From assembly GCA_018608625.1 (NCBI GenBank), contig JABAZC010000040.1, positions 1 to 64,000 on the forward strand: a stretch of 64,000 nucleotides of DNA. The letters run 5' to 3'. The notes beneath the pieces were generated by a model. The model was not told the DNA's origin. It did no database searches and saw nothing but the letters and a program-made list of their open reading frames with translations. This document shows, in pieces, positions 1 through 64,000 of this stretch. Positions within the stretch are counted from its first letter, which is position 1; the number at the start of each line of letters is the position of its first letter. This DNA comes from Flavobacteriaceae bacterium. Its GTDB lineage: Bacteria; Bacteroidota; Bacteroidia; Flavobacteriales; Flavobacteriaceae. A program made the translations under genes and the position numbers.

Positions 1-2
1 AA

Positions 3-2792
3 GGAACTGTCAGTGATGACAGCGGAATGCCACTAGCTGGCGCGAACATTATCATTGCTGGAACTTCTAGTGGAGTTGTAGCTGATTTTGATGGGAACTT
101 TACTTTAACTACTAACGAAAATCTTCCATTCACGATTAAAGTGAGTAGTGTAGGTTTTAGTACGCAAACGCAAGAAGTAACTTCTAATAACCAAACCATT
201 ACGGTGACTTTGGATGAAGGAAGCTTCTTAGATGAAGTTGTAGTATCAGCGTCAAGAGTGTCTCAACGAATTTTTGACTCTCCGATAACTGTTGAAAAAT
301 ACAGTCTAAAACAAATTGAGCGTACGCCTTCAGCTGACTTTTTTGAAGGATTACAAAACGTTAAGGGAGTTCAAATGAACCAAACAGGTTTGGTGTTTAG
401 TCAAGTTAATACAAGAGGTTTTGCAACCGCATACAATGAAGGTTTTGTAACACTTGTAGATGGAATGAACACACAAGCACCCGTTTTTGGATTTGCTGTA
501 GGTAACTTAATTGGCCCTAGCGAACTAGACGTTCAAAGTGTAGAATTAATTCCTGGTGCGGCTTCTGCCTTATACGGAATGGACGCTTACAAAGGAATCA
601 TGTCTATCACTACCAAAAATCCATTTGACCATGAAGGTGTCAATGTGTATTATAGATCAGGTGTCACTCAGCAAGTTGCTGGTGGAGATAACGAGTTTTC
701 AGATTTTGGAGTGCGTTTAGCTAAAAAACTTTCTGATAAATGGGCTGTAAAAGTATCCGTTTCAGCAAAGCAAGGAACGGAATGGGCTGCGGCTGACACG
801 CGTCACAAAAATGATTGTTCTAACTGTGGGGAAGGAAGTATTGTTGAAGGATACGATCCAAGATCTCCTGATTATGATGCTGTTAATGAATACGGACAAC
901 AATTAATTTCCTCGCAAGATGTATGGGGAGCTCTTGCTGCTTTTGTAGGAGAAGATAATGCTACTGCTCTTTCTGCTGCTGCACCAGATTACTGGGATGC
1001 TATCAGAACAACAGGATACATGGAAACAGATCTTTTTGGGAATGAAGCAAGTAACATAAAAGGAAATGCAGGTATTTACTACCGTCCAAATAGCGATACA
1101 GAAATATCTTTATCTACTCTATATGGTACAGGTGAAGCGCCTTTACCAGCGGGTAACGCTCGTTACAACATCAAAGATTTTGTGGTTCAACTACATAAGT
1201 TTGAGATTAAAAGTGGAGGCCTTACAGCCCGCGCTTACTATACCGCAGAAGATGCGGGTAAAACAACACAAAGTTCAGCTTTAGGAACTTCTGTTGCCCT
1301 TGCTCAACCAGGCGGTATTGAAAGCGGCTGGGGTGGTGCTTATTTAGCAAATTATTTAGGTGCTTTAGCTGGTGGTGCTGCTAATGTTCCCGCTTTTTTA
1401 GGACAGATTGTGGGTGACGTATTTACAGGCGGGCAAAGCTTCAATAACCTTGTCGGAGTTGAAAACAGTTTAAATGCGCATAGCTTTGCTAGATCTCAAG
1501 CAGATCTAAACATGTTAATGCCAGGAACTCCTGAATTTAACACTGCAGTAGCAAATGCAACTAATCAACCTATTTTATCATTCAATGAAAACAACGGTGC
1601 TTTGGGCGCAGTAATTAAAGACGTTTCAACGGTTACAACATTTGAAGCCAACTACGATTTTAAAGATGAAATTGAATTTGCCAATATAGTGATAGGTGGT
1701 ATATACAGGAATTTTATCCTTGATACAGACGGGACATTATATACAGATTACGATGCACCAATTGAGTACAAAGAATTTGGAATGTATGGTCAATTACAAA
1801 AAGACTTGTTTGACGACAACGTCTCTTTAACAGCTTCTTTACGTTATGACAAAGTTGAGGTCATGGAAGACGCTAATATAACGCCAAGACTTGGATTGTT
1901 ATTTAAGCTTTCTGAAAACAAAAACCTTAGACTTTCTGCTCAAGTAGGGTATAGAAACCCAACCAATCAAGATAAGTTTATTGGACTGTTCAATGGAGAA
2001 GAGGTATTATTAGGTAGTACAAGACAAAACATCGACAGGTTTGCAACAAACCTTGGAGGTTTTGACTGGACAGGAAATCAAGTATTTGAAACTGCTTTAA
2101 ATAAAAGTGCTTGGGATAATGGAGGAAACATCGTGTCTGAAGTCTTAGATTATGTAGAAGCTGAAAAAGTAACTTCATATGATATTGGATACAGATACAA
2201 CACTAAAGATTTCACAATAGACATGAACGCCTACTGGAGTGACTACAGTAACTTTATAGGAACTAATAGTGTATATGTACCTGCTGCGATTGGAGCACCT
2301 GCTGATGTAGCAATGGGTCTTGGAGCTTTTGCTCAATTTGGAGTTGACGCTAACTTAGATGTGCCATTTAGCACTCACGGATTTAGTCTTGAAGCAATAA
2401 AGAAATTTAGCTCAAGAATGACTTTTAACTTTATTTATGAGTACAACAAATTAGTTTATACTCCTGAAGCAAATTCAAATTTTGAATTAAGTTGGAATAC
2501 TCCTGAGCACAGAGTTAAGTTTGGATTTGATTCTAAAATAACTGACAACATAAGCTTTGGAGCTAATGCACGTTATAACACTGAGTATTACTACGAGTCT
2601 TCGTTCATTGATGCGACGATTGATAGCAATACAGTTATGGATGCTAAGTTAACTTTTAACTTACCTATTATTTATTCTGGCCTTAAGATTGAGGTTGGAG
2701 GAAATAATATTGGTGGTCAAGAGTATGTAAGTATTCCTGGATCAGGTAACATAGGATCTCTGTATTATGCAGGGGTTAAAGTTGGATTCTAA
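3..2792 (+). CDS. TonB-dependent outer membrane receptor (5' partial)
   Basis: The reading frame is open from the first bases of the window, so the gene starts upstream and only the C-terminal ~929 residues are here. The visible N-terminus (GTVSDDSGMPLAGANI) is the end of a carboxypeptidase-like regulatory domain, common at the front of Bacteroidota TonB receptors. A plug domain follows (roughly residues 80-200 of the visible part, with VNTRGF and VELIPGAASALYGMDA), then a long beta-barrel of aromatic-rich strands ending in YYAGVKVGF with the terminal Phe usual for outer-membrane barrels. The family imports siderophores, vitamin B12 or glycans using TonB energy. No SusD partner lies downstream, so a glycan role is not supported; the ligand is unknown. 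The signal peptide lies outside the window. The methionine at 27 is internal and is not the start. Confidence 0.93.
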   Translation, partial: GTVSDDSGMPLAGANIIIAGTSSGVVADFDGNFTLTTNENLPFTIKVSSVGFSTQTQEVTSNNQTITVTLDEGSFLDEVVVSASRVSQRIFDSPITVEKYSLKQIERTPSADFFEGLQNVKGVQMNQTGLVFSQVNTRGFATAYNEGFVTLVDGMNTQAPVFGFAVGNLIGPSELDVQSVELIPGAASALYGMDAYKGIMSITTKNPFDHEGVNVYYRSGVTQQVAGGDNEFSDFGVRLAKKLSDKWAVKVSVSAKQGTEWAAADTRHKNDCSNCGEGSIVEGYDPRSPDYDAVNEYGQQLISSQDVWGALAAFVGEDNATALSAAAPDYWDAIRTTGYMETDLFGNEASNIKGNAGIYYRPNSDTEISLSTLYGTGEAPLPAGNARYNIKDFVVQLHKFEIKSGGLTARAYYTAEDAGKTTQSSALGTSVALAQPGGIESGWGGAYLANYLGALAGGAANVPAFLGQIVGDVFTGGQSFNNLVGVENSLNAHSFARSQADLNMLMPGTPEFNTAVANATNQPILSFNENNGALGAVIKDVSTVTTFEANYDFKDEIEFANIVIGGIYRNFILDTDGTLYTDYDAPIEYKEFGMYGQLQKDLFDDNVSLTASLRYDKVEVMEDANITPRLGLLFKLSENKNLRLSAQVGYRNPTNQDKFIGLFNGEEVLLGSTRQNIDRFATNLGGFDWTGNQVFETALNKSAWDNGGNIVSEVLDYVEAEKVTSYDIGYRYNTKDFTIDMNAYWSDYSNFIGTNSVYVPAAIGAPADVAMGLGAFAQFGVDANLDVPFSTHGFSLEAIKKFSSRMTFNFIYEYNKLVYTPEANSNFELSWNTPEHRVKFGFDSKITDNISFGANARYNTEYYYESSFIDATIDSNTVMDAKLTFNLPIIYSGLKIEVGGNNIGGQEYVSIPGSGNIGSLYYAGVKVGF

Positions 2793-2814
2793 AATCTAAA
2801 CTTATTAATTCTAT

Positions 2815-2848
2815 ATAAAAAAACCCAGCACTATGTGCTGGGTTTTTT
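2815..2848 (+). terminator. Intrinsic terminator after the TonB receptor
   Basis: A perfect 8-bp stem (CCCAGCAC at 2824-2831 and GTGCTGGG at 2835-2842) with a 3-nt loop is followed by six T and preceded by an A run. It separates the receptor gene from atpD and, because of the A run, could also stop transcription in the other direction. Confidence 0.92.
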
Positions 2849-2860
2849 AATTAAAACTAC

Positions 2861-2868
2861 TATCTTTG
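2861..2868 (+). promoter_or_regulatory. Promoter -7 element for atpDC
   Basis: TATCTTTG matches the Bacteroidota -7 consensus TAnnTTTG and lies about 60 nt before the atpD start, just after the terminator. No clear TTG is seen at the -33 distance, so the match is partial. Confidence 0.6.
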
Positions 2869-2904
2869 CAGCGCAAAAACTTAGTGTTTTTCGTCTCATT
2901 TTAG

Positions 2905-4437
<1,533 letters not shown>

Positions 4438-4447
4438 AAATTAAACT

Positions 4448-4723
4448 ATGTATTTAGAAATTATAACTCCCGAGATAACCGTATTCAAAGGCGAGGTAGA
4501 CAGCGTCTCTGTCCCTGGTGTGAATGGTGATTTTGAAATGCTAAATAATCACGCAGCTGTGGTCTCTACCCTCAAACAAGGGTTCGTGAAAATTATTGGA
4601 GACATCACTCTAGATGACTCAAATAAATCTCAGTTTGAGAAAAAAGGTAAAGGATACTGGTATGCTGTAAAATCTGGAGCTATTGAAATGAATGCTAATA
4701 AAATTATTGTACTCGCAGATTAA
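4448..4723 (+). CDS. atpC: F1Fo ATP synthase subunit epsilon (short form)
   Basis: The epsilon subunit is part of the central stalk and couples gamma rotation to the c-ring. The 91-residue product starts MYLEIITPEITVFKGEVDSV and contains the N-terminal beta-sandwich (PGVNGDFEMLNNHAAVVSTL). It ends at about the point where the E. coli protein (about 139 residues) would begin its two-helix C-terminal domain, so the inhibitory helices are missing. Short epsilon subunits are common in Bacteroidota. It lies 10 bp after atpD and is followed by a terminator. Confidence 0.95.
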   Translation: MYLEIITPEITVFKGEVDSVSVPGVNGDFEMLNNHAAVVSTLKQGFVKIIGDITLDDSNKSQFEKKGKGYWYAVKSGAIEMNANKIIVLAD

Positions 4724-4748
4724 CTTTTCAGTCTTGTATAAAATTTAA

Positions 4749-4775
4749 AGCTCAAGCATCTGTTTGGGCTTTTTT
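4749..4775 (+). terminator. Intrinsic terminator after atpC
   Basis: AGCTCAA (4749-4755) pairs with TTGGGCT (4764-4770) with one G-T wobble and an 8-nt loop, followed by a T run. It ends the atpDC unit just before the convergent crotonase gene. Confidence 0.75.
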
Positions 4776-5556
4776 ATTTTCCAGTAAACTTGGCTTTGCG
4801 TTTTTCCAAAAAGGCAGAGGTTCCTTCTTCAAAGTCTTCCGTTTCAAAACACTTACCAAATTCAGCAATTTCAACGTCATATCCATTAACGCCGTCTGTA
4901 TAATGGGCGTTAACCGCTTTTATGGCGGCGCTTATTGCAACAGATGAGTTAGATTTAATTTTAGCAGCTAGTGCATGACAGGAAGAAAGTAATTCCTCTT
5001 GAGTTACCACATAGTTAACCAGCCCGTAATCAAGTGCTTTCTGAGCATCAATCATGCTTGCAGTCATAATCAATTCTAAGGACCGACCCTTGCCCGCTAG
5101 CTGGGTGAGCCGTTGTGTTCCGCCATAACCAGGAATGAGGCCAAGAGAGACCTCGGGAAGGCCCATACGGGCGTTTTCGCTAGCAACCCTAAAGTGAGCA
5201 GAAAGCGCTAACTCCAAGCCGCCTCCTAAAGCAAATCCGTTGATGGCTGCAATCACTGGCGTACTTAGGTTTTCAACAAAGTCAAACAATAAATCCTGTC
5301 CTGTTTTAGATAAGGAGTGGCCCTGTTCTGATCCGAAGTGGGCAAACTCACTAATATCGGCTCCTGCGACGAACGCTTTCTCACCACTGCCAGTAATGAT
5401 AATAACTTGGGTGCTAACCTCACTGTCTGCAGCCTTGAATGCGGAGTGTAGCTCCAAAATCGTTTCTTTATTTAAAGCGTTAAGCTTTGAGGGCCTATTT
5501 ATGGTAATAGTTGTAATTCCATCTTTAAAATCACTAATAATATTGCTATAATTCAT
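4774..5556 (-). CDS. Enoyl-CoA hydratase/isomerase (crotonase family)
   Basis: A 260-residue soluble crotonase-fold enzyme, expected to hydrate trans-2-enoyl-CoA or act on a related acyl-CoA thioester. Key parts: RPSKLNALN near the N-terminus, the oxyanion-hole segment AFVAGADISEF (residues 61-71), and the two catalytic glutamates of classical hydratases, E115 in GGGLELAL and E135 in MGLPEVSLGLIPGYGGTQRL, spaced as in rat mitochondrial crotonase. The start at 5556 (MNYSN) is chosen because it matches family N-termini; an in-frame upstream methionine at 5631 would add 25 residues inside the kinase gene. The gene overlaps the 3' end of the upstream sensor kinase by 11 bp, so the two are probably co-transcribed. 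Substrate is not determined; fatty-acid or amino-acid degradation is likely. Confidence 0.93.
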   Translation of the reverse strand: MNYSNIISDFKDGITTITINRPSKLNALNKETILELHSAFKAADSEVSTQVIIITGSGEKAFVAGADISEFAHFGSEQGHSLSKTGQDLLFDFVENLSTPVIAAINGFALGGGLELALSAHFRVASENARMGLPEVSLGLIPGYGGTQRLTQLAGKGRSLELIMTASMIDAQKALDYGLVNYVVTQEELLSSCHALAAKIKSNSSVAISAAIKAVNAHYTDGVNGYDVEIAEFGKCFETEDFEEGTSAFLEKRKAKFTGK

Positions 5557-7012
5557 TTTGAGAATGTTTTGGAAAACGAATAATAAACTCACTTCCTTTG
5601 CCGATAATTGTTGAAAAGGAAATGGTTCCATTGTAGGTTTCGATTATATTTTTAATCATTGGTAGCCCAAGCCCCATTCCACTTGTTTTGGTGGTAAACT
5701 TAGGCTCAAAAATTTTATTTTCAATGGACTCAGTAATTCCACTGCCATTGTCTTTAACCTTAATAACAACATCTAAATCGTCGGAAAAAATAAGAATACT
5801 AACCTGAGGAGGGCGCTCTTCAGGGATGGATTGAATGGCATTCTTTACTAAGTTTGTAATTACTCTGATAAGTTGAGAGCGGTCAAAAGTTACATTAATC
5901 TGAGGTTCCTTTGGAAGGAATTCAATATCACTGTCGGGAAATATATCTAAAGTAAGCTCAACAACCTCAACAATATTTAGAATTTCTAATTTTTGCACTG
6001 GCATTTTTGCGAAATTTGAAAATGCCGAAGCAATTGAGCTCATTGTGTCAATTTGCTGAATGAGTGTTTTTGAATACTCATCTACTTTTTTAAGAATTCC
6101 GGGGTCTTGAGGGTCAAATTTTCGCTGAAAACTCTGAACACTTAAACGCATTGGAGTCAAAGGGTTTTTAATTTCATGCGCTACCTGCTTAGCCATTTCT
6201 CGCCAAGCTTGTTTGCGTTCGCTAGTCGCCAGTTTTTTTGCGCTTTCTTCTAAGTCGTCTATCATACTATTATAAGACTCTACCAGAGCTGAAACTTCAA
6301 GACTAGCGCCAACTAACTCGATTTTTTGATTGCTTTTTTCCAAACGAGTGCCTTTCATTTTATCGCGAATCGTCTGTAAGGATTTAGTAATATATTTAGA
6401 CACAAAATAAGCAAATGCTATGGCTACTAAAATCATTACTAAATACGCATAGCTTAATCGAATTAAAAACTCATTAAGCTCACTAGAGTTTAGGCTATCG
6501 TCATCAAAATAGGGAACATTTAAGATCCCCAAAGGTTTCGCTTTATCATCTGTAAGAGTCAAATAAGAGGAGCGGTAATCTTCTCCAAAGCTTGTGTTTT
6601 TTTCTACATAACGCTTGGACGCACTCTGGTTTAGCTGACTTAATATGTCCGCTGACAAATAACTGTCAATTAGGGTGTTTTCAAGGCTTGGTTTTGACAT
6701 TTTTATCAAATTACCTTCAAGATCATACAAATTAAAACTTACATTATGAACGTTCGCTATCTCATATATCTTGTCCTTGAAAATAAGATACAGATTCTCG
6801 GATTTCACCTCCCATGTCGTTTCTTTTAAGACATAGTTTATACTAGAAATTAGCTGTGCTTCTTTACGCTCCAATCGCATGCGATGGTAGTCTTGAGACT
6901 GCTCTCTATACTGAACAATGGTCACAGCCGCAATAAGAATGGAGGCTAATACGACCAACATAACCATATAAATAAAAATACGAGACCTTAAAGACAGCTT
7001 ACGCTTTGGCAT
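5546..7012 (-). CDS. Membrane sensor histidine kinase (NtrY-like, orphan)
   Basis: A 488-residue two-component sensor. Membrane segments lie at about residues 12-33 and 184-206 and enclose a periplasmic sensor region of about 150 residues that I do not recognise. A HAMP-like linker follows (206-265), then the HisKA domain with the phosphoacceptor H279 in AHEIKNPLTPMRLSVQ, an arrangement typical of NtrY-type kinases. The ATP-binding domain has an N box (LVKNAIQSIPEE), a G1 box (VKDNGSGI) and GMGLGLPMIKNIIE. No response regulator is encoded next to it, so the partner is unknown. It is 52 bp downstream of hemJ and overlaps the crotonase gene. Confidence 0.93.
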   Translation of the reverse strand: MPKRKLSLRSRIFIYMVMLVVLASILIAAVTIVQYREQSQDYHRMRLERKEAQLISSINYVLKETTWEVKSENLYLIFKDKIYEIANVHNVSFNLYDLEGNLIKMSKPSLENTLIDSYLSADILSQLNQSASKRYVEKNTSFGEDYRSSYLTLTDDKAKPLGILNVPYFDDDSLNSSELNEFLIRLSYAYLVMILVAIAFAYFVSKYITKSLQTIRDKMKGTRLEKSNQKIELVGASLEVSALVESYNSMIDDLEESAKKLATSERKQAWREMAKQVAHEIKNPLTPMRLSVQSFQRKFDPQDPGILKKVDEYSKTLIQQIDTMSSIASAFSNFAKMPVQKLEILNIVEVVELTLDIFPDSDIEFLPKEPQINVTFDRSQLIRVITNLVKNAIQSIPEERPPQVSILIFSDDLDVVIKVKDNGSGITESIENKIFEPKFTTKTSGMGLGLPMIKNIIETYNGTISFSTIIGKGSEFIIRFPKHSQNEL

Positions 7013-7064
7013 AGAAGTATACTTTTGTTAAATATAAATAAAAAAAAACAGTTGACTTATTAAA

Positions 7065-7601
7065 TTACTCTGAACGCGTTTTTTTATATAATCTTACCCC
7101 AAGCATTAAAACAACTGCCAGCCCGACTAAACCCAACATACCGTAGGCCATATTAAGAGTGCTTTTTAGTAAAACCAAAAAGACTACTGCAAAAAGTATA
7201 AGGGTCGCTCCTTCATTCCAAATACGCATAAAATTGGAGCTGTACTTTATTTTATCCGCTTGTAATTCTTTGAAAATAAAGTGCGTTTTAAGGTGATAAA
7301 TAATTAAAAGCGCTACAAACCCTAGCTTTGCATGCATCCAAGATTGCTCTAGCCAATAAGGCGCAAGTATTAAAAGCCAGCTGCCAAAGAGAATCGCTAG
7401 AATAGCCGATGGCCATGTGATAATGAACCATAAGCGTCTAGCCATTATTTTTAATTGAGCTGTTAAGATTTGTTTTTCTACAGCTGTTTTTTTGGTCGCC
7501 TCTATGTGGTAAATAAAAATCCTTGGAATATAAAATAGCCCCGCAAACCAAGTGATTACAAAAATTAAATGAAATGATTTAATATAGTTATAATAGTCCA
7601 T
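7065..7601 (-). CDS. hemJ: Protoporphyrinogen IX oxidase HemJ (CopD-like membrane protein)
   Basis: HemJ oxidises protoporphyrinogen IX to protoporphyrin IX, the step before iron insertion, in bacteria that lack HemG and HemY. The 178-residue protein has four or five membrane helices. Its N-terminus (MDYYNYIKSFHLIFVITWFA) carries the conserved His of the family, and MHAKLGFVALLIIYHLKTHF has the conserved Lys/His region. The start at 7601 is chosen because the family begins there; an upstream in-frame methionine at 7721 would add 40 unrelated residues lying inside the MATE gene. It starts 2 bp after the MATE gene and lies in the same unit as hemH, which supports the heme role. CopD family proteins in general can handle copper, but the N-terminal pattern and context favour HemJ. 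Confidence 0.88.
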   Translation of the reverse strand: MDYYNYIKSFHLIFVITWFAGLFYIPRIFIYHIEATKKTAVEKQILTAQLKIMARRLWFIITWPSAILAILFGSWLLILAPYWLEQSWMHAKLGFVALLIIYHLKTHFIFKELQADKIKYSSNFMRIWNEGATLILFAVVFLVLLKSTLNMAYGMLGLVGLAVVLMLGVRLYKKTRSE

Positions 7602-7603
7602 AA

Positions 7604-8953
7604 TTATGATTTTGAAATTAATTTCACAGATGTTTCTCTGTACAAAACATAGGCTGTTAGCAAGGTAGATAGTACGTCTGACACTGGAAATGCCATCCAT
7701 ACACCAAGTTCCCCATACCATAAAGGAAGAATGAAAATGAGTGGGATAAAGAAAAACCCTTGTCTAGAGAGCGTTAATAACAGTGCGGGAATGGCCTTTC
7801 CTACCGCTTGAAAGTAGGCGGACCCAATTAACTGAACTGCAATAATAGGCGTTGCTGCAAATACCCACCGCATAGCAGTAGGCGTTTTTTTAATCACCAT
7901 TACATCTGTAGTAAACATTCGGGTAATTAGCTCCGGAAAGCTAATCAACAAAATAAAAACAATAGAAGCCATTACCATTGCATATATAATTGCAATTCGA
8001 ATGGTTTGCTTAACGCGGTCATAGTTTTTAGCGCCGTAATTATAACCAGCAATAGGGACAAAGCCTTGAGTGATTCCAAAAATAGGAAACAAAGCAAACA
8101 TTAGCATTCGAGAAACAATAGCGTAAGAGGTTACTGAGGTTTCCCCTCCAAAATCAAATAAAATATTGTTCATCAATAAATAAGTAACACTAACAACGGC
8201 TTGTCTTGAAAGAGTTACTGATCCTAAATTACTAATTTCTGCTACGATTGATTTTTGTAACTTGAAGTGTGGTAACGAAATTTTCATTTCTGAATTATTA
8301 GATATGAAAAACCATAATATAAATACAAAACACAGAATATAGGATCCGGTTGTTGCCCAAGCAGCTCCCATCATACCCAAGTCCATTACATTAATAAGAA
8401 GAACATCCAAAAGTAAGTTTGTAATAGACGGAATCATCATGGCATACATAGCAAACTTTGGCTTGCCTTCTGCCCTAATAACCGTATTTCCCATCATTGA
8501 TAGCGCCAAAAAAGGAACACCATATAATACAATCCGGTAGTATATTTTAGCGGGCTCAAAAATAGTCCCTTTTCCTCCAAAAGCTGGAATAATAGTCTCA
8601 ATATAATATAAACCAAAAAAGACTAATGTAAAGGTCAGAATAATGGTCATGGTAATTTGATTTCCAAATGTTTTTAGTGCTTTTGGTACCTGTTTAGCAC
8701 CAAGAGCTCTAGAAATTATTGAAGACCCCCCTATCCCAATTGACATTCCCAAAGCGGCAATAAAAAAGGAGACTGGCAATACGACGTTAATAGCCGCAAT
8801 GGCTTGTGAACCAATCCAATGACCCACAAAAATAGTATCTACTAAAATATTAAGCGACATGACTAAAATACCTATTGAAGCCGGAACCGCCTGCTTGATT
8901 AGTAATTTACCTATAGACTCTGTACCAAAATTATTTGAAGTAGATGGATTCAT
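7604..8953 (-). CDS. MATE family multidrug/toxin exporter
   Basis: A 449-residue inner-membrane protein with about twelve hydrophobic helices arranged as two homologous MatE halves (the first begins with IKQAVPASIGILVMSLNILV and DTIFVGHWIG; the second near LSRQAVVSVTYLLMNN). MATE proteins export organic cations and other molecules using a Na+ or H+ gradient. It lies 9 bp after hemH and 2 bp before hemJ on the same strand, so it is probably co-transcribed with heme genes. That raises the possibility that it exports a porphyrin, a drug targeting this pathway, or a siderophore-like compound, but the sequence alone does not show the substrate. Confidence 0.92.
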   Translation of the reverse strand: MNPSTSNNFGTESIGKLLIKQAVPASIGILVMSLNILVDTIFVGHWIGSQAIAAINVVLPVSFFIAALGMSIGIGGSSIISRALGAKQVPKALKTFGNQITMTIILTFTLVFFGLYYIETIIPAFGGKGTIFEPAKIYYRIVLYGVPFLALSMMGNTVIRAEGKPKFAMYAMMIPSITNLLLDVLLINVMDLGMMGAAWATTGSYILCFVFILWFFISNNSEMKISLPHFKLQKSIVAEISNLGSVTLSRQAVVSVTYLLMNNILFDFGGETSVTSYAIVSRMLMFALFPIFGITQGFVPIAGYNYGAKNYDRVKQTIRIAIIYAMVMASIVFILLISFPELITRMFTTDVMVIKKTPTAMRWVFAATPIIAVQLIGSAYFQAVGKAIPALLLTLSRQGFFFIPLIFILPLWYGELGVWMAFPVSDVLSTLLTAYVLYRETSVKLISKS

Positions 8954-8962
8954 TAAATTGAT

Positions 8963-9979
8963 TTATTGTGAAGACCATTCTGTGACCCACTTTGCTAAAA
9001 GAGACACCCACGCAGGGTCGTCATTCAAGCAAGGGATTGTTGTAAAATCTTTACCGCCAACCTCGTGAAATATTTCTTCTCCCTCCATTGCAATTTCTTC
9101 GAGAGTTTCAAGACAATCACTCACAAATGCCGGAGTGGCAATAGCCATCGACTTCGTGCCTTCTTTTCCTAAACGCTCAATCGTTCGGTCGGTGTAAGGA
9201 CGCAACCATGGATCAAATCCTAAACGGGATTGAAAGGAGGTTGAGTACACCGATTGTTCAAGACCTAGTTCTTCTCCTACCAAACGGGTAACCTCAAGAC
9301 ACTGGTGTTTATAACAGTAAGCATGGGCTTCAGATGGAGTGATACAGCAAGACTTGTCTATCTTACAGTGTGATTTGGTGATGTCACTTTTGCGTATATG
9401 TCGCTCAGGAATTCCGTGGTAAGAAAAAAGCAAATGCTCATACGTTTTACCTTCTAAAGAGGCTTTGATAGTATTAGACAATACTTTTATGTACTCATGG
9501 TTATTATAAAAAGGAGGTAAGTCTGATAGCTTTAATTGTGGAAAATATTGATCTCTCAGTTCTTTTGCCAATACCAATATTGTTTCAGTAGTTGCCATAG
9601 CGAACTGCGGATATAATGGGATTATTAAAACCTCATCTACTCCTTGATCTACAAGTTTCTGAAGCCCCTTTTTAATGGTCATACTACCATAACGCATAGC
9701 GAGAGCTGTTGGAACCTCTACTTCCTGCTTTAATTTATTTTCTAAACGCTCAGATAATACAATTAAGGGAGACCCTTCTTCCCACCAAATTTTATTATAT
9801 GCTTTCGCTGATATTTTAGGACGGGTATTTAGTATAATTCCTTTAACTAATAATGTTCGCGCCCATTTTGGAACATCAATAACACGCTCATCCATAAGAA
9901 ATTCTCCTAAATATTTTTTAACATCTTTGGGGGTTGGGCTATCTGGAGAGCCTAGGTTTACTAATAAAACTCCTTTCAT
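8963..9979 (-). CDS. hemH: Ferrochelatase
   Basis: Inserts Fe2+ into protoporphyrin IX to make protoheme, the last step of the pathway. The 338-residue protein has the family N-terminus MKGVLLVNLGSPDSP, the active-site segment FSYHGIPERHIRKSD with the catalytic His, STSFQSRLGFDPWLRPYT, and PAFVSDCLETLEEI with the conserved acidic residues. A cysteine cluster (CKIDKSCC and CYKHQC) is present, but an Fe-S cluster cannot be proven from sequence. It starts 5 bp after the AraC-type regulator gene and is followed by MATE and hemJ. This is the classical protoporphyrin-dependent route, consistent with hemF and hemJ in the window. Confidence 0.97.
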   Translation of the reverse strand: MKGVLLVNLGSPDSPTPKDVKKYLGEFLMDERVIDVPKWARTLLVKGIILNTRPKISAKAYNKIWWEEGSPLIVLSERLENKLKQEVEVPTALAMRYGSMTIKKGLQKLVDQGVDEVLIIPLYPQFAMATTETILVLAKELRDQYFPQLKLSDLPPFYNNHEYIKVLSNTIKASLEGKTYEHLLFSYHGIPERHIRKSDITKSHCKIDKSCCITPSEAHAYCYKHQCLEVTRLVGEELGLEQSVYSTSFQSRLGFDPWLRPYTDRTIERLGKEGTKSMAIATPAFVSDCLETLEEIAMEGEEIFHEVGGKDFTTIPCLNDDPAWVSLLAKWVTEWSSQ

Positions 9980-9984
9980 ACTTA

Positions 9985-10905
9985 TTAAGTTAAAGATTGA
10001 ATATATTTTTTTGGGGTTGTCCCGTATTGTTTTTTAAATGCTGATATAAAATGACTGGCTGTGCTGTAACCTACTTTAAGCCCTACTTCGTTTACATTAT
10101 GAGTACCTGACTCTAATAGCTTTCGGGCAACTTCCATCTTGTAACCAAATAAAAATCCAAAAACGGTTGTGCCATAAATTTGCTTGAATCCTTCTTTTAG
10201 CTTCTTTAAGCTCAAATCAATTTCAGAGGCTAAGGCTGTTAATGTTGGAGGCTCTAAAATGCGGTCAATCATAATGTCTTTTGCTTGGCGGATTTTAACA
10301 ACATTTGATTCATCTACTAAAAAAGGACACTGTTCAATATTAGCGTCTTCTCCCCTATTAAAGTACAGACTCAATAACTCATAAGCCTTGCCTTTAAAAT
10401 ATAAAGACTTAATTGTTGAGTTTAAGTTATAATTAATAAGTTGATTTAAAACAATAGCTGTGGATGGAGAAATATGTCCATCCTTATAATATTTTTTATC
10501 CTGGTTGCCATCACTTAAAAAGGTGATATAATCCGCTTCATGTGAAAACAAACCGTGGAATTTTTTTATTGAAATCAAGACTGACACAACCCATGTATTA
10601 GGATCAACTTCTAAGTGTATAGGTAAATCTCTTTGGGGATTGTATAGTAATAATGAGTTTTCTTCTAAGATATTAAGGCCGTAAGTTCCGTTGTTAAACA
10701 CAAACTTGCAGTGTCCCTTTAAACAAAAATGAAACTGAATAAATGAGCTATCTATTTCTTTCTCAAGTAGTTGAATATTGGGTGTTTCATTTTGATAAGT
10801 CATGACAACAAAACCAGACTCAATCATCGTTTCTAAAAATGACCCTTGAGCGATATTTTTTGGCTTGCTTGCCGCAGTTTGGATTTGGTCTTTATTTAGA
10901 TTCAT
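9985..10905 (-). CDS. AraC family transcriptional regulator (likely heme/iron region regulator)
   Basis: A 306-residue protein whose C-terminal third (about 205-306) is an AraC/XylS double helix-turn-helix: LTALASEIDLSLKKLKEGFK, then a second helix pair with VGLKVGYSTASHFISAFKKQ and the family ending YGTTPKKYI. The N-terminal two thirds look like the ligand-binding part of PchR-type regulators, with HFCLKGHCKFVF. PchR in Pseudomonas responds to a ferric siderophore. It is the first gene of the unit leading to hemH and is divergent from hemA, so control of one or both heme units is a reasonable inference. The effector is unknown. Confidence 0.88.
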   Translation of the reverse strand: MNLNKDQIQTAASKPKNIAQGSFLETMIESGFVVMTYQNETPNIQLLEKEIDSSFIQFHFCLKGHCKFVFNNGTYGLNILEENSLLLYNPQRDLPIHLEVDPNTWVVSVLISIKKFHGLFSHEADYITFLSDGNQDKKYYKDGHISPSTAIVLNQLINYNLNSTIKSLYFKGKAYELLSLYFNRGEDANIEQCPFLVDESNVVKIRQAKDIMIDRILEPPTLTALASEIDLSLKKLKEGFKQIYGTTVFGFLFGYKMEVARKLLESGTHNVNEVGLKVGYSTASHFISAFKKQYGTTPKKYIQSLT

Positions 10906-10943
10906 TATAAATAAAATTTAAGTTTAGTAACGTTTTATACCTG

Positions 10944-10969
10944 CAAAAATAAGAAATTATTCAAAAATA
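10944..10969 (-). promoter_or_regulatory. Tandem -7 elements for the AraC-hemH unit
   Basis: Two copies of TATTTTTG (minus strand, at 10944-10951 and 10962-10969) each fit the Bacteroidota -7 consensus TAnnTTTG and lie 38-64 nt before the regulator start. No clear -33 TTG is seen for either. The duplication may mean two start sites or only one real one. Confidence 0.5.
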
Positions 10970-11043
10970 ACTAAATTTTGGCTGTAAACCTCTAAACGAC
11001 AAATAAAGTTCCTCTAGCGTTATTTTTAGATAATGAAAGCCCT

Positions 11044-11051
11044 TATTTTTG
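11044..11051 (+). promoter_or_regulatory. Promoter -7 element for the hemA operon
   Basis: TATTTTTG fits TAnnTTTG. It lies 24 nt before the ATG at 11075 and inside the reading frame that would be added by an upstream ATG at 11033. A transcript starting just after it could not include the upstream ATG, which supports 11075 as the hemA start. Confidence 0.6.
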
Positions 11052-11074
11052 CATCAATATATTCCCAGTATATA

Positions 11075-12334
11075 ATGGAGAACTTTAATGAATCTGCTAA
11101 CAGCTATTTTTATGTCGTTGGCCTTAGTTATAAAAAAGCGGACGCCCAACTTCGGGGTCAGTTCAGTCTAGATCACAACGCTAAAACAAACTTATTACTA
11201 CAGGCTAAGTCTAGTGGAGTTCAAAGTATTGTTGCTACCTCTACATGCAATCGAACCGAAATATACGGATTTGCTAGACATCCTTTTGAACTAATAAAAC
11301 TGTTGTGCGACAATACAAAAGGAACCGTTGAAGATTTTCAAAGCGTTGCCTATGTCTATAAAAATACTGATGCCATTCAGCACATGTTTAGAGTTGGTGC
11401 TGGTTTAGATAGCCAGATTCTAGGGGATTTTGAAATTATTAGCCAACTGAAACTGAGTGCTAAAATCTCAAAAAAACACCAACTTTTAGATGCCTTTCTT
11501 GAACGTTTGATTAATGCAGTAATTCAAGCTAGTAAGCGAATAAAAACCGAAACAAAACTGTCGTCTGGAGCGACTTCAGTCTCCTTTGCATCCGTTCAAT
11601 ACATAAAGAAAACAATTGAAGCTATTTCTTCGAAAAACATCTTACTTTTCGGAACTGGAAAAATTGGAAGAAATACATGTGAAAATTTAATAAAGCATAC
11701 CAAAAACGAACACATTACCCTCATAAACAGAACGCGTAATAAAGCAGATAAAATTGCGGGGAAATTCAAGGTACTTGCAAAAGACTACAGCCAACTACAA
11801 GAAGAAATTATCAAATCCGACATTCTAATTGTAGCCACTGGAGCACAAAACCCAACAATAGACAAGTATCTCATTCAAAATAAAAAACCATTATTAATTC
11901 TTGACCTTTCTATCCCTAAAAATGTGGATGATAACGTAACAGAGTTACCAATGGTAAGCTTGGTTCACTTAGATCATTTATCTCAAATGACGGATGAAAC
12001 TTTAGAAAATAGAAAGCAATTTATCCCAGTAGCAGAAAGTATTATCGCTGAAATAAAGGGAGATTTTGAAGCTTGGTTGGAAAATAGAAAATTTGCACCC
12101 ACTATCAAAGCGCTTAAAGAAAAATTACAAGTGTTTGCTTCGGCTGAAGTTGATAGCCAGCGAAAAAAAATAAACGAATTTAATGAAGCGCAAGCGGAAT
12201 TAATAAGTGCTAATATAGTTCAAAAAATTACCAACCATTTTGCCCACCATCTTAAAGACGATTCTTTATCGTCAGATGATAGTCTTGAGTTAATAAAAAA
12301 GGTGTTTCAATTAGATTCTAAAAAATATGTCTAA
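11075..12334 (+). CDS. hemA: Glutamyl-tRNA reductase
   Basis: NADPH-dependent reduction of glutamyl-tRNA(Glu) to glutamate-1-semialdehyde, the first committed step of the C5 route to heme. The 419-residue protein has the catalytic Cys in STCNRTEIYGF (about C58), the DSQILGDFEIISQLKLS segment, an NADPH-binding region (LLFGTGKIGRNTCENL) and a C-terminal dimerisation helix region. The start at 11075 (MENFNES) is preferred over 11033 because a -7 promoter box lies between the two and the extra 14 residues are not family-like. It heads a five-gene operon and overlaps hemCD by 8 bp. hemL, needed for the next step, is not in this window. Confidence 0.95.
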   Translation: MENFNESANSYFYVVGLSYKKADAQLRGQFSLDHNAKTNLLLQAKSSGVQSIVATSTCNRTEIYGFARHPFELIKLLCDNTKGTVEDFQSVAYVYKNTDAIQHMFRVGAGLDSQILGDFEIISQLKLSAKISKKHQLLDAFLERLINAVIQASKRIKTETKLSSGATSVSFASVQYIKKTIEAISSKNILLFGTGKIGRNTCENLIKHTKNEHITLINRTRNKADKIAGKFKVLAKDYSQLQEEIIKSDILIVATGAQNPTIDKYLIQNKKPLLILDLSIPKNVDDNVTELPMVSLVHLDHLSQMTDETLENRKQFIPVAESIIAEIKGDFEAWLENRKFAPTIKALKEKLQVFASAEVDSQRKKINEFNEAQAELISANIVQKITNHFAHHLKDDSLSSDDSLELIKKVFQLDSKKYV

Positions 12335-13901
12335 AATTATTCGAATTGGAACGCGTGATAGCGACCTAGCTCTTTGGCAAGCCAAAACTGTGCAGTCACA
12401 ACTAGAGCACCTGGGGCACCAAACCGTACTCGTTCCTGTGAAGTCAACTGGAGATTTAGTTCTAAATCAACCGATTTATGAACTGGGAATCACAGGAATT
12501 TTTACGCGAACATTAGATATTGCTTTGATTAATGAAGAAATTGATATTGCAGTACACTCCCTTAAAGATGTTCCTACCGCTTTACCTGAAGGCCTCGTTC
12601 AGGCGGCGGTTTTAAAACGAGGAAACATTAGAGATACTCTGGTGTTTAAAACAAATGAAGAGTTTTTGGCTCAAAAAGAAGCCATTATTGCAACGGGTAG
12701 CTTAAGACGTCAAGCCCAGTGGCTAAACAGATATCCCACACATACCACAGTAGGAATAAGGGGAAATATAAATACTCGTTTAGAAAAACTAGAAAAAAGT
12801 GATTGGAATGGGGCTATTTTTGCTGCTGCTGGTTTGGGACGCTTAAACCTAACCCCGGAAGATTCTGTCAATCTAGAATGGATGGTTCCAGCTCCTGCTC
12901 AAGGTGCTATAATGATAGCAACTTTGAAATCAAACACAGAAGCTCTTGAAGCATGTGCTGTGCTAAACCATGAAGAAACAGAAATATCAACAACAATTGA
13001 ACGCCAGTTCCTAAACAAGCTAGAAGGTGGCTGTAGCGCTCCAATTGGAGCACTCGCATACATAAAAGAAGAAGAAATACATTTTCACGGCATAGTTTTA
13101 AGCCCAGATGGTACCAAAAAAATTGAAATAAAGCGAACAGCAAAACTTGGTGAGCACCACACACTAGTTGATGATTGTGTAGAGTTTATCTTGAGTCGTG
13201 GGGGTAAAACATTAATTGGAACAACCGCTAAAATAGAAGGACCTACAACTATTTTTTCCTCAAAATTATTAAGCCCTGGACAAAAAGACTTATTTAACAA
13301 TAAACTTAACGTAGGAAGCTCTGACTTTATAAAAACTGCAGCCAACCGGATAAAGCCTGTTGTAATGAAGGCAACACACAAAAATGTGGTCATAACAAGC
13401 AAAAATGGTGTGGATGCTATATTAAACAACTGCCCTGTTGATGACTTAAATTTTGAAACTATTTACTGCGTAGGTAGACGAACAAAACGTCTTATTGAGC
13501 AAAAAATTGGCCCCGTAAAGCATACAGAAAAAAACGCCAAGGCGCTAGCAGAACACTTGGTTGAATTTATGGACGGCTCGGAAGTCAGCTATTTTTGTAG
13601 TGATATTCGAATGGATGATCTGCCAACTATTTTGAATGAAAATAATATAAAAGTACAAGAGGTTGAGGCCTATAGTACCAAACTAGAAGCACCTAAGCTT
13701 GCAGACTCTATAGAAGGAGTTATGTTTTACAGCCCTTCTACTATTCAAAGTTTTCTAGAAAAAAACAAGCCTAACTGTACCGCTTATTGCATTGGTGAGA
13801 GTACAGCTAAAGAAGCAAGAAAACACTTCAAAAAAGTACGGGTTGCAAAAATACCTACTGTTGAAAGTGTGATAGAGCTTGTCAATCAAAATTACATCTA
13901 A
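12327..13901 (+). CDS. hemC: HemC-HemD fusion: porphobilinogen deaminase and uroporphyrinogen-III synthase
   Basis: Residues 1 to about 300 are hydroxymethylbilane synthase: RIGTRDSDLALWQAK, AVHSLKDVPT, TGSLRRQAQW, and C236 in LEGGCSAPIG, which carries the dipyrromethane cofactor. From about residue 308 (IFSSKLLSPGQKDLF) to 524 the protein continues as a HemD-like domain with ITSKNGVDAI, YCVGRRTKRLIEQ, VEAYSTKLE and FYSPSTIQSFL, expected to close the linear tetrapyrrole into uroporphyrinogen III. The total length of 524 is far above the ~310 of a lone HemC. No separate hemD is seen in the operon, which fits a bifunctional enzyme. HemD domains diverge strongly, so that half rests on these motifs and the context. 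It overlaps hemA by 8 bp and precedes hemE by 6 bp. Confidence 0.93.
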   Translation: MSKIIRIGTRDSDLALWQAKTVQSQLEHLGHQTVLVPVKSTGDLVLNQPIYELGITGIFTRTLDIALINEEIDIAVHSLKDVPTALPEGLVQAAVLKRGNIRDTLVFKTNEEFLAQKEAIIATGSLRRQAQWLNRYPTHTTVGIRGNINTRLEKLEKSDWNGAIFAAAGLGRLNLTPEDSVNLEWMVPAPAQGAIMIATLKSNTEALEACAVLNHEETEISTTIERQFLNKLEGGCSAPIGALAYIKEEEIHFHGIVLSPDGTKKIEIKRTAKLGEHHTLVDDCVEFILSRGGKTLIGTTAKIEGPTTIFSSKLLSPGQKDLFNNKLNVGSSDFIKTAANRIKPVVMKATHKNVVITSKNGVDAILNNCPVDDLNFETIYCVGRRTKRLIEQKIGPVKHTEKNAKALAEHLVEFMDGSEVSYFCSDIRMDDLPTILNENNIKVQEVEAYSTKLEAPKLADSIEGVMFYSPSTIQSFLEKNKPNCTAYCIGESTAKEARKHFKKVRVAKIPTVESVIELVNQNYI

Positions 13902-13907
13902 AATGTT

Positions 13908-14933
13908 ATGATAAAAAACGACTTATTTTTAAAAGCACTCAAAGGAGAAACTGTAGAGCGTCCTCCTGTTTGGATGATGCGTCAAGCAGGCCGTTATTTG
14001 CCTGAATTCATTGCAATTCGAGAAAAATATGATTTTTTTACACGTTGTCGTACTCCTGAATTAGCGAGTGAAATAACGGTTCAGCCTATCAGAAGATACG
14101 GGATGGATGCTGCTATTTTATTCTGTGATATTTTAGTCATTCCACAAGCCATGAATATTGAGGTTCAAATGAAACCAAATTTTGGTCCTTATTTACCAAA
14201 CCCTGTGCGCACACAAAAAGACGTTGACAATGTCATTGTGCCAGATGTAACCGTAGAGTTAGACTATGTATACCAAGCTATTAAAGCGACTAAGGAATTA
14301 CTAAATGATGACATCCCTTTAATTGGATTTGCCGGATCGCCATGGACCATTTTATGCTATTGTGTTCAAGGGCAAGGAAGTAAAAACTTTGATAAAGCGA
14401 AAGAATTTTGCTTTATCAATCCAATAGCAGCGCATCAATTACTACAAAAAATCACAGATACTACTATTGCCTATCTCAAAGAAAAAGTTAAGGCTGGAGT
14501 CAATGCAGTTCAAATATTTGACTCTTGGGGTGGCATGCTTTCACCAACCGATTATCAAGAATTTTCATGGCAATATATCAATCAAATCATAGAGGCTCTC
14601 AAAGAAGAGGTTCCTGTGATTGCCTTTGGTAAAGGATGTTGGTTTGCGTTAGGAGATATGGCAAAATCCGGAGCTTCTGCACTAGGAGTTGACTGGACTT
14701 GTTCGGCACGAAATGCCCGCTATTTGTCCGGTGGGAATATAACACTTCAAGGAAATTTTGACCCTTCAAGATTACTGTCTCCCCCTGCAGAAATCAAAAA
14801 GATGGTTCACCAAATGATTAATGAGTTTGGAAAAGATAAATACATTGTAAATCTTGGGCATGGTATCTTACCAAATATCCCAACAGACAATGCAAAAGCA
14901 TTTATTGATGCTGTAAAAGAATACCGAGCCTGA
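13908..14933 (+). CDS. hemE: Uroporphyrinogen decarboxylase
   Basis: Removes four acetate carboxyls from uroporphyrinogen III to give coproporphyrinogen III, in the cytoplasm and without a cofactor. The 341-residue TIM-barrel protein has the N-terminal signature [17 protein letters not shown], a catalytic-Asp segment ([14 protein letters not shown]), [12 protein letters not shown], and [13 protein letters not shown] near the end. Its stop codon overlaps the hemF start by one base (TGATG), so translation of the two is probably coupled. Confidence 0.97.
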
Positions 14934-15835
14934 TGAAAGATCGTTTTTTTAAATATATTCACGAGCTGCAAGACACAATCACTTCAAAACTTGAAATGAT
15001 CGATGGGTCTGCAGTGTTCAAAGAAGATATTTGGAAACGGCCTGAAGGGGGTGGCGGGCGTACTCGTGTTATAGAAAATGGAACGGTGTTTGAAAAAGGA
15101 GGTGTTAATATTTCTGGAGTTCACGGTAAACTTCCGGCATCCATGCAGGCTTATTTTAAAGTAAAAGATGTTGATTTTTTTGCCTGTGGCTTAAGCTTAG
15201 TCTTGCATCCAAAAAACCCCATGGCTCCTACGGTACATGCCAACTGGCGGTATTTTGAAATGTACGACGAACAAGGAGCTGTAATAGATCAGTGGTTTGG
15301 AGGGGGTCAAGACTTGACCCCTTATTATTTGTTTGAAGAAGATGCGGTTCATTTTCACCAAACATGTAAAACAGCTTGTGATAAGCATAGCCCTGATTTT
15401 TATTCAACTTACAAAAAGCGCTGTGATACGTATTTTCATAATAGCCATCGCGAGGAAGCTAGAGGAATTGGCGGGTTGTTTTTTGATTATTGTAAAGCAT
15501 CTAAAGAAATGAGTATGTCACATTGGTATGACTTTGTAAAAGAAGTTGGAGATAGCTTTCTAGAGGCCTATGTCCCTATTTTGGAAAAAAGAACTCAGTT
15601 GCCTTTTACAAAAGAAGAGCAAAACTGGCAAGAAATTAGAAGAGGTCGGTATGTTGAATTTAATTTAGTGCACGATAAAGGCACCCTTTTTGGATTAAAA
15701 ACAAATGGAAGGATTGAAAGTATTTTAATGAGCTTGCCTCCAAAAGTTCAGTGGGTTTACGACCACCAACCTGAGCCTAATAGCAAAGAAGAACAATTAA
15801 TGCGGGTTTTAAAAACCCCTAAAAACTGGGTTTAA
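14933..15835 (+). CDS. hemF: Oxygen-dependent coproporphyrinogen III oxidase
   Basis: Converts coproporphyrinogen III to protoporphyrinogen IX using O2. The 300-residue protein has the family's GGGGRTRVIENG, HANWRYFEMYDEQG, and the signature WFGGGQDLTPYYLFEEDAVH. Use of HemF shows that heme synthesis here is aerobic; the oxygen-independent HemN/HemW type is not in this window. One base overlaps hemE and one base separates it from hemB. Confidence 0.97.
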   Translation: MKDRFFKYIHELQDTITSKLEMIDGSAVFKEDIWKRPEGGGGRTRVIENGTVFEKGGVNISGVHGKLPASMQAYFKVKDVDFFACGLSLVLHPKNPMAPTVHANWRYFEMYDEQGAVIDQWFGGGQDLTPYYLFEEDAVHFHQTCKTACDKHSPDFYSTYKKRCDTYFHNSHREEARGIGGLFFDYCKASKEMSMSHWYDFVKEVGDSFLEAYVPILEKRTQLPFTKEEQNWQEIRRGRYVEFNLVHDKGTLFGLKTNGRIESILMSLPPKVQWVYDHQPEPNSKEEQLMRVLKTPKNWV

Positions 15836-15836
15836 T

Positions 15837-16826
15837 ATGTATCCAATAAAACGAAATAGAAGGTTACGATCAAATGAATCAATTCGCAGCCTGGTAAGAG
15901 AAACGGTGATCACACCAAACGATTTTTTGGTTCCTTTATTTGTTGTTGAAGGCAAGGGGATAAGGCATGAAATTCCATCAATGCCTAATTATTTTAGGTT
16001 TAGCTTGGATACCCTAGAAGCAGAAGTAAAACTACTTTGGAACTTAGGATTGAAATCAGTGCTGGTTTTTGTAAAAGTATCGGATGTCCTGAAGGATAAT
16101 AAAGGAACTGAAGCGTTGAGCGCTAATGGATTAATGCAGCGAGCAATAAAAACAATAAAAAATATATGCCCAGAAATGCTGGTCATGACTGATGTAGCAT
16201 TAGATCCGTATTCAATCTATGGTCACGATGGCGTTGTTTCTAAAGGAGTGATTCAAAACGATGATACTGTTGAGATTTTAACAGTCATGAGTTTGTCTCA
16301 TATTGAAGCTGGAGCCGATTTTGTAGCCCCTAGTGATATGATGGATGGACGCGTTGCTAGTATTCGTGAAGCCTTTGAGGACGATGGCTATGTTGATGCA
16401 GGAATCATGAGTTACAGTGCAAAATATGCCTCTTCTTTTTATGGCCCTTTTAGAGATGCTTTAGACTCTGCCCCAGTCAATTCTAAAAATATTCCAAAGG
16501 ATAAAAAAACCTATCAAATGGACTACGCTAACCGTTTTGAGGCCCTCCGAGAAACTGAAATGGATATTGATGAAGGCGCAGATATTGTAATGGTTAAACC
16601 GGGGTTGGCTTATCTAGATATTCTAAGAGAAATTAAAAATGAATTTGATGTGCCTGTAGCGGTCTACCAAGTAAGTGGCGAATATGCGATGATAAAAGCA
16701 GCAAGTGAAAAAGGCTGGCTAGATCATGATGAAACAATGCTAGAAACTACGATGGCTTTCAAACGTGCTGGCGCTGATGTTATTGCCAGTTATTTTGCTA
16801 AGGATATTGTGAAATTGATTTCCTAA
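15837..16826 (+). CDS. hemB: Delta-aminolevulinic acid dehydratase (porphobilinogen synthase), non-zinc type
   Basis: Condenses two 5-aminolevulinate molecules to porphobilinogen. The 329-residue TIM-barrel protein has both Schiff-base lysines, K196 in MSYSAKYASSFYGPF and K254 in VMVKPGLAYLD. The metal-site segment is DVALDPYSIYGHDG (119-132): the three zinc-binding cysteines of the E. coli/human type are replaced by A121, D123 and D131, as in the Mg-stimulated Pseudomonas-type enzymes. The allosteric Mg site region (YQMDYANRFEALRE) is present. It is the last gene of the hemA operon, although it acts second in this set. Confidence 0.97.
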   Translation: MYPIKRNRRLRSNESIRSLVRETVITPNDFLVPLFVVEGKGIRHEIPSMPNYFRFSLDTLEAEVKLLWNLGLKSVLVFVKVSDVLKDNKGTEALSANGLMQRAIKTIKNICPEMLVMTDVALDPYSIYGHDGVVSKGVIQNDDTVEILTVMSLSHIEAGADFVAPSDMMDGRVASIREAFEDDGYVDAGIMSYSAKYASSFYGPFRDALDSAPVNSKNIPKDKKTYQMDYANRFEALRETEMDIDEGADIVMVKPGLAYLDILREIKNEFDVPVAVYQVSGEYAMIKAASEKGWLDHDETMLETTMAFKRAGADVIASYFAKDIVKLIS

Positions 16827-16887
16827 GTTTTTATCATTAGAGGTCTTAATTCTTTTTCCTTACCTTAATCCAACTAAAATAACCCAA

Positions 16888-18045
16888 ATGAAAAAATTTA
16901 TAACACGTCTTGCTTTAGTATTTTCAGTCCTCATTGCAGGGCTTTACCTTACAGATACTGACTATATTTTAAAAGCCGTACAAACAGTCTATTTACAAGG
17001 AAACACAACTGCATCAATAGATGATTATCCCTTTTTTGAAAACAAAACAGTCAAAATTGGCAAGTCTAAATCGTGGCCACTTCACAAAAATTATAATAAA
17101 ATCCCTGCAACAGAAAAACTTTTAGAGCTGCACAAAGCGCAAGGAACTGTTGCGTACATGATTATAAAAAATGATAGTATTTTATTTGAATCCTACTTTG
17201 ATGGTTACGAAGAGAACTCTAAAAGTAATTCGTTTTCTATGGCAAAAAGCTATGTTAGTGGAATGTTAGGCAAGGCCATTATGGATGGGTATATAAAAAG
17301 TATTAATCAACCTGTGAGTGATTTTTTTCCACAATATAAGGAAGGACTTGCCGCTAAGGTGACTGTTGGTGACTTAGCGTCTATGGCATCAGGGTCTAGC
17401 TGGGAAGAATCTTATTACTCCCCATTTACAATAACAACACGTGCCTATTATGGCAAAGAATTAGAAAAGACTATTCTTGGGCTTAAAACCGTAGATGTAC
17501 CAGGGAAGTCATTTAAATATGCTAGTGGAGACACCCAATTACTTGCCATGATTCTTGAAAAAGCAACAGGCAAAAAAATGTACAATTATCTTTCAGAAAG
17601 TTTTTGGATTCCTCTAGAAAGTGAAAATGAAGCGCTTTGGCAAATAGACAGTGAAGCAAATGACATGGTTAAGGCCTACTGTTGTATCGCTACAAATGCG
17701 AAGGACTTTGCTCGCTTTGGAAAACTCTATAAGGATCACGGAAAATGGAATGGCAAACAGGTTTTAGATTCTACATTTGTTGCTAAATCTATTAAGCCAC
17801 GATTTGAGGAAAGTCCTCATTATGGATATGGATGGTGGCTTCGAAAAACAGAGGATAAATCATTTTTTATGATGGAAGGCCATTTAGGTCAATGTGTCAT
17901 TGTAGAGCCAGAAGATAACATCATAATAGTCCGTTTAGGAAATGCCAAAGCCTCTTTTGGAAACAATCCTTACAATGGAGACATCAATACTTATATTGAA
18001 GAAGCTTATAAAATGCTTCCTAATGATCAACAAGCTCAGCCTTAA
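16888..18045 (+). CDS. Serine hydrolase of the beta-lactamase/class C penicillin-binding family
   Basis: A 385-residue protein with an N-terminal membrane anchor or signal segment (about 5-22) and a beta-lactamase-fold domain. The nucleophile motif SxxK is seen in FSMAKSYVSG, and the second motif is YAS in FKYASGDTQLLAMILEKATG, in place of the usual Y-x-N. Family members include D,D-peptidases and esterases; an antibiotic-hydrolysing role is not implied. The C-terminus contains YGYGWWLRK and GHLGQCVIVEPEDNIIIVRL, the usual third-motif region. It starts 61 bp after hemB on the same strand, so read-through is possible, but there is no functional link to heme. Substrate unknown. Confidence 0.88.
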   Translation: MKKFITRLALVFSVLIAGLYLTDTDYILKAVQTVYLQGNTTASIDDYPFFENKTVKIGKSKSWPLHKNYNKIPATEKLLELHKAQGTVAYMIIKNDSILFESYFDGYEENSKSNSFSMAKSYVSGMLGKAIMDGYIKSINQPVSDFFPQYKEGLAAKVTVGDLASMASGSSWEESYYSPFTITTRAYYGKELEKTILGLKTVDVPGKSFKYASGDTQLLAMILEKATGKKMYNYLSESFWIPLESENEALWQIDSEANDMVKAYCCIATNAKDFARFGKLYKDHGKWNGKQVLDSTFVAKSIKPRFEESPHYGYGWWLRKTEDKSFFMMEGHLGQCVIVEPEDNIIIVRLGNAKASFGNNPYNGDINTYIEEAYKMLPNDQQAQP

Positions 18046-18200
18046 AAACTTACTGTTTATCGACGTTAAAACGATTCCAAAAACCGAATACTAATCCGAC
18101 ATCTCAGATGACTAGCTAAGGTAAGTGGATTCAAATCAAGCCAACAACTCAAAGAGTACTCCATTTGAAAGAGTTTTTAAAAATTGATTACATTTAAGAC

Positions 18201-19892
18201 ATGCAACAATCGCCTATTCTTATAATTAAAAACCTTCATGTCGCTTTTAAAACAGAAAGTGGATTAAATGAAGTCCTTTGCGGGATATCATACAATCTAT
18301 ATTCGGATGAAATTCTTGGAATCGTTGGCGAATCAGGGAGTGGGAAATCGGTAGCATCTCTGGCTATTATGGGGCTATTACCCCTAAAAAGTGGAGTTAC
18401 TACTTTAGGGGAAGTTATGTTTAATGCTGAAAACCTAATAGACTGTTCTCAAAAACAGTTAGAGTCAATTCGTGGGAAAAAAATAGCCATGATCTTTCAA
18501 GAGCCGATGAGTGCTCTAAATCCATCCATTTGCTGTGGAAAACAAGTTCAAGAAATCTTACTTCAACACACAAACATCACAACAAAGGAGGCAAATAAAG
18601 AGGTGGTTCGTTTATTTAATGCTGTTAAATTACCGGAACCCAAAAAAACATACAAAAAGTACCCACATGAAATTTCTGGGGGTCAACTACAACGCGTCAT
18701 GATCGCAATGGCTATTGCTTGTAAGCCAGAAATTCTAATCGCTGACGAACCAACAACAGCTTTAGATGTTACTGTTCAAAAAGAGATTATAGCACTATTA
18801 AAAACGCTTCAAAAAGAATTTAAAATGAGTGTTATCTTTATTAGCCATGACCTAGCGTTGGTTTCAGAAATTGCTGATCGGGTTTTGGTTATGTACAAAG
18901 GGGCTATCGTAGAAAAAGGAGATACAAAATCAGTGTTTAAAAACCCTCAAAAAGAATATACAAAAGCGCTTATTGGTGCTCGGCCTAGGCTTAAAAGTCG
19001 TTTAAAAAAACTCCCTACAATTAGTGACTTTTTATCAGGAATAATTCCCAAAGCACTTATTACAAAAACAGCTAGAAAGGAAAAACATAAAAATATTTAT
19101 AGCAGTGCTCCTTTACTAGAAGTGATCAACCTTGAAAAAACATACTATTCTAAAGCCTCGTTCTTTGGAATAAAAACAGCACTTAAGGCAGTAGACAACG
19201 TTAGTTTTAAAGTCTATTCTGGCGAAACACTAGGGCTTGTGGGGGAGTCTGGTTGTGGCAAATCTACCCTTGGGAAAGCTATTTTACAACTCGATAAAGC
19301 AACTGCAGGCACTCTAAAATACAAAGGGGATGACGTTACAAACCTTTCTAAAAAAGCGTTGCGAACTTTACGAAAAGAAATTCAAATTATTTTCCAAGAC
19401 CCCTATGCCTCGCTGAACCCTCGGCTCACGGTTGGAATGGCGATTATGGAACCCATGAAAGTACATGGGTTATTTAGTTCTGATAACGAACGAAAAGCGA
19501 GGACCATTGAAATTTTAGAGAAAGTCGGGTTAGAAGCAGCTCATTTTGATCGCTATCCTCATGAGTTTTCGGGTGGACAACGGCAACGAATAGGCATTGC
19601 TAGAACCATTGCTGTTCAACCACAATTAATTATCTGTGACGAATCGGTATCTGCCTTAGATATTTCTGTACAAGCACAAGTGCTTAATTTATTGAACACG
19701 CTAAAGGAGGATTATGGGTTTACCTATATTTTTATATCCCATGATTTGTCGGTGGTAAAGTTTATGTCTGATCAATTAATGGTCATGAATAAAGGCAAAA
19801 TAGAGGAAATTGGCGAAGCTGATTCTATTTATGAGTCCCCGCAAAAAGAGTATACTAAAACATTAATTGAGGCAATCCCTAAAGGACTTTAA
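18201..19892 (+). CDS. ABC transporter protein with two fused ATPase domains (oligopeptide/nickel type)
   Basis: A 563-residue cytoplasmic protein with two complete nucleotide-binding domains (about 7-260 and 305-560). The first has Walker A GESGSGKS (43-50), signature SGGQLQRVMIA and Walker B ILIADEPTTALDV; the second has GESGCGKS, SGGQRQRIGIA and LIICDESVSALDI. The architecture corresponds to DppD-DppF or YejF/GsiA-type ATPases that drive import of peptides or similar solutes. No permease or solute-binding protein gene lies beside it; in Flavobacteriia the partner genes can be elsewhere. A 155-bp gap upstream separates it from the serine hydrolase gene, and I saw no clear promoter there. 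Confidence 0.93.
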   Translation: MQQSPILIIKNLHVAFKTESGLNEVLCGISYNLYSDEILGIVGESGSGKSVASLAIMGLLPLKSGVTTLGEVMFNAENLIDCSQKQLESIRGKKIAMIFQEPMSALNPSICCGKQVQEILLQHTNITTKEANKEVVRLFNAVKLPEPKKTYKKYPHEISGGQLQRVMIAMAIACKPEILIADEPTTALDVTVQKEIIALLKTLQKEFKMSVIFISHDLALVSEIADRVLVMYKGAIVEKGDTKSVFKNPQKEYTKALIGARPRLKSRLKKLPTISDFLSGIIPKALITKTARKEKHKNIYSSAPLLEVINLEKTYYSKASFFGIKTALKAVDNVSFKVYSGETLGLVGESGCGKSTLGKAILQLDKATAGTLKYKGDDVTNLSKKALRTLRKEIQIIFQDPYASLNPRLTVGMAIMEPMKVHGLFSSDNERKARTIEILEKVGLEAAHFDRYPHEFSGGQRQRIGIARTIAVQPQLIICDESVSALDISVQAQVLNLLNTLKEDYGFTYIFISHDLSVVKFMSDQLMVMNKGKIEEIGEADSIYESPQKEYTKTLIEAIPKGL

Positions 19893-19911
19893 GATTTTTA
19901 AAAGAACAATA

Positions 19912-20349
19912 ATGACATCAATTAAATTTAAGAGTAAAAAAGACGTCTTTTTCCAGGCTTTAATTCTTGGAATCGTAGGGGGTTGTATTAGCCTTATTGT
20001 GTCTGTGGGATTAGCTACGGGGCTTGATAAATCGAGTTACGTAACTATAAGTTTGTTGCTATTGGTTAGTGCATTCCTACTGTGGAGTTATTATGGCACT
20101 TACTATGAACTCACTCAAAAGCAAATAAAATATAACTGCGGGCCCATTAAAGGAAAGATTGAGATTAAAGAAGTCCGAGGAGTTGTTAAAGGGAAAACAC
20201 TTTGGGTCGGCTTAAAACCAGCTACAGCCAGAAAAGGTTTAATTATAAAATACGGAAAGTTTGATGAAATTTATATTAGTCCTCAAACAAATGATGAGTT
20301 TATAAATCGGCTTTTGGAGCTAAATGATGCTATAAAAATAACGAGTTAG
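19912..20349 (+). CDS. Small membrane protein with bacterial PH-like domain
   Basis: A 145-residue protein with two membrane helices (about 16-38 and 42-65) followed by a compact beta-rich region (YELTQKQIKYNCGPIKGKIE to LLELND) that resembles bacterial PH domains, as in YdbS/YdbT-like proteins. The start at 19912 (MTSIKFKSKK) is preferred; an upstream in-frame ATG at 19867 would overlap the ABC gene by 26 bp. It follows the ABC gene by 19 bp and may share its transcript. Function is unknown. Confidence 0.72.
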   Translation: MTSIKFKSKKDVFFQALILGIVGGCISLIVSVGLATGLDKSSYVTISLLLLVSAFLLWSYYGTYYELTQKQIKYNCGPIKGKIEIKEVRGVVKGKTLWVGLKPATARKGLIIKYGKFDEIYISPQTNDEFINRLLELNDAIKITS

Positions 20350-20373
20350 TCCAAAGTAAACTTGTAGCAAACA

Positions 20374-21027
20374 CTAAAACTCCATTTCAGGCGCCTCTCC
20401 ATCCACAATAAGATGGCCTTCAGTCGCATTTTGAATCGTTTCAACAGAAACCCCTGGCGCGCGCTCTAAAAGCTTAAAGCCTTGGCTGGTAACTTCCAAA
20501 ACAGCTAAGTTAGTAACCACTTTTTTGACACAACCAACCCCTGTAAGAGGAAGCGAGCAGCGTTTTAGAAGTTTAGAATCTCCTTTTTTATTGGTATGCA
20601 TCATCGCGACTATAATGTTTTCTGCACTGGCTACTAAATCCATAGCTCCACCCATCCCTTTAACCATATAGCCAGGGATTTTCCAGTTGGCTATGTCTCC
20701 GTTGTCTGAAACCTCCATAGCGCCTAAGATCGTAAGGTTTACATGCTTGCCGCGAATCATAGAGAAACTAGTAGCAGAGTCAAAAAAACTAGCCCCTTCA
20801 AGCGTGGTGATGGTTTGTTTTCCTGCGTTGATAAGGTCTGCATCTTCTTCGCCTTCAAAAGGAAATGGACCCATGCCCAAAACGCCATTTTCACTTTGAA
20901 ATTCGACTTCAATATCCTCACGAACGTAGTTTGCTACCAGCGTAGGGATTCCAATACCTAAATTGACATAGTATCCGTTTTTAACTTCTTTAGCGATTCG
21001 CTTTGCAATTCCAATTTTGTCTAGCAT
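20374..21027 (-). CDS. scoB: 3-oxoacid CoA-transferase subunit B
   Basis: Catalytic subunit of a two-subunit family I CoA-transferase that moves CoA between succinyl-CoA (or another donor) and a 3-oxoacid such as acetoacetate. The 217-residue protein has the nucleophilic glutamate E46 in QSENGVLGMGPFP, GGAMDLVA and the C-terminal CVKKVVTNLAVLEVT. It follows the subunit A gene by 2 bp on the same strand. The exact acid substrate is inferred from family similarity only. Confidence 0.93.
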   Translation of the reverse strand: MLDKIGIAKRIAKEVKNGYYVNLGIGIPTLVANYVREDIEVEFQSENGVLGMGPFPFEGEEDADLINAGKQTITTLEGASFFDSATSFSMIRGKHVNLTILGAMEVSDNGDIANWKIPGYMVKGMGGAMDLVASAENIIVAMMHTNKKGDSKLLKRCSLPLTGVGCVKKVVTNLAVLEVTSQGFKLLERAPGVSVETIQNATEGHLIVDGEAPEMEF

Positions 21028-21029
21028 GA

Positions 21030-21731
21030 TTATGTTTTTTGTCTAACGGTTCGTTTTTCAATTCGCTTTTCATAGCCATTTCCTTCAAAAATTCGTTGAA
21101 CAAATATTCCAGGAATATGAATTTGGTTAGGATTAAGTGAACCGACAGGGACTAATTCTTCGACCTCAGCAACCGTAATCGTAGCACCACCACACATATT
21201 TGGGTTAAAGTTTCTAGCAGTCGCCTTAAAAATTAAATTTCCAGCGGCATCTCCCTTCCAGGCTTTAACAAATGAAAAATCAGCTTTAAATGCCGTTTCT
21301 AAAACATACATTTTACCATCAAATTCCCGTGTTTCTTTGCCTTCGGCAACTTCAGTTCCATAACCTGCTGGTGTATAAATCGCTGGAAAGCCCGCTTGAG
21401 CAGCTCTGCAGCGCTCAGCTAAAGTACCTTGAGGGATTAACTCAACTTCTAATTCTCCCGAAAGCATTTGTCGTTCAAACTCATCGTTTTCTCCCACATA
21501 AGAGGATATCATTTTTTTTATTTGATGCTTTTGTAACAATAATCCAAGTCCAAAATCATCAACCCCTGCATTGTTAGAGATGCAGGTGAGATCTTTAATG
21601 TCCATATCAACAATTTCTGAAATGGCATTTTCAGGGATTCCACAAAGTCCAAACCCCCCCAGCATGAGGGTCATTCCGCCGGACAATCCCTTAAGAGCCT
21701 CTTTTACATTAGCTACCTGTTTGTTAATCAT
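21030..21731 (-). CDS. scoA: 3-oxoacid CoA-transferase subunit A
   Basis: A 233-residue partner of the adjacent subunit B. It has the glycine-rich CoA-binding segment [13 protein letters not shown] near the N-terminus, [17 protein letters not shown], and [18 protein letters not shown], typical of family I alpha subunits. It forms a two-gene unit with scoB. The upstream gap (21732-21786) has an AT-rich stretch but no exact -7 match. Confidence 0.93.
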
Positions 21732-21786
21732 TATTTTAGTTTAGGATTAAAAAATACAAAAAAAAATTAGTAAGAAGCTGATTTTT

Positions 21787-24126
21787 CTAGAAATCAATAT
21801 CTGGTGTAGTCGTTGTATTTACTTGAGGTATTATTTCACCATCTTCGTTTTTGGGTTCACAATCAACTTCTATTGAAAGTTCTTCAGGGGCTACGAACTC
21901 GTCTTTAGAAATGTTTAAGCCCTCAACTTCATAACAACTACGCATATAGTTTGCCCATATTGGAAGTGCCATAGAGGCGCCTTGCCCATAAGTGATTGTT
22001 TTAAAATGAGTGGATCGGTCCTCACCTCCAACCCAAACACCTGTGACTAAATTAGGAACCATTCCCATGAACCAACCATCGCTTTGATTTTGGGTAGTGC
22101 CTGTTTTCCCTGCTATTGGATTTGTAAATTCGTAGGGATAGCCTGTAACAATTTCTTTATAAACAATTTGATCTTTAGCAGCGCTATGTCGCAAGCGTTG
22201 ACCTGAGCCGAACTGGGTAACACCCTCCATAAGCTTAACTGTTACATAAGCAACTTCTTCGCTCAATACATCCTTTGTCTTTGGTGAATGCTGAAATAAT
22301 ATAGTCCCATTTTTATCTTCAATATGGGTAACCATTACAGGTTTTGTATACACGCCTTGGTTTGCAAATGTAGAATAGGCTGCTACCATTTCATAAACAC
22401 TTAGGTCTGGAGTCCCTAATGCTATTGATGGTACCGCCGGGATTTGTTGCTCAACACCCAAGCTGTTCGCCAAATTAATCACAGGTTGTGGCCCAATTTC
22501 ATTCATAAGTCGAGCAGTAATTGTATTTCTAGAATTAGCTAGCGCTGATTTCAAAGTTTCAAAACCTCCATAGTTACCTCCAGAATTCTTTGGCGACCAA
22601 GGCTTCATGTTTCCATGTTTGAGCGCTTCAATTGTAATTTGAGATTTTGGAAATGTATCGCAAGGGGATAAGTGAAGCTGGTCAATCGCTGCTGCGTATA
22701 CAAAAGGTTTAAAAGTGGAGCCTACTTGGCGCTTCCCTTGTTTCACCATATCGTACTGGAAGTGCTTGTAGTTGACGCCTCCTACCCATGCTTTTACATG
22801 GCCTGTTTGTGGCTCCATGGACATCATTCCAGCTCTTAAAAACGATTTGTAATATCGCATAGAATCTAAAGGTGTCATTACGGTATCTATTTCATTATTT
22901 TTTGCAGTCCAAGAAAATATTTTCATCGATACAGGCTTTTTAAAAGACTTAATAATCTCCTTGTTTGATTTTTTTAGGTCATACTTCATTTTACGCCAAC
23001 GCTCTGAGCGCCTCATGCTCGAATTTAGCAAAGAAGCCACCTCTTCAGGCTCTAGATCTAAAAAAGGAGTTGTGGAATTTCTTCTCGCAGTATTTTGAAC
23101 AAAAAACTCAGCTTGTAAGTTACTCATGTGGGTTTTTGTTGCAACCTCGGCAAAGGTTTGCATGCGCGAATCTATGGTTGTATGGATTTTTAAGCCATCT
23201 TTGTAAATGTTATACTTATCGCCGTTTGGATTTCTATTCAATGGATTATTAACCCATTGTTTCATAAAGCCCCGTAAGTATGATCTGAAATATGTTGCAA
23301 TTCCTTCACGATGGGATTCTGGAGAATAATTAAGCCCTAGAGGTTGCTTTTGTAGAGAGTCTTTTAGGGCCTCTTTAATGTATCCATATTTAGCCATTTG
23401 GCCTAAAACTACATTTCGGCGATTCTTTGTACCTATTGGATTTCGCTTAGGGCGTGGATTATAAAGCGATGAGTTTTTAAACATTCCCACTAACATAGCA
23501 GACTCATTAATGCTTAAATATTTCGGCTCTTTCCCGAAATAAATTCTAGACGCAGAACGAATCCCATCTGCAAAATTATTAAAGTCATAAATATTAAAAT
23601 ATTGTGCTATAATTTCTTCTTTTGTATACTGCCTTTCTAATCGAGTTGCAATCACCCATTCTTTTATTTTTTGAGTTAGCCTCCCCATTGTATTTCGCGA
23701 CCCTTCTCCATGAAAAAGTTGCTTAGCTAGTTGTTGAGAGATTGTGCTGGCACCACCTCCTTTCCCTAATTTAATAAAAGCACGGAGGGTTCCTCTCACA
23801 TCAATACCTGCATGTTCAAAATAACGCACATCTTCGGTTGCTATGAGTGCATCTACAAGGTGTTTGGGTAAATCACTAAATGCGACTGGCGTTCTATTGT
23901 CCTCAAAATAAAACTTACCAAGTGTCTTCCCGTCTGAAGAAATGATTTCAGTCGCTAAATTAGTCCGTGGGTTTTCAAGCGCTGTATGGTCTGGCATTTC
24001 ACCAAAAACCCCTAATGACGCCAATAAAAAAACAGAAATACCACTTAAAATCAGTGCTAAAAACATCACCCAAAACCAACGGATTGTTTTTGAAAAATTA
24101 GCAGATATTTTCTTTCTTTTTACCAT
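21787..24126 (-). CDS. Bifunctional penicillin-binding protein 1A (glycosyltransferase/transpeptidase)
   Basis: Polymerises and crosslinks peptidoglycan in the periplasm. The 779-residue protein has one N-terminal membrane anchor (about 14-37), a family 51 glycosyltransferase domain with the catalytic Glu in ATEDVRYFEHAGID and GGASTISQQLAKQLF, and a transpeptidase domain with SxxK in GSTFKPF, SxN in SRNTI, and KTGTT. The C-terminus carries an acidic and Thr-rich tail after EELSIEVDCEP. It follows gldH by 9 bp in the unit ricT-gldH-PBP1A, an order I recall as common in Flavobacteriia. Confidence 0.96.
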   Translation of the reverse strand: MVKRKKISANFSKTIRWFWVMFLALILSGISVFLLASLGVFGEMPDHTALENPRTNLATEIISSDGKTLGKFYFEDNRTPVAFSDLPKHLVDALIATEDVRYFEHAGIDVRGTLRAFIKLGKGGGASTISQQLAKQLFHGEGSRNTMGRLTQKIKEWVIATRLERQYTKEEIIAQYFNIYDFNNFADGIRSASRIYFGKEPKYLSINESAMLVGMFKNSSLYNPRPKRNPIGTKNRRNVVLGQMAKYGYIKEALKDSLQKQPLGLNYSPESHREGIATYFRSYLRGFMKQWVNNPLNRNPNGDKYNIYKDGLKIHTTIDSRMQTFAEVATKTHMSNLQAEFFVQNTARRNSTTPFLDLEPEEVASLLNSSMRRSERWRKMKYDLKKSNKEIIKSFKKPVSMKIFSWTAKNNEIDTVMTPLDSMRYYKSFLRAGMMSMEPQTGHVKAWVGGVNYKHFQYDMVKQGKRQVGSTFKPFVYAAAIDQLHLSPCDTFPKSQITIEALKHGNMKPWSPKNSGGNYGGFETLKSALANSRNTITARLMNEIGPQPVINLANSLGVEQQIPAVPSIALGTPDLSVYEMVAAYSTFANQGVYTKPVMVTHIEDKNGTILFQHSPKTKDVLSEEVAYVTVKLMEGVTQFGSGQRLRHSAAKDQIVYKEIVTGYPYEFTNPIAGKTGTTQNQSDGWFMGMVPNLVTGVWVGGEDRSTHFKTITYGQGASMALPIWANYMRSCYEVEGLNISKDEFVAPEELSIEVDCEPKNEDGEIIPQVNTTTTPDIDF

Positions 24127-24135
24127 GATAACAGC

Positions 24136-24633
24136 TTATTTATTAAATGGCTCAACACTAAAACCTACATCAATAATTCCATCAAGTATCGCTATTCCTT
24201 TAGGGTTCTCGCGAAGTCGCATGGCTTGTTGTATATGGACTTTATAAGTGCCTTCTTCGGAAAATACAAATGAGGCATCTACTCCTTTAAACCGAAGCTT
24301 ATGTTCTTTGACAGACGTAAATCCAGATCCTAAAAGCTCTCCACTTGGTTTGGCCATTATATATTCTAAAGTGTCTTTTGTAACCTTTCCGTGCGGGTAG
24401 TTTAATTCTACTACTAAAAATATATTACTAAACTTATAATCGGTTGTTGTTCTTAATTTAACAAAAAGACTGTAAGAATTAAGGCTGTCTGGGGCCGCAA
24501 ATTCATAGCTAACTGTTTCTTGCCTGTCCCAGCCACTAGAGACAGATGTATAACGGTCGAATAACTTATTTTGCTGACATGAAAATGCTACAGAGGCAAA
24601 AACAATTACACAAAAGACTAGTTTACTTTGCAT
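24136..24633 (-). CDS. gldH: Gliding motility lipoprotein GldH
   Basis: GldH is one of the lipoproteins needed for flavobacterial gliding, associated with the type IX secretion machinery. The 165-residue protein begins MQSKLVFCVIVFASVAFSCQ, with a lipobox ending at C19, followed by a beta-rich domain (SYSLFVKLRTTTDYKFSN, VVELNYPHGKVTKDTLEY). The start at 24633 gives a proper lipoprotein signal; the longer frame begins inside the ricT tail. It overlaps the ricT 3' end by 11 bp and lies 9 bp before the PBP1A gene. Confidence 0.9.
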   Translation of the reverse strand: MQSKLVFCVIVFASVAFSCQQNKLFDRYTSVSSGWDRQETVSYEFAAPDSLNSYSLFVKLRTTTDYKFSNIFLVVELNYPHGKVTKDTLEYIMAKPSGELLGSGFTSVKEHKLRFKGVDASFVFSEEGTYKVHIQQAMRLRENPKGIAILDGIIDVGFSVEPFNK

Positions 24634-25813
24634 TGTTGTTCTGGGGTCTAGGTTTTTTGGGGTTGTTCTGGTTTCTATTTGTGTTTTTACGGCGATTATT
24701 TTTTCGCCGGTTGTTGTTCTTTGGTTTGTCAAATCGGGTTAAACTATCCTGACCTACTACATTTTCAAAATCAACTTTAGCCTCTTCAATTAGTTCAGAC
24801 GCATAATCTTCTAGGCTTTCAACTTTTTCTCTTTTGGCATTTGCAGCAATAATTTCATTGGCTTGAGTGGTAGTAAGTTTATGCCAGTTCATCCACTCCC
24901 CTTCATAGGCATACCACATATGCCCTTTAAAAATATCTGTCTTTTGGCATACGGCAGTCCCTTTTTCGGTTCTTAATTTGACTTCAGTTTTCGGAAATGC
25001 CTTTAAAGCATCTAAATAAGAGTCTAGCTCATAGTTTAAACAACATTTTAATTTCCCGCATTGGCCTGCTAACTTCAAAGGGTTTAATGATAATTGTTGG
25101 TATCTCGCAGCAGAGGTGCTTACAGACCTAAAGTCCGTAAGCCATGTAGAACAACAGAGCTCACGCCCACAAGAGCCAATTCCTCCCAACCTTGCAGCCT
25201 CTTGCCGCAAGCCAACTTGCTTCATTTCAATTCGAGTTCTGAACTCCCTTGCGAATAATTTAATCAACTCTCTAAAATCGACCCGTTCATCTGCCGTGTA
25301 ATAAAAAGTTGCTTTACTTGCATCTCCCTGAAATTCAATATCAGATATTTTCATTTTGAGCCTTAAGTCAATTGCAAATTGCCTTGCCTTCACTTTCATT
25401 GGCTCTTCTTTTTCTCTAGCCTCTACCCATATATCAATGTCTCTTTGCGAGGCTTTTCTGTAAATTTTAAAAACTTCTTCTGGGGTTTCCGATATTTTTT
25501 TACGCTTCATCTGAACCTTAACCAATTCTCCGCTAAGCGTTACCATGCCGATATCATGACCTGAAGCCGCTTGGGTTGCAACTATATCTCCTATGCTTAA
25601 TGTAAGGTTTTCGAGATTTTTGTAATATACTTTTCTACCATTTTTGAAACGAATCTCGACCCAGTTAAACGGGGTTACACCATTTGGAAGTGTCATATTA
25701 GAAAGCCAGTCAAAAACAGTGAGTTTATTACAACTATCTGTGCCACATGTACCATTGTTTTTACAGCCTTTAGGCTGTCCATCTTTTCCTGTTGAGCAAC
25801 TTGTACACCCCAT
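24623..25813 (-). CDS. ricT: PSP1-domain protein, RicT/YaaT family
   Basis: A 396-residue cytoplasmic protein. The N-terminus is Cys-rich (C3, C6, C17, C23, C28), the middle (about 120-310) is a PSP1/RicT domain with GGIGSCGRELCCSTWL and AGQCGKLKCCLNYEL, and the last ~35 residues are very rich in Asn, Arg, Lys and Pro. In Bacillus RicT works with RicA and RicF in a complex that carries Fe-S clusters and affects RNase Y; the cysteines here fit a metal or cluster site. No RicA/RicF partner is nearby. The low-complexity tail, rather than the domain, overlaps the gldH start. Confidence 0.88.
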   Translation of the reverse strand: MGCTSCSTGKDGQPKGCKNNGTCGTDSCNKLTVFDWLSNMTLPNGVTPFNWVEIRFKNGRKVYYKNLENLTLSIGDIVATQAASGHDIGMVTLSGELVKVQMKRKKISETPEEVFKIYRKASQRDIDIWVEAREKEEPMKVKARQFAIDLRLKMKISDIEFQGDASKATFYYTADERVDFRELIKLFAREFRTRIEMKQVGLRQEAARLGGIGSCGRELCCSTWLTDFRSVSTSAARYQQLSLNPLKLAGQCGKLKCCLNYELDSYLDALKAFPKTEVKLRTEKGTAVCQKTDIFKGHMWYAYEGEWMNWHKLTTTQANEIIAANAKREKVESLEDYASELIEEAKVDFENVVGQDSLTRFDKPKNNNRRKNNRRKNTNRNQNNPKKPRPQNNNAK

Positions 25814-25829
25814 AATCTATATATATTGA

Positions 25830-25857
25830 ATTTGTCAATGCCAATGACATTACAAAT
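25830..25857. other. Intergenic inverted repeat upstream of ricT
   Basis: ATTTGT-AATG and its complement CATT-ACAAAT form a 10-bp stem with one bulged base and a 7-nt loop, just 5' of the ricT start. It has no T run, so it is not a standard terminator. It could be an operator or a leader hairpin. Its function is not known. Confidence 0.4.
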
Positions 25858-25971
25858 GCGGATTAATCTTACGATCTAAAACGTAAATATAAGATTATTT
25901 AAGGACTTAAAAAACGTCTCAAACATGATTTTAGAACTAAAAAGCGGAGGAGATTCGCGGCTAAATAGGCC

Positions 25972-27039
25972 TTAAGGTTTCGATAGTGTCTCGAAAACAT
26001 TTCTCAGGTCTTTCTTGTGTGGCAGGTGGTCTGCACGTCCTTTTTTAAAAATATCATTGCTGTTGCCTTGTCCTTTTCGAAGTGATTTCTGAACTTCCGA
26101 CGGCAAACGATTGACCTCCATACAATTAGATGAACAACAGTTTTCCATTGTCTGTTTGCAGGGATCGCATTGAATAAAAAGCAAATGACAGGCATCATTG
26201 GCGCAGTTGACATGAATATCCGCTGGTTCGCCACATTGGTGGCAACTGGCAATCACATCTTCTGATATTTTTTCTGCACGACGCTGGTCAAAAACAAAGT
26301 TTTTTCCTATGAATTTATTTTCAATTCCTTCGGCCGCTACTTCTCTAGCATAATTAATAATTCCTCCCTCTAACTGATAGACATTCTTAAAGCCTTTGTG
26401 CTTGTAATAAGCACTTGCTTTTTCGCAACGGATTCCTCCAGTACAATACATAACTAACTTCTTTGTTTCTTTATGATCTTTGAGGTCCTCTTCAATTAAA
26501 TCTAAAGATTCCCGAAAGGTGTCAACGTCCGGGATGACCGCATTTTTAAAATGTCCTATTTCGCTTTCATAATGATTTCTCATGTCAACAACCACCGTGT
26601 TGTCATCCTCAATAAGCGAATTAAACTCGGATGCGTTTACGTGTGTTCCTATATCTGAAGAATCAAAAGTAGCATCGTTAAGGCCGTCTGAAACAATTTT
26701 GTCTCGAACTTTAACTTTCAGTTTCAAAAACGAAAATAAGTCATGTTCAACCGCGATATTAATACGGACATTTTTAAGGAAATCAATGGTATCTAGGTGC
26801 GATTTAAACGCGTCGAGATGATCTGCAGGTATGGAGAGCTGAGCATTGATTCCTTCATGAGCGACGTAAATCCGACCCAGAACATCAATGCGGTTCCAAA
26901 ACAGAAACAACTGATTCCTTAATGCTTCAGGGTTGGTAATTTTAAAATATTTGTAGAAAGAGATGGTTAAACGATCTTTGCCTGCCTGTTGAATAAGCGC
27001 CGCTCTTTCAGTATTGCTTAAGGTATTGTACAGTTGCAT
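25972..27039 (-). CDS. trhO: tRNA uridine-34 hydroxylase TrhO (rhodanese-domain protein)
   Basis: TrhO (YceA) adds the 5-hydroxyl to uridine at tRNA position 34 in an O2-dependent way. The 355-residue protein has an N-terminal ferredoxin-like region (RIYVAHEGINAQLSIP), a rhodanese domain with the active-site loop MYCTGGIRCEKASAYYKHKG and QLEGGIINYAREV, and a Cys-rich C-terminal part (CHQCGEPADIHVNC, CDPCKQTMENCCSSNC) that probably binds zinc. A -7 promoter element sits 37 nt upstream, so it can be read on its own or with ricT downstream. Confidence 0.94.
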   Translation of the reverse strand: MQLYNTLSNTERAALIQQAGKDRLTISFYKYFKITNPEALRNQLFLFWNRIDVLGRIYVAHEGINAQLSIPADHLDAFKSHLDTIDFLKNVRINIAVEHDLFSFLKLKVKVRDKIVSDGLNDATFDSSDIGTHVNASEFNSLIEDDNTVVVDMRNHYESEIGHFKNAVIPDVDTFRESLDLIEEDLKDHKETKKLVMYCTGGIRCEKASAYYKHKGFKNVYQLEGGIINYAREVAAEGIENKFIGKNFVFDQRRAEKISEDVIASCHQCGEPADIHVNCANDACHLLFIQCDPCKQTMENCCSSNCMEVNRLPSEVQKSLRKGQGNSNDIFKKGRADHLPHKKDLRNVFETLSKP

Positions 27040-27075
27040 GCTATACTTGTTTTTAAGTTAATAATGATTGAACGA

Positions 27076-27083
27076 CAAAGGTA
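27076..27083 (-). promoter_or_regulatory. Promoter -7 element for trhO
   Basis: TACCTTTG on the minus strand matches TAnnTTTG, 36 nt upstream of the trhO ATG. No good TTG is seen at the -33 distance. Confidence 0.55.
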
Positions 27084-27150
27084 CTAAATTTTGGAACATA
27101 CGCTGTAAAAGTGAATGAATAGCATTTTCAAAATAATACAAAAAGGTTCG

Positions 27151-27162
27151 TTAAAATTTTAA
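27151..27162. promoter_or_regulatory. Perfect AT palindrome upstream of recA
   Basis: TTAAAATTTTAA is a 12-bp perfect palindrome about 59 nt before the recA start. Palindromes of pure A/T occur by chance in such DNA, so a regulatory role is only possible. Confidence 0.25.
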
Positions 27163-27220
27163 AACTTTACAAAAGATATCTTATTTTAGCAAGAAGTATG
27201 AATTAGATACACAAAGACTT

Positions 27221-28222
27221 ATGAGCAGCGAAAAAGACGCAAAATTAAAAGCCCTCAAGCTAACATTGGACAAGCTTGACAAAGCCTATGGCAAAGGCAC
27301 AGTAATGAGAATGAGTGATGCCCCAGTGATTGACGTGGAAGTAATTCCATCTGGATCTTTAGGGTTAGATATTGCACTCGGCGTCGGGGGCTACCCTAGA
27401 GGTCGTGTTGTGGAAATATATGGACCGGAATCTTCGGGGAAAACAACCCTAACTTTGCATGCAATTGCTGAAGCCCAAAAAGCAGGTGGTATTGCTGCAT
27501 TTATTGATGCAGAGCATGCCTTTGATCGTTTTTATGCTCAGAACTTGGGCGTTGATATAGATAACCTGATTATATCCCAGCCCGATAATGGTGAGCAAGC
27601 ATTAGAAATTGCCGATAACTTAATAAGATCTGGCGCTATTGACATGGTTGTGATTGATTCCGTAGCGGCACTTACTCCAAAAAGTGAAATAGAAGGTGAA
27701 ATGGGAGACTCTAAGATGGGCCTACATGCACGTTTGATGTCACAGGCGCTCAGAAAGCTTACGGGCTCAATTAGCAAAACAAATTGCACGATGATTTTCA
27801 TCAACCAATTACGTGAAAAAATTGGAGTGATGTTTGGGAATCCGGAAACCACAACTGGTGGTAATGCCTTGAAGTTTTATGCTTCGATTCGGTTAGATAT
27901 TCGTAGGTCTACACAAATAAAGGACAGTGAAGGAAATGTATTAGGGAACAAAACACGTGTTAAGGTTGTGAAAAACAAAGTAGCACCTCCTTTTCGATTG
28001 GCAGAATTTGACATCATGTACGGCCAAGGAGTTTCTAAGGTTGGAGAAATCCTAGATGTTGCTGTTGAGCACGAAATTGTTAAAAAGAGCGGTTCGTGGT
28101 TTAGTTATGCAGATACCAAACTTGGCCAAGGTCGAGATGCTGTGAAACAAATGATTAAAGACAATCCAGAGTTAATGGATGAGTTAGAAGAAAAAATAAA
28201 AGCTGTTCTAAAAGATGCTTAA
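27221..28222 (+). CDS. recA: Recombinase RecA
   Basis: ATP-dependent strand exchange protein for homologous recombination and repair. The 333-residue sequence has the Walker A motif GPESSGKT (68-75), the Walker B region [19 protein letters not shown], the loop segment [20 protein letters not shown] and the C-terminal domain. The closest -7-like sequence upstream, TATTTTAG near 27182-27189, has one mismatch. No LexA-type operator was recognised, but a 12-bp palindrome lies upstream. A terminator follows. Confidence 0.98.
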
Positions 28223-28228
28223 TTTAAA

Positions 28229-28251
28229 ATCCCGAAGAATCGGGATTTTTT
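28229..28251 (+). terminator. Intrinsic terminator after recA
   Basis: ATCCCGA (28229-28235) and TCGGGAT (28240-28246) form a 7-bp stem with an AGAA loop followed by a T run. The end of the run touches the stop codon of the convergent acyltransferase gene. Confidence 0.88.
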
Positions 28252-28993
28252 ATGCCTTTGAATCAGCAATTAAAGAGTTTGAGATTAAATCATATACTTG
28301 AGAGCTCAATGTTGAAGTGTCTTCCGTGGTTAAATCGCTTGTTGAAATTGATGGAAACACTTTTACGCGCATTTTTCCAGCGCTTCCACTGAAAAAGCTA
28401 TACGATAGTCTTTCTTTATTGTCGTAAAAGATTAAGGGGACTAGTGGAATTTGATGATTAATTGCAAGACGAAAAGCCCCTGCTTTAAAACGATCTAAAA
28501 CTACCGATTCGTCTGGAACTCCCCCCTCTGGGAAAATACAAATACTTGCACCTTCCATGATCCGTTTTTGAGCTCTAATAAAAACTGCTTTCCGGCTTTT
28601 AGGGCTACTTCTATCTACCAAAATACAGGTACGTTTATAAAAAAACCCGAATATGGGTATTTTAACTAATTCCTTTTTCCCGATGAAAACAAAAGGGTGG
28701 TCTTTAACCGCAACGAGCATTAACATAATATCGGTCATTGAGGTGTGATTCGCGACAAAAACATAGCTTTGTCCTTTGACTAAGTTTTCCGATCGCTCAA
28801 CACGCCAATAACAGCCCATTCCAATTAAAATACATTTAGCCCAAATTCTGGCAAGCTTGAAAAAATATGGATACCATTTGGGTTTTAAAACTGAAATAAA
28901 CAAAAAAGGAAACATTAAGATAATGATTCCGGCTACAAGCACATAAAACCAAATTCTATAGAAAAGCCAAAATGGATACTTAATAACTTTCAT
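28250..28993 (-). CDS. 1-acyl-sn-glycerol-3-phosphate acyltransferase
   Basis: Adds the second acyl chain in phospholipid synthesis (PlsC family). The 247-residue protein has one or two N-terminal membrane segments (about 9-32), the HX4D motif in ANHTSMTDIMLM, and FPEGGVPDES, which contains the acceptor-binding motif. The ATG at 28993 (MKVIKYPF) is preferred to a TTG at 29002. A promoter-like element ends only 6 nt before this ATG, which suggests a leaderless or very short-leader mRNA. Confidence 0.93.
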   Translation of the reverse strand: MKVIKYPFWLFYRIWFYVLVAGIIILMFPFLFISVLKPKWYPYFFKLARIWAKCILIGMGCYWRVERSENLVKGQSYVFVANHTSMTDIMLMLVAVKDHPFVFIGKKELVKIPIFGFFYKRTCILVDRSSPKSRKAVFIRAQKRIMEGASICIFPEGGVPDESVVLDRFKAGAFRLAINHQIPLVPLIFYDNKERLSYSFFSGSAGKMRVKVFPSISTSDLTTEDTSTLSSQVYDLISNSLIADSKA

Positions 28994-28999
28994 CGCGTT

Positions 29000-29034
29000 C
29001 AAAATTACTAAAAAAATTGAGCTATTGGGTCAAA
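29000..29034 (-). promoter_or_regulatory. Promoter for the acyltransferase gene
   Basis: On the minus strand TTTG (29034-29031) and TAATTTTG (29007-29000) are separated by 23 bp, at the long end of the Bacteroidota spacing. The -7 box ends 6 nt before the start codon. This region overlaps the divergent trpS promoter. Confidence 0.45.
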
Positions 29035-29047
29035 AAAAGTACCTTTG
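29017..29047 (+). promoter_or_regulatory. Promoter for trpS
   Basis: TTG (29017-29019), a 20-bp spacer and TACCTTTG (29040-29047) match the Bacteroidota -33/-7 pattern. The start codon lies 28 nt downstream. Confidence 0.75.
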
Positions 29048-29075
29048 CTAATAATTCAGACAAATAATAAGTAAA

Positions 29076-30044
29076 ATGGCAAGAATTTTAACTGGTGTAC
29101 AGAGTACTGGAACCCCGCACTTAGGAAATATTTTAGGGGCAATTATACCTGCAATTGAAATGAGTAACGATCCAGAAAATGAATCTTATCTGTTTATTGC
29201 AGACATGCATTCTTTGACACAAATAAAAGATGCCAATACGCTTCGTCAAAACACCTATGCTACTGCTGCTACTTGGCTGGCTTTTGGCTTGAATATCGAA
29301 AAGACCTTGTTTTACAAACAAAGCAGCGTACCGCAGGTAACAGAATTATCTTGGTATTTGAGTTGCTTTTTTCCATTTTCAAGATTAGAATTAGCGCACA
29401 GTTTTAAAGACAAATCAGATCGGCTAGAAGATATAAATGGGGGCCTGTTTACATACCCAATGTTAATGGCTGCAGATATTTTACTGTACGATGCAGATAT
29501 TATTCCTGTAGGAAAAGACCAACTTCAACATATAGAAATGACCCGTGATGTTGCTTCAAGGGTGCACGCTAAGGTTGGAGATGTTTTTGTAATTCCAGAA
29601 GCTAAAATTCAGAAGGATAACATGTTAATCCCAGGAATTGATGGTCAAAAAATGAGTAAAAGCAAAGGAAATGTGATTGATATTTTTCAAACGGACAAGG
29701 CGCTTAGAAAACAAATCATGTCTATTCAGACCGACAGCACGTCGCTAGAAGCGCCGAAAGAGTGGTCAAGTTGTAATTCTTTTGCAATTTATAAATTACT
29801 AGCATCTGATTATCAAATCGCCGAAATGAAGAGAAACTATGAAGCTGGTGGATACGGATATGGCCATGCCAAACAAGCATTATTTGAATTAATTTGCGAG
29901 CAGTTTTCAGAGCAAAGAAAGCTCTATGCTTACTATATGGACAACTTAGAGGAAATAGATCAAGCTCTCGAAATTGGTGCTAAAAAAGCAGCTAAAGTAG
30001 CGAATGGTGTATTAGACCGTATTCGTGGAAAAATAGGCTATTAA
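29076..30044 (+). CDS. trpS: Tryptophanyl-tRNA synthetase
   Basis: Charges tRNA(Trp) with tryptophan. The 322-residue class I synthetase has the HIGH-like motif TGTPHLGN (11-18), the tryptophan-pocket region ADMHSLTQI, PVGKDQLQHIEMTRD, and KMSKS (192-196). It has its own -33/-7 promoter and is followed after 23 bp by the BI-1 family gene, which may share the transcript. Confidence 0.97.
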   Translation: MARILTGVQSTGTPHLGNILGAIIPAIEMSNDPENESYLFIADMHSLTQIKDANTLRQNTYATAATWLAFGLNIEKTLFYKQSSVPQVTELSWYLSCFFPFSRLELAHSFKDKSDRLEDINGGLFTYPMLMAADILLYDADIIPVGKDQLQHIEMTRDVASRVHAKVGDVFVIPEAKIQKDNMLIPGIDGQKMSKSKGNVIDIFQTDKALRKQIMSIQTDSTSLEAPKEWSSCNSFAIYKLLASDYQIAEMKRNYEAGGYGYGHAKQALFELICEQFSEQRKLYAYYMDNLEEIDQALEIGAKKAAKVANGVLDRIRGKIGY

Positions 30045-30067
30045 ACGAACAATTAACTTATTCTAAA

Positions 30068-30799
30068 ATGAGGAGATCAGGAAATCCCGCGCTGAGCAAA
30101 AGGACTTTTAATAATTTAAAATCAACCACTGGGGAAGTGATGACTCTTGACGGTACTGTGAACAAAACAGCCATGAGCCTCGCTATTTTGTTGTTTGCGG
30201 CCTACTACACGTACAGCAATGCAATTATGGATTACGTTTTGATTGGGTTGATTGGTGGATTTATTGTTGCACTAGTCACTATTTTTAAAAAAGAGTGGTC
30301 GCCTATAACAGTCCCAATATATGCCGTTCTGGAAGGGCTGTACCTTGGAGGTGTTTCTAAAATATTTGGGAACATGTTTGAACCAGGAATTGTTCCCCAA
30401 GCCATTTGCTTAACTTTGGGTATTTTAATTGCTCTTTTATTTGCCTACAAAACAAAAATAATTAAAGTAACAGAAAATTTTAAACTCGGTGTATTTGCTG
30501 CCACTGCTGGAATTTTAGTGGTCTATCTAATTAGTATTTTGATGAGCGCGTTTGGAGGCAGGGGTTTGCCAATCATGGACCCCACAAATACATCGATGAT
30601 AAGTATTGGGTTTTCTTTATTTGTGGTTGGGATCGCATCCCTAAATTTGGTTATGGATTTTGATTTTATTGAGCAAGGAGTAGAAAATGGTGCGCCTAAA
30701 TATATGGAATGGTATGGCGCTTTTGGGCTATTAATGACCCTGATATGGCTCTACCTTGAAATACTCAAGCTACTGGCAAAGACCAGCTCTAGAAAGTAA
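30068..30799 (+). CDS. Bax inhibitor-1/YccA family membrane protein
   Basis: A 243-residue protein with a short polar N-terminus (MRRSGNPALSKRTFNNLK) and about seven membrane helices ending with MEWYGAFGLLMTLIWLYLEI, the typical C-terminal part of the YccA-like branch of the BI-1 family. Members can act as pH-sensitive calcium leak channels or interact with the FtsH protease; which applies here is unknown. It follows trpS by 23 bp. Confidence 0.92.
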   Translation: MRRSGNPALSKRTFNNLKSTTGEVMTLDGTVNKTAMSLAILLFAAYYTYSNAIMDYVLIGLIGGFIVALVTIFKKEWSPITVPIYAVLEGLYLGGVSKIFGNMFEPGIVPQAICLTLGILIALLFAYKTKIIKVTENFKLGVFAATAGILVVYLISILMSAFGGRGLPIMDPTNTSMISIGFSLFVVGIASLNLVMDFDFIEQGVENGAPKYMEWYGAFGLLMTLIWLYLEILKLLAKTSSRK

Positions 30800-30846
30800 A
30801 TTTAGCTCATAAACTAAAAAAAGTCTTTTTTTTAATAAAAATTTTC

Positions 30847-30854
30847 TAACTTTG
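30847..30854 (+). promoter_or_regulatory. Promoter -7 element for the HU-like/SPOR gene
   Basis: TAACTTTG matches TAnnTTTG and ends 5 nt before the ATG at 30860, so the transcript would be leaderless or nearly so. No TTG at the -33 distance is visible; that region is a long T run. Confidence 0.5.
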
Positions 30855-30859
30855 GTTTC

Positions 30860-31789
30860 ATGCAATTAAGCCAGTACATAAGTGACTTACTATACCGCTA
30901 CGAATGTGTAACGATCCCTAGTTTTGGGGCGTTTTTATCACATCCTATTTCGGCACGAGTTAACGTTGATACAAGTGATTTTTATCCGCCACAAAAACAG
31001 CTTTCGTTTAACATTCAACTACAATCCAATGATGGATTATTAACAAGCTATATTTCTGAAGTAGAAAAAATTAGCTTTGAGATGGCGAATCGCAAAATTC
31101 AGAAACAGGTTATTCAACTCAAATCTCGTTTAGAAAAAGGCGAAACAGTTGAGTTTAAATATATTGGTGAATTGGCATCTTCTAAACAAGGGGTGATAAC
31201 GTTTGTTCCTTCTGATCATTTAAATTACATGACCCAGGCTTTTGGATTGGCAACATTTGTCTCTCCCTTAATTGAAAGAAAGGCCATTGTTAAGGAGATA
31301 GAAAAAGACGGAGTAATTGCTTTATCTTCCAGACGAAAAAGATCAAAACAATTCATGCGATATGCTTCTATGGCAGTTGTTTTTCTTGGGTTAAGCGGCT
31401 CTATTGGGTCTAACTTATATCTTGTACAAATTGAAAAAGAGAATACCCTTGCACAAGAACGTGCCACTGTAAGATTAGATACTAAAATTCAAGAAGCTAC
31501 CTTTATTATTGAAAATCCGCTTCCAGCTGTAACGGTAAACTTGAAAAAACAAAATGGAAGTTTTCATATTGTTGCTGGCGCTTTTAGAGTAGAAGCAAAC
31601 AGTAATAAAAAAATGCAACAACTAAAAGACCTAGGCTATAATGCACGCCGGATTGGGGTGAATAGGTATGGATTACACCAAGTTGTTTATGAAAGCTTTG
31701 AAACGCGAAAAGAGGCAGAAAAGGCTCTATTCAAAATTAGAAAAGCACACAACCGTGCTGCATGGTTGTTGATTAAAAACAGGCCTTAA
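30860..31789 (+). CDS. HU-like DNA-binding/SPOR domain transmembrane protein
   Basis: A 309-residue protein in three parts. Residues 1-140 resemble the HU-CCDC81 type of HU-like domains found in Bacteroidota (MQLSQYISDLLYRYECVTIP, FGAFLSHPISARVN, and the second unit around YIGELASSKQGVITF). A basic stretch (SSRRKRSKQF) precedes one membrane helix (about 167-189). Residues 233-307 are a SPOR domain (GSFHIVAGAFRVEANSNKKM, YGLHQVVYESFETRKEAEKA), which in other proteins binds denuded glycan at the division septum. The expected topology puts the HU part in the cytoplasm and SPOR in the periplasm, so it could link DNA or another cytoplasmic partner to the septal wall. That link is inference. It stands alone with its own promoter. 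Confidence 0.82.
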   Translation: MQLSQYISDLLYRYECVTIPSFGAFLSHPISARVNVDTSDFYPPQKQLSFNIQLQSNDGLLTSYISEVEKISFEMANRKIQKQVIQLKSRLEKGETVEFKYIGELASSKQGVITFVPSDHLNYMTQAFGLATFVSPLIERKAIVKEIEKDGVIALSSRRKRSKQFMRYASMAVVFLGLSGSIGSNLYLVQIEKENTLAQERATVRLDTKIQEATFIIENPLPAVTVNLKKQNGSFHIVAGAFRVEANSNKKMQQLKDLGYNARRIGVNRYGLHQVVYESFETRKEAEKALFKIRKAHNRAAWLLIKNRP

Positions 31790-31861
31790 TTTCTCCTATT
31801 GACTTAAATACTTAATGTTGTTCGGATCTTCGTCCTAAATAATCTTACATGTTATAAACTT

Positions 31862-32371
31862 ATGGAACCTAAATCCCCACAAGCCTCAAAAACAATAATG
31901 ACTGACACGGTCTTACCAAGTGAAACCAACGCCATTCATACTCTGTTTGGAGGTGAGCTATTGGCGCGGATGGATCGTGCTGCCAGCATATCTGCACAAC
32001 GACATTCCGGACAAATCGTGGTAACGGCATCTGTCAATCACGTTGCCTTCAAACATGCTGTTCCTTTAGGAAGTATTGTCACAGTTGAAGCAAAAGTATC
32101 TCGAGCTTTTAAAAGCTCAATGGAAGTGTATATCGATGTTTGGGTAGATAACAAAACCTCGAAGAGATCTGTAAAGGTCAACGAAGCTATTTTCACCTTT
32201 GTGGCTGTAGACGACAAAGGAACCCCTGTTTTAATTCCACAACTAGTCCCTGAATCAGAACAAGAAATTCAACGATTTGAAGGGGCGCTGAGGCGCAAAC
32301 AATTGAGTTTGGTTTTAGCTGGAAAAATGAAAGCGCAAGAGGCAACGGAACTTAAAGCGCTTTTTACATAG
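31862..32371 (+). CDS. Acyl-CoA thioesterase (hotdog fold, YciA/BACH-like)
   Basis: A 169-residue single-hotdog protein expected to hydrolyse acyl-CoA. It contains the signature HTLFGGELLARMDRAASISA and VVTASVNHVAFKHAVPLGS, with the conserved Gly-Gly and acidic residue, and a C-terminal extension after VPESEQEIQRF. The start at 31862 has a family-like MTDTVLPSETNAIHTLFGG a few residues later, so a start at the inner ATG is also possible. No strong promoter was recognised in the 72-bp gap upstream. Confidence 0.9.
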   Translation: MEPKSPQASKTIMTDTVLPSETNAIHTLFGGELLARMDRAASISAQRHSGQIVVTASVNHVAFKHAVPLGSIVTVEAKVSRAFKSSMEVYIDVWVDNKTSKRSVKVNEAIFTFVAVDDKGTPVLIPQLVPESEQEIQRFEGALRRKQLSLVLAGKMKAQEATELKALFT

Positions 32372-32396
32372 TTGGTGAGTATTTTGAACATAAAAC

Positions 32397-32597
32397 TTAC
32401 TTGATTTTGGAAAGACTCAAAGCCACACCAAAGCCAATTAGTCCTCCTCCAACAGTATTCTCATTTAAAAAAATACAAATAACGCCTACTATAAGTGACT
32501 TAATCCCAATTATTCTTTTTATTATTTTCAAACGACTTTTATAGTTTATAAATCCACTTTGAAGGGTTTTGAGTAGAGCTGTCTTTAAATATTCCAA
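32397..32597 (-). CDS. Possible small membrane protein (uncertain)
   Basis: A 66-codon frame overlapping the 3' end of the EnvC-like gene by 59 bp, starting with TTG. The product would be basic at the N-terminus and end in a hydrophobic stretch (IGIKSLIVGVICIFL, then GGGLIGFGVALSLSKIK). There is no ATG in the frame and I recognise no family. It may be a real small protein coupled to the upstream gene, or chance. Between the thioesterase stop and this frame nothing else is seen. Confidence 0.3.
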   Translation of the reverse strand: MEYLKTALLKTLQSGFINYKSRLKIIKRIIGIKSLIVGVICIFLNENTVGGGLIGFGVALSLSKIK

Positions 32598-33768
32598 AAC
32601 TAAGGATAGATTCCCCTGAGGCTTTATTTGTAATCACCTCTCCTATAGCTTGCTTTGTAACGACCTTATCTCCTTTATTCACGTAAAACTTAGACAGGTT
32701 TTTGTAAACAGTAATGTAGTTTCCGTGTCGAATCAAGATGGTGTTATTGCCATTTTTGGGTGTCATAATGCCTTGTACAACTCCTTCAAAGACAGCCCTA
32801 ACTTGCCCTGACTTACTTGTTGCGATACGAACTCCGTTGCTTTTAATCGTTAAAGAAGGGTCAATGGGGGACGGGTTATTTCCGTAACGTAATTTTACCA
32901 CACCATTAGCCACGGGCCATGGAAGTTTTCCTTTATTAGAAGTGAAGTTTGCAGCTAATATCTTTTGCTCAGGGGTCAATGAAAACACTTTAAGTTTAGA
33001 GGATTTACCTGCTTTTTTATTAGAAGCTGCTATCGCTGCCTGAATGATTTTTCGAATCTCTTTGTCAATCTTCTCTGTCTCGCGCTGCTTTGTTTTTATC
33101 TGGGCTGAATACTGAGATAAATCAGCTTTAATATCCTTTATAAGGGATTCTTGCTGCTGTAGCTCCTGGTCTAGGGTTGACTTCGCAATTTTATTTTCTG
33201 CGATAAGGATTTGCTTATCCTTTTTTTGCTTTAAGAGTTTAATATTAAGTGATTGCATGTTAGCGGTTTCGATCTTTATCAATTCTGCCTGCAGCTTTTG
33301 ATAGTCTGCATATTGCTTTATGTACTGCAAACGCTTATAGGCTTGCTGGAAATTACTTGACGACAGTAAAAACATAAGCTTGTTCTGGTCTGCCCGGCTC
33401 TTGTAGGCCTTAACAATCATCTTTGCATAATCCGCTTTTAAGGCTTTTAACTTTAGTCGTAATTTAGATATTTTGGTCTGGTTGCTATTGATCTCGCGTG
33501 TTAGAAGATTTGCTTGTTGGTTGGTGATGCTGATTAAATTTTTACGTTTTTTAATCTTGAAGTTTAAATCTTCAACAACAGAAAAAACGGACTTCTGTTC
33601 CTTTTTTCCCGCAAACAACAACGTACTTATTTGCTGTATTTCACGCTGTAATTCACGACGGCGTTGTTCTAATTCTTGCTGTTTCTTACTTTGAGAAAAA
33701 CCACTTAAGTGCAGCATTAATGTCAAAAATAGAACGGCGAATGTAAAGCGTGAGTTAGTTAATTTCAT
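32539..33768 (-). CDS. EnvC-like murein hydrolase activator (degenerate M23 domain)
   Basis: A 409-residue secreted protein: signal peptide (about 1-25, ending LSGFSQ), a long coiled coil (about 26-245) and a C-terminal LytM/M23 fold (about 285-405). The zinc-binding His and Asp of active M23 peptidases are not conserved: the segment that should start with HxxxD reads SNGVRIAT, and the HxH segment reads LSFGIFK. The structural LIRHGNYITVYKNL is kept. This is the state of EnvC and NlpD, which activate amidases rather than cut peptidoglycan. It is the last well-supported gene of a five-gene envelope operon and overlaps the DUF4292 gene by 4 bp. Confidence 0.9.
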   Translation of the reverse strand: MKLTNSRFTFAVLFLTLMLHLSGFSQSKKQQELEQRRRELQREIQQISTLLFAGKKEQKSVFSVVEDLNFKIKKRKNLISITNQQANLLTREINSNQTKISKLRLKLKALKADYAKMIVKAYKSRADQNKLMFLLSSSNFQQAYKRLQYIKQYADYQKLQAELIKIETANMQSLNIKLLKQKKDKQILIAENKIAKSTLDQELQQQESLIKDIKADLSQYSAQIKTKQRETEKIDKEIRKIIQAAIAASNKKAGKSSKLKVFSLTPEQKILAANFTSNKGKLPWPVANGVVKLRYGNNPSPIDPSLTIKSNGVRIATSKSGQVRAVFEGVVQGIMTPKNGNNTILIRHGNYITVYKNLSKFYVNKGDKVVTKQAIGEVITNKASGESILSFGIFKDSSTQNPSKWIYKL

Positions 33769-34532
33769 TTTAGTTCAATTGCTTTATATCCCTTAGGAAT
33801 CTTAAAAGGAAAACGTAAAGACTGACCCAAAATTACGGATTTTAAATTCAAATTTAAAGTCGTTTGCACATCCGAGATGGTCGCGGTGATGGTCATCTTT
33901 TCTGGAAGTACCAAACCATCTATTTTTTGATAAGACGGATACTGAATATTTAAGAAGTTGCGATTTGCTTGTTGACTCAATTGTTGAGAGTCCATTTTAA
34001 AGTAAGTAGGGTTGATTAAGTATAAAAGGTCAAATAAATCGTTAGATCGTTTAGGCCTCAACTCATAAGAGCTGGGGTGTACTGTTTTGTTAAAACGATT
34101 TGGGTGAATCTCAAATAGTGCTTCGCCCAACAAAAGGTTTTGAAGGTTTTCAAACTGTAAATCTGTTCCTAAAAATGAATTGATAAGCGCATAGTCGCCA
34201 TCAAAATAGGTGTTGTCCAGCTTATTGTAGAAACGAACGCGGTCGGGAGTAATTTTAACGCGTACCATATTTAAAAAAGCATTGACCCAAATAGTGTTAT
34301 CATAGCCCATTCGAAGCGTTAAGGTATGCGCTTCAGAGCGATCCCCTTGGGTCAATTCAACTTTAAGTCGCCCTTGAAGTGTGGTAAATCTTGACTGGAA
34401 TTTATTATGGTTTTTAACAATTTTATTCACGGACATTCGTCTCTCTAATCCGCTAGAAGTGCTCAATGTTTTAGTGCTTTTACAACCTAAAAAAAGAACG
34501 ATTAATGCTAAACTATATATTAGTTTTTTCAT
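33765..34532 (-). CDS. DUF4292 lipoprotein
   Basis: A 255-residue lipoprotein with lipobox LIVLFLGC (C17). The body (about 38-255) matches what I know as DUF4292, a Bacteroidota family with a LolA/LolB-like half-barrel: NKFQSRFTTLQGRLKVEL, LRMGYDNTIWVNAFLNM, NLQNLLLGEALF and PEKMTITATI. By analogy it could bind lipids or lipoproteins at the envelope, but no role is established. It overlaps both the TPR gene and the EnvC-like gene by 4 bp, so translation is likely coupled. Confidence 0.85.
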   Translation of the reverse strand: MKKLIYSLALIVLFLGCKSTKTLSTSSGLERRMSVNKIVKNHNKFQSRFTTLQGRLKVELTQGDRSEAHTLTLRMGYDNTIWVNAFLNMVRVKITPDRVRFYNKLDNTYFDGDYALINSFLGTDLQFENLQNLLLGEALFEIHPNRFNKTVHPSSYELRPKRSNDLFDLLYLINPTYFKMDSQQLSQQANRNFLNIQYPSYQKIDGLVLPEKMTITATISDVQTTLNLNLKSVILGQSLRFPFKIPKGYKAIELK

Positions 34533-35887
34533 GGGTTTTTTTCTAATGACAGAGCCTTATTTTTAAACGAGTCCGATTCTTTAATATTTCCTTGCAGCCT
34601 AAAAGTAGTACTTAATTCTCTGTAAAAGTTACGTTGAAGTGTTTTGTTATCGATGACGTAATCTAGACCCATTATTAAATAATCCGAAGCCAACTCCAAA
34701 TTGTTAAGCTGTCTGTTCGCTGTGCCATTTACTAAATATAAAAGAGGTTGCGACGGGTAAAAATCTATTTGCTTATTGGCAAAGTTCGAGGCTTTTTCAA
34801 ATTGATTGGTTTCTAAATACAGCAGTGCTAAGTTTTTTATAACGTTAAAATTATTAGGGTCAAATTCTAATGCTTTTTGGTAATACGAAATTGCTTTTTG
34901 AGGGTCTTTTTGATTGTAATAATAATTTGCTAACTCCAAGTCAGAACGCGTTGGCGCCTTTTGGTCAGCCGCATTTGTAACCTCGATTAATGCAGATTGA
35001 TACTGTGGAAATTTCGCCACAAACTGTATAAAGTCATTCAACACCTTTGCTTTAATAGCGGGTTCGACAACACTGCTTATTGTGACAGTTTTCATCGACT
35101 CAATCGCTCTATCATAGTCTTCAGAGTCCAAATAAAACTTATACAAGGCGACATGAGCTAAATGAGATTTTGGGTGTTGTAACAAAAATGATTGCGCGGT
35201 CTCAAACGCTTCTTGATTTTGATTTATGTTAATGTAAGCGTAGATTAAATTTATAAAATTACGGGGCGTTTCGGGTGACTCCATTAGACGGTAATTTAGA
35301 TGCGCAATTCGCTTGGCTTCCTCTCCACTCAAATCATAGACTTCCTCTCTAATTTCATCTCTTATTGGACTAATTCCTAAGTTAGTATCTAGTCTATCTA
35401 GGACGCTCAATGCCTCATTATAATTGCCAACATTTATATACAAGTTGGCCAAATCTTGATGATAATCAGAGCTCCTATACAGTAGAGGTTTTAGCGCTTC
35501 AATAGCATCCTCATAACGCGCTTGTTCCACATATAAATGATACAAGCTTTCTTTATACCAAAAGTTAGTATCATTTAATGCAATCGCCTTTTTGAAATTC
35601 ATTTCAGCTTTTTGGAATTGTTCGTACTTAAAATAATTGGTTCCTAACTCAAAAAAAATAGCTGATTCAGAAGAATCTATTTCTATGCATAACAGTAACT
35701 CTTCGATTGCCTTAGAGAAATTTTCGAGGGCCTTATGTTTTAATGCCTCATAGAAGTGGGCTTGGAACTCAACGTGATAGGAGTCTTCCGAAGCAGACTC
35801 GGTAGAGTCTATTTCGATTTGAGAATGTGCTCCAAAAGAGAGTGTTAAAGCGCAAACAACAACTAAACTATATTGAACTATTTTCAT
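34529..35887 (-). CDS. Secreted or periplasmic TPR-repeat protein
   Basis: A 452-residue protein with a signal peptide ([20 protein letters not shown], then HSQIEID) and about nine tetratricopeptide repeats, for example KHKALENFSKAIEELLLCIE, AEMNFKKAIALNDTNFWYKE and AISYYQKALEFDPNN. TPR arrays bind other proteins. Its place between dut and the DUF4292 lipoprotein, with 1-bp and 4-bp overlaps, suggests a role in the envelope together with the downstream genes. The partner is unknown. Confidence 0.87.
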   Translation of the reverse strand: MKIVQYSLVVVCALTLSFGAHSQIEIDSTESASEDSYHVEFQAHFYEALKHKALENFSKAIEELLLCIEIDSSESAIFFELGTNYFKYEQFQKAEMNFKKAIALNDTNFWYKESLYHLYVEQARYEDAIEALKPLLYRSSDYHQDLANLYINVGNYNEALSVLDRLDTNLGISPIRDEIREEVYDLSGEEAKRIAHLNYRLMESPETPRNFINLIYAYININQNQEAFETAQSFLLQHPKSHLAHVALYKFYLDSEDYDRAIESMKTVTISSVVEPAIKAKVLNDFIQFVAKFPQYQSALIEVTNAADQKAPTRSDLELANYYYNQKDPQKAISYYQKALEFDPNNFNVIKNLALLYLETNQFEKASNFANKQIDFYPSQPLLYLVNGTANRQLNNLELASDYLIMGLDYVIDNKTLQRNFYRELSTTFRLQGNIKESDSFKNKALSLEKNP

Positions 35888-36318
35888 TAGTTTCCAGTAC
35901 TGCCAAAACCACCTTCACCTCTAGAGGTTTCATTTAATTCTTGGACTTCAATCCATTCAGCACGCTCGTGTTTCGCAATCACTAATTGTGCAATTCGTTC
36001 GCCATCTTCGATCTTAAAGTCTGTGGTAGACAGATTGACTAAAATTACACCGATTTCCCCTCGGTAATCAGCATCTACTGTTCCGGGGCTATTAAGGACT
36101 GTTAAGCCATGTTTAGCCGCCAAACCGCTTCTAGGGCGTACCTGCGCTTCAAATCCAACAGGGAGCTCTATTTGTAGACCCGTTTTAATAATTGTACGCT
36201 CTAATGGTTTTAAAACAATAGGCGCAGATAAATTCGCATGAAGATCCATCCCTGCTGACGCTATTGTTTCGTAGGCTGGTAGTTTATGTGTTGATTTATT
36301 TATGATTTTAATCGTCAT
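35887..36318 (-). CDS. dut: Deoxyuridine 5'-triphosphate nucleotidohydrolase
   Basis: Hydrolyses dUTP to dUMP and pyrophosphate, keeping uracil out of DNA and feeding dTMP synthesis. The 143-residue trimeric dUTPase has its motifs in order: [33 protein letters not shown], a region containing GERIAQLVI, and the C-terminal [10 protein letters not shown]. It overlaps the flippase gene by 11 bp and the TPR gene by 1 bp. Confidence 0.96.
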
Positions 36319-37780
36319 CCTGTTTTTTTAAAAGTTGTTTAAGCATTGTTTTTTCATTGACCCAAATAATCATGAGAAGTACGGCGATGAGCCCAAGACC
36401 AAAAATATAATGTGCTCTGAATTGATAAAAAGAAAGCGCTGAAAAAAGAATAGAAAGACTGATGTACAGTGCTATTTTTTTTAGGTTATAAGGAATAGGG
36501 TAATATTTTTTTCCAAAATAATAAGACAATAGAGTCATTGTAAAATAGGCCGCCAAGGTAGCTACTGCAGATGCCATATAATTAAATTGTGCTATAAACA
36601 CTCCATTGATAACAAGGGTTATTAATGCGCCAAACACCGAAATATAAGCCCCAAATTTGGTGCGATCTGTGACTTTATACCAAACAGATAAGTTGTGATA
36701 AATTCCTAGAAACAAATAGGCTAGCAATAAAATAGGAACCACAGCCATCGCTTCCCAATAGGCTTCATTTGGAATAAGAAGTGCTTTCAAAAAATCAATA
36801 AATACAACCACCGTGAGTAATATGACCGCACCAAAAACAACAAACAACTCCAGCACTTGAGCATAATTTTTTTCAGCGCCCTTGGTTTTAGAATGACTGA
36901 AAAAGAACGGTTCAATTCCTAAACGATAGGCAGTCGCAAAAAGTATCATAAACAAAGCAAGTTTATAACAAGCCGAATACATTCCTATCGAGGTTTTAGC
37001 AATTTCTTCGGGCAACAAACGCTCCAACAAAACACGATCAAACGTTTCGTTCACAGAAAAAGCAATGCCTGCAACCAGCACTGGCAATGCATACCTCAGC
37101 ATTTTTTTCCACAAAAGAAAATCTATCTTGTAATTGATTTTGAAATAAAAACGAAGGAGCAACAGCAAAGTGATCCCGCTCGCAGCTAGGTTGGCAATAA
37201 AAATATAACTGACTTCAAAATTAGCGACGTAAATGGCGTCCCAAAGCTTGGCACCAGATGCTAACAATTTAAGATATACCAGCAAAAAAACGTTCAATCC
37301 AAGGTTGACAACAACATTGGTTAATTTGACCAAGGTATATTTTACTGGTTTACCCTGAGCGCGCAAATAGGCAAAGGGTATAATAACCAAAGCATCTAAA
37401 AATAAGGTCCAGATAACCAGAACAATATAGTTTACATGTATATGTGTGAGTGCTGCAATTTGGTGTTGAAAAGCTAACCCAAGCACCAAAAAGCCAAGTG
37501 AAGTTAATAGAAGAGAGACGGAGGCAGTGCTTAAAACAGACTCTTTATTTGCTTCTTTATTAAAAAACCTGAAAAAAGCAGTTTCCATGCCGTACGCTAG
37601 TACCACATTAAAAAGCACAAAATAGGCAAAGATTAAAGAAACATCCCCATAATCAGATACGTTTTGGAGCACTGACTTATCAGTGTGTAAACGCACCAAA
37701 AGAAAACTTAACATCCGTGGGGCCACTGTGGCAAGCCCATAAATGAAAGTTTGTTTATATAAAGTTTTTAAGACGCCCAA
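36308..37780 (-). CDS. Polysaccharide flippase-like membrane protein (Wzx/MATE-like)
   Basis: A protein of about 490 residues with 12-14 membrane helices of the polysaccharide-export flippase family, expected to move lipid-linked sugars across the inner membrane. The start is uncertain. Flavobacterial relatives begin with M-G-x-L-K, and here [19 protein letters not shown] begins at a TTG codon at 37780, which I prefer; a GTG at 37810 gives ten more residues. No ATG is available in frame. It heads the operon with dut, the TPR protein, DUF4292 and EnvC. This is separate from the other flippase in the polysaccharide locus, so it may serve another polymer or a lipid II-like substrate. Confidence 0.85.
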
Positions 37781-37838
37781 ATCACTGTATTTGATCCTAT
37801 AAAAATACACATTTTAACCAACAAACTATAATCGTTAC

Positions 37839-38339
37839 TTAGTGCTTTTTTGGTGGCGCGGAGGGATAGACTATATGGGGAGCTTTTTTAAGGTCTGAAA
37901 TCTTATAGTAATGCCGTTTGTCTTGAAGCCTATAACTTATCACACACTCGTTGTTGGCTAGCACAAAGGGCGATAAATCAAGCTGGTATATAAGTTTGTT
38001 TTGAAATTCATCCTTTGGATTTGAAGTCATTATCAGATCCCTTGACCGGTTGAGAGTCGTCTTGAAACGCCCAATAATCGAACTTCCTTTATTTTCAACT
38101 ATAGCTTTTTCGCCTCTGAAATGAATACTATCTATCTCTACGTTTCGAATGTCTGAAACCGGCAAAAACACATTGATCCCTGAGCCTCCACCTTCAATAC
38201 CCGAAATCCAAGAGCTGTAGTAAGGGGCCGTAATTATAAAAGGTGCTGCGTCTGTAAAAGTATTTGTTTTAACAGTTGAGCAGTTGATAAAACTCGCCGA
38301 AATAAGAAAGTAAAATAATAAGCGACTTTTATTGTTCAT
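37839..38339 (-). CDS. Hypothetical lipoprotein
   Basis: A 166-residue protein with a lipoprotein signal peptide (lipobox SFIN-C at C20), then a region rich in beta-strand sequence (FIITAPYYSSWISGIEGGGS, VSDIRNVEIDSIHFRG) and a basic, proline-containing end. I do not recognise a family name. It stands between the ATP synthase terminator and the flippase operon on the same strand, with 28 bp before that operon. Confidence 0.7.
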   Translation of the reverse strand: MNNKSRLLFYFLISASFINCSTVKTNTFTDAAPFIITAPYYSSWISGIEGGGSGINVFLPVSDIRNVEIDSIHFRGEKAIVENKGSSIIGRFKTTLNRSRDLIMTSNPKDEFQNKLIYQLDLSPFVLANNECVISYRLQDKRHYYKISDLKKAPHIVYPSAPPKKH

Positions 38340-38390
38340 CGGAACTGTATAATTATTGTTTGATTAAAAGTAAGTAAACAATGTGTATAC

Positions 38391-38423
38391 CACAAAAAAA
38401 GCCTTGCGGATGCGAGGCTTTTT
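38391..38423 (-). terminator. Intrinsic terminator of the atpBEFHAG operon
   Basis: AAGCCTTGC (38399-38407) and GCGAGGCTT (38412-38420) form a 9-bp stem with one G-T wobble and a GGAT loop. On the minus strand it is followed by a T run of 8 or more, so it ends transcription from atpG. On the plus strand there is also a short T run. Confidence 0.88.
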
Positions 38424-38444
38424 AGTATAATTTAATGATCTACT

Positions 38445-39299
38445 TTAGCCATTCAAAGCTTCTGCTCCGCCAACAATTTCTAAAATTTCATTGGTAATAG
38501 ATGCTTGACGTGCTTTATTGTAAGTCAATTTAAGTTGATCTCTAAGTTCTGTAGCATTATCGGTAGCTTTGTGCATCGCCGTCATTCGTGCGCCGTGCTC
38601 GCTTGCAAAACTATCACGAATGGACTTGTATAATTGAGTCTTTAATGACTTAGGAATCAAGGTTTCAATAATCTCTACTTTAGAAGGCTCAAATATATAG
38701 TCAAGGTTTGCATTAGTCTCGTTTTCTAATGGCTCAATTGGCAAAAACTGCTCTGTCATGATTTCTTGAGTTGCTGCATTTTTGAATTTATTATAAATAA
38801 CTTCAATCTTGTCAAATGCCTTCGATTCGAATTGCTCCATTAGCATCTCTGCAATTGCAGCAACACTGTCAAATGTTAGGTCGTCAAACACAGCACTCTG
38901 GTTAGAGATAACATCAAAGTTTTTAGAGAGTGCGTCGTTAGCTTTTTTGCCAATCGCGACAATCGACACCTTGGCGTCATAGCTTGAAGCAGCGGCTGTA
39001 GCCTGCTTTATAATGTTAGAATTAAATGCTCCACACAAACCTCTGTTAGAAGTAATCGCAACAATAAGCACGTTTTTTACATCACGTTGTTCAGAAAATT
39101 TACTTCCAGAATCGGAGTCTAAAGTGGCGCTAAGATTTTGTAAAAGCTCTGTTAATTTGTCCGAGTAAGGTCGCATTGCTGTGATGGCGTCCTGTGCTTT
39201 TTTCAACTTAGCAGCAGATACCATTTTCATAGCGCTTGTAATCTGCATCGTTGAAGATACGGACGCTATTCTATTTCGGATTTCTTTTAAATTTGCCAT
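38445..39299 (-). CDS. atpG: F1Fo ATP synthase subunit gamma
   Basis: The rotating central stalk of F1. The 284-residue protein has the N-terminal helix MANLKEIRNRIASVSSTMQI with TSAMKMVSAAKL, the segment ITSNRGLCGAFNSNI, and the conserved C-terminal helix containing ARQASITNEILEIVGGAEAL. It is the last gene of the operon, 17 bp after atpA, and is followed by a terminator. Confidence 0.97.
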   Translation of the reverse strand: MANLKEIRNRIASVSSTMQITSAMKMVSAAKLKKAQDAITAMRPYSDKLTELLQNLSATLDSDSGSKFSEQRDVKNVLIVAITSNRGLCGAFNSNIIKQATAAASSYDAKVSIVAIGKKANDALSKNFDVISNQSAVFDDLTFDSVAAIAEMLMEQFESKAFDKIEVIYNKFKNAATQEIMTEQFLPIEPLENETNANLDYIFEPSKVEIIETLIPKSLKTQLYKSIRDSFASEHGARMTAMHKATDNATELRDQLKLTYNKARQASITNEILEIVGGAEALNG

Positions 39300-39316
39300 A
39301 CTATTGTTTTCTTAAA

Positions 39317-40897
39317 CTAAGCGCTATATTTACTTGACAACTCTTTTGCTACCGCTGTTAGCGTGTTTGTAACTTCATCTGTTAATTTGCCTGATTTCAA
39401 CGTAGCAAGTACGTCGCTGTGCTTAGCTCTTAAAAACTCGATATATTCAGTTTCAAATTCTTTTACTTTGTTGACAGGAACAGCTCTCAAAAGATTCTTT
39501 GATCCTGCATAGATGATCGCTACTTGATCTTCTACTTTGAAAGGATCATTCTGTGCTTGCTTCAAAATTTCAACGTTACGTCGTCCTTTTTCAATCACAT
39601 TTAAAGTAACAGCATCTAAATCAGATCCAAACTTAGCAAAGGCTTCCAATTCACGGAATTGAGCCTGGTCTAATTTTAAGGTTCCAGATACCTTTTTCAT
39701 TGCTTTAATCTGTGCATTTCCACCCACACGAGATACCGAAATACCTACGTTAATTGCTGGACGTACTCCAGAGTTAAACAAATCGCCATCTAAAAATATT
39801 TGTCCATCTGTAATCGAAATTACGTTTGTTGGAATATAAGCAGATACATCACCTGCTTGTGTTTCAATAATTGGAAGGGCTGTTAAAGAACCTCCGCCTT
39901 TTACAATCGGCTTTAATGATTCTGGTAAGTCGTTCATGTCTTTTGCAATTTCATCGTTGTTGATGACTTTTGCTGCGCGTTCCAATAAACGGGAATGTAA
40001 GTAAAATACATCTCCTGGATACGCCTCACGTCCTGGAGGACGACGTAATAAAAGTGATACTTCACGATAAGCAACTGCTTGTTTTGATAAATCATCATAT
40101 ACAATCAATGCTGGACGACCAGTATCTCTGAAAAACTCACCAATAGCGGCTCCAGCAAACGGTGCATATACTTGCATTGGTGCTGGGTCCGAAGCATTAG
40201 CTGCAACTATTGTCGTATACGCTAAAGCGCCTTTTTCTTCTAGTGTTTTAGCAATTAATGCGACTGTAGACGCTTTCTGCCCTACAGCAACATAGATACA
40301 ATATACAGGTTCCCCTGCATCGTAAAATTCTTTTTGATTTAATATGGTATCAATACAAACGGCCGTTTTACCCGTTTGTCTATCTCCAATCACCAACTCA
40401 CGTTGTCCACGTCCTACTGGGATCATAGCGTCAATTGATTTGATTCCTGTTTGTAAAGGCTCTGTTACGGGCTCACGAAAAATTACACCTGGCGCTTTAC
40501 GCTCTAAAGGCATTTCGTAAAGAGTTCCTTCTACAGGACCTTTACCGTCAATTGGTGCGCCAAGTGTATCAACCACACGGCCAACAATTCCTTCCCCAAC
40601 ATTTATCGATGCAATACGTCCTGTTCGCTTTACGATAGAACCTTCTTTTATGACGTTAGAAGCGCCTAAGAGTACGATTCCAACATTATCTTCTTCAAGG
40701 TTTAATACAATTCCTTCAAGGTCTCCTTCAAATTGTACCAATTCTCCATACTGTGCATTAGAAAGTCCGTATGCACGAACAATACCATCACCTACAGTTA
40801 ATACGTTTCCAACCTCATCTAAAGAAGCTGTCGATTCGAAACCTGAAAGTTGTTGTTTTAAAATTGCTGATATTTCAGCTGCTTTTACTTCTGCCAT
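39317..40897 (-). CDS. atpA: F1Fo ATP synthase subunit alpha
   Basis: Non-catalytic nucleotide-binding subunit of the alpha3-beta3 ring. The 526-residue protein has Walker A GDRQTGKT (171-178), a family segment [30 protein letters not shown] and the arginine-finger region [15 protein letters not shown]. It is preceded by atpH (41 bp) and followed by atpG. Confidence 0.98.
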
Positions 40898-40938
40898 CTT
40901 AATTTATTTTATACATCTGATTGAATCTCAGTATAGTT

Positions 40939-41475
40939 TTAGTTAATTATAAATTTTCGTTTCAATGTATTTAATTGATTTGAGACACTCGCGTCATATT
41001 GCAAGTCTCCAACTCGAAGTACAAAACCTCCAAGGATGTTTGCATCTACAGACTTGCGGAGCGTTACTTCCTTTGTAGTTAGAGTTTTAAGCTTAGCCAT
41101 TACCTTTTCTTCTAATTCAGAAGTCATTGGGATGGCGGTTGTTACAAAGGCATTTTCTTTATTGTTTACTTGGTCATATAGAATCCCGTACTGGGTTGCT
41201 ATCTGGCCTAAAATATTAACTCTTTTGTTACTGACTAAAGTGGTGAATAACGATTTACTTTCTGAACTCACAGAAGGAAATAAAGCATCGAGTACAGCCG
41301 CCTTTTCTAATAACTTTACGACAGGACTTTTAAGTGCATTTTCTAAAGAAGCGTTGTTAGCAATCGATTGACCAATTAGGGCCATATCTGCTTGCACAGC
41401 TTCTGCTTTTTGGTTATCTGTTGCTAGGCTTAATATTGCTTTTGCATATCTTATAGCCGCTCTTGTTCCTGCCAT
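40939..41475 (-). CDS. atpH: F1Fo ATP synthase subunit delta
   Basis: The delta subunit (OSCP) joins the peripheral stalk to the top of F1. The 178-residue protein starts MAGTRAAIRYAKAILSLA and ends with the family motif region ILGGFVLRVGDLQYDASVSN-QLNTLKRK. It sits 6 bp after atpF. Confidence 0.95.
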   Translation of the reverse strand: MAGTRAAIRYAKAILSLATDNQKAEAVQADMALIGQSIANNASLENALKSPVVKLLEKAAVLDALFPSVSSESKSLFTTLVSNKRVNILGQIATQYGILYDQVNNKENAFVTTAIPMTSELEEKVMAKLKTLTTKEVTLRKSVDANILGGFVLRVGDLQYDASVSNQLNTLKRKFIIN

Positions 41476-41481
41476 GATTGT

Positions 41482-41976
41482 TTAGTTTAGTGTTGCGTTT
41501 TCTAGCATTGATTCCACTAATTTTTCTTGTTTCGCTTTGTCTGACAGCTCTTCACGGACAACTGTTTCTGCAATAGAAATTGAAAGTTCTGCGACCACTG
41601 ATTTTAAATCAGCAATTGCAGCCTTCTTTTCAGCTGCTATAGCCAATTGTGCTTGCGCTACTAACTTATTAGCTTCTTCTTTTGCTTCTGTTTTAGCGGT
41701 TTCAATCATATTGTTTTTTAACTCACGGGCTTCTTTCAGCATCGCTTGACGCTCGGCTCGGGCTTCTTTTAAAATACGTTCGTTGTCTGCTGTAAGGTTT
41801 TCCATTTCTTTACGTGCGTTTTCAGCTGAGGATAAAGCAGACTTAATGCCTTCTTCACGATCGCTAACAGCGCCTAAAATTGGATTCCAAGCAAATTTTC
41901 TTAATATCACTAATAAGAAAATGAACGTGACAGCCGTCCAAAATACCAATCCAAATCCTGGTGTAATTAAATCCAT
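41482..41976 (-). CDS. atpF: F1Fo ATP synthase subunit b
   Basis: Peripheral stalk subunit: one N-terminal membrane helix (FGLVFWTAVTFIFLLVILRK) followed by a long charged coiled coil (about 30-164). The length of 164 is usual for bacterial b subunits. One b gene is present, so the stalk is expected to be a homodimer. Confidence 0.96.
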   Translation of the reverse strand: MDLITPGFGLVFWTAVTFIFLLVILRKFAWNPILGAVSDREEGIKSALSSAENARKEMENLTADNERILKEARAERQAMLKEARELKNNMIETAKTEAKEEANKLVAQAQLAIAAEKKAAIADLKSVVAELSISIAETVVREELSDKAKQEKLVESMLENATLN

Positions 41977-42054
41977 TTCTTTGTTGTTTTTTTAATAACT
42001 TAAATTTAAAAAACACTGAAGTAACCAACCGTCACTTCAGTATTCTTTGTGTTT

Positions 42055-42279
<225 letters not shown>

Positions 42280-42283
42280 TTAA

Positions 42284-43360
42284 TTAATGTTCTTCTTCTG
42301 TTGCCATTCCAAAATAAAGGGCTGACAATATTGTAAATATATAGGCTTGTATTGCTGTCACTATAATTTCGATTACCGTAATAAATAATGAAAAGGCAAC
42401 AGAGACAGGTGCAATTGCAACTGACTTAAATACAAAAATTAATGACATTAATGCTAATATGATCACGTGTCCGGCTGTAATATTGGCAAACAAACGGATC
42501 ATCAATGAAATTGGTTTAACAAACATTCCAATAATCTCGATAGGCATTAAAAATATTTTCATTGGCACTGGCACTCCTGGCATCCAAAAGATGTGTTTCC
42601 AATAGTTTTTGTTGCCACTAAATGTTGTAATTATAAAAGTGAATACAGCTAGTGTAAATGTAAATGCGATATTACCACTTAGGTTGGCGCCATTTAAAAT
42701 TGGTATCAACCCAAAGATGTTGTTTATCCAAATAAAGAAAAAGATTGTTAATAAGTAGGGCATGTACCTTTTATACTTGTGCTCGCCAATCATTGGTTTC
42801 CCTATCTCGTCTCTTACAAATACAATTAAAGGCTCCATAAACCCAGCAAGTCCCGTTGGGACGCCATCTTTAGATTTTTTATAGCTTCTAGCGGTTGTCA
42901 AAAAAACAAACAATAATAGCGCAACAGAAATCCACATCATAAACACGTTTCTAGTAATAGAAAAGTCTAAAGGTTTCTGTGCATTTATCGGATGGTGTTC
43001 TGAATCATAATCAATAGCAGTAACACCTGCATCTAACTGGTAAATTTTTTCGTGCAACTTAACAAAGCTGCCGCCGTTTGCTTCCACAATTGTATGGCCT
43101 TCATCATCATGATGAAATTCACTTGAAGAGAAGCTTGTAAATCCATTCTCGGTCCACAATATAATTGGCAATGACAAAGACACGGGGCTCCCTTTCCAAT
43201 CCCATAAATGAAACTCATGAGCATCCTTTACGTGATGTAAAATCATTGCTTTTGGATCAAAAGGCGCATCATCTTGAGTTGTTTCTTTTTCCTTAGCAAA
43301 ACCTATAAAAGAAATTGATAAAAATAATGTTGAAAATAGTATGGTTCTTAAGGGGTTCAA
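42284..43360 (-). CDS. atpB: F1Fo ATP synthase subunit a (with signal-like N-terminus)
   Basis: The membrane subunit that forms the proton half-channels. It has the essential Arg in SLMIRLFANITAGH and several helices after residue 130. The N-terminal part is long: a signal-peptide-like segment (NPLRTILFSTLFLSISFIGF) and a periplasmic region of ~100 residues (KEKETTQDDAPFD, HEFHLWDWKG), usual in Bacteroidota. The start is not simple. A GTG at 43414 lies next to a strong -7 box (43402-43409), so the transcript would begin after it. The next plausible start is TTG at 43360, giving 358 residues with a good signal sequence. Downstream are atpE, atpF, atpH, atpA, atpG. Confidence 0.93.
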   Translation of the reverse strand: MNPLRTILFSTLFLSISFIGFAKEKETTQDDAPFDPKAMILHHVKDAHEFHLWDWKGSPVSLSLPIILWTENGFTSFSSSEFHHDDEGHTIVEANGGSFVKLHEKIYQLDAGVTAIDYDSEHHPINAQKPLDFSITRNVFMMWISVALLLFVFLTTARSYKKSKDGVPTGLAGFMEPLIVFVRDEIGKPMIGEHKYKRYMPYLLTIFFFIWINNIFGLIPILNGANLSGNIAFTFTLAVFTFIITTFSGNKNYWKHIFWMPGVPVPMKIFLMPIEIIGMFVKPISLMIRLFANITAGHVIILALMSLIFVFKSVAIAPVSVAFSLFITVIEIIVTAIQAYIFTILSALYFGMATEEEH

Positions 43361-43401
43361 TAGACTGCTTTTAATTAAAAATACCTTGATTAATTTTGGT
43401 G

Positions 43402-43432
43402 CAAATGTACACACATTTAATGAAATGACAAA
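43402..43432 (-). promoter_or_regulatory. Strong promoter of the atpBEFHAG operon
   Basis: On the minus strand TTTG (43432-43429), a 19-bp spacer and TACATTTG (43409-43402) are a full match to the Bacteroidota -33/-7 consensus. The expected transcript start is near 43396, about 36 nt before the TTG codon at 43360 and downstream of the GTG at 43414. Confidence 0.82.
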
Positions 43433-43479
43433 TAATATTTAAATGATTGTTCGCTCGGTTTTAGGCATTTTTAGTGTTG

Positions 43480-43878
43480 CTACTGTTTTTGAAGAAATTT
43501 GGTAACGGAATACACTTCAAAAGTTAAGAAAGCAAAGTACGTAACGAAAAAATTTGCTAAATCAAATCCTTGTTGTTGAGGTTTAGATAAAAGCCATGGC
43601 AAAAGAAAAATCAGAGTTAATACTATTTTTAGAAGCATGCCTAGCATAAAGACATTAAACACATCTGTTTTTCCGTTAGAATCTCGATAATTTATGAACG
43701 TATAAATCGCCAAGACGGTTACCGTATGAAATACATAAATATGCCACAATGGGAAAAACAAAAGTATGTCTGAGGCAAAATGATGGTTTAAATAGGAATG
43801 AGACCAAAAAAGCACCAGGCTTAAAACAATTAATTGTATAAGAAACCCTACTTGTCTCTTTTCAAAGAGTTCGTTCAT
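43480..43878 (-). CDS. DUF6168-like membrane protein upstream of atpB
   Basis: A 132-residue protein with four hydrophobic helices (about 10-27, 37-61, 75-96, 106-125), with WSHSYLNHHFASDILLFFPL and LGMLLKIVLTLIFLLP. I believe it corresponds to DUF6168, a family found beside ATP synthase genes in Flavobacteriia, but the number is from memory. Its position matches that of AtpI/UncI helper proteins, so a role in assembly of the c-ring is possible. Its ATG overlaps the stop of the AtpZ-like gene (ATGA). Confidence 0.75.
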   Translation of the reverse strand: MNELFEKRQVGFLIQLIVLSLVLFWSHSYLNHHFASDILLFFPLWHIYVFHTVTVLAIYTFINYRDSNGKTDVFNVFMLGMLLKIVLTLIFLLPWLLSKPQQQGFDLANFFVTYFAFLTFEVYSVTKFLQKQ

Positions 43879-44093
43879 TTTTTTTTGTCTTTTGAGGCTG
43901 ATACGATACGTTTTATGGCGTAAAAAACAGAAAATATTACTGAAAACAGTGTTAGTATTAGTGTAAATAGATTGTTTTCATTAGGATATTTTTCGTCTAA
44001 AGCAATCCCTATAAATACCCCTACTGCAGTAATTGCTCCCATTTGAAACCCTATCGCCGATAGCGCTGCGAGTTGTTTAAGCGGATTGTCCAG
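43875..44093 (-). CDS. AtpZ/AtpI-like ATP synthase accessory membrane protein (non-standard start)
   Basis: This frame encodes two membrane helices and reads as a clear AtpZ/AtpI-family protein: DNPLKQLAALSAIGFQMGAI, then TAVGVFIGIALDEKY, then LFTLILTLFSVIFSVFYAIK with a basic tail SASKDKKK. AtpZ-type proteins sit with AtpI next to ATP synthase genes and are thought to handle Mg2+/Ca2+ or help assembly. No ATG, GTG or TTG lies between the upstream in-frame stop (about 44148) and the conserved region; the nearest candidates are CTG at 44093 (used here, 72 residues) and ATA at 44120. It overlaps the bactofilin 3' end by about 17 bp and the next gene by 4 bp, so translational coupling is likely. 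The start is uncertain; a sequence error is also possible. Confidence 0.72.
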   Translation of the reverse strand: MDNPLKQLAALSAIGFQMGAITAVGVFIGIALDEKYPNENNLFTLILTLFSVIFSVFYAIKRIVSASKDKKK

Positions 44094-44508
44094 CTTTGGA
44101 AGTGTTTTGAGAAGTGTTATTGGGTGTTTCGTTTTTGAGCTCTTTTACAGAACCTTTCATGAGACAGTTTGCATTAAAAGTAGCGCCTGGCTCCACGGCC
44201 AATTTACCAATTTGAACCTCCCCTTCAACATGTGCTGATGCCCTAAGACTAAGTGTGTCCGAAACGGTTAAAGCACCCTTAAATTTACCCTCAACATCTG
44301 CGTTTTTACATATTAATACACCGTCAATAACACCTGTCTTTCCAATGACTACTTTTCCAGATGTTGTCAGAGAACCACCTACAGCGCCCTCTATTCTAAA
44401 ATCCCCTTCGCTGGTTAAGTCACCATTAAAAGTCGTGCCTAGTGCAATTGTGTTTTGTTGTGAAAATGAGTTCAGATTTGATTTTGAGTTTTTGTTATCT
44501 GTAAACAT
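44077..44508 (-). CDS. Bactofilin (polymer-forming cytoskeletal protein)
   Basis: A 143-residue cytoskeletal protein. The central right-handed beta-helix (about 22-115) shows the usual repeats: IALGTTFNGDLTSEGDFRIE, GAVGGSLTTSGKVVIGKTG, VIDGVLICKNADVEGKFKG. The ends are polar and flexible. Bactofilins self-assemble into filaments and often shape cells or position wall enzymes. The AtpZ-like gene follows, overlapping its 3' end. A functional link to ATP synthase is not known. Confidence 0.92.
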   Translation of the reverse strand: MFTDNKNSKSNLNSFSQQNTIALGTTFNGDLTSEGDFRIEGAVGGSLTTSGKVVIGKTGVIDGVLICKNADVEGKFKGALTVSDTLSLRASAHVEGEVQIGKLAVEPGATFNANCLMKGSVKELKNETPNNTSQNTSKAGQSA

Positions 44509-44520
44509 AATAAGATGATT

Positions 44521-47040
44521 TTATTTAATTGATTTTATATACCTTTCTGCATTTTTATGTATTTGAACGATTTGATAATTCATGGAAGAAATTCCGAAAT
44601 ACGGCTTCGAAATTATCAATTCATTCTCTGTCTCTAGAATCTTTACAAATCCTAAAGCGCCCTGAACACTTTTCAGCCCGTGAACGACTACAAATATAGT
44701 GTTTGTATTATAACCATCTCTAGAAACTGTTAAATTAAAATAGTCAACTTCTTCAACAGCAGTACTTAACGCTGTTTCAAATGTGTTGATTTCCTCTGCT
44801 TCAGACCGGTCAAACTTAAAAACAACTTTGAAGTTCGTTTGAGTTGAGTCTTCAACAAATGCTTTGTTTGCTAGCTCTGGAATGATAGTGCTGTACATTT
44901 GAGCTGCCTTTTTTCCTTCTAAACTGCTTGGATAGTTGAGAGCAACAAAATTCAACCCTTCTTTATAGGCTTCAAAACCGTACAAACGCGCTCTAGAGGT
45001 CGCCTTAAGGAGTTCTAGCTTGGGTACAATTTCATCTCCATCTAACCTTGTGATTTGCAAATCACACCCGTCTATTACCTCTTGATAATTACCAAGCTCA
45101 AACTGTGTATATAGATTATTGTATAGCGACTGTGGGCTGTTTTCGTTATTTAGAAGGGCTAGTTCTGGATTTAATAAAATAGCTGCATACCTGGAGTCTT
45201 TGTGGTTTTCTATAATGTCTTTTTTTAAAATAGCTTGTAACTGGCTCAAGCCCAGCAAGGAGTATACTTTATATAAATTATACTTTGTTGGTAAAACAAG
45301 TCGATCTTCGGGAAACTGTTTCAAAAGTTGTTCAAGTTTGTTTTGAGACAATGTATACTCCTTAAATTTATCTTTATAAATAAGCCCTAATTGATAATAT
45401 GCAAAATTGCGTTCTTTAGAAATGCTATCTAATGTGGATTCTTCAGATGGAATTTGTGCTAAATAATACTCAATGGTGAATCGGCTTTTATCAACTTCCA
45501 TCTCGGCTTCTTCAAATTCTTTTTCAACAACTTCTTCATTCCGAACGGTCTTATTGGACCAGCGCCAATTGGCCTCTAAAGCACGCGCTCCCCATATTCT
45601 TACAAACTCATTTTTCCCAAACGCAAGCGTTGTTGGGTTGTAAAAATAAAACGTTTTATCTTTCTTGCGAACTTCATTTAGTGTTGGCACAAAGTAGGCC
45701 TCCCTAGTAGTGGCATCTTCTTTTTCAAGAGCTTCTTCTTCCAGTTTTAAGTTCTCAATGTATGTTTGGAAATATGCCTCTTTTTCGGACTGTGAAAGCT
45801 CGACGAGCCTTAACACACTATCCGTTTCATGCGCCACAGCTTCGTAATAAATAACATCTTCTAGGTTGTCACGTTTACGCTTGATAGCACGAAATGACTT
45901 GCTATTATCTTGAAGACTGAGTAAGGTGCTATCGTAATAAGAGCCCGCTAAACTGTATTCTGAATAATCGAAATTTAGGTCGGCTAATATCCGATAATTA
46001 AGAGCGGTTAAATGGGCGTCTTTAGAGTCCGTTCGCAGTGATTTGTTATAATAAGCAATTGCTAAGGAGTCTTTGTTGTTCTTAATTTGATAATTAGCAA
46101 TTTGGTGGTATATTTTATCTAAAAAAGGCCGATTTTCTCTGTTTGACTCTAAGTTCTCTAAAAGCGTTTCAAGGATAAGCTTGTTGTCATTTTCAAAATC
46201 AAAATTTTTGATTTTTTCCAAATGAGCGCTTATCATATAAACTCTAGGAGTTTTACGGTTCAGGGCGATCACCTGATCAAACGCGAGATTGGAGCTGTCT
46301 TTAATTCCTAAGGAAGAATATAGCTGACCCTCTATGAACCGAAGCCTCCCTAGCTCGTGGTTGTCTTTGGTGAGTTGTGATGCTCGCTGGAGTTGGATTA
46401 TAGCGCTATCTAATGCTTTAATAGTGATATATGCCTGAGCCAGTGCGGAGCTGGCAGCCACGTTGTCTTCATCTGAGAGTTTATTTGACTCAATGAGCTC
46501 CTTTAAATTTTTAATAGCTAAGCCTTCGTTTTCTAAACGTAAATTGGTTTTTGCGCGCCATATTTTCGCCAAGTTGATGTTGCTACTTGCGGGATATTTA
46601 AACAAAATATAATTAAACGCTTCCTGGGCGGGAATAAAACGATTGTCAAAATAACGAGCTTTTCCAAGAAGAATGTAGGACTCGTCTATTTGCGGGTTTT
46701 TTTCTTTTCCTTTAATATTCATGCCATGCACTTGAATGGCCTTAACAGCTTTTTCTTCAGCACGCCCAAAATTTGGGTCCTGAGCTTTACCCCCTAGAAT
46801 AATGTCGTCTGTTGGCTGTAAACGTTCGACCGGTAGTATATCCCAATAATTATCTATAAATGTAGAGTTGATTGCTGTTTTTCCTGTTTCTAAAGCAATA
46901 CCCCCATTGTAAAGAATGTTATACTTGGTGTTTAAGGAGTGCCAAGAACGATTTATGAATTTATCTTTTTTGCGCGAGCATCCCGTTGCAACAAAAAGCA
47001 TGAGGACTACAAATAACATAAAATTATACACGTTTTTCAA
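44521..47040 (-). CDS. SprE/PorW-type TPR lipoprotein (gliding and type IX secretion)
   Basis: A lipoprotein of about 840 residues with lipobox FVATG-C followed by SRKKDKFINRSWHSLNTKYN and LYNGGIALETG, the opening typical of SprE in Flavobacterium and PorW in Porphyromonas. TPR repeats cover most of the rest. These proteins are required for type IX secretion and link the PorV shuttle pathway to the translocon in Porphyromonas. The start is uncertain: TTG at 47040 gives M-K-N-V-Y-N plus a good signal peptide; TTG at 47046 adds two residues; ATG at 47019 would lack the basic residues. It lies 12 bp upstream of the bactofilin gene. Confidence 0.88.
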   Translation of the reverse strand: MKNVYNFMLFVVLMLFVATGCSRKKDKFINRSWHSLNTKYNILYNGGIALETGKTAINSTFIDNYWDILPVERLQPTDDIILGGKAQDPNFGRAEEKAVKAIQVHGMNIKGKEKNPQIDESYILLGKARYFDNRFIPAQEAFNYILFKYPASSNINLAKIWRAKTNLRLENEGLAIKNLKELIESNKLSDEDNVAASSALAQAYITIKALDSAIIQLQRASQLTKDNHELGRLRFIEGQLYSSLGIKDSSNLAFDQVIALNRKTPRVYMISAHLEKIKNFDFENDNKLILETLLENLESNRENRPFLDKIYHQIANYQIKNNKDSLAIAYYNKSLRTDSKDAHLTALNYRILADLNFDYSEYSLAGSYYDSTLLSLQDNSKSFRAIKRKRDNLEDVIYYEAVAHETDSVLRLVELSQSEKEAYFQTYIENLKLEEEALEKEDATTREAYFVPTLNEVRKKDKTFYFYNPTTLAFGKNEFVRIWGARALEANWRWSNKTVRNEEVVEKEFEEAEMEVDKSRFTIEYYLAQIPSEESTLDSISKERNFAYYQLGLIYKDKFKEYTLSQNKLEQLLKQFPEDRLVLPTKYNLYKVYSLLGLSQLQAILKKDIIENHKDSRYAAILLNPELALLNNENSPQSLYNNLYTQFELGNYQEVIDGCDLQITRLDGDEIVPKLELLKATSRARLYGFEAYKEGLNFVALNYPSSLEGKKAAQMYSTIIPELANKAFVEDSTQTNFKVVFKFDRSEAEEINTFETALSTAVEEVDYFNLTVSRDGYNTNTIFVVVHGLKSVQGALGFVKILETENELIISKPYFGISSMNYQIVQIHKNAERYIKSIK

Positions 47041-47139
47041 AAGCAAGGTCTTTGGTTATCTTCTAACTAAAATACACAGCATTATAGTGTATCGTTGTGT
47101 AAAAATAATCATCTTTTTGCATAAAACTAACAAAAACCA

Positions 47140-47151
47140 CGGGTTTACCCG
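47140..47151. promoter_or_regulatory. Palindrome between the divergent sprE-like and reductase genes
   Basis: CGGGTTTACCCG is a 5-bp inverted repeat with a TT centre, GC-rich in an otherwise AT-rich 200-bp divergent intergenic region. It could be an operator. It is not followed by a T run and is too short for a terminator. Confidence 0.35.
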
Positions 47152-47218
47152 AAATTTAAAAATAAACTAAAAGCTAATTTTAGGGAAGTGTTAACAGGAA
47201 TTTAGATTAAATCTTTCT

Positions 47219-47226
47219 TATTTTTG
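47219..47226 (+). promoter_or_regulatory. Promoter -7 element for the ferredoxin reductase gene
   Basis: TATTTTTG matches TAnnTTTG, 13 nt before the ATG at 47240, giving a very short leader. No -33 TTG is visible. Confidence 0.5.
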
Positions 47227-47239
47227 TTAAAAAATTTCC

Positions 47240-48289
47240 ATGGCACAATTCCACACTCTTAAAATTCAATCTATTGTTAGGCAAACCGAAAAAGCGGTTA
47301 GTGTCTCCTTTGATGTCCCGACTTCTCTGGTGACTGAATTTGCTTTTAAGGCTGGGCAATATATTACATTAAAAGCTGTGATAGACGGAGCTGAAGTTCG
47401 TAGAGATTATTCTTTAAGTTCAAGTCCAAAAAGTGGCGATTTAACAGTCACTATCAAAGAAATTGATGGGGGTCTTTTTTCAACTTATGCAAATAACAGC
47501 TTAAATATTGGAGATAGCTTAGAGGTTGGGATACCTAATGGACGTTTTATTTACGAACCACAAACCGATAACACAAGCTCTATTGTTGCTTTTGCAGCGG
47601 GCAGCGGAATCACGCCAATAATGAGTATTGCCAGAACGGTTTTAGAAACGGGCAATGATAACATTGTTTTGATCTACGGCAATAAAAGCCCTGAAAAGAC
47701 GATTTTTTACAAAGAAATTTTAAAATTACAATCAACATATTTAAATCGTTTTAGAGTGCAGTTTGTTTACAGTGAATCAAATAATGAAGGCTCATTATTT
47801 GGACGTATCGATGGTGGCAATATAAATTATGTTATCAAAAACACAATCCAGCTTGAGACTTCACATCTGTTTTATTTGTGTGGCCCCGAGGGAATGGTCA
47901 AAACAACAACCGCTATTTTGTCCGAAAAAGGAATACGGGACGAGCAAATTCTTTTTGAACTTTTTACAGCTTCTGACGTAGTGCCTGCAAATAAGCCTAT
48001 CAACAAAGGAAAGTCTGAGGTTACCATGCTTGTTGACGACGAAGAAACAACCCTTATGATGCCACAAAATCAAACAATTTTGGAAGCAGCTCTTGCTAAT
48101 GATATAGATGCGCCTTACTCCTGTCAGGGGGGGGTGTGTAGTAGTTGTATTTGTCGTGTTACTGAGGGATCTGCCAAGATGAGGCAAAACAATATATTGA
48201 CAGACAATGAAGTAGCTGAGGGGTTAGTTTTAAGCTGTCAAGCAGAGCCAACTTCATCCTTGTTAAAGGTCGACTTCGACGATATTTAA
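47240..48289 (+). CDS. FAD/NAD(P)-dependent oxidoreductase with 2Fe-2S ferredoxin domain (PaaE-like)
   Basis: A 349-residue electron-transfer protein. The FAD domain has RDYSLSSSP (55-63), the NAD(P) domain has AGSGITPIMSI, and the C-terminal plant-type ferredoxin domain has cysteines C295, C300, C303 and C333 (CQGGVCSSC and LSCQ). This is the layout of PaaE, which feeds electrons to the phenylacetyl-CoA epoxidase, and of related reductases. No paaABCD genes are nearby, so the partner may be different. A run of eight G (48127-48134) sits inside the cluster-binding loop. It is convergent with the GT9 gene, their stop codons overlapping. Confidence 0.92.
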   Translation: MAQFHTLKIQSIVRQTEKAVSVSFDVPTSLVTEFAFKAGQYITLKAVIDGAEVRRDYSLSSSPKSGDLTVTIKEIDGGLFSTYANNSLNIGDSLEVGIPNGRFIYEPQTDNTSSIVAFAAGSGITPIMSIARTVLETGNDNIVLIYGNKSPEKTIFYKEILKLQSTYLNRFRVQFVYSESNNEGSLFGRIDGGNINYVIKNTIQLETSHLFYLCGPEGMVKTTTAILSEKGIRDEQILFELFTASDVVPANKPINKGKSEVTMLVDDEETTLMMPQNQTILEAALANDIDAPYSCQGGVCSSCICRVTEGSAKMRQNNILTDNEVAEGLVLSCQAEPTSSLLKVDFDDI

Positions 48290-49302
48290 AGATTCCTATT
48301 AACTGCTTCTAAAACGCTTTTTACTGAAATTGTTTCAATTGCTAATTCGTAACCCTCGGGAAAGGTGTTTCCGTAAATTGAGGTTGGAATTTTGGGGTAC
48401 TTAACTCGGTCGGCTAGCAAGTTATTTGTGACATCCTGATTAAAAGGAGCAAAACCAGCATATGGGTGAGTTACCCCCCAAAGGGTCACCACATTTACCC
48501 CCAACATCGCAGCCATATGGCCATTACTTGAGTCCATAGACAACATAACCTTTAAGTTTGATATGATATCGAGTTCGTGCTCTAAACTGAATTTAGCTGC
48601 AACTGAAAACACATTTGTATACTTCGAGGCTAGTTTTTGAAGTTGCTGAGACTCTTCTGGCCCTCCACCAAAAAGTAAAATTATATGTTTTTTTTGAAGC
48701 TCATAAATCACTTTATCCATCTTTAATATTGGATATGTTTTAGATGCATAGGCGGCAAAAGGTGCGACTCCAATTACTGCGCTTGAAAACCTCCCAAGTG
48801 CGTTTAAGATGCTGTTGGCTAGTTTTTTTGGCGCTCTAGGCGAGGGCGTATTCAACTCGTAGCTAAAGCCTAGGCTCCTAAATACATCGGCATACCTTTC
48901 GGGGGTTGAGCGTAAAGGACTAAAGTTGATCCCTTCAGTAAGCTCTCTTTTTTGTGAACGCCCCTTGTTAATTTGATTGAATTTAATTCCAAACAAAAAG
49001 TATTTTAAAATGTTTGTTCGCAATACATTGTGAAGATCAGCAACCGCATCTATGTTGAGATTACGTATTCGTCTTGACAGTTTATATAATCCCAAAACCC
49101 CTTTGTGTAGATCGTTAAAATCAGCTAATATAACAATCGCTGTTTTCACGTCCCTGAAGAGGGGCGCAAATTGTTTCTTTGTTAAAATAGTAAGCTTAAC
49201 TTTCGGGTTGGATTCAGCAAAAGCGAAAAGTACCGGTACGGTCATTGCCACATCTCCCATGGAAGAGAGCCTGATGACTAATATGTGTTTAATGTCCGTC
49301 AA
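48286..49302 (-). CDS. Family 9 glycosyltransferase (heptosyltransferase-like)
   Basis: A 338-residue GT-B enzyme resembling ADP-heptose:LPS heptosyltransferases. It contains ILVIRLSSMGDVAMTVPVL at the N-terminus, GVAPFAAYASKTYP in the middle, and the C-terminal donor-binding region with LLFGGGPEE and MLSMDSSNGHMAAMLGVNVV. The frame begins with TTG at 49302 (TTG, then TDIKHILV); no ATG lies before the conserved region. It probably adds a core sugar to LPS. It follows the DUF4254 gene by 12 bp on the same strand and overlaps the ferredoxin reductase stop. Confidence 0.9.
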   Translation of the reverse strand: MTDIKHILVIRLSSMGDVAMTVPVLFAFAESNPKVKLTILTKKQFAPLFRDVKTAIVILADFNDLHKGVLGLYKLSRRIRNLNIDAVADLHNVLRTNILKYFLFGIKFNQINKGRSQKRELTEGINFSPLRSTPERYADVFRSLGFSYELNTPSPRAPKKLANSILNALGRFSSAVIGVAPFAAYASKTYPILKMDKVIYELQKKHIILLFGGGPEESQQLQKLASKYTNVFSVAAKFSLEHELDIISNLKVMLSMDSSNGHMAAMLGVNVVTLWGVTHPYAGFAPFNQDVTNNLLADRVKYPKIPTSIYGNTFPEGYELAIETISVKSVLEAVNRNL

Positions 49303-49314
49303 CTGTGAAATAGG

Positions 49315-49923
49315 TTATTTAGTCCCCCTTAGTACTGGATTTAGTTCGTCGTCATTGTACATCTTCATTTGCTTATAAACCTTCATGTATTTCTTACCAA
49401 TACTAATGTCTTCCAACAAGTCGTCAATGGCAGAAGATAGATCTATACGCTGCTCTAAAAGAGTATTTAGCTTAGTTAAACAATTTTTTTGATGAATCTG
49501 TGACGCGTCTTCTCTAACGGTTTCAAGTTGCATGTGATAAATTTTTAAGGCTAATATTGACAAGCGGTCAATAGCCCATGCAGGGCTTTCTGAGTTAATT
49601 TTAGCGCCAGGAAGCAACTGAACATCCTTATAGGCCTCTAAAAAATAACTATCTATAAACTCAACAGAGTCTGTTCGATCTTGATTTGAAGCATCTATCA
49701 TACGCTTTAATCTTAGTGCTGCACCCGGATCAATATTTGGGTCCCTAATAATGTCTTCATAGGCCCATTGTACAGTGTCTATCCAGCACTTTCTAAAAAG
49801 CAAGTGTTCAATTAGATCTTGATCTTTATCGTATTTATTTTGAAACGGTTGATCTACTGAGTTTAACACTTTGTAAGACGCTATGACGTCTTGAAAAATG
49901 GAATTGGCTTTACTTGAAAACAT
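49315..49923 (-). CDS. DUF4254 domain protein
   Basis: A 202-residue cytoplasmic helical protein matching what I know as DUF4254: KCWIDTVQWAYEDIIRDPNI, LRLKRMIDASNQDRTDSVEF, INSESPAWAIDRLSILALKI. Function unknown. The start at 49923 (MFSSKANS) is supported by a -7 element at 49943-49950, which excludes a longer form beginning at 50019. It lies between DUF6427 and the GT9 gene, a neighbourhood that points to LPS or cell-surface synthesis. Confidence 0.85.
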   Translation of the reverse strand: MFSSKANSIFQDVIASYKVLNSVDQPFQNKYDKDQDLIEHLLFRKCWIDTVQWAYEDIIRDPNIDPGAALRLKRMIDASNQDRTDSVEFIDSYFLEAYKDVQLLPGAKINSESPAWAIDRLSILALKIYHMQLETVREDASQIHQKNCLTKLNTLLEQRIDLSSAIDDLLEDISIGKKYMKVYKQMKMYNDDELNPVLRGTK

Positions 49924-49942
49924 GGTGTTTATATTTATATGG

Positions 49943-49950
49943 CAAATATA
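49943..49950 (-). promoter_or_regulatory. Promoter -7 element for DUF4254-GT9
   Basis: TATATTTG on the minus strand, 19 nt before the ATG at 49923, fits TAnnTTTG. It lies just after the stop of the upstream DUF6427 gene. No -33 TTG is visible. Confidence 0.5.
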
Positions 49951-49978
49951 AGGGTATTTCTTTAGTTTGATTATTGTG

Positions 49979-50911
49979 CTATGATATATTAAATGGTATT
50001 TGGATAGCTGATAAAACAAATAGCGATACTATAATAACATCTGTGATCCAGCTAAACTTTGTTGTTTCAGAAAAGTTGGCCATTAAGATAGCCGATGGCG
50101 CAACTATGAAGACATATACCTCCTTACTTTCGCTTTGGCTAAACAGAAAAGCAATGAAACCTACTGTTGTAATAAGAATAAGCAAAAGTATGCTAGGTCT
50201 TTTTTGCCTGTTATTAAAAGATCCCGACAAAAAGTAATTAACTATTCCACAAAGTAGAACAGCCGCTATAAAAAGAGTAAATAACGTGTTGTTTTGTATA
50301 ACTAAATTCCGCATGTCAAAGCTAATATCAGGAAGTTTATCGCTAAGTATTGGAAGTTGGCTGTGAACTACCAAATTAAAGGCAGCCCAAAGGATTCCAA
50401 AAACTAAAACACCACAAAAAGGAATTAATATATTTTTTATTTCAAAAACTGAGTACAGGGCAATGCCTATGATTAATGGGGCGAAAAAGAAAAATGAAAA
50501 TGAATCAAAAAGCGTTGCAAGACAAATCCACAGGGACGCATCCAGGAGCTTTTTTTTAATGTTCGTTTTGTTTTTTAAACTGAGTATTCGGCGCAACGAA
50601 AAGAGTATGAAAAGGTTGGAAATCAACGTTGAGGTGTGTTCTAAAACCTGAGGGGAAACTCCAATAAATAAACAAAAGAATAGTGCGGCAAAGCTGTTGT
50701 TTTGGGTTAGATTGTTTTTAGTGACAATGAAAATAACAGTAAAAAGAGACGCTATTAAAACAAAAAGATAGGCTAGCTCATTTAAATAATTTAGGAGGTT
50801 ACTGTCAAAATTAACTGCAAAAGTTCGTTGATAAAAAGACAAGGCCGTCAATACAACTGAAAAAATTATATAGTGAATTGGTTTAGATGTTTTAAAAAAG
50901 CTTGTAATCAT
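49979..50911 (-). CDS. DUF6427-like multi-pass membrane protein
   Basis: A 310-residue protein with about ten hydrophobic segments, starting MITSFFKTSKPIHYIIFSVV. I believe this is the flavobacterial family DUF6427 (name from memory). The layout resembles small glycosyltransferase-C or LPS-related membrane proteins, but no motif decides this. It is upstream of DUF4254 and GT9 on the same strand and close to purD and DUF6341, an arrangement that I recall as conserved. Confidence 0.75.
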   Translation of the reverse strand: MITSFFKTSKPIHYIIFSVVLTALSFYQRTFAVNFDSNLLNYLNELAYLFVLIASLFTVIFIVTKNNLTQNNSFAALFFCLFIGVSPQVLEHTSTLISNLFILFSLRRILSLKNKTNIKKKLLDASLWICLATLFDSFSFFFFAPLIIGIALYSVFEIKNILIPFCGVLVFGILWAAFNLVVHSQLPILSDKLPDISFDMRNLVIQNNTLFTLFIAAVLLCGIVNYFLSGSFNNRQKRPSILLLILITTVGFIAFLFSQSESKEVYVFIVAPSAILMANFSETTKFSWITDVIIVSLFVLSAIQIPFNIS

Positions 50912-50932
50912 ATAAAGTGTTGACTATATTTG
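50902..50932 (+). promoter_or_regulatory. Promoter for the DUF6341-like gene
   Basis: TTG (50902-50904), a 20-bp spacer and TATATTTG (50925-50932) fit the Bacteroidota pattern. The start codon lies about 103 nt downstream, so the leader would be long. The -33 part overlaps the start of the divergent gene. Confidence 0.6.
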
Positions 50933-51034
50933 CAATGTAAATATAAGATTATTGTAAAGTTGTAGCGACTATTTTAAAATTACTTAAAAAACTTCCAGCA
51001 GCTAATAGCCTTAATAACCATAAATTAAAGACCT

Positions 51035-51262
51035 ATGAAAGATTTATTTAATTCCATTCAAGAGCTTTGTGAATCGGTACTATTTGTGCCTTTTCATGCT
51101 CTAAGAGAGATAGAGTTAACCAACTGGTGGGGTGCCAATGTGGCCACATGGGTTTTTATGGGTATTGGGATTATTGCGTTTATTTACTGGATGCTACAGC
51201 TAAAATCTTTTAGCGATAGGAATGAAGAAGACAAAAGTATTTCTTCACACTCTTACCTATAA
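51035..51262 (+). CDS. DUF6341-like small membrane protein
   Basis: A 75-residue protein with one membrane helix (about 35-57, WGANVATWVFMGIGIIAFIY) and a polar charged tail (SFSDRNEEDKSISSHSYL). I believe it is the family DUF6341, common in Flavobacteriia (name from memory). The 3' end overlaps the purD 3' end by 6 bp on the other strand. Function unknown. Confidence 0.75.
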   Translation: MKDLFNSIQELCESVLFVPFHALREIELTNWWGANVATWVFMGIGIIAFIYWMLQLKSFSDRNEEDKSISSHSYL

Positions 51263-52528
51263 ATCAAATCCAATATCTGTTCGATAATTCATCGCTTCAA
51301 ATTTGATGTTCTCTATAGACTTATACGAGGATTCTAGAGCAGAACGAAAATCATCACCTAATGATGTAACTGTCAATACTCGGCCTCCGTTGGTCACGAG
51401 CTTTCCGTCAGCCTTCGTTGCGCCGGCATGAAATACAATGGATTCCTTAACATTTTCAAGGCCAGTAATTTCTTTTTCTTTATCGTATGCTTCTGGATAG
51501 CCCCCTGAAACAAGCATAACGGTGACCGCTGTTTGAGGGTCAATTTCAATTTCAATCTCGTTTAAACATTCGTTATCTATCGCTTGAAAAATTTCCAAAA
51601 GGTCTGTTTTTAACCTTGGTAAAACAACCTCTGTTTCAGGGTCCCCCATACGAACGTTATACTCAATAACCATCGGTTCATTTTCCACTACAATTAGGCC
51701 AATAAAAATAAATCCTTTATAAGGAAGGTTGTCTTTAACCAGGCCATCTACCGTTGGTTTTACAATTCTATTTTCAATTTTCGTTAATAAGGCAGAATCT
51801 ACAAAAGGGACTGGTGAAATAGCACCCATACCACCTGTGTTTAGCCCTGTATCTCCTTCTCCTATCCGCTTATAGTCTTTAGCTGTTGGAAGTAGTTTGT
51901 AATTCTTCCCATCAGTTAAAACAAAGCAGCTTAGTTCAATACCATCTAAAAACTCTTCGATTACTACCTTTGTACTTGCTGCTCCAAATTTTGAGTCCAC
52001 CAACATGCTTTTAAGCTCTTGTTTAGCTTCATTGATGTCTGTTAATATTAATACCCCTTTTCCAGCTGCTAGGCCATCGGCCTTAAGAACATAAGGCGAA
52101 TTGACAGACTCGAGAAACGCATAACCCTTATCTAGTGTGTCTTTTGTGAAGCTTTCGTATGCTGCTGTTGGAATTCCATGGCGCCATAAAAACTTTTTAG
52201 CAAATTCCTTACTCCCCTCAAGTTGAGCAGCTGCTTTTTGTGGTCCGATAACGGCCACTTGATGCAGCTCAGGGTCGTTAAGGAAAAAGTCATATATGCC
52301 ATTAACTAAAGGGTCTTCCGGTCCAACAACCACCATATTAATGTCATGAGCTAGGACTTGTTTTTTTATACCTTCAAAATTAACAACAGATACGTTAAGA
52401 TTGGTTGCAATTGATGATGTCCCAGAGTTTCCTGGCGCAACAAAAAGCTGGTTGCATAATGGACTTTGAGCAATTTTCCAGGCGAATGTGTGCTCTCTTC
52501 CTCCGGCACCTAATATTAAAATATTCAT
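51257..52528 (-). CDS. purD: Phosphoribosylamine-glycine ligase
   Basis: Second step of purine synthesis: ATP-dependent joining of glycine to phosphoribosylamine. The 423-residue ATP-grasp enzyme has MNILILGAGGREHTFAWKIA, PYVLKADGLAAGKGVLIL, and MVIEYNVRMGDPETEVVLPR. It lies 14 bp after the WcaJ-like gene, so it appears to be read from the polysaccharide promoter upstream of the decarboxylase, an unusual partner for a purine gene. Confidence 0.96.
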   Translation of the reverse strand: MNILILGAGGREHTFAWKIAQSPLCNQLFVAPGNSGTSSIATNLNVSVVNFEGIKKQVLAHDINMVVVGPEDPLVNGIYDFFLNDPELHQVAVIGPQKAAAQLEGSKEFAKKFLWRHGIPTAAYESFTKDTLDKGYAFLESVNSPYVLKADGLAAGKGVLILTDINEAKQELKSMLVDSKFGAASTKVVIEEFLDGIELSCFVLTDGKNYKLLPTAKDYKRIGEGDTGLNTGGMGAISPVPFVDSALLTKIENRIVKPTVDGLVKDNLPYKGFIFIGLIVVENEPMVIEYNVRMGDPETEVVLPRLKTDLLEIFQAIDNECLNEIEIEIDPQTAVTVMLVSGGYPEAYDKEKEITGLENVKESIVFHAGATKADGKLVTNGGRVLTVTSLGDDFRSALESSYKSIENIKFEAMNYRTDIGFDL

Positions 52529-52542
52529 AGTGGTATTTAGAA

Positions 52543-53901
52543 TTAATAGGCTTTTTCTTCGCCTCTTATAAAATTAAAAACAGTTTGAAAGATAATTTTT
52601 ATATCTAAAAAAAAGGACCAGTTTTCAATATAAAAAACATCGTGCTTAACGCGTCCAATTATGTCTTTGTTGGTTTCAACTTCGCCCCTGTACCCGCTAA
52701 CCTGTGCTAATCCAGTGATTCCTGGCTTTACAAAGTGACGGACCATAAATTTATCGATATTTTTAGCATACATATTTGTATGGCTTAACATATGTGGTCT
52801 TGGCCCAACTACGGACATTTGTCCCAATAGTACATTGAAAAATTGTGGCATTTCATCAATACTTAATTTTCGAATAAACTTCCCTACTTTAGTTATGCGG
52901 CCGTCATTACGTTTAACCTGAACAAGGTCTGCTTCAGGGTTCAAAACCATAGACCTATACTTAAAACAGTTGAAAGACTTATAATTATGGCCGTTTCTAA
53001 GCTGAGTAAAAAAGATAGGGCCCTTTGATTCCAATTTGATAAGTATGGCTAAAATTGGCGTAAGCCAAGAAAGAACTAATGCAATGATCGTTATTGAAAA
53101 AACAATATCAAATACGCGTTTTAATAAAAGGCTAAAGGGGTCGTTTAAAGGGATGGTTCTAAAAGTCAAGATTGGGATGACTCCATAAAAGTCATGTTTG
53201 AGTTTTTTAGACAAAACCTGAGTATTGTCTGGAATAAACTTTACAATCTTAAGGTTGTTGTCTGCAAAATTTAGTACTGATAAGAGATCTGTATTATTAA
53301 GTTCAGACGTAGAACAGTAAATTTCATCAATTTTATTATCAATAATATAACTAAATATCGACTCTAAATTAAGCGTCTCTCGGTCTTTAAAACACACTAT
53401 TTTTTTGTTTTTAAATCCCAAATGTGGAGTTTCTTTAAAAAACTCTTCCAACAAAAACCCCTGCTTACTGGCGCCTAATATGATTGTTTTTCTTGAGTTC
53501 TTTCTAAGTGTTCCACGGTATTTTTTGAGCAAAAAGAACATTCCGTACTTGAATACTGAAACCGAGAAACTGACTGATAATATATATTTTAAAACAACAA
53601 TTGGATAGAGCTCTAGCTTTACGTTAAAGCCTGAATAAGCAAACATTAAAAGTGTGAAAAACAAAATTTGTCTCACAAGTAAGTTGAGGACCCTTGTGAT
53701 AAATGAATACCTATAAACTTCATAAAACTGTGTTATTAAAGCTGTAATCGTCCAACCTAAAGATATTAAAAACACGAAGTTTAAAGCCGGTATCTCTTTA
53801 AAAAAGCAGAAAATACCAAGTATATTTATAACAGCTAAATCAACCGTATAAGAAATTGGTCTAATAAACCCTGAGTACCGTCCTTGCTTAAATAAACCCA
53901 C
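52543..53901 (-). CDS. Undecaprenyl-phosphate sugar phosphotransferase (WcaJ/WbaP-like initiating enzyme)
   Basis: Starts the repeat unit by moving a sugar-1-phosphate, probably glucose-1-P, to undecaprenyl phosphate. The 452-residue protein has four N-terminal membrane helices with RYSGFIRPISYTVDL, a central Rossmann-like CoA-binding domain (KTIILGASKQGFLLEEFF) and the C-terminal catalytic domain with KRVFDIVFS, MSVVGPRPHMLSHT, and PGITGLAQVSGYRGE. The start is GTG at 53901, directly after the decarboxylase stop, so the two are coupled. Confidence 0.93.
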   Translation of the reverse strand: MGLFKQGRYSGFIRPISYTVDLAVINILGIFCFFKEIPALNFVFLISLGWTITALITQFYEVYRYSFITRVLNLLVRQILFFTLLMFAYSGFNVKLELYPIVVLKYILSVSFSVSVFKYGMFFLLKKYRGTLRKNSRKTIILGASKQGFLLEEFFKETPHLGFKNKKIVCFKDRETLNLESIFSYIIDNKIDEIYCSTSELNNTDLLSVLNFADNNLKIVKFIPDNTQVLSKKLKHDFYGVIPILTFRTIPLNDPFSLLLKRVFDIVFSITIIALVLSWLTPILAILIKLESKGPIFFTQLRNGHNYKSFNCFKYRSMVLNPEADLVQVKRNDGRITKVGKFIRKLSIDEMPQFFNVLLGQMSVVGPRPHMLSHTNMYAKNIDKFMVRHFVKPGITGLAQVSGYRGEVETNKDIIGRVKHDVFYIENWSFFLDIKIIFQTVFNFIRGEEKAY

Positions 53902-54891
53902 TTAATTTTTTATGTGTTTCGAGAAATCTTTGTGATCTGTCTTATACCATTTTTCTTTTGGTAAACTTTTGAAATAATCAAACGTGTTTTTCATCCCGTC
54001 AGACCTACTTGTTTTAGGGATCCAATTTAACTCTTTTTTTGCTAATGAAATGTCTGGCTGTCTTTTTAATGGGTCCCCTTCTGGTAAAGGTTTAAAGCTA
54101 ATCTTCTGATCAGATTTTGTGAGTTTTAAAATTTCATTTGCAAAGTCAATTATTGTAATTTCATCTGGATTACCCAAGTTGACTGGTAGAGAGTAATCAC
54201 TAAAGAGTAATTTATAAATTCCATTTACTAAATCATCAACATAACAGAAGGATCGAGTTTGATCCCCTTTCCCAAAAACTGATAGGCTCTCTCCTCTTAG
54301 TGCTTGACCCATAAAGGCGGGGATAACACGGCCATCGTTCAGACGCATTCGAGGTCCATAAGTATTAAATATGCGTGCTATTCGAGTTTCCACTCCATGA
54401 AAACGGTGATAAGCCATTGTTATTGCCTCTTGGAATCGCTTAGCTTCATCATACACCCCTCTAGGTCCAATTGAATTAACGTTTCCGTAATAATCTTCAT
54501 GCTGTGGATGCACTACAGGGTCTCCATAAATTTCAGAGGTAGAGGCAATAAGGATTCGTGCTTGTTTCGCTTTTGCAAGACCCAACAAGTTATGGGTTCC
54601 TAAGGAACCAACCTTAAGAGTCTGAATGGGTATTTTTAGATAATCAATAGGGCTTGCTGGAGAAGCAAAATGTAATATATAATCTAATGGTGATTTGATG
54701 TCTATATGATTGGTAACATCGTGATCGAAAAAGTGAAAATTGGGGTGGTTAAATAAATGTTGAATGTTGTCTTTATCCCCTGTAATAAAGTTATCAATTC
54801 CAAAAACCCTAAATCCCTCCTTAATAAAGTGGTCACATAAGTGGGATCCTAAAAATCCTGCTGCTCCAGAGATGAGAATGTTTTTTTGCAT
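53902..54891 (-). CDS. UDP-glucuronate decarboxylase (UDP-xylose synthase)
   Basis: Makes UDP-xylose from UDP-glucuronate with bound NAD+, supplying xylose to the polymer. The 329-residue short-chain dehydrogenase-like protein has the NAD motif [32 protein letters not shown], the catalytic Y-x-x-x-K in [12 protein letters not shown], and [13 protein letters not shown], all typical of UXS enzymes. It has its own -33/-7 promoter and is followed by the initiating phosphotransferase with no gap. UDP-glucose dehydrogenase, the source of its substrate, is not in the window. Confidence 0.93.
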
Positions 54892-54911
54892 AAAACAATT
54901 TAATTTTCAAA

Positions 54912-54940
54912 CAAAGGTAATGAAATATTCCCCCTATCAA
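54912..54940 (-). promoter_or_regulatory. Promoter for the decarboxylase-phosphotransferase-purD unit
   Basis: On the minus strand TTG (54940-54938), an 18-bp spacer and TACCTTTG (54919-54912) match the Bacteroidota consensus. The ATG at 54891 is 20 nt after the -7 box. Confidence 0.75.
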
Positions 54941-54962
54941 TGATTTGACTATCTAGATGCCC

Positions 54963-56159
54963 CTAAAGTGAATCTATTTTTTTTAGGACGCTCTTAAGTA
55001 CTTCTTCTTTTGAAAAATGCTCAAGAACATAGGCTCTAGCATTCTTACCCATTTCTTTTTTTCTAGACGTATGACTGGTTAATTTATCTAATTCCTTAAC
55101 AACTTCTTTTGAGTACTTATCGTAATATAGGCCAATATCGATTGATTTGAAAATGCTATTTATTTCAGAATCTTTATGTCCTATAATAAGAGAGGGCTTG
55201 GCGCTTGCCATCATCCCCAACACTTTTGAAGGCATTACCGCCTCAAAAAAATTAGGCTTTTGAAACAACAAATGAATATCAACTGAGCAAAGTAAGTCTG
55301 ATAAATCCATATAAGAAACAGGAGGATAGTGCTTTACATTTGAAAAATGCGTGGTTTGTTCTACAAGCCACTCCTTTTTTACGCCAGCGCCAACAATTAT
55401 AACTTCATATTTGTTTGGATCAATATCGTTACAAAATTCAATAAAACTTTGCCAGTCTTGCTTCTCTCCTATATTTCCTGAATACAACAACACTATCTTA
55501 TTGGACTGGGAATACATATGCGGCTTTGCCGTTACAGGGTTGATGATTTTTGGATCAATCCAGTTGGGGAGGTAAAAACTTGGTGTCGTTGATTTTTGTG
55601 ATAATTTGTCAATCATCGAATGACTTATCGTGCTTATAACATTAGACTTACTAAACAGACACGACTCTAGTTTAAATAACAACGAGAAAATAAAGTTTAC
55701 TTTAGCGTTGCCTTCTGAATGAATCGCTGCATCAAATTCAAAGTCCTGAATGTGTATCCAGAGTTTTGAGTTAAAACGTTTTTTTTGAATCCAACCTAAA
55801 AAAGCAGATGTGGTAAAAGGAACAACCGCAATGACTAAATCACATTCTTTGATTTTTAATAAATTAAAAAATGACCCAATCGTAAAATCGATTATATGTA
55901 GTATCCGATTATAAAATAAAGGTTTTTTAGGCACATATTGCTTATACCTTAGTAGTTTAGTTGGTCCGCTGTATTCTTGAAAAAACCATGGTTTACTTTT
56001 ATACTCTTCACTAATTTCCCAATGTGGGTAATACGGGAATGCGGTAACAACAGTGACAATGTGTCCCTTGGACTCAAGGTGTTTTACCCACTGAGAAGAA
56101 TACAAGCCTATGGCTGAGTCTTCAGGAGCAAAGTTTAAACTAATAAAAGTGATATTCAT
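54963..56159 (-). CDS. Family 4 glycosyltransferase (WcaI-like)
   Basis: A 398-residue GT-B enzyme resembling WcaI of colanic acid synthesis: MNITFISLNFAPEDSAIGLY with YSSQWVKHLESKGHIVTVVT, HIQDFEFDAAIHS, LLYSGNIGEKQDWQSFIEF, and the donor-site FEAVMPSKVLGMMASAKP. It transfers a sugar to the growing lipid-linked repeat unit in the cytoplasm. It overlaps the WcaF-like gene by 4 bp (ATGA), and the next gene downstream has its own promoter. Confidence 0.9.
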   Translation of the reverse strand: MNITFISLNFAPEDSAIGLYSSQWVKHLESKGHIVTVVTAFPYYPHWEISEEYKSKPWFFQEYSGPTKLLRYKQYVPKKPLFYNRILHIIDFTIGSFFNLLKIKECDLVIAVVPFTTSAFLGWIQKKRFNSKLWIHIQDFEFDAAIHSEGNAKVNFIFSLLFKLESCLFSKSNVISTISHSMIDKLSQKSTTPSFYLPNWIDPKIINPVTAKPHMYSQSNKIVLLYSGNIGEKQDWQSFIEFCNDIDPNKYEVIIVGAGVKKEWLVEQTTHFSNVKHYPPVSYMDLSDLLCSVDIHLLFQKPNFFEAVMPSKVLGMMASAKPSLIIGHKDSEINSIFKSIDIGLYYDKYSKEVVKELDKLTSHTSRKKEMGKNARAYVLEHFSKEEVLKSVLKKIDSL

Positions 56160-56719
56160 TCTTCACACGATTGAGATATTCTATCTTTTATAGCTTTAGC
56201 AGGGCTTCCAATACAGATTTTATTTGAGGGTAAGTTTTTAAAAACAGAGCTTCTTGCACCAACTATCGTCCCATCGCCAATGGTGACAGATGGCGCTACA
56301 TAAACATCCGTTGCTAACCAACACTTAGAGCCTATTATAATTTTATGAGCATAAATGTCGAAGTTTTTTGATGAGTAGTCATGGCTTCCTGTGCACAAAT
56401 AGCTTCGTTGGGATATCACAGTATTAGACCCTATTTCGATATTTCCAAGTGAATAAAGGATTACTTCGTCACCAATCCAGCTGTAGTCGCCAATCTCCAC
56501 TTTCCATGGATATGTAATTTGAGCGGTAGGCCTAATAATTACTTTGGCGCCAATTTTAGCGCCAAAAACTCTAAGCAAAAAACGCCTCCACCCATACATG
56601 AATTGCGGAGATAATCTAAACAAGAAAGTGGAGACTAGCCACCAAAGCTGAACGGTTAAAGCGTTGCGGCCTCTAAATTTAGGGGGGGTTTTATATTTAT
56701 GTAATTGTTGGTAATTCAT
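56156..56719 (-). CDS. WcaF-like acyltransferase (hexapeptide repeat)
   Basis: A 187-residue left-handed beta-helix enzyme that O-acetylates a sugar of the repeat unit. The sequence starts with the WcaF opening KYKTPPKFRGRNALTVQLWW and has hexapeptide repeats (IGDYSWIGDEVILYSLGNIE, CWLATDVYVAPSVTIGDGTI, VGARSSVFKNLPSNKICIGS) with an active-site His in CTGSHDYSS. A G7 tract on the plus strand (56682-56688) encodes the TPP region. It precedes and overlaps the WcaI-like gene, the same pair as in colanic acid clusters. Confidence 0.9.
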   Translation of the reverse strand: MNYQQLHKYKTPPKFRGRNALTVQLWWLVSTFLFRLSPQFMYGWRRFLLRVFGAKIGAKVIIRPTAQITYPWKVEIGDYSWIGDEVILYSLGNIEIGSNTVISQRSYLCTGSHDYSSKNFDIYAHKIIIGSKCWLATDVYVAPSVTIGDGTIVGARSSVFKNLPSNKICIGSPAKAIKDRISQSCEE

Positions 56720-56810
56720 GCTAACGAGTTGGAATAATTGTAATTAAAATATAGGGTTAAAGATCTAAGATACTGAATCTGTTGTTTCCGTTGGTTCCTA
56801 AACTCTAAAA

Positions 56811-57890
56811 TTACTCTGATTTCATTATTTTAATAATTCCGTCTATAAAAGATTTTTCTGAGTATAGCTTACGAGCCTCTGTTAAATTAAATCTACAGAT
56901 TTGTTCAATCTTGTTAATGTTATTTGAAAGACCCTTTAGTTTGTTTACTATACTTTGAACATCTTTTTTTTCTACAAATACTGCATTTTTATCACTACAT
57001 ATATCAGGGATTCCTGCATGCTTTGTTGTAATGATAACATTCCCAAACCCCATCGCCTCTAAAATAGAAATTGGCTGGCCCTCCATTGAGTAGTAGGTAG
57101 GTAAACAAAAGACGTTGCCCCAGCTAAGAAGATCAATTTTGGCGCGATCCTTAACGATCCCTACATATTCTAGATTCTTAATGTTGTTCATTTTTTCAAT
57201 AAGCTCTTGATGACCATTTGGGATATGCCCTGCAACTTTAGCTTGAAATGGTATGTTGTTTGAATTTAGAACATCTAAAGCTTCTAAAAGTTGATAGATT
57301 CCTTTTTCTGGTATCAAATTACTCAAAAAGATAACCCTAATAGCCTTAAGATCTTTCTGTTTAAAAACCTCATCTTCTGAAATAATTAACGAGTCTTGAA
57401 TAAAATTATGTTGAACAAAAATTTTATCGGGTGGTAAGAAATCCTGTAGAAGTGGCTCTAGAGAGCTTGACAAAACAATTCCTTTACTGTAAGACTTTAA
57501 GATGAATTTAGAAATTCTCCTTTTTAAGTTGCTCATGTTCTCATATGAAGCCTTTATATACCCCCCCTTTACATGTACAATCGTTGATTTATTTAAGATT
57601 TTAGCTAATAAAACAAATGGGGCGTATTTGATTATCCCAAAAAAAGTTTGACCTGTTGTACAATAAATAATGTCCGGGCTTAAAACCTTATATAGTCGTG
57701 TGTAGTGTTTTAAAAAAGATAGTTTTCTTAAGCTAAAAGCTCCCTGAGCAGAGTCAATGGTTGTTGACGTGGCAGTGTCTATAACTCGAACATCAAAGCC
57801 TCTTGATGTCAAGCCTTTTTTCAAAACCATATTGGATAAACTAACTCCGAATACTGGTTGTGGGAATGGACCAATGATAAGTATTTTCAT
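56811..57890 (-). CDS. Family 4 glycosyltransferase
   Basis: A 359-residue GT-B enzyme with the N-terminal acceptor domain (MKILIIGPFPQPVFGVSLSN) and the C-terminal donor domain (VIFLSNLIPEKGIYQLLEAL, NVFCLPTYYSMEGQPISILE, AMGFGNVIITTKHAGIPDIC). The EX7E-type motif spans the last part. It adds one sugar of the repeat unit; donor and acceptor cannot be read from sequence. A C7 tract (57561-57567) lies inside the gene. The upstream gap of 145 bp has an AT-rich sequence with a near match to the -7 element. Confidence 0.9.
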   Translation of the reverse strand: MKILIIGPFPQPVFGVSLSNMVLKKGLTSRGFDVRVIDTATSTTIDSAQGAFSLRKLSFLKHYTRLYKVLSPDIIYCTTGQTFFGIIKYAPFVLLAKILNKSTIVHVKGGYIKASYENMSNLKRRISKFILKSYSKGIVLSSSLEPLLQDFLPPDKIFVQHNFIQDSLIISEDEVFKQKDLKAIRVIFLSNLIPEKGIYQLLEALDVLNSNNIPFQAKVAGHIPNGHQELIEKMNNIKNLEYVGIVKDRAKIDLLSWGNVFCLPTYYSMEGQPISILEAMGFGNVIITTKHAGIPDICSDKNAVFVEKKDVQSIVNKLKGLSNNINKIEQICRFNLTEARKLYSEKSFIDGIIKIMKSE

Positions 57891-58035
57891 AAAATGAATT
57901 TAAAGAGAAAATAAAGATGCAAAATACAAAAACAGAACTCAATCTAAACTAATAAACATTATTGATATATAAAATTACTGTTCCTATCCCTTGTGCTCGA
58001 GTTTTATTTATTTCAATTTGATAAGGCACTTAAAA

Positions 58036-59319
58036 CTAAAATAGTCTGGTTTTTAGACCCAGTTTATTATATACGATTTGAGAAGCAATGGCTTGAAACA
58101 TAATGTTTCCAATAGAGAAGCTAATAGCCATTCCAATTGGGCCTAGATTAAAAGATAAAATAACACCCGTAAATAAGGATAAAGTAATAATGATAAAATA
58201 TGAATTGATATAATTTTTAGCGAGACCACACATTTCTACTACATTATCTGCTTGCCCAAAGATTGCTGAAAAGAAATAGCCACATGAAATAATAATAACA
58301 AGGGGGTAAGACGCTATGAATTCTGGGCCAAAGAGTCCCAAAACATTTTTTCCAAAAAGTATAAGGGTGATCAAAACCAAAAAACTAAACAACACTCCTA
58401 CCTTTGTCGATTTTTTTATGTGTTTTTCTAAGCTAATATGGTCCTTAATATTCCGAGCAAATACTGGCGCATAACTTGATTTCAATGCCTCTATAACAAC
58501 CATAACGAGCATCGCAATTTTTAAAGAAATATCGTATTCTGCAAGCTGATCTAGAGTGCACACAAGCGACAATAAAAAGCGATCACCCCATAAAAATAAA
58601 ACCGTAATATATGACTTCATCATTAAGGCCTTGTTATAAGACTTAAAAGATTGCGGTATGGATTTACTTTGATTTTTATTGTATGAAAACTTATTTCTTG
58701 TCCACAAATACGATAACAATAAAAGAAAAACAACAGAGAGGAAGTGGGCAATGTATATAATAAATGAAGTCTTGAATAAAAACACATAATATAAGATGAA
58801 AACAAAACCTAAACTAAGTGCTATTCTTCCAGCTATATTTAAAAAAGCAAACTTATTTATGCAAGAGATAGACCTTAACTTTGCTGAATTTAAATGTACA
58901 ACAACATATACTGGAGCAGACAAGACAAACAGGGTGATTGCGTTCGTAGCGTCATCGGCAAGATTAAATGTATAAACAATAACAGCTATAAAAAGAGTTA
59001 TAATTATTGAGGAAAAAATTACTTTAGTTTCTAGCCTTTTAATCCAGCCCGGCACACCTTCTTCTTTAAATTTATAAAACAGTTTAACAAAGTGGACATC
59101 AATTCCTGCTTTTAACAATGTAGATAATATCATAAAAACCGATAGCCCATAAACAAAAACCCCGTAATCTTCTTTTGAAAAAATGTAAATAACTAAAATT
59201 GAAAACACGTAGTTAGACACAACCGAAAACCCTCTTATCGTGACATATGAGAGCGACTTCTTTTGATTAACATCATTAAAGAAATTGGTTATGGGTTTAA
59301 AGAAACTATTTGTTATCAT
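58036..59319 (-). CDS. Wzx-type polysaccharide flippase
   Basis: A 427-residue protein with 12 or so membrane helices from the polysaccharide transporter family. It flips the undecaprenyl-linked repeat unit to the periplasm for polymerisation. Typical regions are TIRGFSVVSNYVFSILVIYI near the start and VVEALKSSYAPVFARNI in the middle. Its ATG overlaps the stop of the polymerase-like gene by 4 bp (ATGA), so the two are translated together. Confidence 0.88.
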   Translation of the reverse strand: MITNSFFKPITNFFNDVNQKKSLSYVTIRGFSVVSNYVFSILVIYIFSKEDYGVFVYGLSVFMILSTLLKAGIDVHFVKLFYKFKEEGVPGWIKRLETKVIFSSIIITLFIAVIVYTFNLADDATNAITLFVLSAPVYVVVHLNSAKLRSISCINKFAFLNIAGRIALSLGFVFILYYVFLFKTSFIIYIAHFLSVVFLLLLSYLWTRNKFSYNKNQSKSIPQSFKSYNKALMMKSYITVLFLWGDRFLLSLVCTLDQLAEYDISLKIAMLVMVVIEALKSSYAPVFARNIKDHISLEKHIKKSTKVGVLFSFLVLITLILFGKNVLGLFGPEFIASYPLVIIISCGYFFSAIFGQADNVVEMCGLAKNYINSYFIIITLSLFTGVILSFNLGPIGMAISFSIGNIMFQAIASQIVYNKLGLKTRLF

Positions 59320-60539
59320 TGACTTTTTAATGTGGAGTTGGTCGTGTTTTTAAAAATAAAAAAATTAATAAAAAAAGAGAAAATTAAAATTCCGTCTTGC
59401 CTTTCTAGAATGTTTTCTATCATAGCCATCGCTAAAAACAAAAACAAGACTGATAAATGAACAAAATCCCTTGTTTTGAATGCCGATTTAAATCCATAGA
59501 AAAACATGCCTATTAAGGAGGCGACTCCAAACAACCCTGCCGATAACCAAGCCCCTAAGAATTGATTATGTGTATTGAAGTAAGGAGTGCTTTTTTCTAA
59601 ATAACAAAATGACAAAACTTCTTTAGCGTCTCCTATGCCGTATCCAAAAAAGGGTGCGTTTTTAATAGCCTCTAATGAGCAATTAAATACTCTAATTCTT
59701 GTTGATGTTGAGCCTGTTGTGCTTGAGTCAAGGCTATAAAGTGTCGTGATTAACTCATAGAACCGGGCTCTTAAGGGCTCTATTAAATAAATTAAAGCAA
59801 CGCAGGTCATAAATGCAATAAGAAAATAAACAAAAGACTTTCTATTTCTATTGCTTATAAAGTAATACATAAAAATTAAAAACGTGATTAATATTGCGCT
59901 TTTCCGAGCTAGTAATAAAATTATTACAATTAAAAATAAAATAGATGATAAAACAAAAAACTGAGTTGATTTTGTTTTGGCTTTTTCGTAAATCGGCACA
60001 GAAAAAATAATAGATATTATAACAAGCATTGAAGCGTATAGTGGGTGGATTGAGTACTTTCCAAAATCAATATTTATTCTTTCTGGAAAATGTAAGAAAT
60101 ATGTTTCTGTTATATAGCCTTTAGAGTAATTGTGAATTATCACTAATAAGAAAAAAAGGACTGTTGAGCAAAAGAAAATAATGTAAAAATAATTTATAAT
60201 AAAAGAATAATTAATGCTGTTTCTTGAGTGAAGCGCATAGAACATTAATGGGGTTATTAACAAGGGAGATATACTAAGTAAGTTTGTGGTTCCTTCTAAA
60301 GTATTATTAGAGTACAAAAAACTGAATCCCATTGCTATAAAGTAAAGCGTATTTGCCACTAGTATTTTAATGTGCTCCGGATTAGTGTGTGTTTTTGGTT
60401 TTGTTAAATAAAAAGCAGCTACAATGACAAAAATAAAAAATGGAATATTCCTGATATTAAGGGGTATTAATATAGAGCTTGAAAATAAAAAGAACCCTGT
60501 TAGTAGAGTGTTTAATATTGTTTGATTTGTCATTTTCAT
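59316..60539 (-). CDS. O-antigen ligase/polymerase-like protein (Wzy_C type)
   Basis: A 407-residue membrane protein of about ten helices. The periplasmic loop near the C-terminus has GYGIGDAKEVL and THNQFLGAWLSAGLFGVASL, a pattern shared by O-antigen ligases (WaaL) and Wzy polymerases, including the functionally important His. ATG at 60539 is chosen over GTG at 60542 and ATG at 60533. It ends 4 bp into the flippase gene and begins just after the other polymerase-like gene. Confidence 0.87.
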   Translation of the reverse strand: MKMTNQTILNTLLTGFFLFSSSILIPLNIRNIPFFIFVIVAAFYLTKPKTHTNPEHIKILVANTLYFIAMGFSFLYSNNTLEGTTNLLSISPLLITPLMFYALHSRNSINYSFIINYFYIIFFCSTVLFFLLVIIHNYSKGYITETYFLHFPERINIDFGKYSIHPLYASMLVIISIIFSVPIYEKAKTKSTQFFVLSSILFLIVIILLLARKSAILITFLIFMYYFISNRNRKSFVYFLIAFMTCVALIYLIEPLRARFYELITTLYSLDSSTTGSTSTRIRVFNCSLEAIKNAPFFGYGIGDAKEVLSFCYLEKSTPYFNTHNQFLGAWLSAGLFGVASLIGMFFYGFKSAFKTRDFVHLSVLFLFLAMAMIENILERQDGILIFSFFINFFIFKNTTNSTLKSQ

Positions 60540-60545
60540 CACCCC

Positions 60546-61946
60546 TTATTTAATAAATCTTATTAGAAGTTTTGGAAGAAAAACCACACTCAATAGCGGG
60601 CCTATGAAGTAAGAAAAACCATTTGTTAAATCGCCTCTTAATAAAAACATTAAATGAACCGCAAAATAGAATGCAATAAACTGTTTTAAGCAGTCCTCTG
60701 ATCTATGCCAAATGATAAACTTGACAATAAAATACGCTAAAACAATCGCCAACACTACAATGCCAATGAATCCAAAGTTTATAAATCCTTCAGAAACCAC
60801 TGAATTAGAGAGGTTCGTAAAGTTGCGTGGTGTTGTGTCAAAGAGGTGATTCCCTATTAGCTCTCCAGTGCTAAGTGGTTTCGTTGTCCACAAGCTTCTT
60901 GGCACAAAAAAGAGACAGACACCCAAGAGTTGATATCCCCAGGAAAGACCATAAAGCTTAACATATTCAACTGTTGCCATAATATTTGAAAATGCATCGT
61001 AGTGCAATGATTCAAAGGCCCCAGAAATAGTGCCGAACCTCAGGAACGACTCGTAAATCAAACTTGGTTTTACAAAAATCTGTTCTAAACTAGCGTCTAT
61101 ATGTGTAAGAGTTGATGATAGTGGAAAAATAATTACCATGGATAAAAACATAAAAAGAAAGAACTTCGCGTTACTGTTTAGTAATTTTGGGAAAAACAAG
61201 TAGATTAAGGCGATGTAAATTGGACCTAATGTGTTTCTTTTCTCTGTAAATATGTTTTTAAAGAAAAACAAAAGAACAATGAAGATCACAAGGGAAAGAA
61301 CAACGAAAAACGTATTTGAATTTATCTTATTTGTCATTTGTAGGTGTTTCAATGTGAGTACAATGCCTCCTAAAGGAGTAAAGAATAGAAACTTCTTTTT
61401 TAACAGCAATAATGATGTAGACTCATCTTTTATTATGTAAACAGACTCAGATATGTCTTTTAGTAGGTAGTCATAGTTGAAAACTGCTATAGCGACACAA
61501 GCGACCAATAGCACTAAAATTGCTAAGGGGGTGTTGTATTTAAAATTTACTTCTGTAGCTTGTTCTTTGTTTTTTCCTAGTTTTTTATCTTTAAAGTATA
61601 AATAGCTGAAAATAAACACTATGTTGAATATTAATATTAAGAGGTTTGCAAAAACAACACTGGAAGTGTTGAAAGCAAAATCATTTGGAAACCGAAAGTT
61701 TAAATCATTCATTGCTGAGATCTGAAAAACCGGAGCTAAAAAAAAGAATAAATAATTGAAAATTATAAATGATGTTAAAAAGGGCGAAAAGGCCTTTTCA
61801 ATGTTTAAATGGTAATAAGCTATAGATGTAATTAGGAGAAAGTTAACAAAGAATGAACTCCAGATAATTGGCGTAGTGTCAAAGGACAAAAATGCAATTA
61901 AACTTATGCATAGATATAAAAAAGTAACTATTGTCTTTAACTTCAT
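60546..61946 (-). CDS. Oligosaccharide repeat unit polymerase (Wzy-like)
   Basis: A 466-residue membrane protein with 10-12 helices and a periplasmic loop rich in aromatic and basic residues. The segment FVPRSLWTTKPLSTGELIGN and NSVVSEGFINFGFIGIVVLA is typical of the Wzy repeat-unit polymerase family. It joins repeat units at the outer face of the inner membrane. It is a different family from the ligase-like gene beside it, so the pair could be polymerase plus ligase. Confidence 0.87.
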   Translation of the reverse strand: MKLKTIVTFLYLCISLIAFLSFDTTPIIWSSFFVNFLLITSIAYYHLNIEKAFSPFLTSFIIFNYLFFFLAPVFQISAMNDLNFRFPNDFAFNTSSVVFANLLILIFNIVFIFSYLYFKDKKLGKNKEQATEVNFKYNTPLAILVLLVACVAIAVFNYDYLLKDISESVYIIKDESTSLLLLKKKFLFFTPLGGIVLTLKHLQMTNKINSNTFFVVLSLVIFIVLLFFFKNIFTEKRNTLGPIYIALIYLFFPKLLNSNAKFFLFMFLSMVIIFPLSSTLTHIDASLEQIFVKPSLIYESFLRFGTISGAFESLHYDAFSNIMATVEYVKLYGLSWGYQLLGVCLFFVPRSLWTTKPLSTGELIGNHLFDTTPRNFTNLSNSVVSEGFINFGFIGIVVLAIVLAYFIVKFIIWHRSEDCLKQFIAFYFAVHLMFLLRGDLTNGFSYFIGPLLSVVFLPKLLIRFIK

Positions 61947-62072
61947 AAGGCTTATCTAGCAATACATTGAATTTATATAATGATTCTTCGTGTTTAAACT
62001 ATTAAAAACAACGCCATAATAAAATGCTTCTAAAAGGACTTAAACCAAACAATCCTCTTATAAGTAATCAGT

Positions 62073-62080
62073 CAAAATTA
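62073..62080 (-). promoter_or_regulatory. Possible promoter before the polymerase gene
   Basis: TAATTTTG on the minus strand fits TAnnTTTG and lies about 126 nt before the polymerase ATG, inside the 194-bp gap after the Wzz-like gene. No -33 TTG is visible. The gap holds no other recognisable feature. Confidence 0.35.
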
Positions 62081-62140
62081 TATATTTAGAGGGCTTCCTA
62101 AGAGATGAGCGTAAACTTACTGCACACTTTAGGGTCTGTT

Positions 62141-63223
62141 TTAGGGATTAGTTGTTTGGGGTCTATATCTTTCTATAAACCTTAAAAACTCTAATGCTAG
62201 TAAGGTGGCAGAGGTCAACAAAAACAAAATAAATGCTAAAAACAGGCTAAGAGGTAATTCAAAACCTAATATCTCCTTCGAGTCAGATGTGACACCAGAG
62301 TCTTGCTTGTTAGAGATAATCTCTATAATGTATTGCTTGTCTAATATAGCCCTGTTTGTCTCTACTAATTCTCTTTCTAGCTCTAGGTCACTTAGATATA
62401 ATTCATATTCTCGAGTTATTTTCGTTTTGCTTGATCCTTCAAAAATGATCCCGTTTTCAGAGGCATTATTACTAATTAATTCCTGCTCCAAAACTCGTTT
62501 ATATGTGTTTTTAAGCGAGTCTGATTTAACCAAAGAGGATTCCAAAGCTTCTTTAATTTTGGTTAGCTCTGTAATATCCTTTTTTTGCTCGCTCATAAAA
62601 TATGAGTTTGAAATAATTGAATTAAGAATTTTTGAAAATACTGGTTTAAAACTAGTATTAAGCGAAGACTGTATTGTTATTTTTTGATATTTATATGAGT
62701 AATCTTCTATGTTTTCTACAAACTCATTATACTCGATTTTTGGAGAGGCCAAAGTGTCTATCTCTAGCAAAAACTCGTTAAAAACAATAAGATTTTCGTT
62801 GCCACTAATAAGAGGGGTGATGTCAAAACATGATATTTTGGATGTTGTTTCCGCGTCAAGTTCTAGTGCTTGGCCTAAAGTTTCGAAATCTTTCTGTTTA
62901 ACTAAGTTATTGTAGTATTTAACAAGGTTATATAGATTCTGGCCTGAGGGGTAGTTTTGTACTATCTCAACAGAAGAATCAAACTTTGGAGCAGAAAATT
63001 TAGGGATAAAAAACCCTATTAGATAGCCTAAAACTAAAGCTGAAAATAATACAATAATGTGCTTTTTAATTAAGAAAATTATCCATACAAAAGTTAAAAA
63101 AACATTTTTAAAAATACTAGTAAAAAAATTAATCAACCGATAAAAGGCGGCTCCAATTAGCTTAAAAAGTGTACTTAAATCAACCTCTTCGTTTTGGTTA
63201 GGTGTCTTAGAATTTGTACTCAT
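62141..63223 (-). CDS. Wzz-like chain-length determinant protein
   Basis: A 360-residue protein with two membrane helices (about 38-74 and 322-345), a periplasmic region between them with coiled-coil tendencies (about 200-300), and a short cytoplasmic tail ending RPQTTNP. This is the topology of Wzz/PCP proteins, which set the length of Wzy-made polysaccharides. There is no kinase domain, so it is not a Wzc. Sequence similarity is weak, and the call rests on topology, the SAPKFDSSVEI opening after helix 1 and the locus. Confidence 0.78.
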   Translation of the reverse strand: MSTNSKTPNQNEEVDLSTLFKLIGAAFYRLINFFTSIFKNVFLTFVWIIFLIKKHIIVLFSALVLGYLIGFFIPKFSAPKFDSSVEIVQNYPSGQNLYNLVKYYNNLVKQKDFETLGQALELDAETTSKISCFDITPLISGNENLIVFNEFLLEIDTLASPKIEYNEFVENIEDYSYKYQKITIQSSLNTSFKPVFSKILNSIISNSYFMSEQKKDITELTKIKEALESSLVKSDSLKNTYKRVLEQELISNNASENGIIFEGSSKTKITREYELYLSDLELERELVETNRAILDKQYIIEIISNKQDSGVTSDSKEILGFELPLSLFLAFILFLLTSATLLALEFLRFIERYRPQTTNP

Positions 63224-63229
63224 AATGAA

Positions 63230-64000
63230 TTAGTTTAAAATCTGTTTTAGGATTTGTTGGGTGATTAAGTAGGTTGGCTTAACACCGCTAGAGCCAAGCC
63301 CTCCAGAAGCTAAAGTTCCTCCTGTTTTAAGAGGGTTATCGCTGGCATAATAGGCGTATCTAACTTTGACGTCCGGGTTAATGCTACGGCGAATTTTTGA
63401 AGCCGCTTGTATTGCTTTCTGGTAGTGTACTCCTTCCATTTCCAAGCCAATAACATTCCAAGTTGAGTCATGGAAAAACTTAAGAAGTTCCTTGTTTTGA
63501 AGAGAGGTCCCTAAGACAGTTACCATGGTACCGTCAAAAACTTTAAGATCTTCATTGTCAAAGTCTTCAATAGATAATTCGTTTTTGAATGGATAGTTGT
63601 CTGCCGTACCTTCAAAAATGTGAGCAGAAGGTATCATAATGTCTCCTTTTGAGCCCTCTAATATCCCTGCCTTTCCCATAACAGATATTGAGTCAACATT
63701 TAAGTGTGTATTATCAGCTCCTGTTTTAAATGGCTTCAGAAGTTCGTCTATAGTTTCATAGGCTTGTTCGCCAAATGCATAGTCCATTACTATAAGAACT
63801 GCTTCGTTTGATGAGAGTTTCGTTACAGTTTCTGAATTTGAAAAATCTATTTTTGAGGTATCAAATATTTGAACATCAATATTGGCTCCTGAAGTGTCTT
63901 GTATGTAAATCATTCCCTCTTTCAACGCTGTTTGCTTTACTTTATTGCGAAGCAATTCATTTTCGCCCTTGCTTAAATGATCGTAAACAGTGAAAATATC
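63230..64000 (-). CDS. Nucleoside phosphorylase-like protein (5' partial)
   Basis: The frame is open to the window edge, so the N-terminus is missing and 256 residues are visible. It has features of the purine-nucleoside phosphorylase/nucleosidase fold: SVMGKAGILEGSKGDIMIPS and the motif GLEMEGVHY with E-M-E-G, which binds the ribose in that family, followed by VRYAYYASDNPLKTGGT and LASGGLGSSG. I do not recognise a named family, and the full length and any N-terminal domain are unknown. It is 6 bp upstream of the Wzz-like gene, so it probably heads or belongs to the polysaccharide operon. Enzyme activity is inferred from motifs only. Confidence 0.6.
   Translation of the reverse strand, partial: DIFTVYDHLSKGENELLRNKVKQTALKEGMIYIQDTSGANIDVQIFDTSKIDFSNSETVTKLSSNEAVLIVMDYAFGEQAYETIDELLKPFKTGADNTHLNVDSISVMGKAGILEGSKGDIMIPSAHIFEGTADNYPFKNELSIEDFDNEDLKVFDGTMVTVLGTSLQNKELLKFFHDSTWNVIGLEMEGVHYQKAIQAASKIRRSINPDVKVRYAYYASDNPLKTGGTLASGGLGSSGVKPTYLITQQILKQILN

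Follow-up and report, generated by a model that had tools for sequence, protein, structure and literature searches.

Paired HU-like domains joined to a SPOR domain through a single predicted membrane helix in a Flavobacteriaceae protein: a candidate septal protein with a putative leaderless start

Proteins that carry two HU-type domains back to back, followed by a membrane helix and a SPOR domain, are already known as a kind, in that the HU pair has its own named Pfam models (the HU-CCDC81_bac/SPOR proteins; PF18174, PF18175, and PF05036). A 2017 survey of HU/IHF proteins by Burroughs et al., reportedly in Cell Cycle 16:1093, is said to describe these HU-CCDC81_bac/SPOR proteins, and its abstract is said to predict a role in chromosome partitioning for the Bacteroidetes members. 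The title of that work names chromosome partitioning (Burroughs, Kaur, Zhang, and Aravind, Cell Cycle 2017; cited in PMC7016017 and PMC5906684). The original prediction for the locus studied here held that a protein of this layout had no described function. This holds with respect to experiment, as we found none on the HU-CCDC81_bac/SPOR family among the literature matches listed, but it overlooks the partitioning role that, judging by the title, was predicted in 2017.

Among better-studied proteins, FtsN of Proteobacteria has one membrane helix, a C-terminal SPOR domain, and a short periplasmic segment that activates septal synthesis; to our knowledge, it is without any HU part. Known SPOR domains reach the septum through denuded glycans. 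Eukaryotic CCDC81, for which we know of no membrane helix or SPOR domain, gives its name to a further HU model. In PMC11961760, a protein within the axonemal microtubules of Tetrahymena is proposed to be CCDC81b. We infer from this that there is a precedent in CCDC81 for HU domains taking part in protein assemblies.

The stretch of DNA analysed here, hereafter the window, comprises 64,000 nucleotides of a Flavobacteriaceae contig (JABAZC010000040.1). The gene of interest and its parts are as follows.

30847 to 30854, + strand: TAACTTTG, a Bacteroidetes-type -7 box (TAnnTTTG) of a predicted leaderless start, beginning 13 bases before the ATG
30860 to 31789, + strand: the HU-HU-TM-SPOR gene, 309 amino acids, ATG start (open reading frame listing)
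30863 to 31033, + strand: HU domain 1 (HU-CCDC81_bac_1), with an arm-length segment and a conserved PPxK..FN motif (Pfam, alignment)
31034 to 31243, + strand: HU domain 2 (HU-CCDC81_bac_2), with an HU-like order of elements and no arm (Pfam, hhalign, low-confidence models)
31310 to 31360, + strand: basic stretch at residues 151-167, presumably cytoplasmic, with a net charge of +6 and low conservation (charge count, alignment)
31361 to 31426, + strand: predicted membrane helix, residues ~168-189 (hydropathy)
31484 to 31543, + strand: predicted periplasmic juxtamembrane segment KIQEATFIIENPLPAVTVNL, residues 209-228 (conservation in closer relatives)
31553 to 31765, + strand: SPOR domain (Pfam)

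Both HU models exceeded their Pfam cut-offs, with bac_1 before bac_2, which places the protein in HU-CCDC81_bac. PF18174 (HU-CCDC81_bac_1) covers residues 2-58 (E 5.7e-20; 71.4 bits against a cut-off of 26), PF18175 (HU-CCDC81_bac_2) covers residues 59-128 (E 1.1e-20; 73.7 bits against 35), and PF05036 (SPOR) lies at the C-terminus, at residues 232-302 (E 1.7e-7; 31.9 bits against 21). The highest 19-residue hydropathy window spans residues 171-189 with a moderate value of 1.60 and follows the +6 stretch at 151-167. The paired HU-like domains, the basic stretch with a single helix behind it, and the C-terminal SPOR domain that had been proposed at the outset are thus all supported at the level of sequence. 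By the positive-inside rule, our sole guide to topology, the protein would be bitopic with its N-terminus inside, in agreement with the proposal that the HU part is cytoplasmic and SPOR lies outside. We found no difference that matters between this protein and the HU-CCDC81_bac/SPOR proteins, and it looks like an orthologue belonging to that named family. In its own genome, the gene is the sole PF18175 match above cut-off. Weak matches to IL22, CRISPR_assoc, and orotidine decarboxylase were discarded.

Conservation of the fusion, suggested as a check on the original prediction, is confirmed in the order of the window genome, which we take to be the Flavobacteriales, and extends to other orders of the class, presumably Bacteroidia. 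PF18174 was found in 101 of the 119 genomes of the order, with one match in 99 genomes and two in the remaining two (G083 and G089, both with 3-5% contamination), and an N-terminal profile of the family matched 98 of the 119 class genomes, covering 67 of the 82 genera. In a phylum set of 198 genomes at least 90% complete, PF18174 matched 40, of which 36 belong to the same class and the other four have matches that fall below the Pfam cut-off; it missed 13 genomes of the class, some of which are recovered by the N-terminal profile (e.g. G134). Both HU models matched all 39 diverse family members at E<=0.01, and SPOR matched 37 of them (the 39 were selected from the window and 55 homologue rows, which include the window and two repeats). 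A family-specific SPOR profile matches 54 of the 55 rows, and in 53 of 55 the HU pair is followed by a 17-residue window exceeding 1.5, as for a helix. A 251-residue version, L064, from a family whose proteins are ~255 residues long (f5), has the HU pair and helix and no match to the family SPOR profile.

Fourteen of the 18 genomes of the order in which PF18174 was missing belong to one family with genomes of 0.3-0.6 Mb. FtsZ is present in 13 of these 14, and neither SPOR at E 0.01 nor PF18174 was matched in any of them; division with FtsZ can therefore run without this gene. SPOR was matched in a 308-residue frame of another genome missed by PF18174, G013, which may hold a diverged copy. A copy 72% identical to that of the window, with the same downstream gene order, lies on a contig titled 'uncultured Rhodobacteraceae' (L006), which is probably mislabelled or from a mixed bin. 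The copy L030 in G083 (assigned to another family, contamination 3, second copy present) is probably on a misplaced contig that belongs to the window's family, given its 48% identity and gene order. A phage or mobile origin was also considered, and a scan of viral contigs with the family alignment, which yielded 31 candidate stretches, confirmed no relative.

Profile comparisons support the HU likeness of the N-terminal part. With hhalign, the HU2 columns of 35 homologues aligned at a probability of 94% (E 1e-7) to 12 true HU proteins, which come from the same genomes or related ones (two of 14 HU rows, L093 and L095, had been dropped as cut or mis-started). HU1 aligned to the same set in register over helix-strand-strand with a probability of 27%, and SPOR, as a control, gave 0.8%; the comparison of HU1 with HU2 aligned only the ten columns common to both slices. 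Searched against the PDB up to E 1, the N-terminal profile matched 12 sequences, all of them HU or IHF and all over positions 53-109, the top match having an E of 0.017, so that none is significant alone. The Pfam Bac_DNA_binding model scored the window protein at 14.2 bits (E 0.052), below its cut-off of 22.4, and matched 18 of the 39 diverse members at E<=0.01 (best 2.5e-8). The eukaryotic model HU-CCDC81_euk_1 was weakly matched by four of the 39 relatives (best E 0.0011) and did not match the window protein at E 0.01. AlphaFold, given the window protein together with six of its close relatives (L003-L008), returned a mean pLDDT of 41.7 for the full length and 42.7 for residues 1-140, low values that are probably due to a lack of alignment depth; in these low-confidence models, residues 57-130 follow the HU order without the arm (helix-helix-strands-helix). 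In the alignment, HU1 retains an arm-length segment of about 26 residues, LSHPISARVNVDTSDFYPPQKQLSFN, and the arm of HU2 is missing. The resemblance to HU/IHF proteins lies in the HU2 profile match and in PDB matches that are exclusively HU or IHF up to E 1, whereas the present family differs in averaging acidic, in being a covalent pair, and in having lost one arm and kept half the basic residues in the other.

The host bacteria are largely without Shine-Dalgarno sites, and the start of the gene had been described as likely leaderless, which is likely right. The motif TAnnTTTG, which we take to be the Bacteroidetes -7 box consensus, lies 13 bases before the ATG in the window; 22 of 24 closer relatives have its first base at -14 to -12, or 23 if that base may be C. 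This count leaves out L032 and L040, which the start pattern did not recognise; L040 reads CATATTTG near the place of the box. By comparison, the same box position was found for four of 101 other genes from 11 long loci of relatives, with every ATG within the first 40 codons tried. In the window, a box at -15 to -11 precedes one of 54 genes tested, namely the HU-HU-TM-SPOR gene (of 59 open reading frames, three overlapping frames and two too near the ends were omitted). Among 51 upstream regions of a wider set, 25 have the box at -24 to -10, against 1.0 expected by shuffling. Farther from the window it is less regular, occurring in 19 of 55 rows of a second set that overlaps the first. The conserved position of the box in the closer relatives implies a conserved leaderless message, in which transcription would start at, or a few bases from, the ATG if the -7 box consensus applies. 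The conserved TAnnTTTG box, with the leaderless message that it implies, may be new. Rfam at gathering scores had no match in 30000-32600, and a scan for sigma-70 promoters found four against 3.8 expected. In L032 (1480-1520), the frame PLNFIQLKLSNYIS has no ATG, GTG, or TTG ahead of the first HU domain and may start at ATT or CTG.

The window gene holds the sole SPOR match at E<=0.01 in its genome, which is 90.7% complete. A single SPOR match per genome is unusual within the window's family, where 59 of 60 genomes have SPOR matches and 53 have two or more. We also identified a conserved segment about 20 residues outside the membrane, inside a poorly conserved linker, which takes the form KIQEATF..NPLPA in the window. 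Its IQxATF part is known from the alignment of the 24 closer relatives, where 23 have it and the exception reads IQSAEF; in these relatives, residues 204-231 have a conservation of 0.62, SPOR 0.59, and residues 190-203 0.41. The 24 are not independent, as the window and copies ~70% identical to it make up about six, several are of one genus, and L030 is included. Like the domains, their order, conservation, and charge, this segment is a direct reading of the sequence; as a periplasmic feature it may be new.

By its layout, the IQxATF segment recalls the short activating segment of FtsN, with which the protein shares one helix, a C-terminal and predicted periplasmic SPOR domain, and a conserved short periplasmic segment. 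Where FtsN has a short tail, this protein has ~165 residues that include the HU pair, and it also differs in its short linker. NCBIfam contains an ftsN model, and at E<=1 the window protein had no match to it; the sole NCBIfam listing at that threshold, casE (E 0.011), was discarded.

It had been suggested that the protein could tie either the chromosome or a cytoplasmic partner to the division site, and the charge and conservation of the HU pair bear on this choice. These were measured over 72 aligned homologues, obtained by adding the 39 diverse members to a 35-sequence alignment and removing duplicates (the 35-sequence alignment omits homologues of 295 residues or fewer, L019, L032, and L039, and the window's own copy, L001). 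Net charge of the HU pair averages -2.4 (sd 2.5, range -8 to +2), compared with +5.75 (range 0 to +10) in the 12 true HU proteins, and the arm has 2.9 lysines and arginines compared with 5.9, so that by both counts the family lacks the basic surface and arginine-rich arm of HU/IHF. K46 is the sole position of the pair with lysine or arginine in at least 70% of the 72 homologues. The remaining positions conserved at 0.85 or above are uncharged or acidic, including P20, G23, F25, P44, F50, N51, D58, and G59, and D58 is acidic in practically all 72; conservation is at least 0.97 at P20, G23, P44, F50, N51, G59, G103, F115, and G129. HU1 is the best conserved region of the protein (0.63, against 0.52 for SPOR, in the 35 sequences), as would be expected of a specific docking surface. 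Taken with the charge, this pattern favours specific protein docking over general DNA binding. DNA tethering thus gains no support, and the HU part looks more suited to protein than to DNA. The suggestion of a tie to the chromosome is weakened, since the pair is acidic on average and most basic residues of the HU arm are missing, and its companion, the cytoplasmic partner, fits better. Loss of the surface residues needed for binding DNA or protein had been named in advance as evidence against the idea as a whole; such loss is indicated for DNA and not for protein.

A chromosome tether, in which the HU pair would bind DNA or a specific site and SPOR would tie it to the septum to aid partition, is second to an FtsN-like protein adaptor and, while possible, unlikely. 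The HU homology found by Pfam, hhalign, and the PDB profile search speaks for it, as do the Bac_DNA_binding matches in 18 of 39 diverse members and the mention of chromosome partitioning in the 2017 title, but the pair that gives these matches is acidic on average. The HU1 arm, ~26 residues long and with P43, P44, and K46 conserved, averages a net charge of +1.8, which keeps contact with special DNA compatible with the data; its content of basic residues is nevertheless half that of arms in true HU proteins, and HU2 is armless. The basic stretch at 151-167 sits beside the membrane and could touch DNA, yet it is the least conserved region of the protein (0.30 in the 35 sequences), and the positive-inside rule needs such charge anyway.

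Gene context is mostly housekeeping and points to no partner. Across 82 loci of ~1.5 kb on each side (excluding L050, L109, and L121 as repeats, and with genes named by likeness to scanned representatives), 36 have kdsB upstream in the same orientation, 32 are followed by a thioesterase gene, and 21 have an upstream, divergent dprA. The order in the window is trpS (presumably, as named from its sequence), a Bax-inhibitor-like gene, the HU-HU-TM-SPOR gene, and a thioesterase, followed on the other strand by an M23 peptidase gene that weakly resembles EnvC/DipM, then lolB1 and a TPR-like gene. The Bax-inhibitor-1-like gene (30068-30799) occupies the place of the divergent dprA of many relatives; dprA was rejected as a partner, being present in 21 of 82 loci and absent beside the window gene.

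These neighbourhoods bear on a role in envelope constriction, whereby SPOR would sense the septal wall and the protein would link that wall to motors of the TolQ/TolA type and to invagination of the outer membrane. Certain families of the class have the gene directly before a TolQ-like gene (six of 82 loci) or, in one further locus, a TolA/TonB-like gene, but all seven adjacent cases lie outside the window's order, and most neighbours are housekeeping genes. A MotA/TolQ/ExbB match was found within ~16 kb of the gene in 11 of 39 genomes, with positions compared by eye: five directly beside it, and six at a distance of 4-15 kb within the window's order, mostly in frames of a second, longer kind. 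The M23 peptidase gene and lolB1, found 0.8-2.7 kb beyond the window gene on the other strand in the downstream direction, would fit such a role; the only MotA/ExbB match of the same genome, being on a different contig, speaks against it, and overall we regard this role as improbable. A general Tol-Pal operon link, promising in three loci, was rejected, the direct neighbour being of this type in just seven of 82. In L084, L085, and L086 (also L048, L059-L063, and L065), a TolQ-like or TolA/TonB-like gene comes after and TPR-side genes before, and the longer of these loci also carry folC behind. PorE may take Tol-Pal roles in Bacteroidetes, according to a suggestion in PMC12204202, whose main text has no word beginning with 'SPOR'. 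The lack of a consistent division neighbour in the 82 loci, together with the absence of the gene from reduced genomes that bear FtsZ, could instead point to a wall-sensing or regulatory protein outside division, with SPOR binding peptidoglycan generally. Wide occurrence with mostly one match per genome argues against such a protein, as does the established targeting of known SPOR domains to the septum via denuded glycans, and we consider it very unlikely.

We favour, at a probability of roughly one half, a septal protein of FtsN-like layout that uses its HU pair to dock a protein in the cytoplasm. In this bitopic inner-membrane protein, SPOR would bind denuded septal glycan and draw the protein to the division site from outside, and the covalent HU-HU pseudo-dimer, no longer a general DNA binder, would hold a cytoplasmic partner protein. 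Its FtsN-like role would be to link a cytoplasmic divisome or chromosome-partition protein to septal wall synthesis; topology, septal location, partner, and activity are all putative. Several findings weigh against this FtsN-like reading: a mean pLDDT near 42 in both AlphaFold runs, the missing match to the NCBIfam ftsN model, an FtsN that is not known to have an HU part, the 13 reduced genomes of the order with FtsZ and without PF18174 and SPOR, mixed neighbours, a net charge compatible with bent or special DNA, the Bac_DNA_binding matches in 18 of 39 diverse members, and the fact that a lone SPOR gene is no rule, given two or more SPOR matches in 53 of 60 family genomes. A fuller proposal, which we hold to be rather doubtful, is that the protein is the FtsN counterpart of Bacteroidia, with the HU pair as an adaptor reading a division or segregation protein, the IQxATF...PLPA segment switching on septal synthesis, and translation proceeding by a special route from the gene's own ATG. 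If this were true, a histone-like fold would have been turned into a divisome signalling module.

The fusion itself is little surprise; the charge pattern, the conserved periplasmic segment, and the conserved, predicted leaderless start are somewhat more so. Across one large bacterial class, the gene is common and mostly present once per genome. If the protein is septal, it would reveal a way in which these bacteria connect the cytoplasm with synthesis of the septal wall, and it would exemplify an HU fold adapted to protein binding. The conserved, predicted leaderless start would offer a way to study how translation begins in bacteria where Shine-Dalgarno sites are largely missing.
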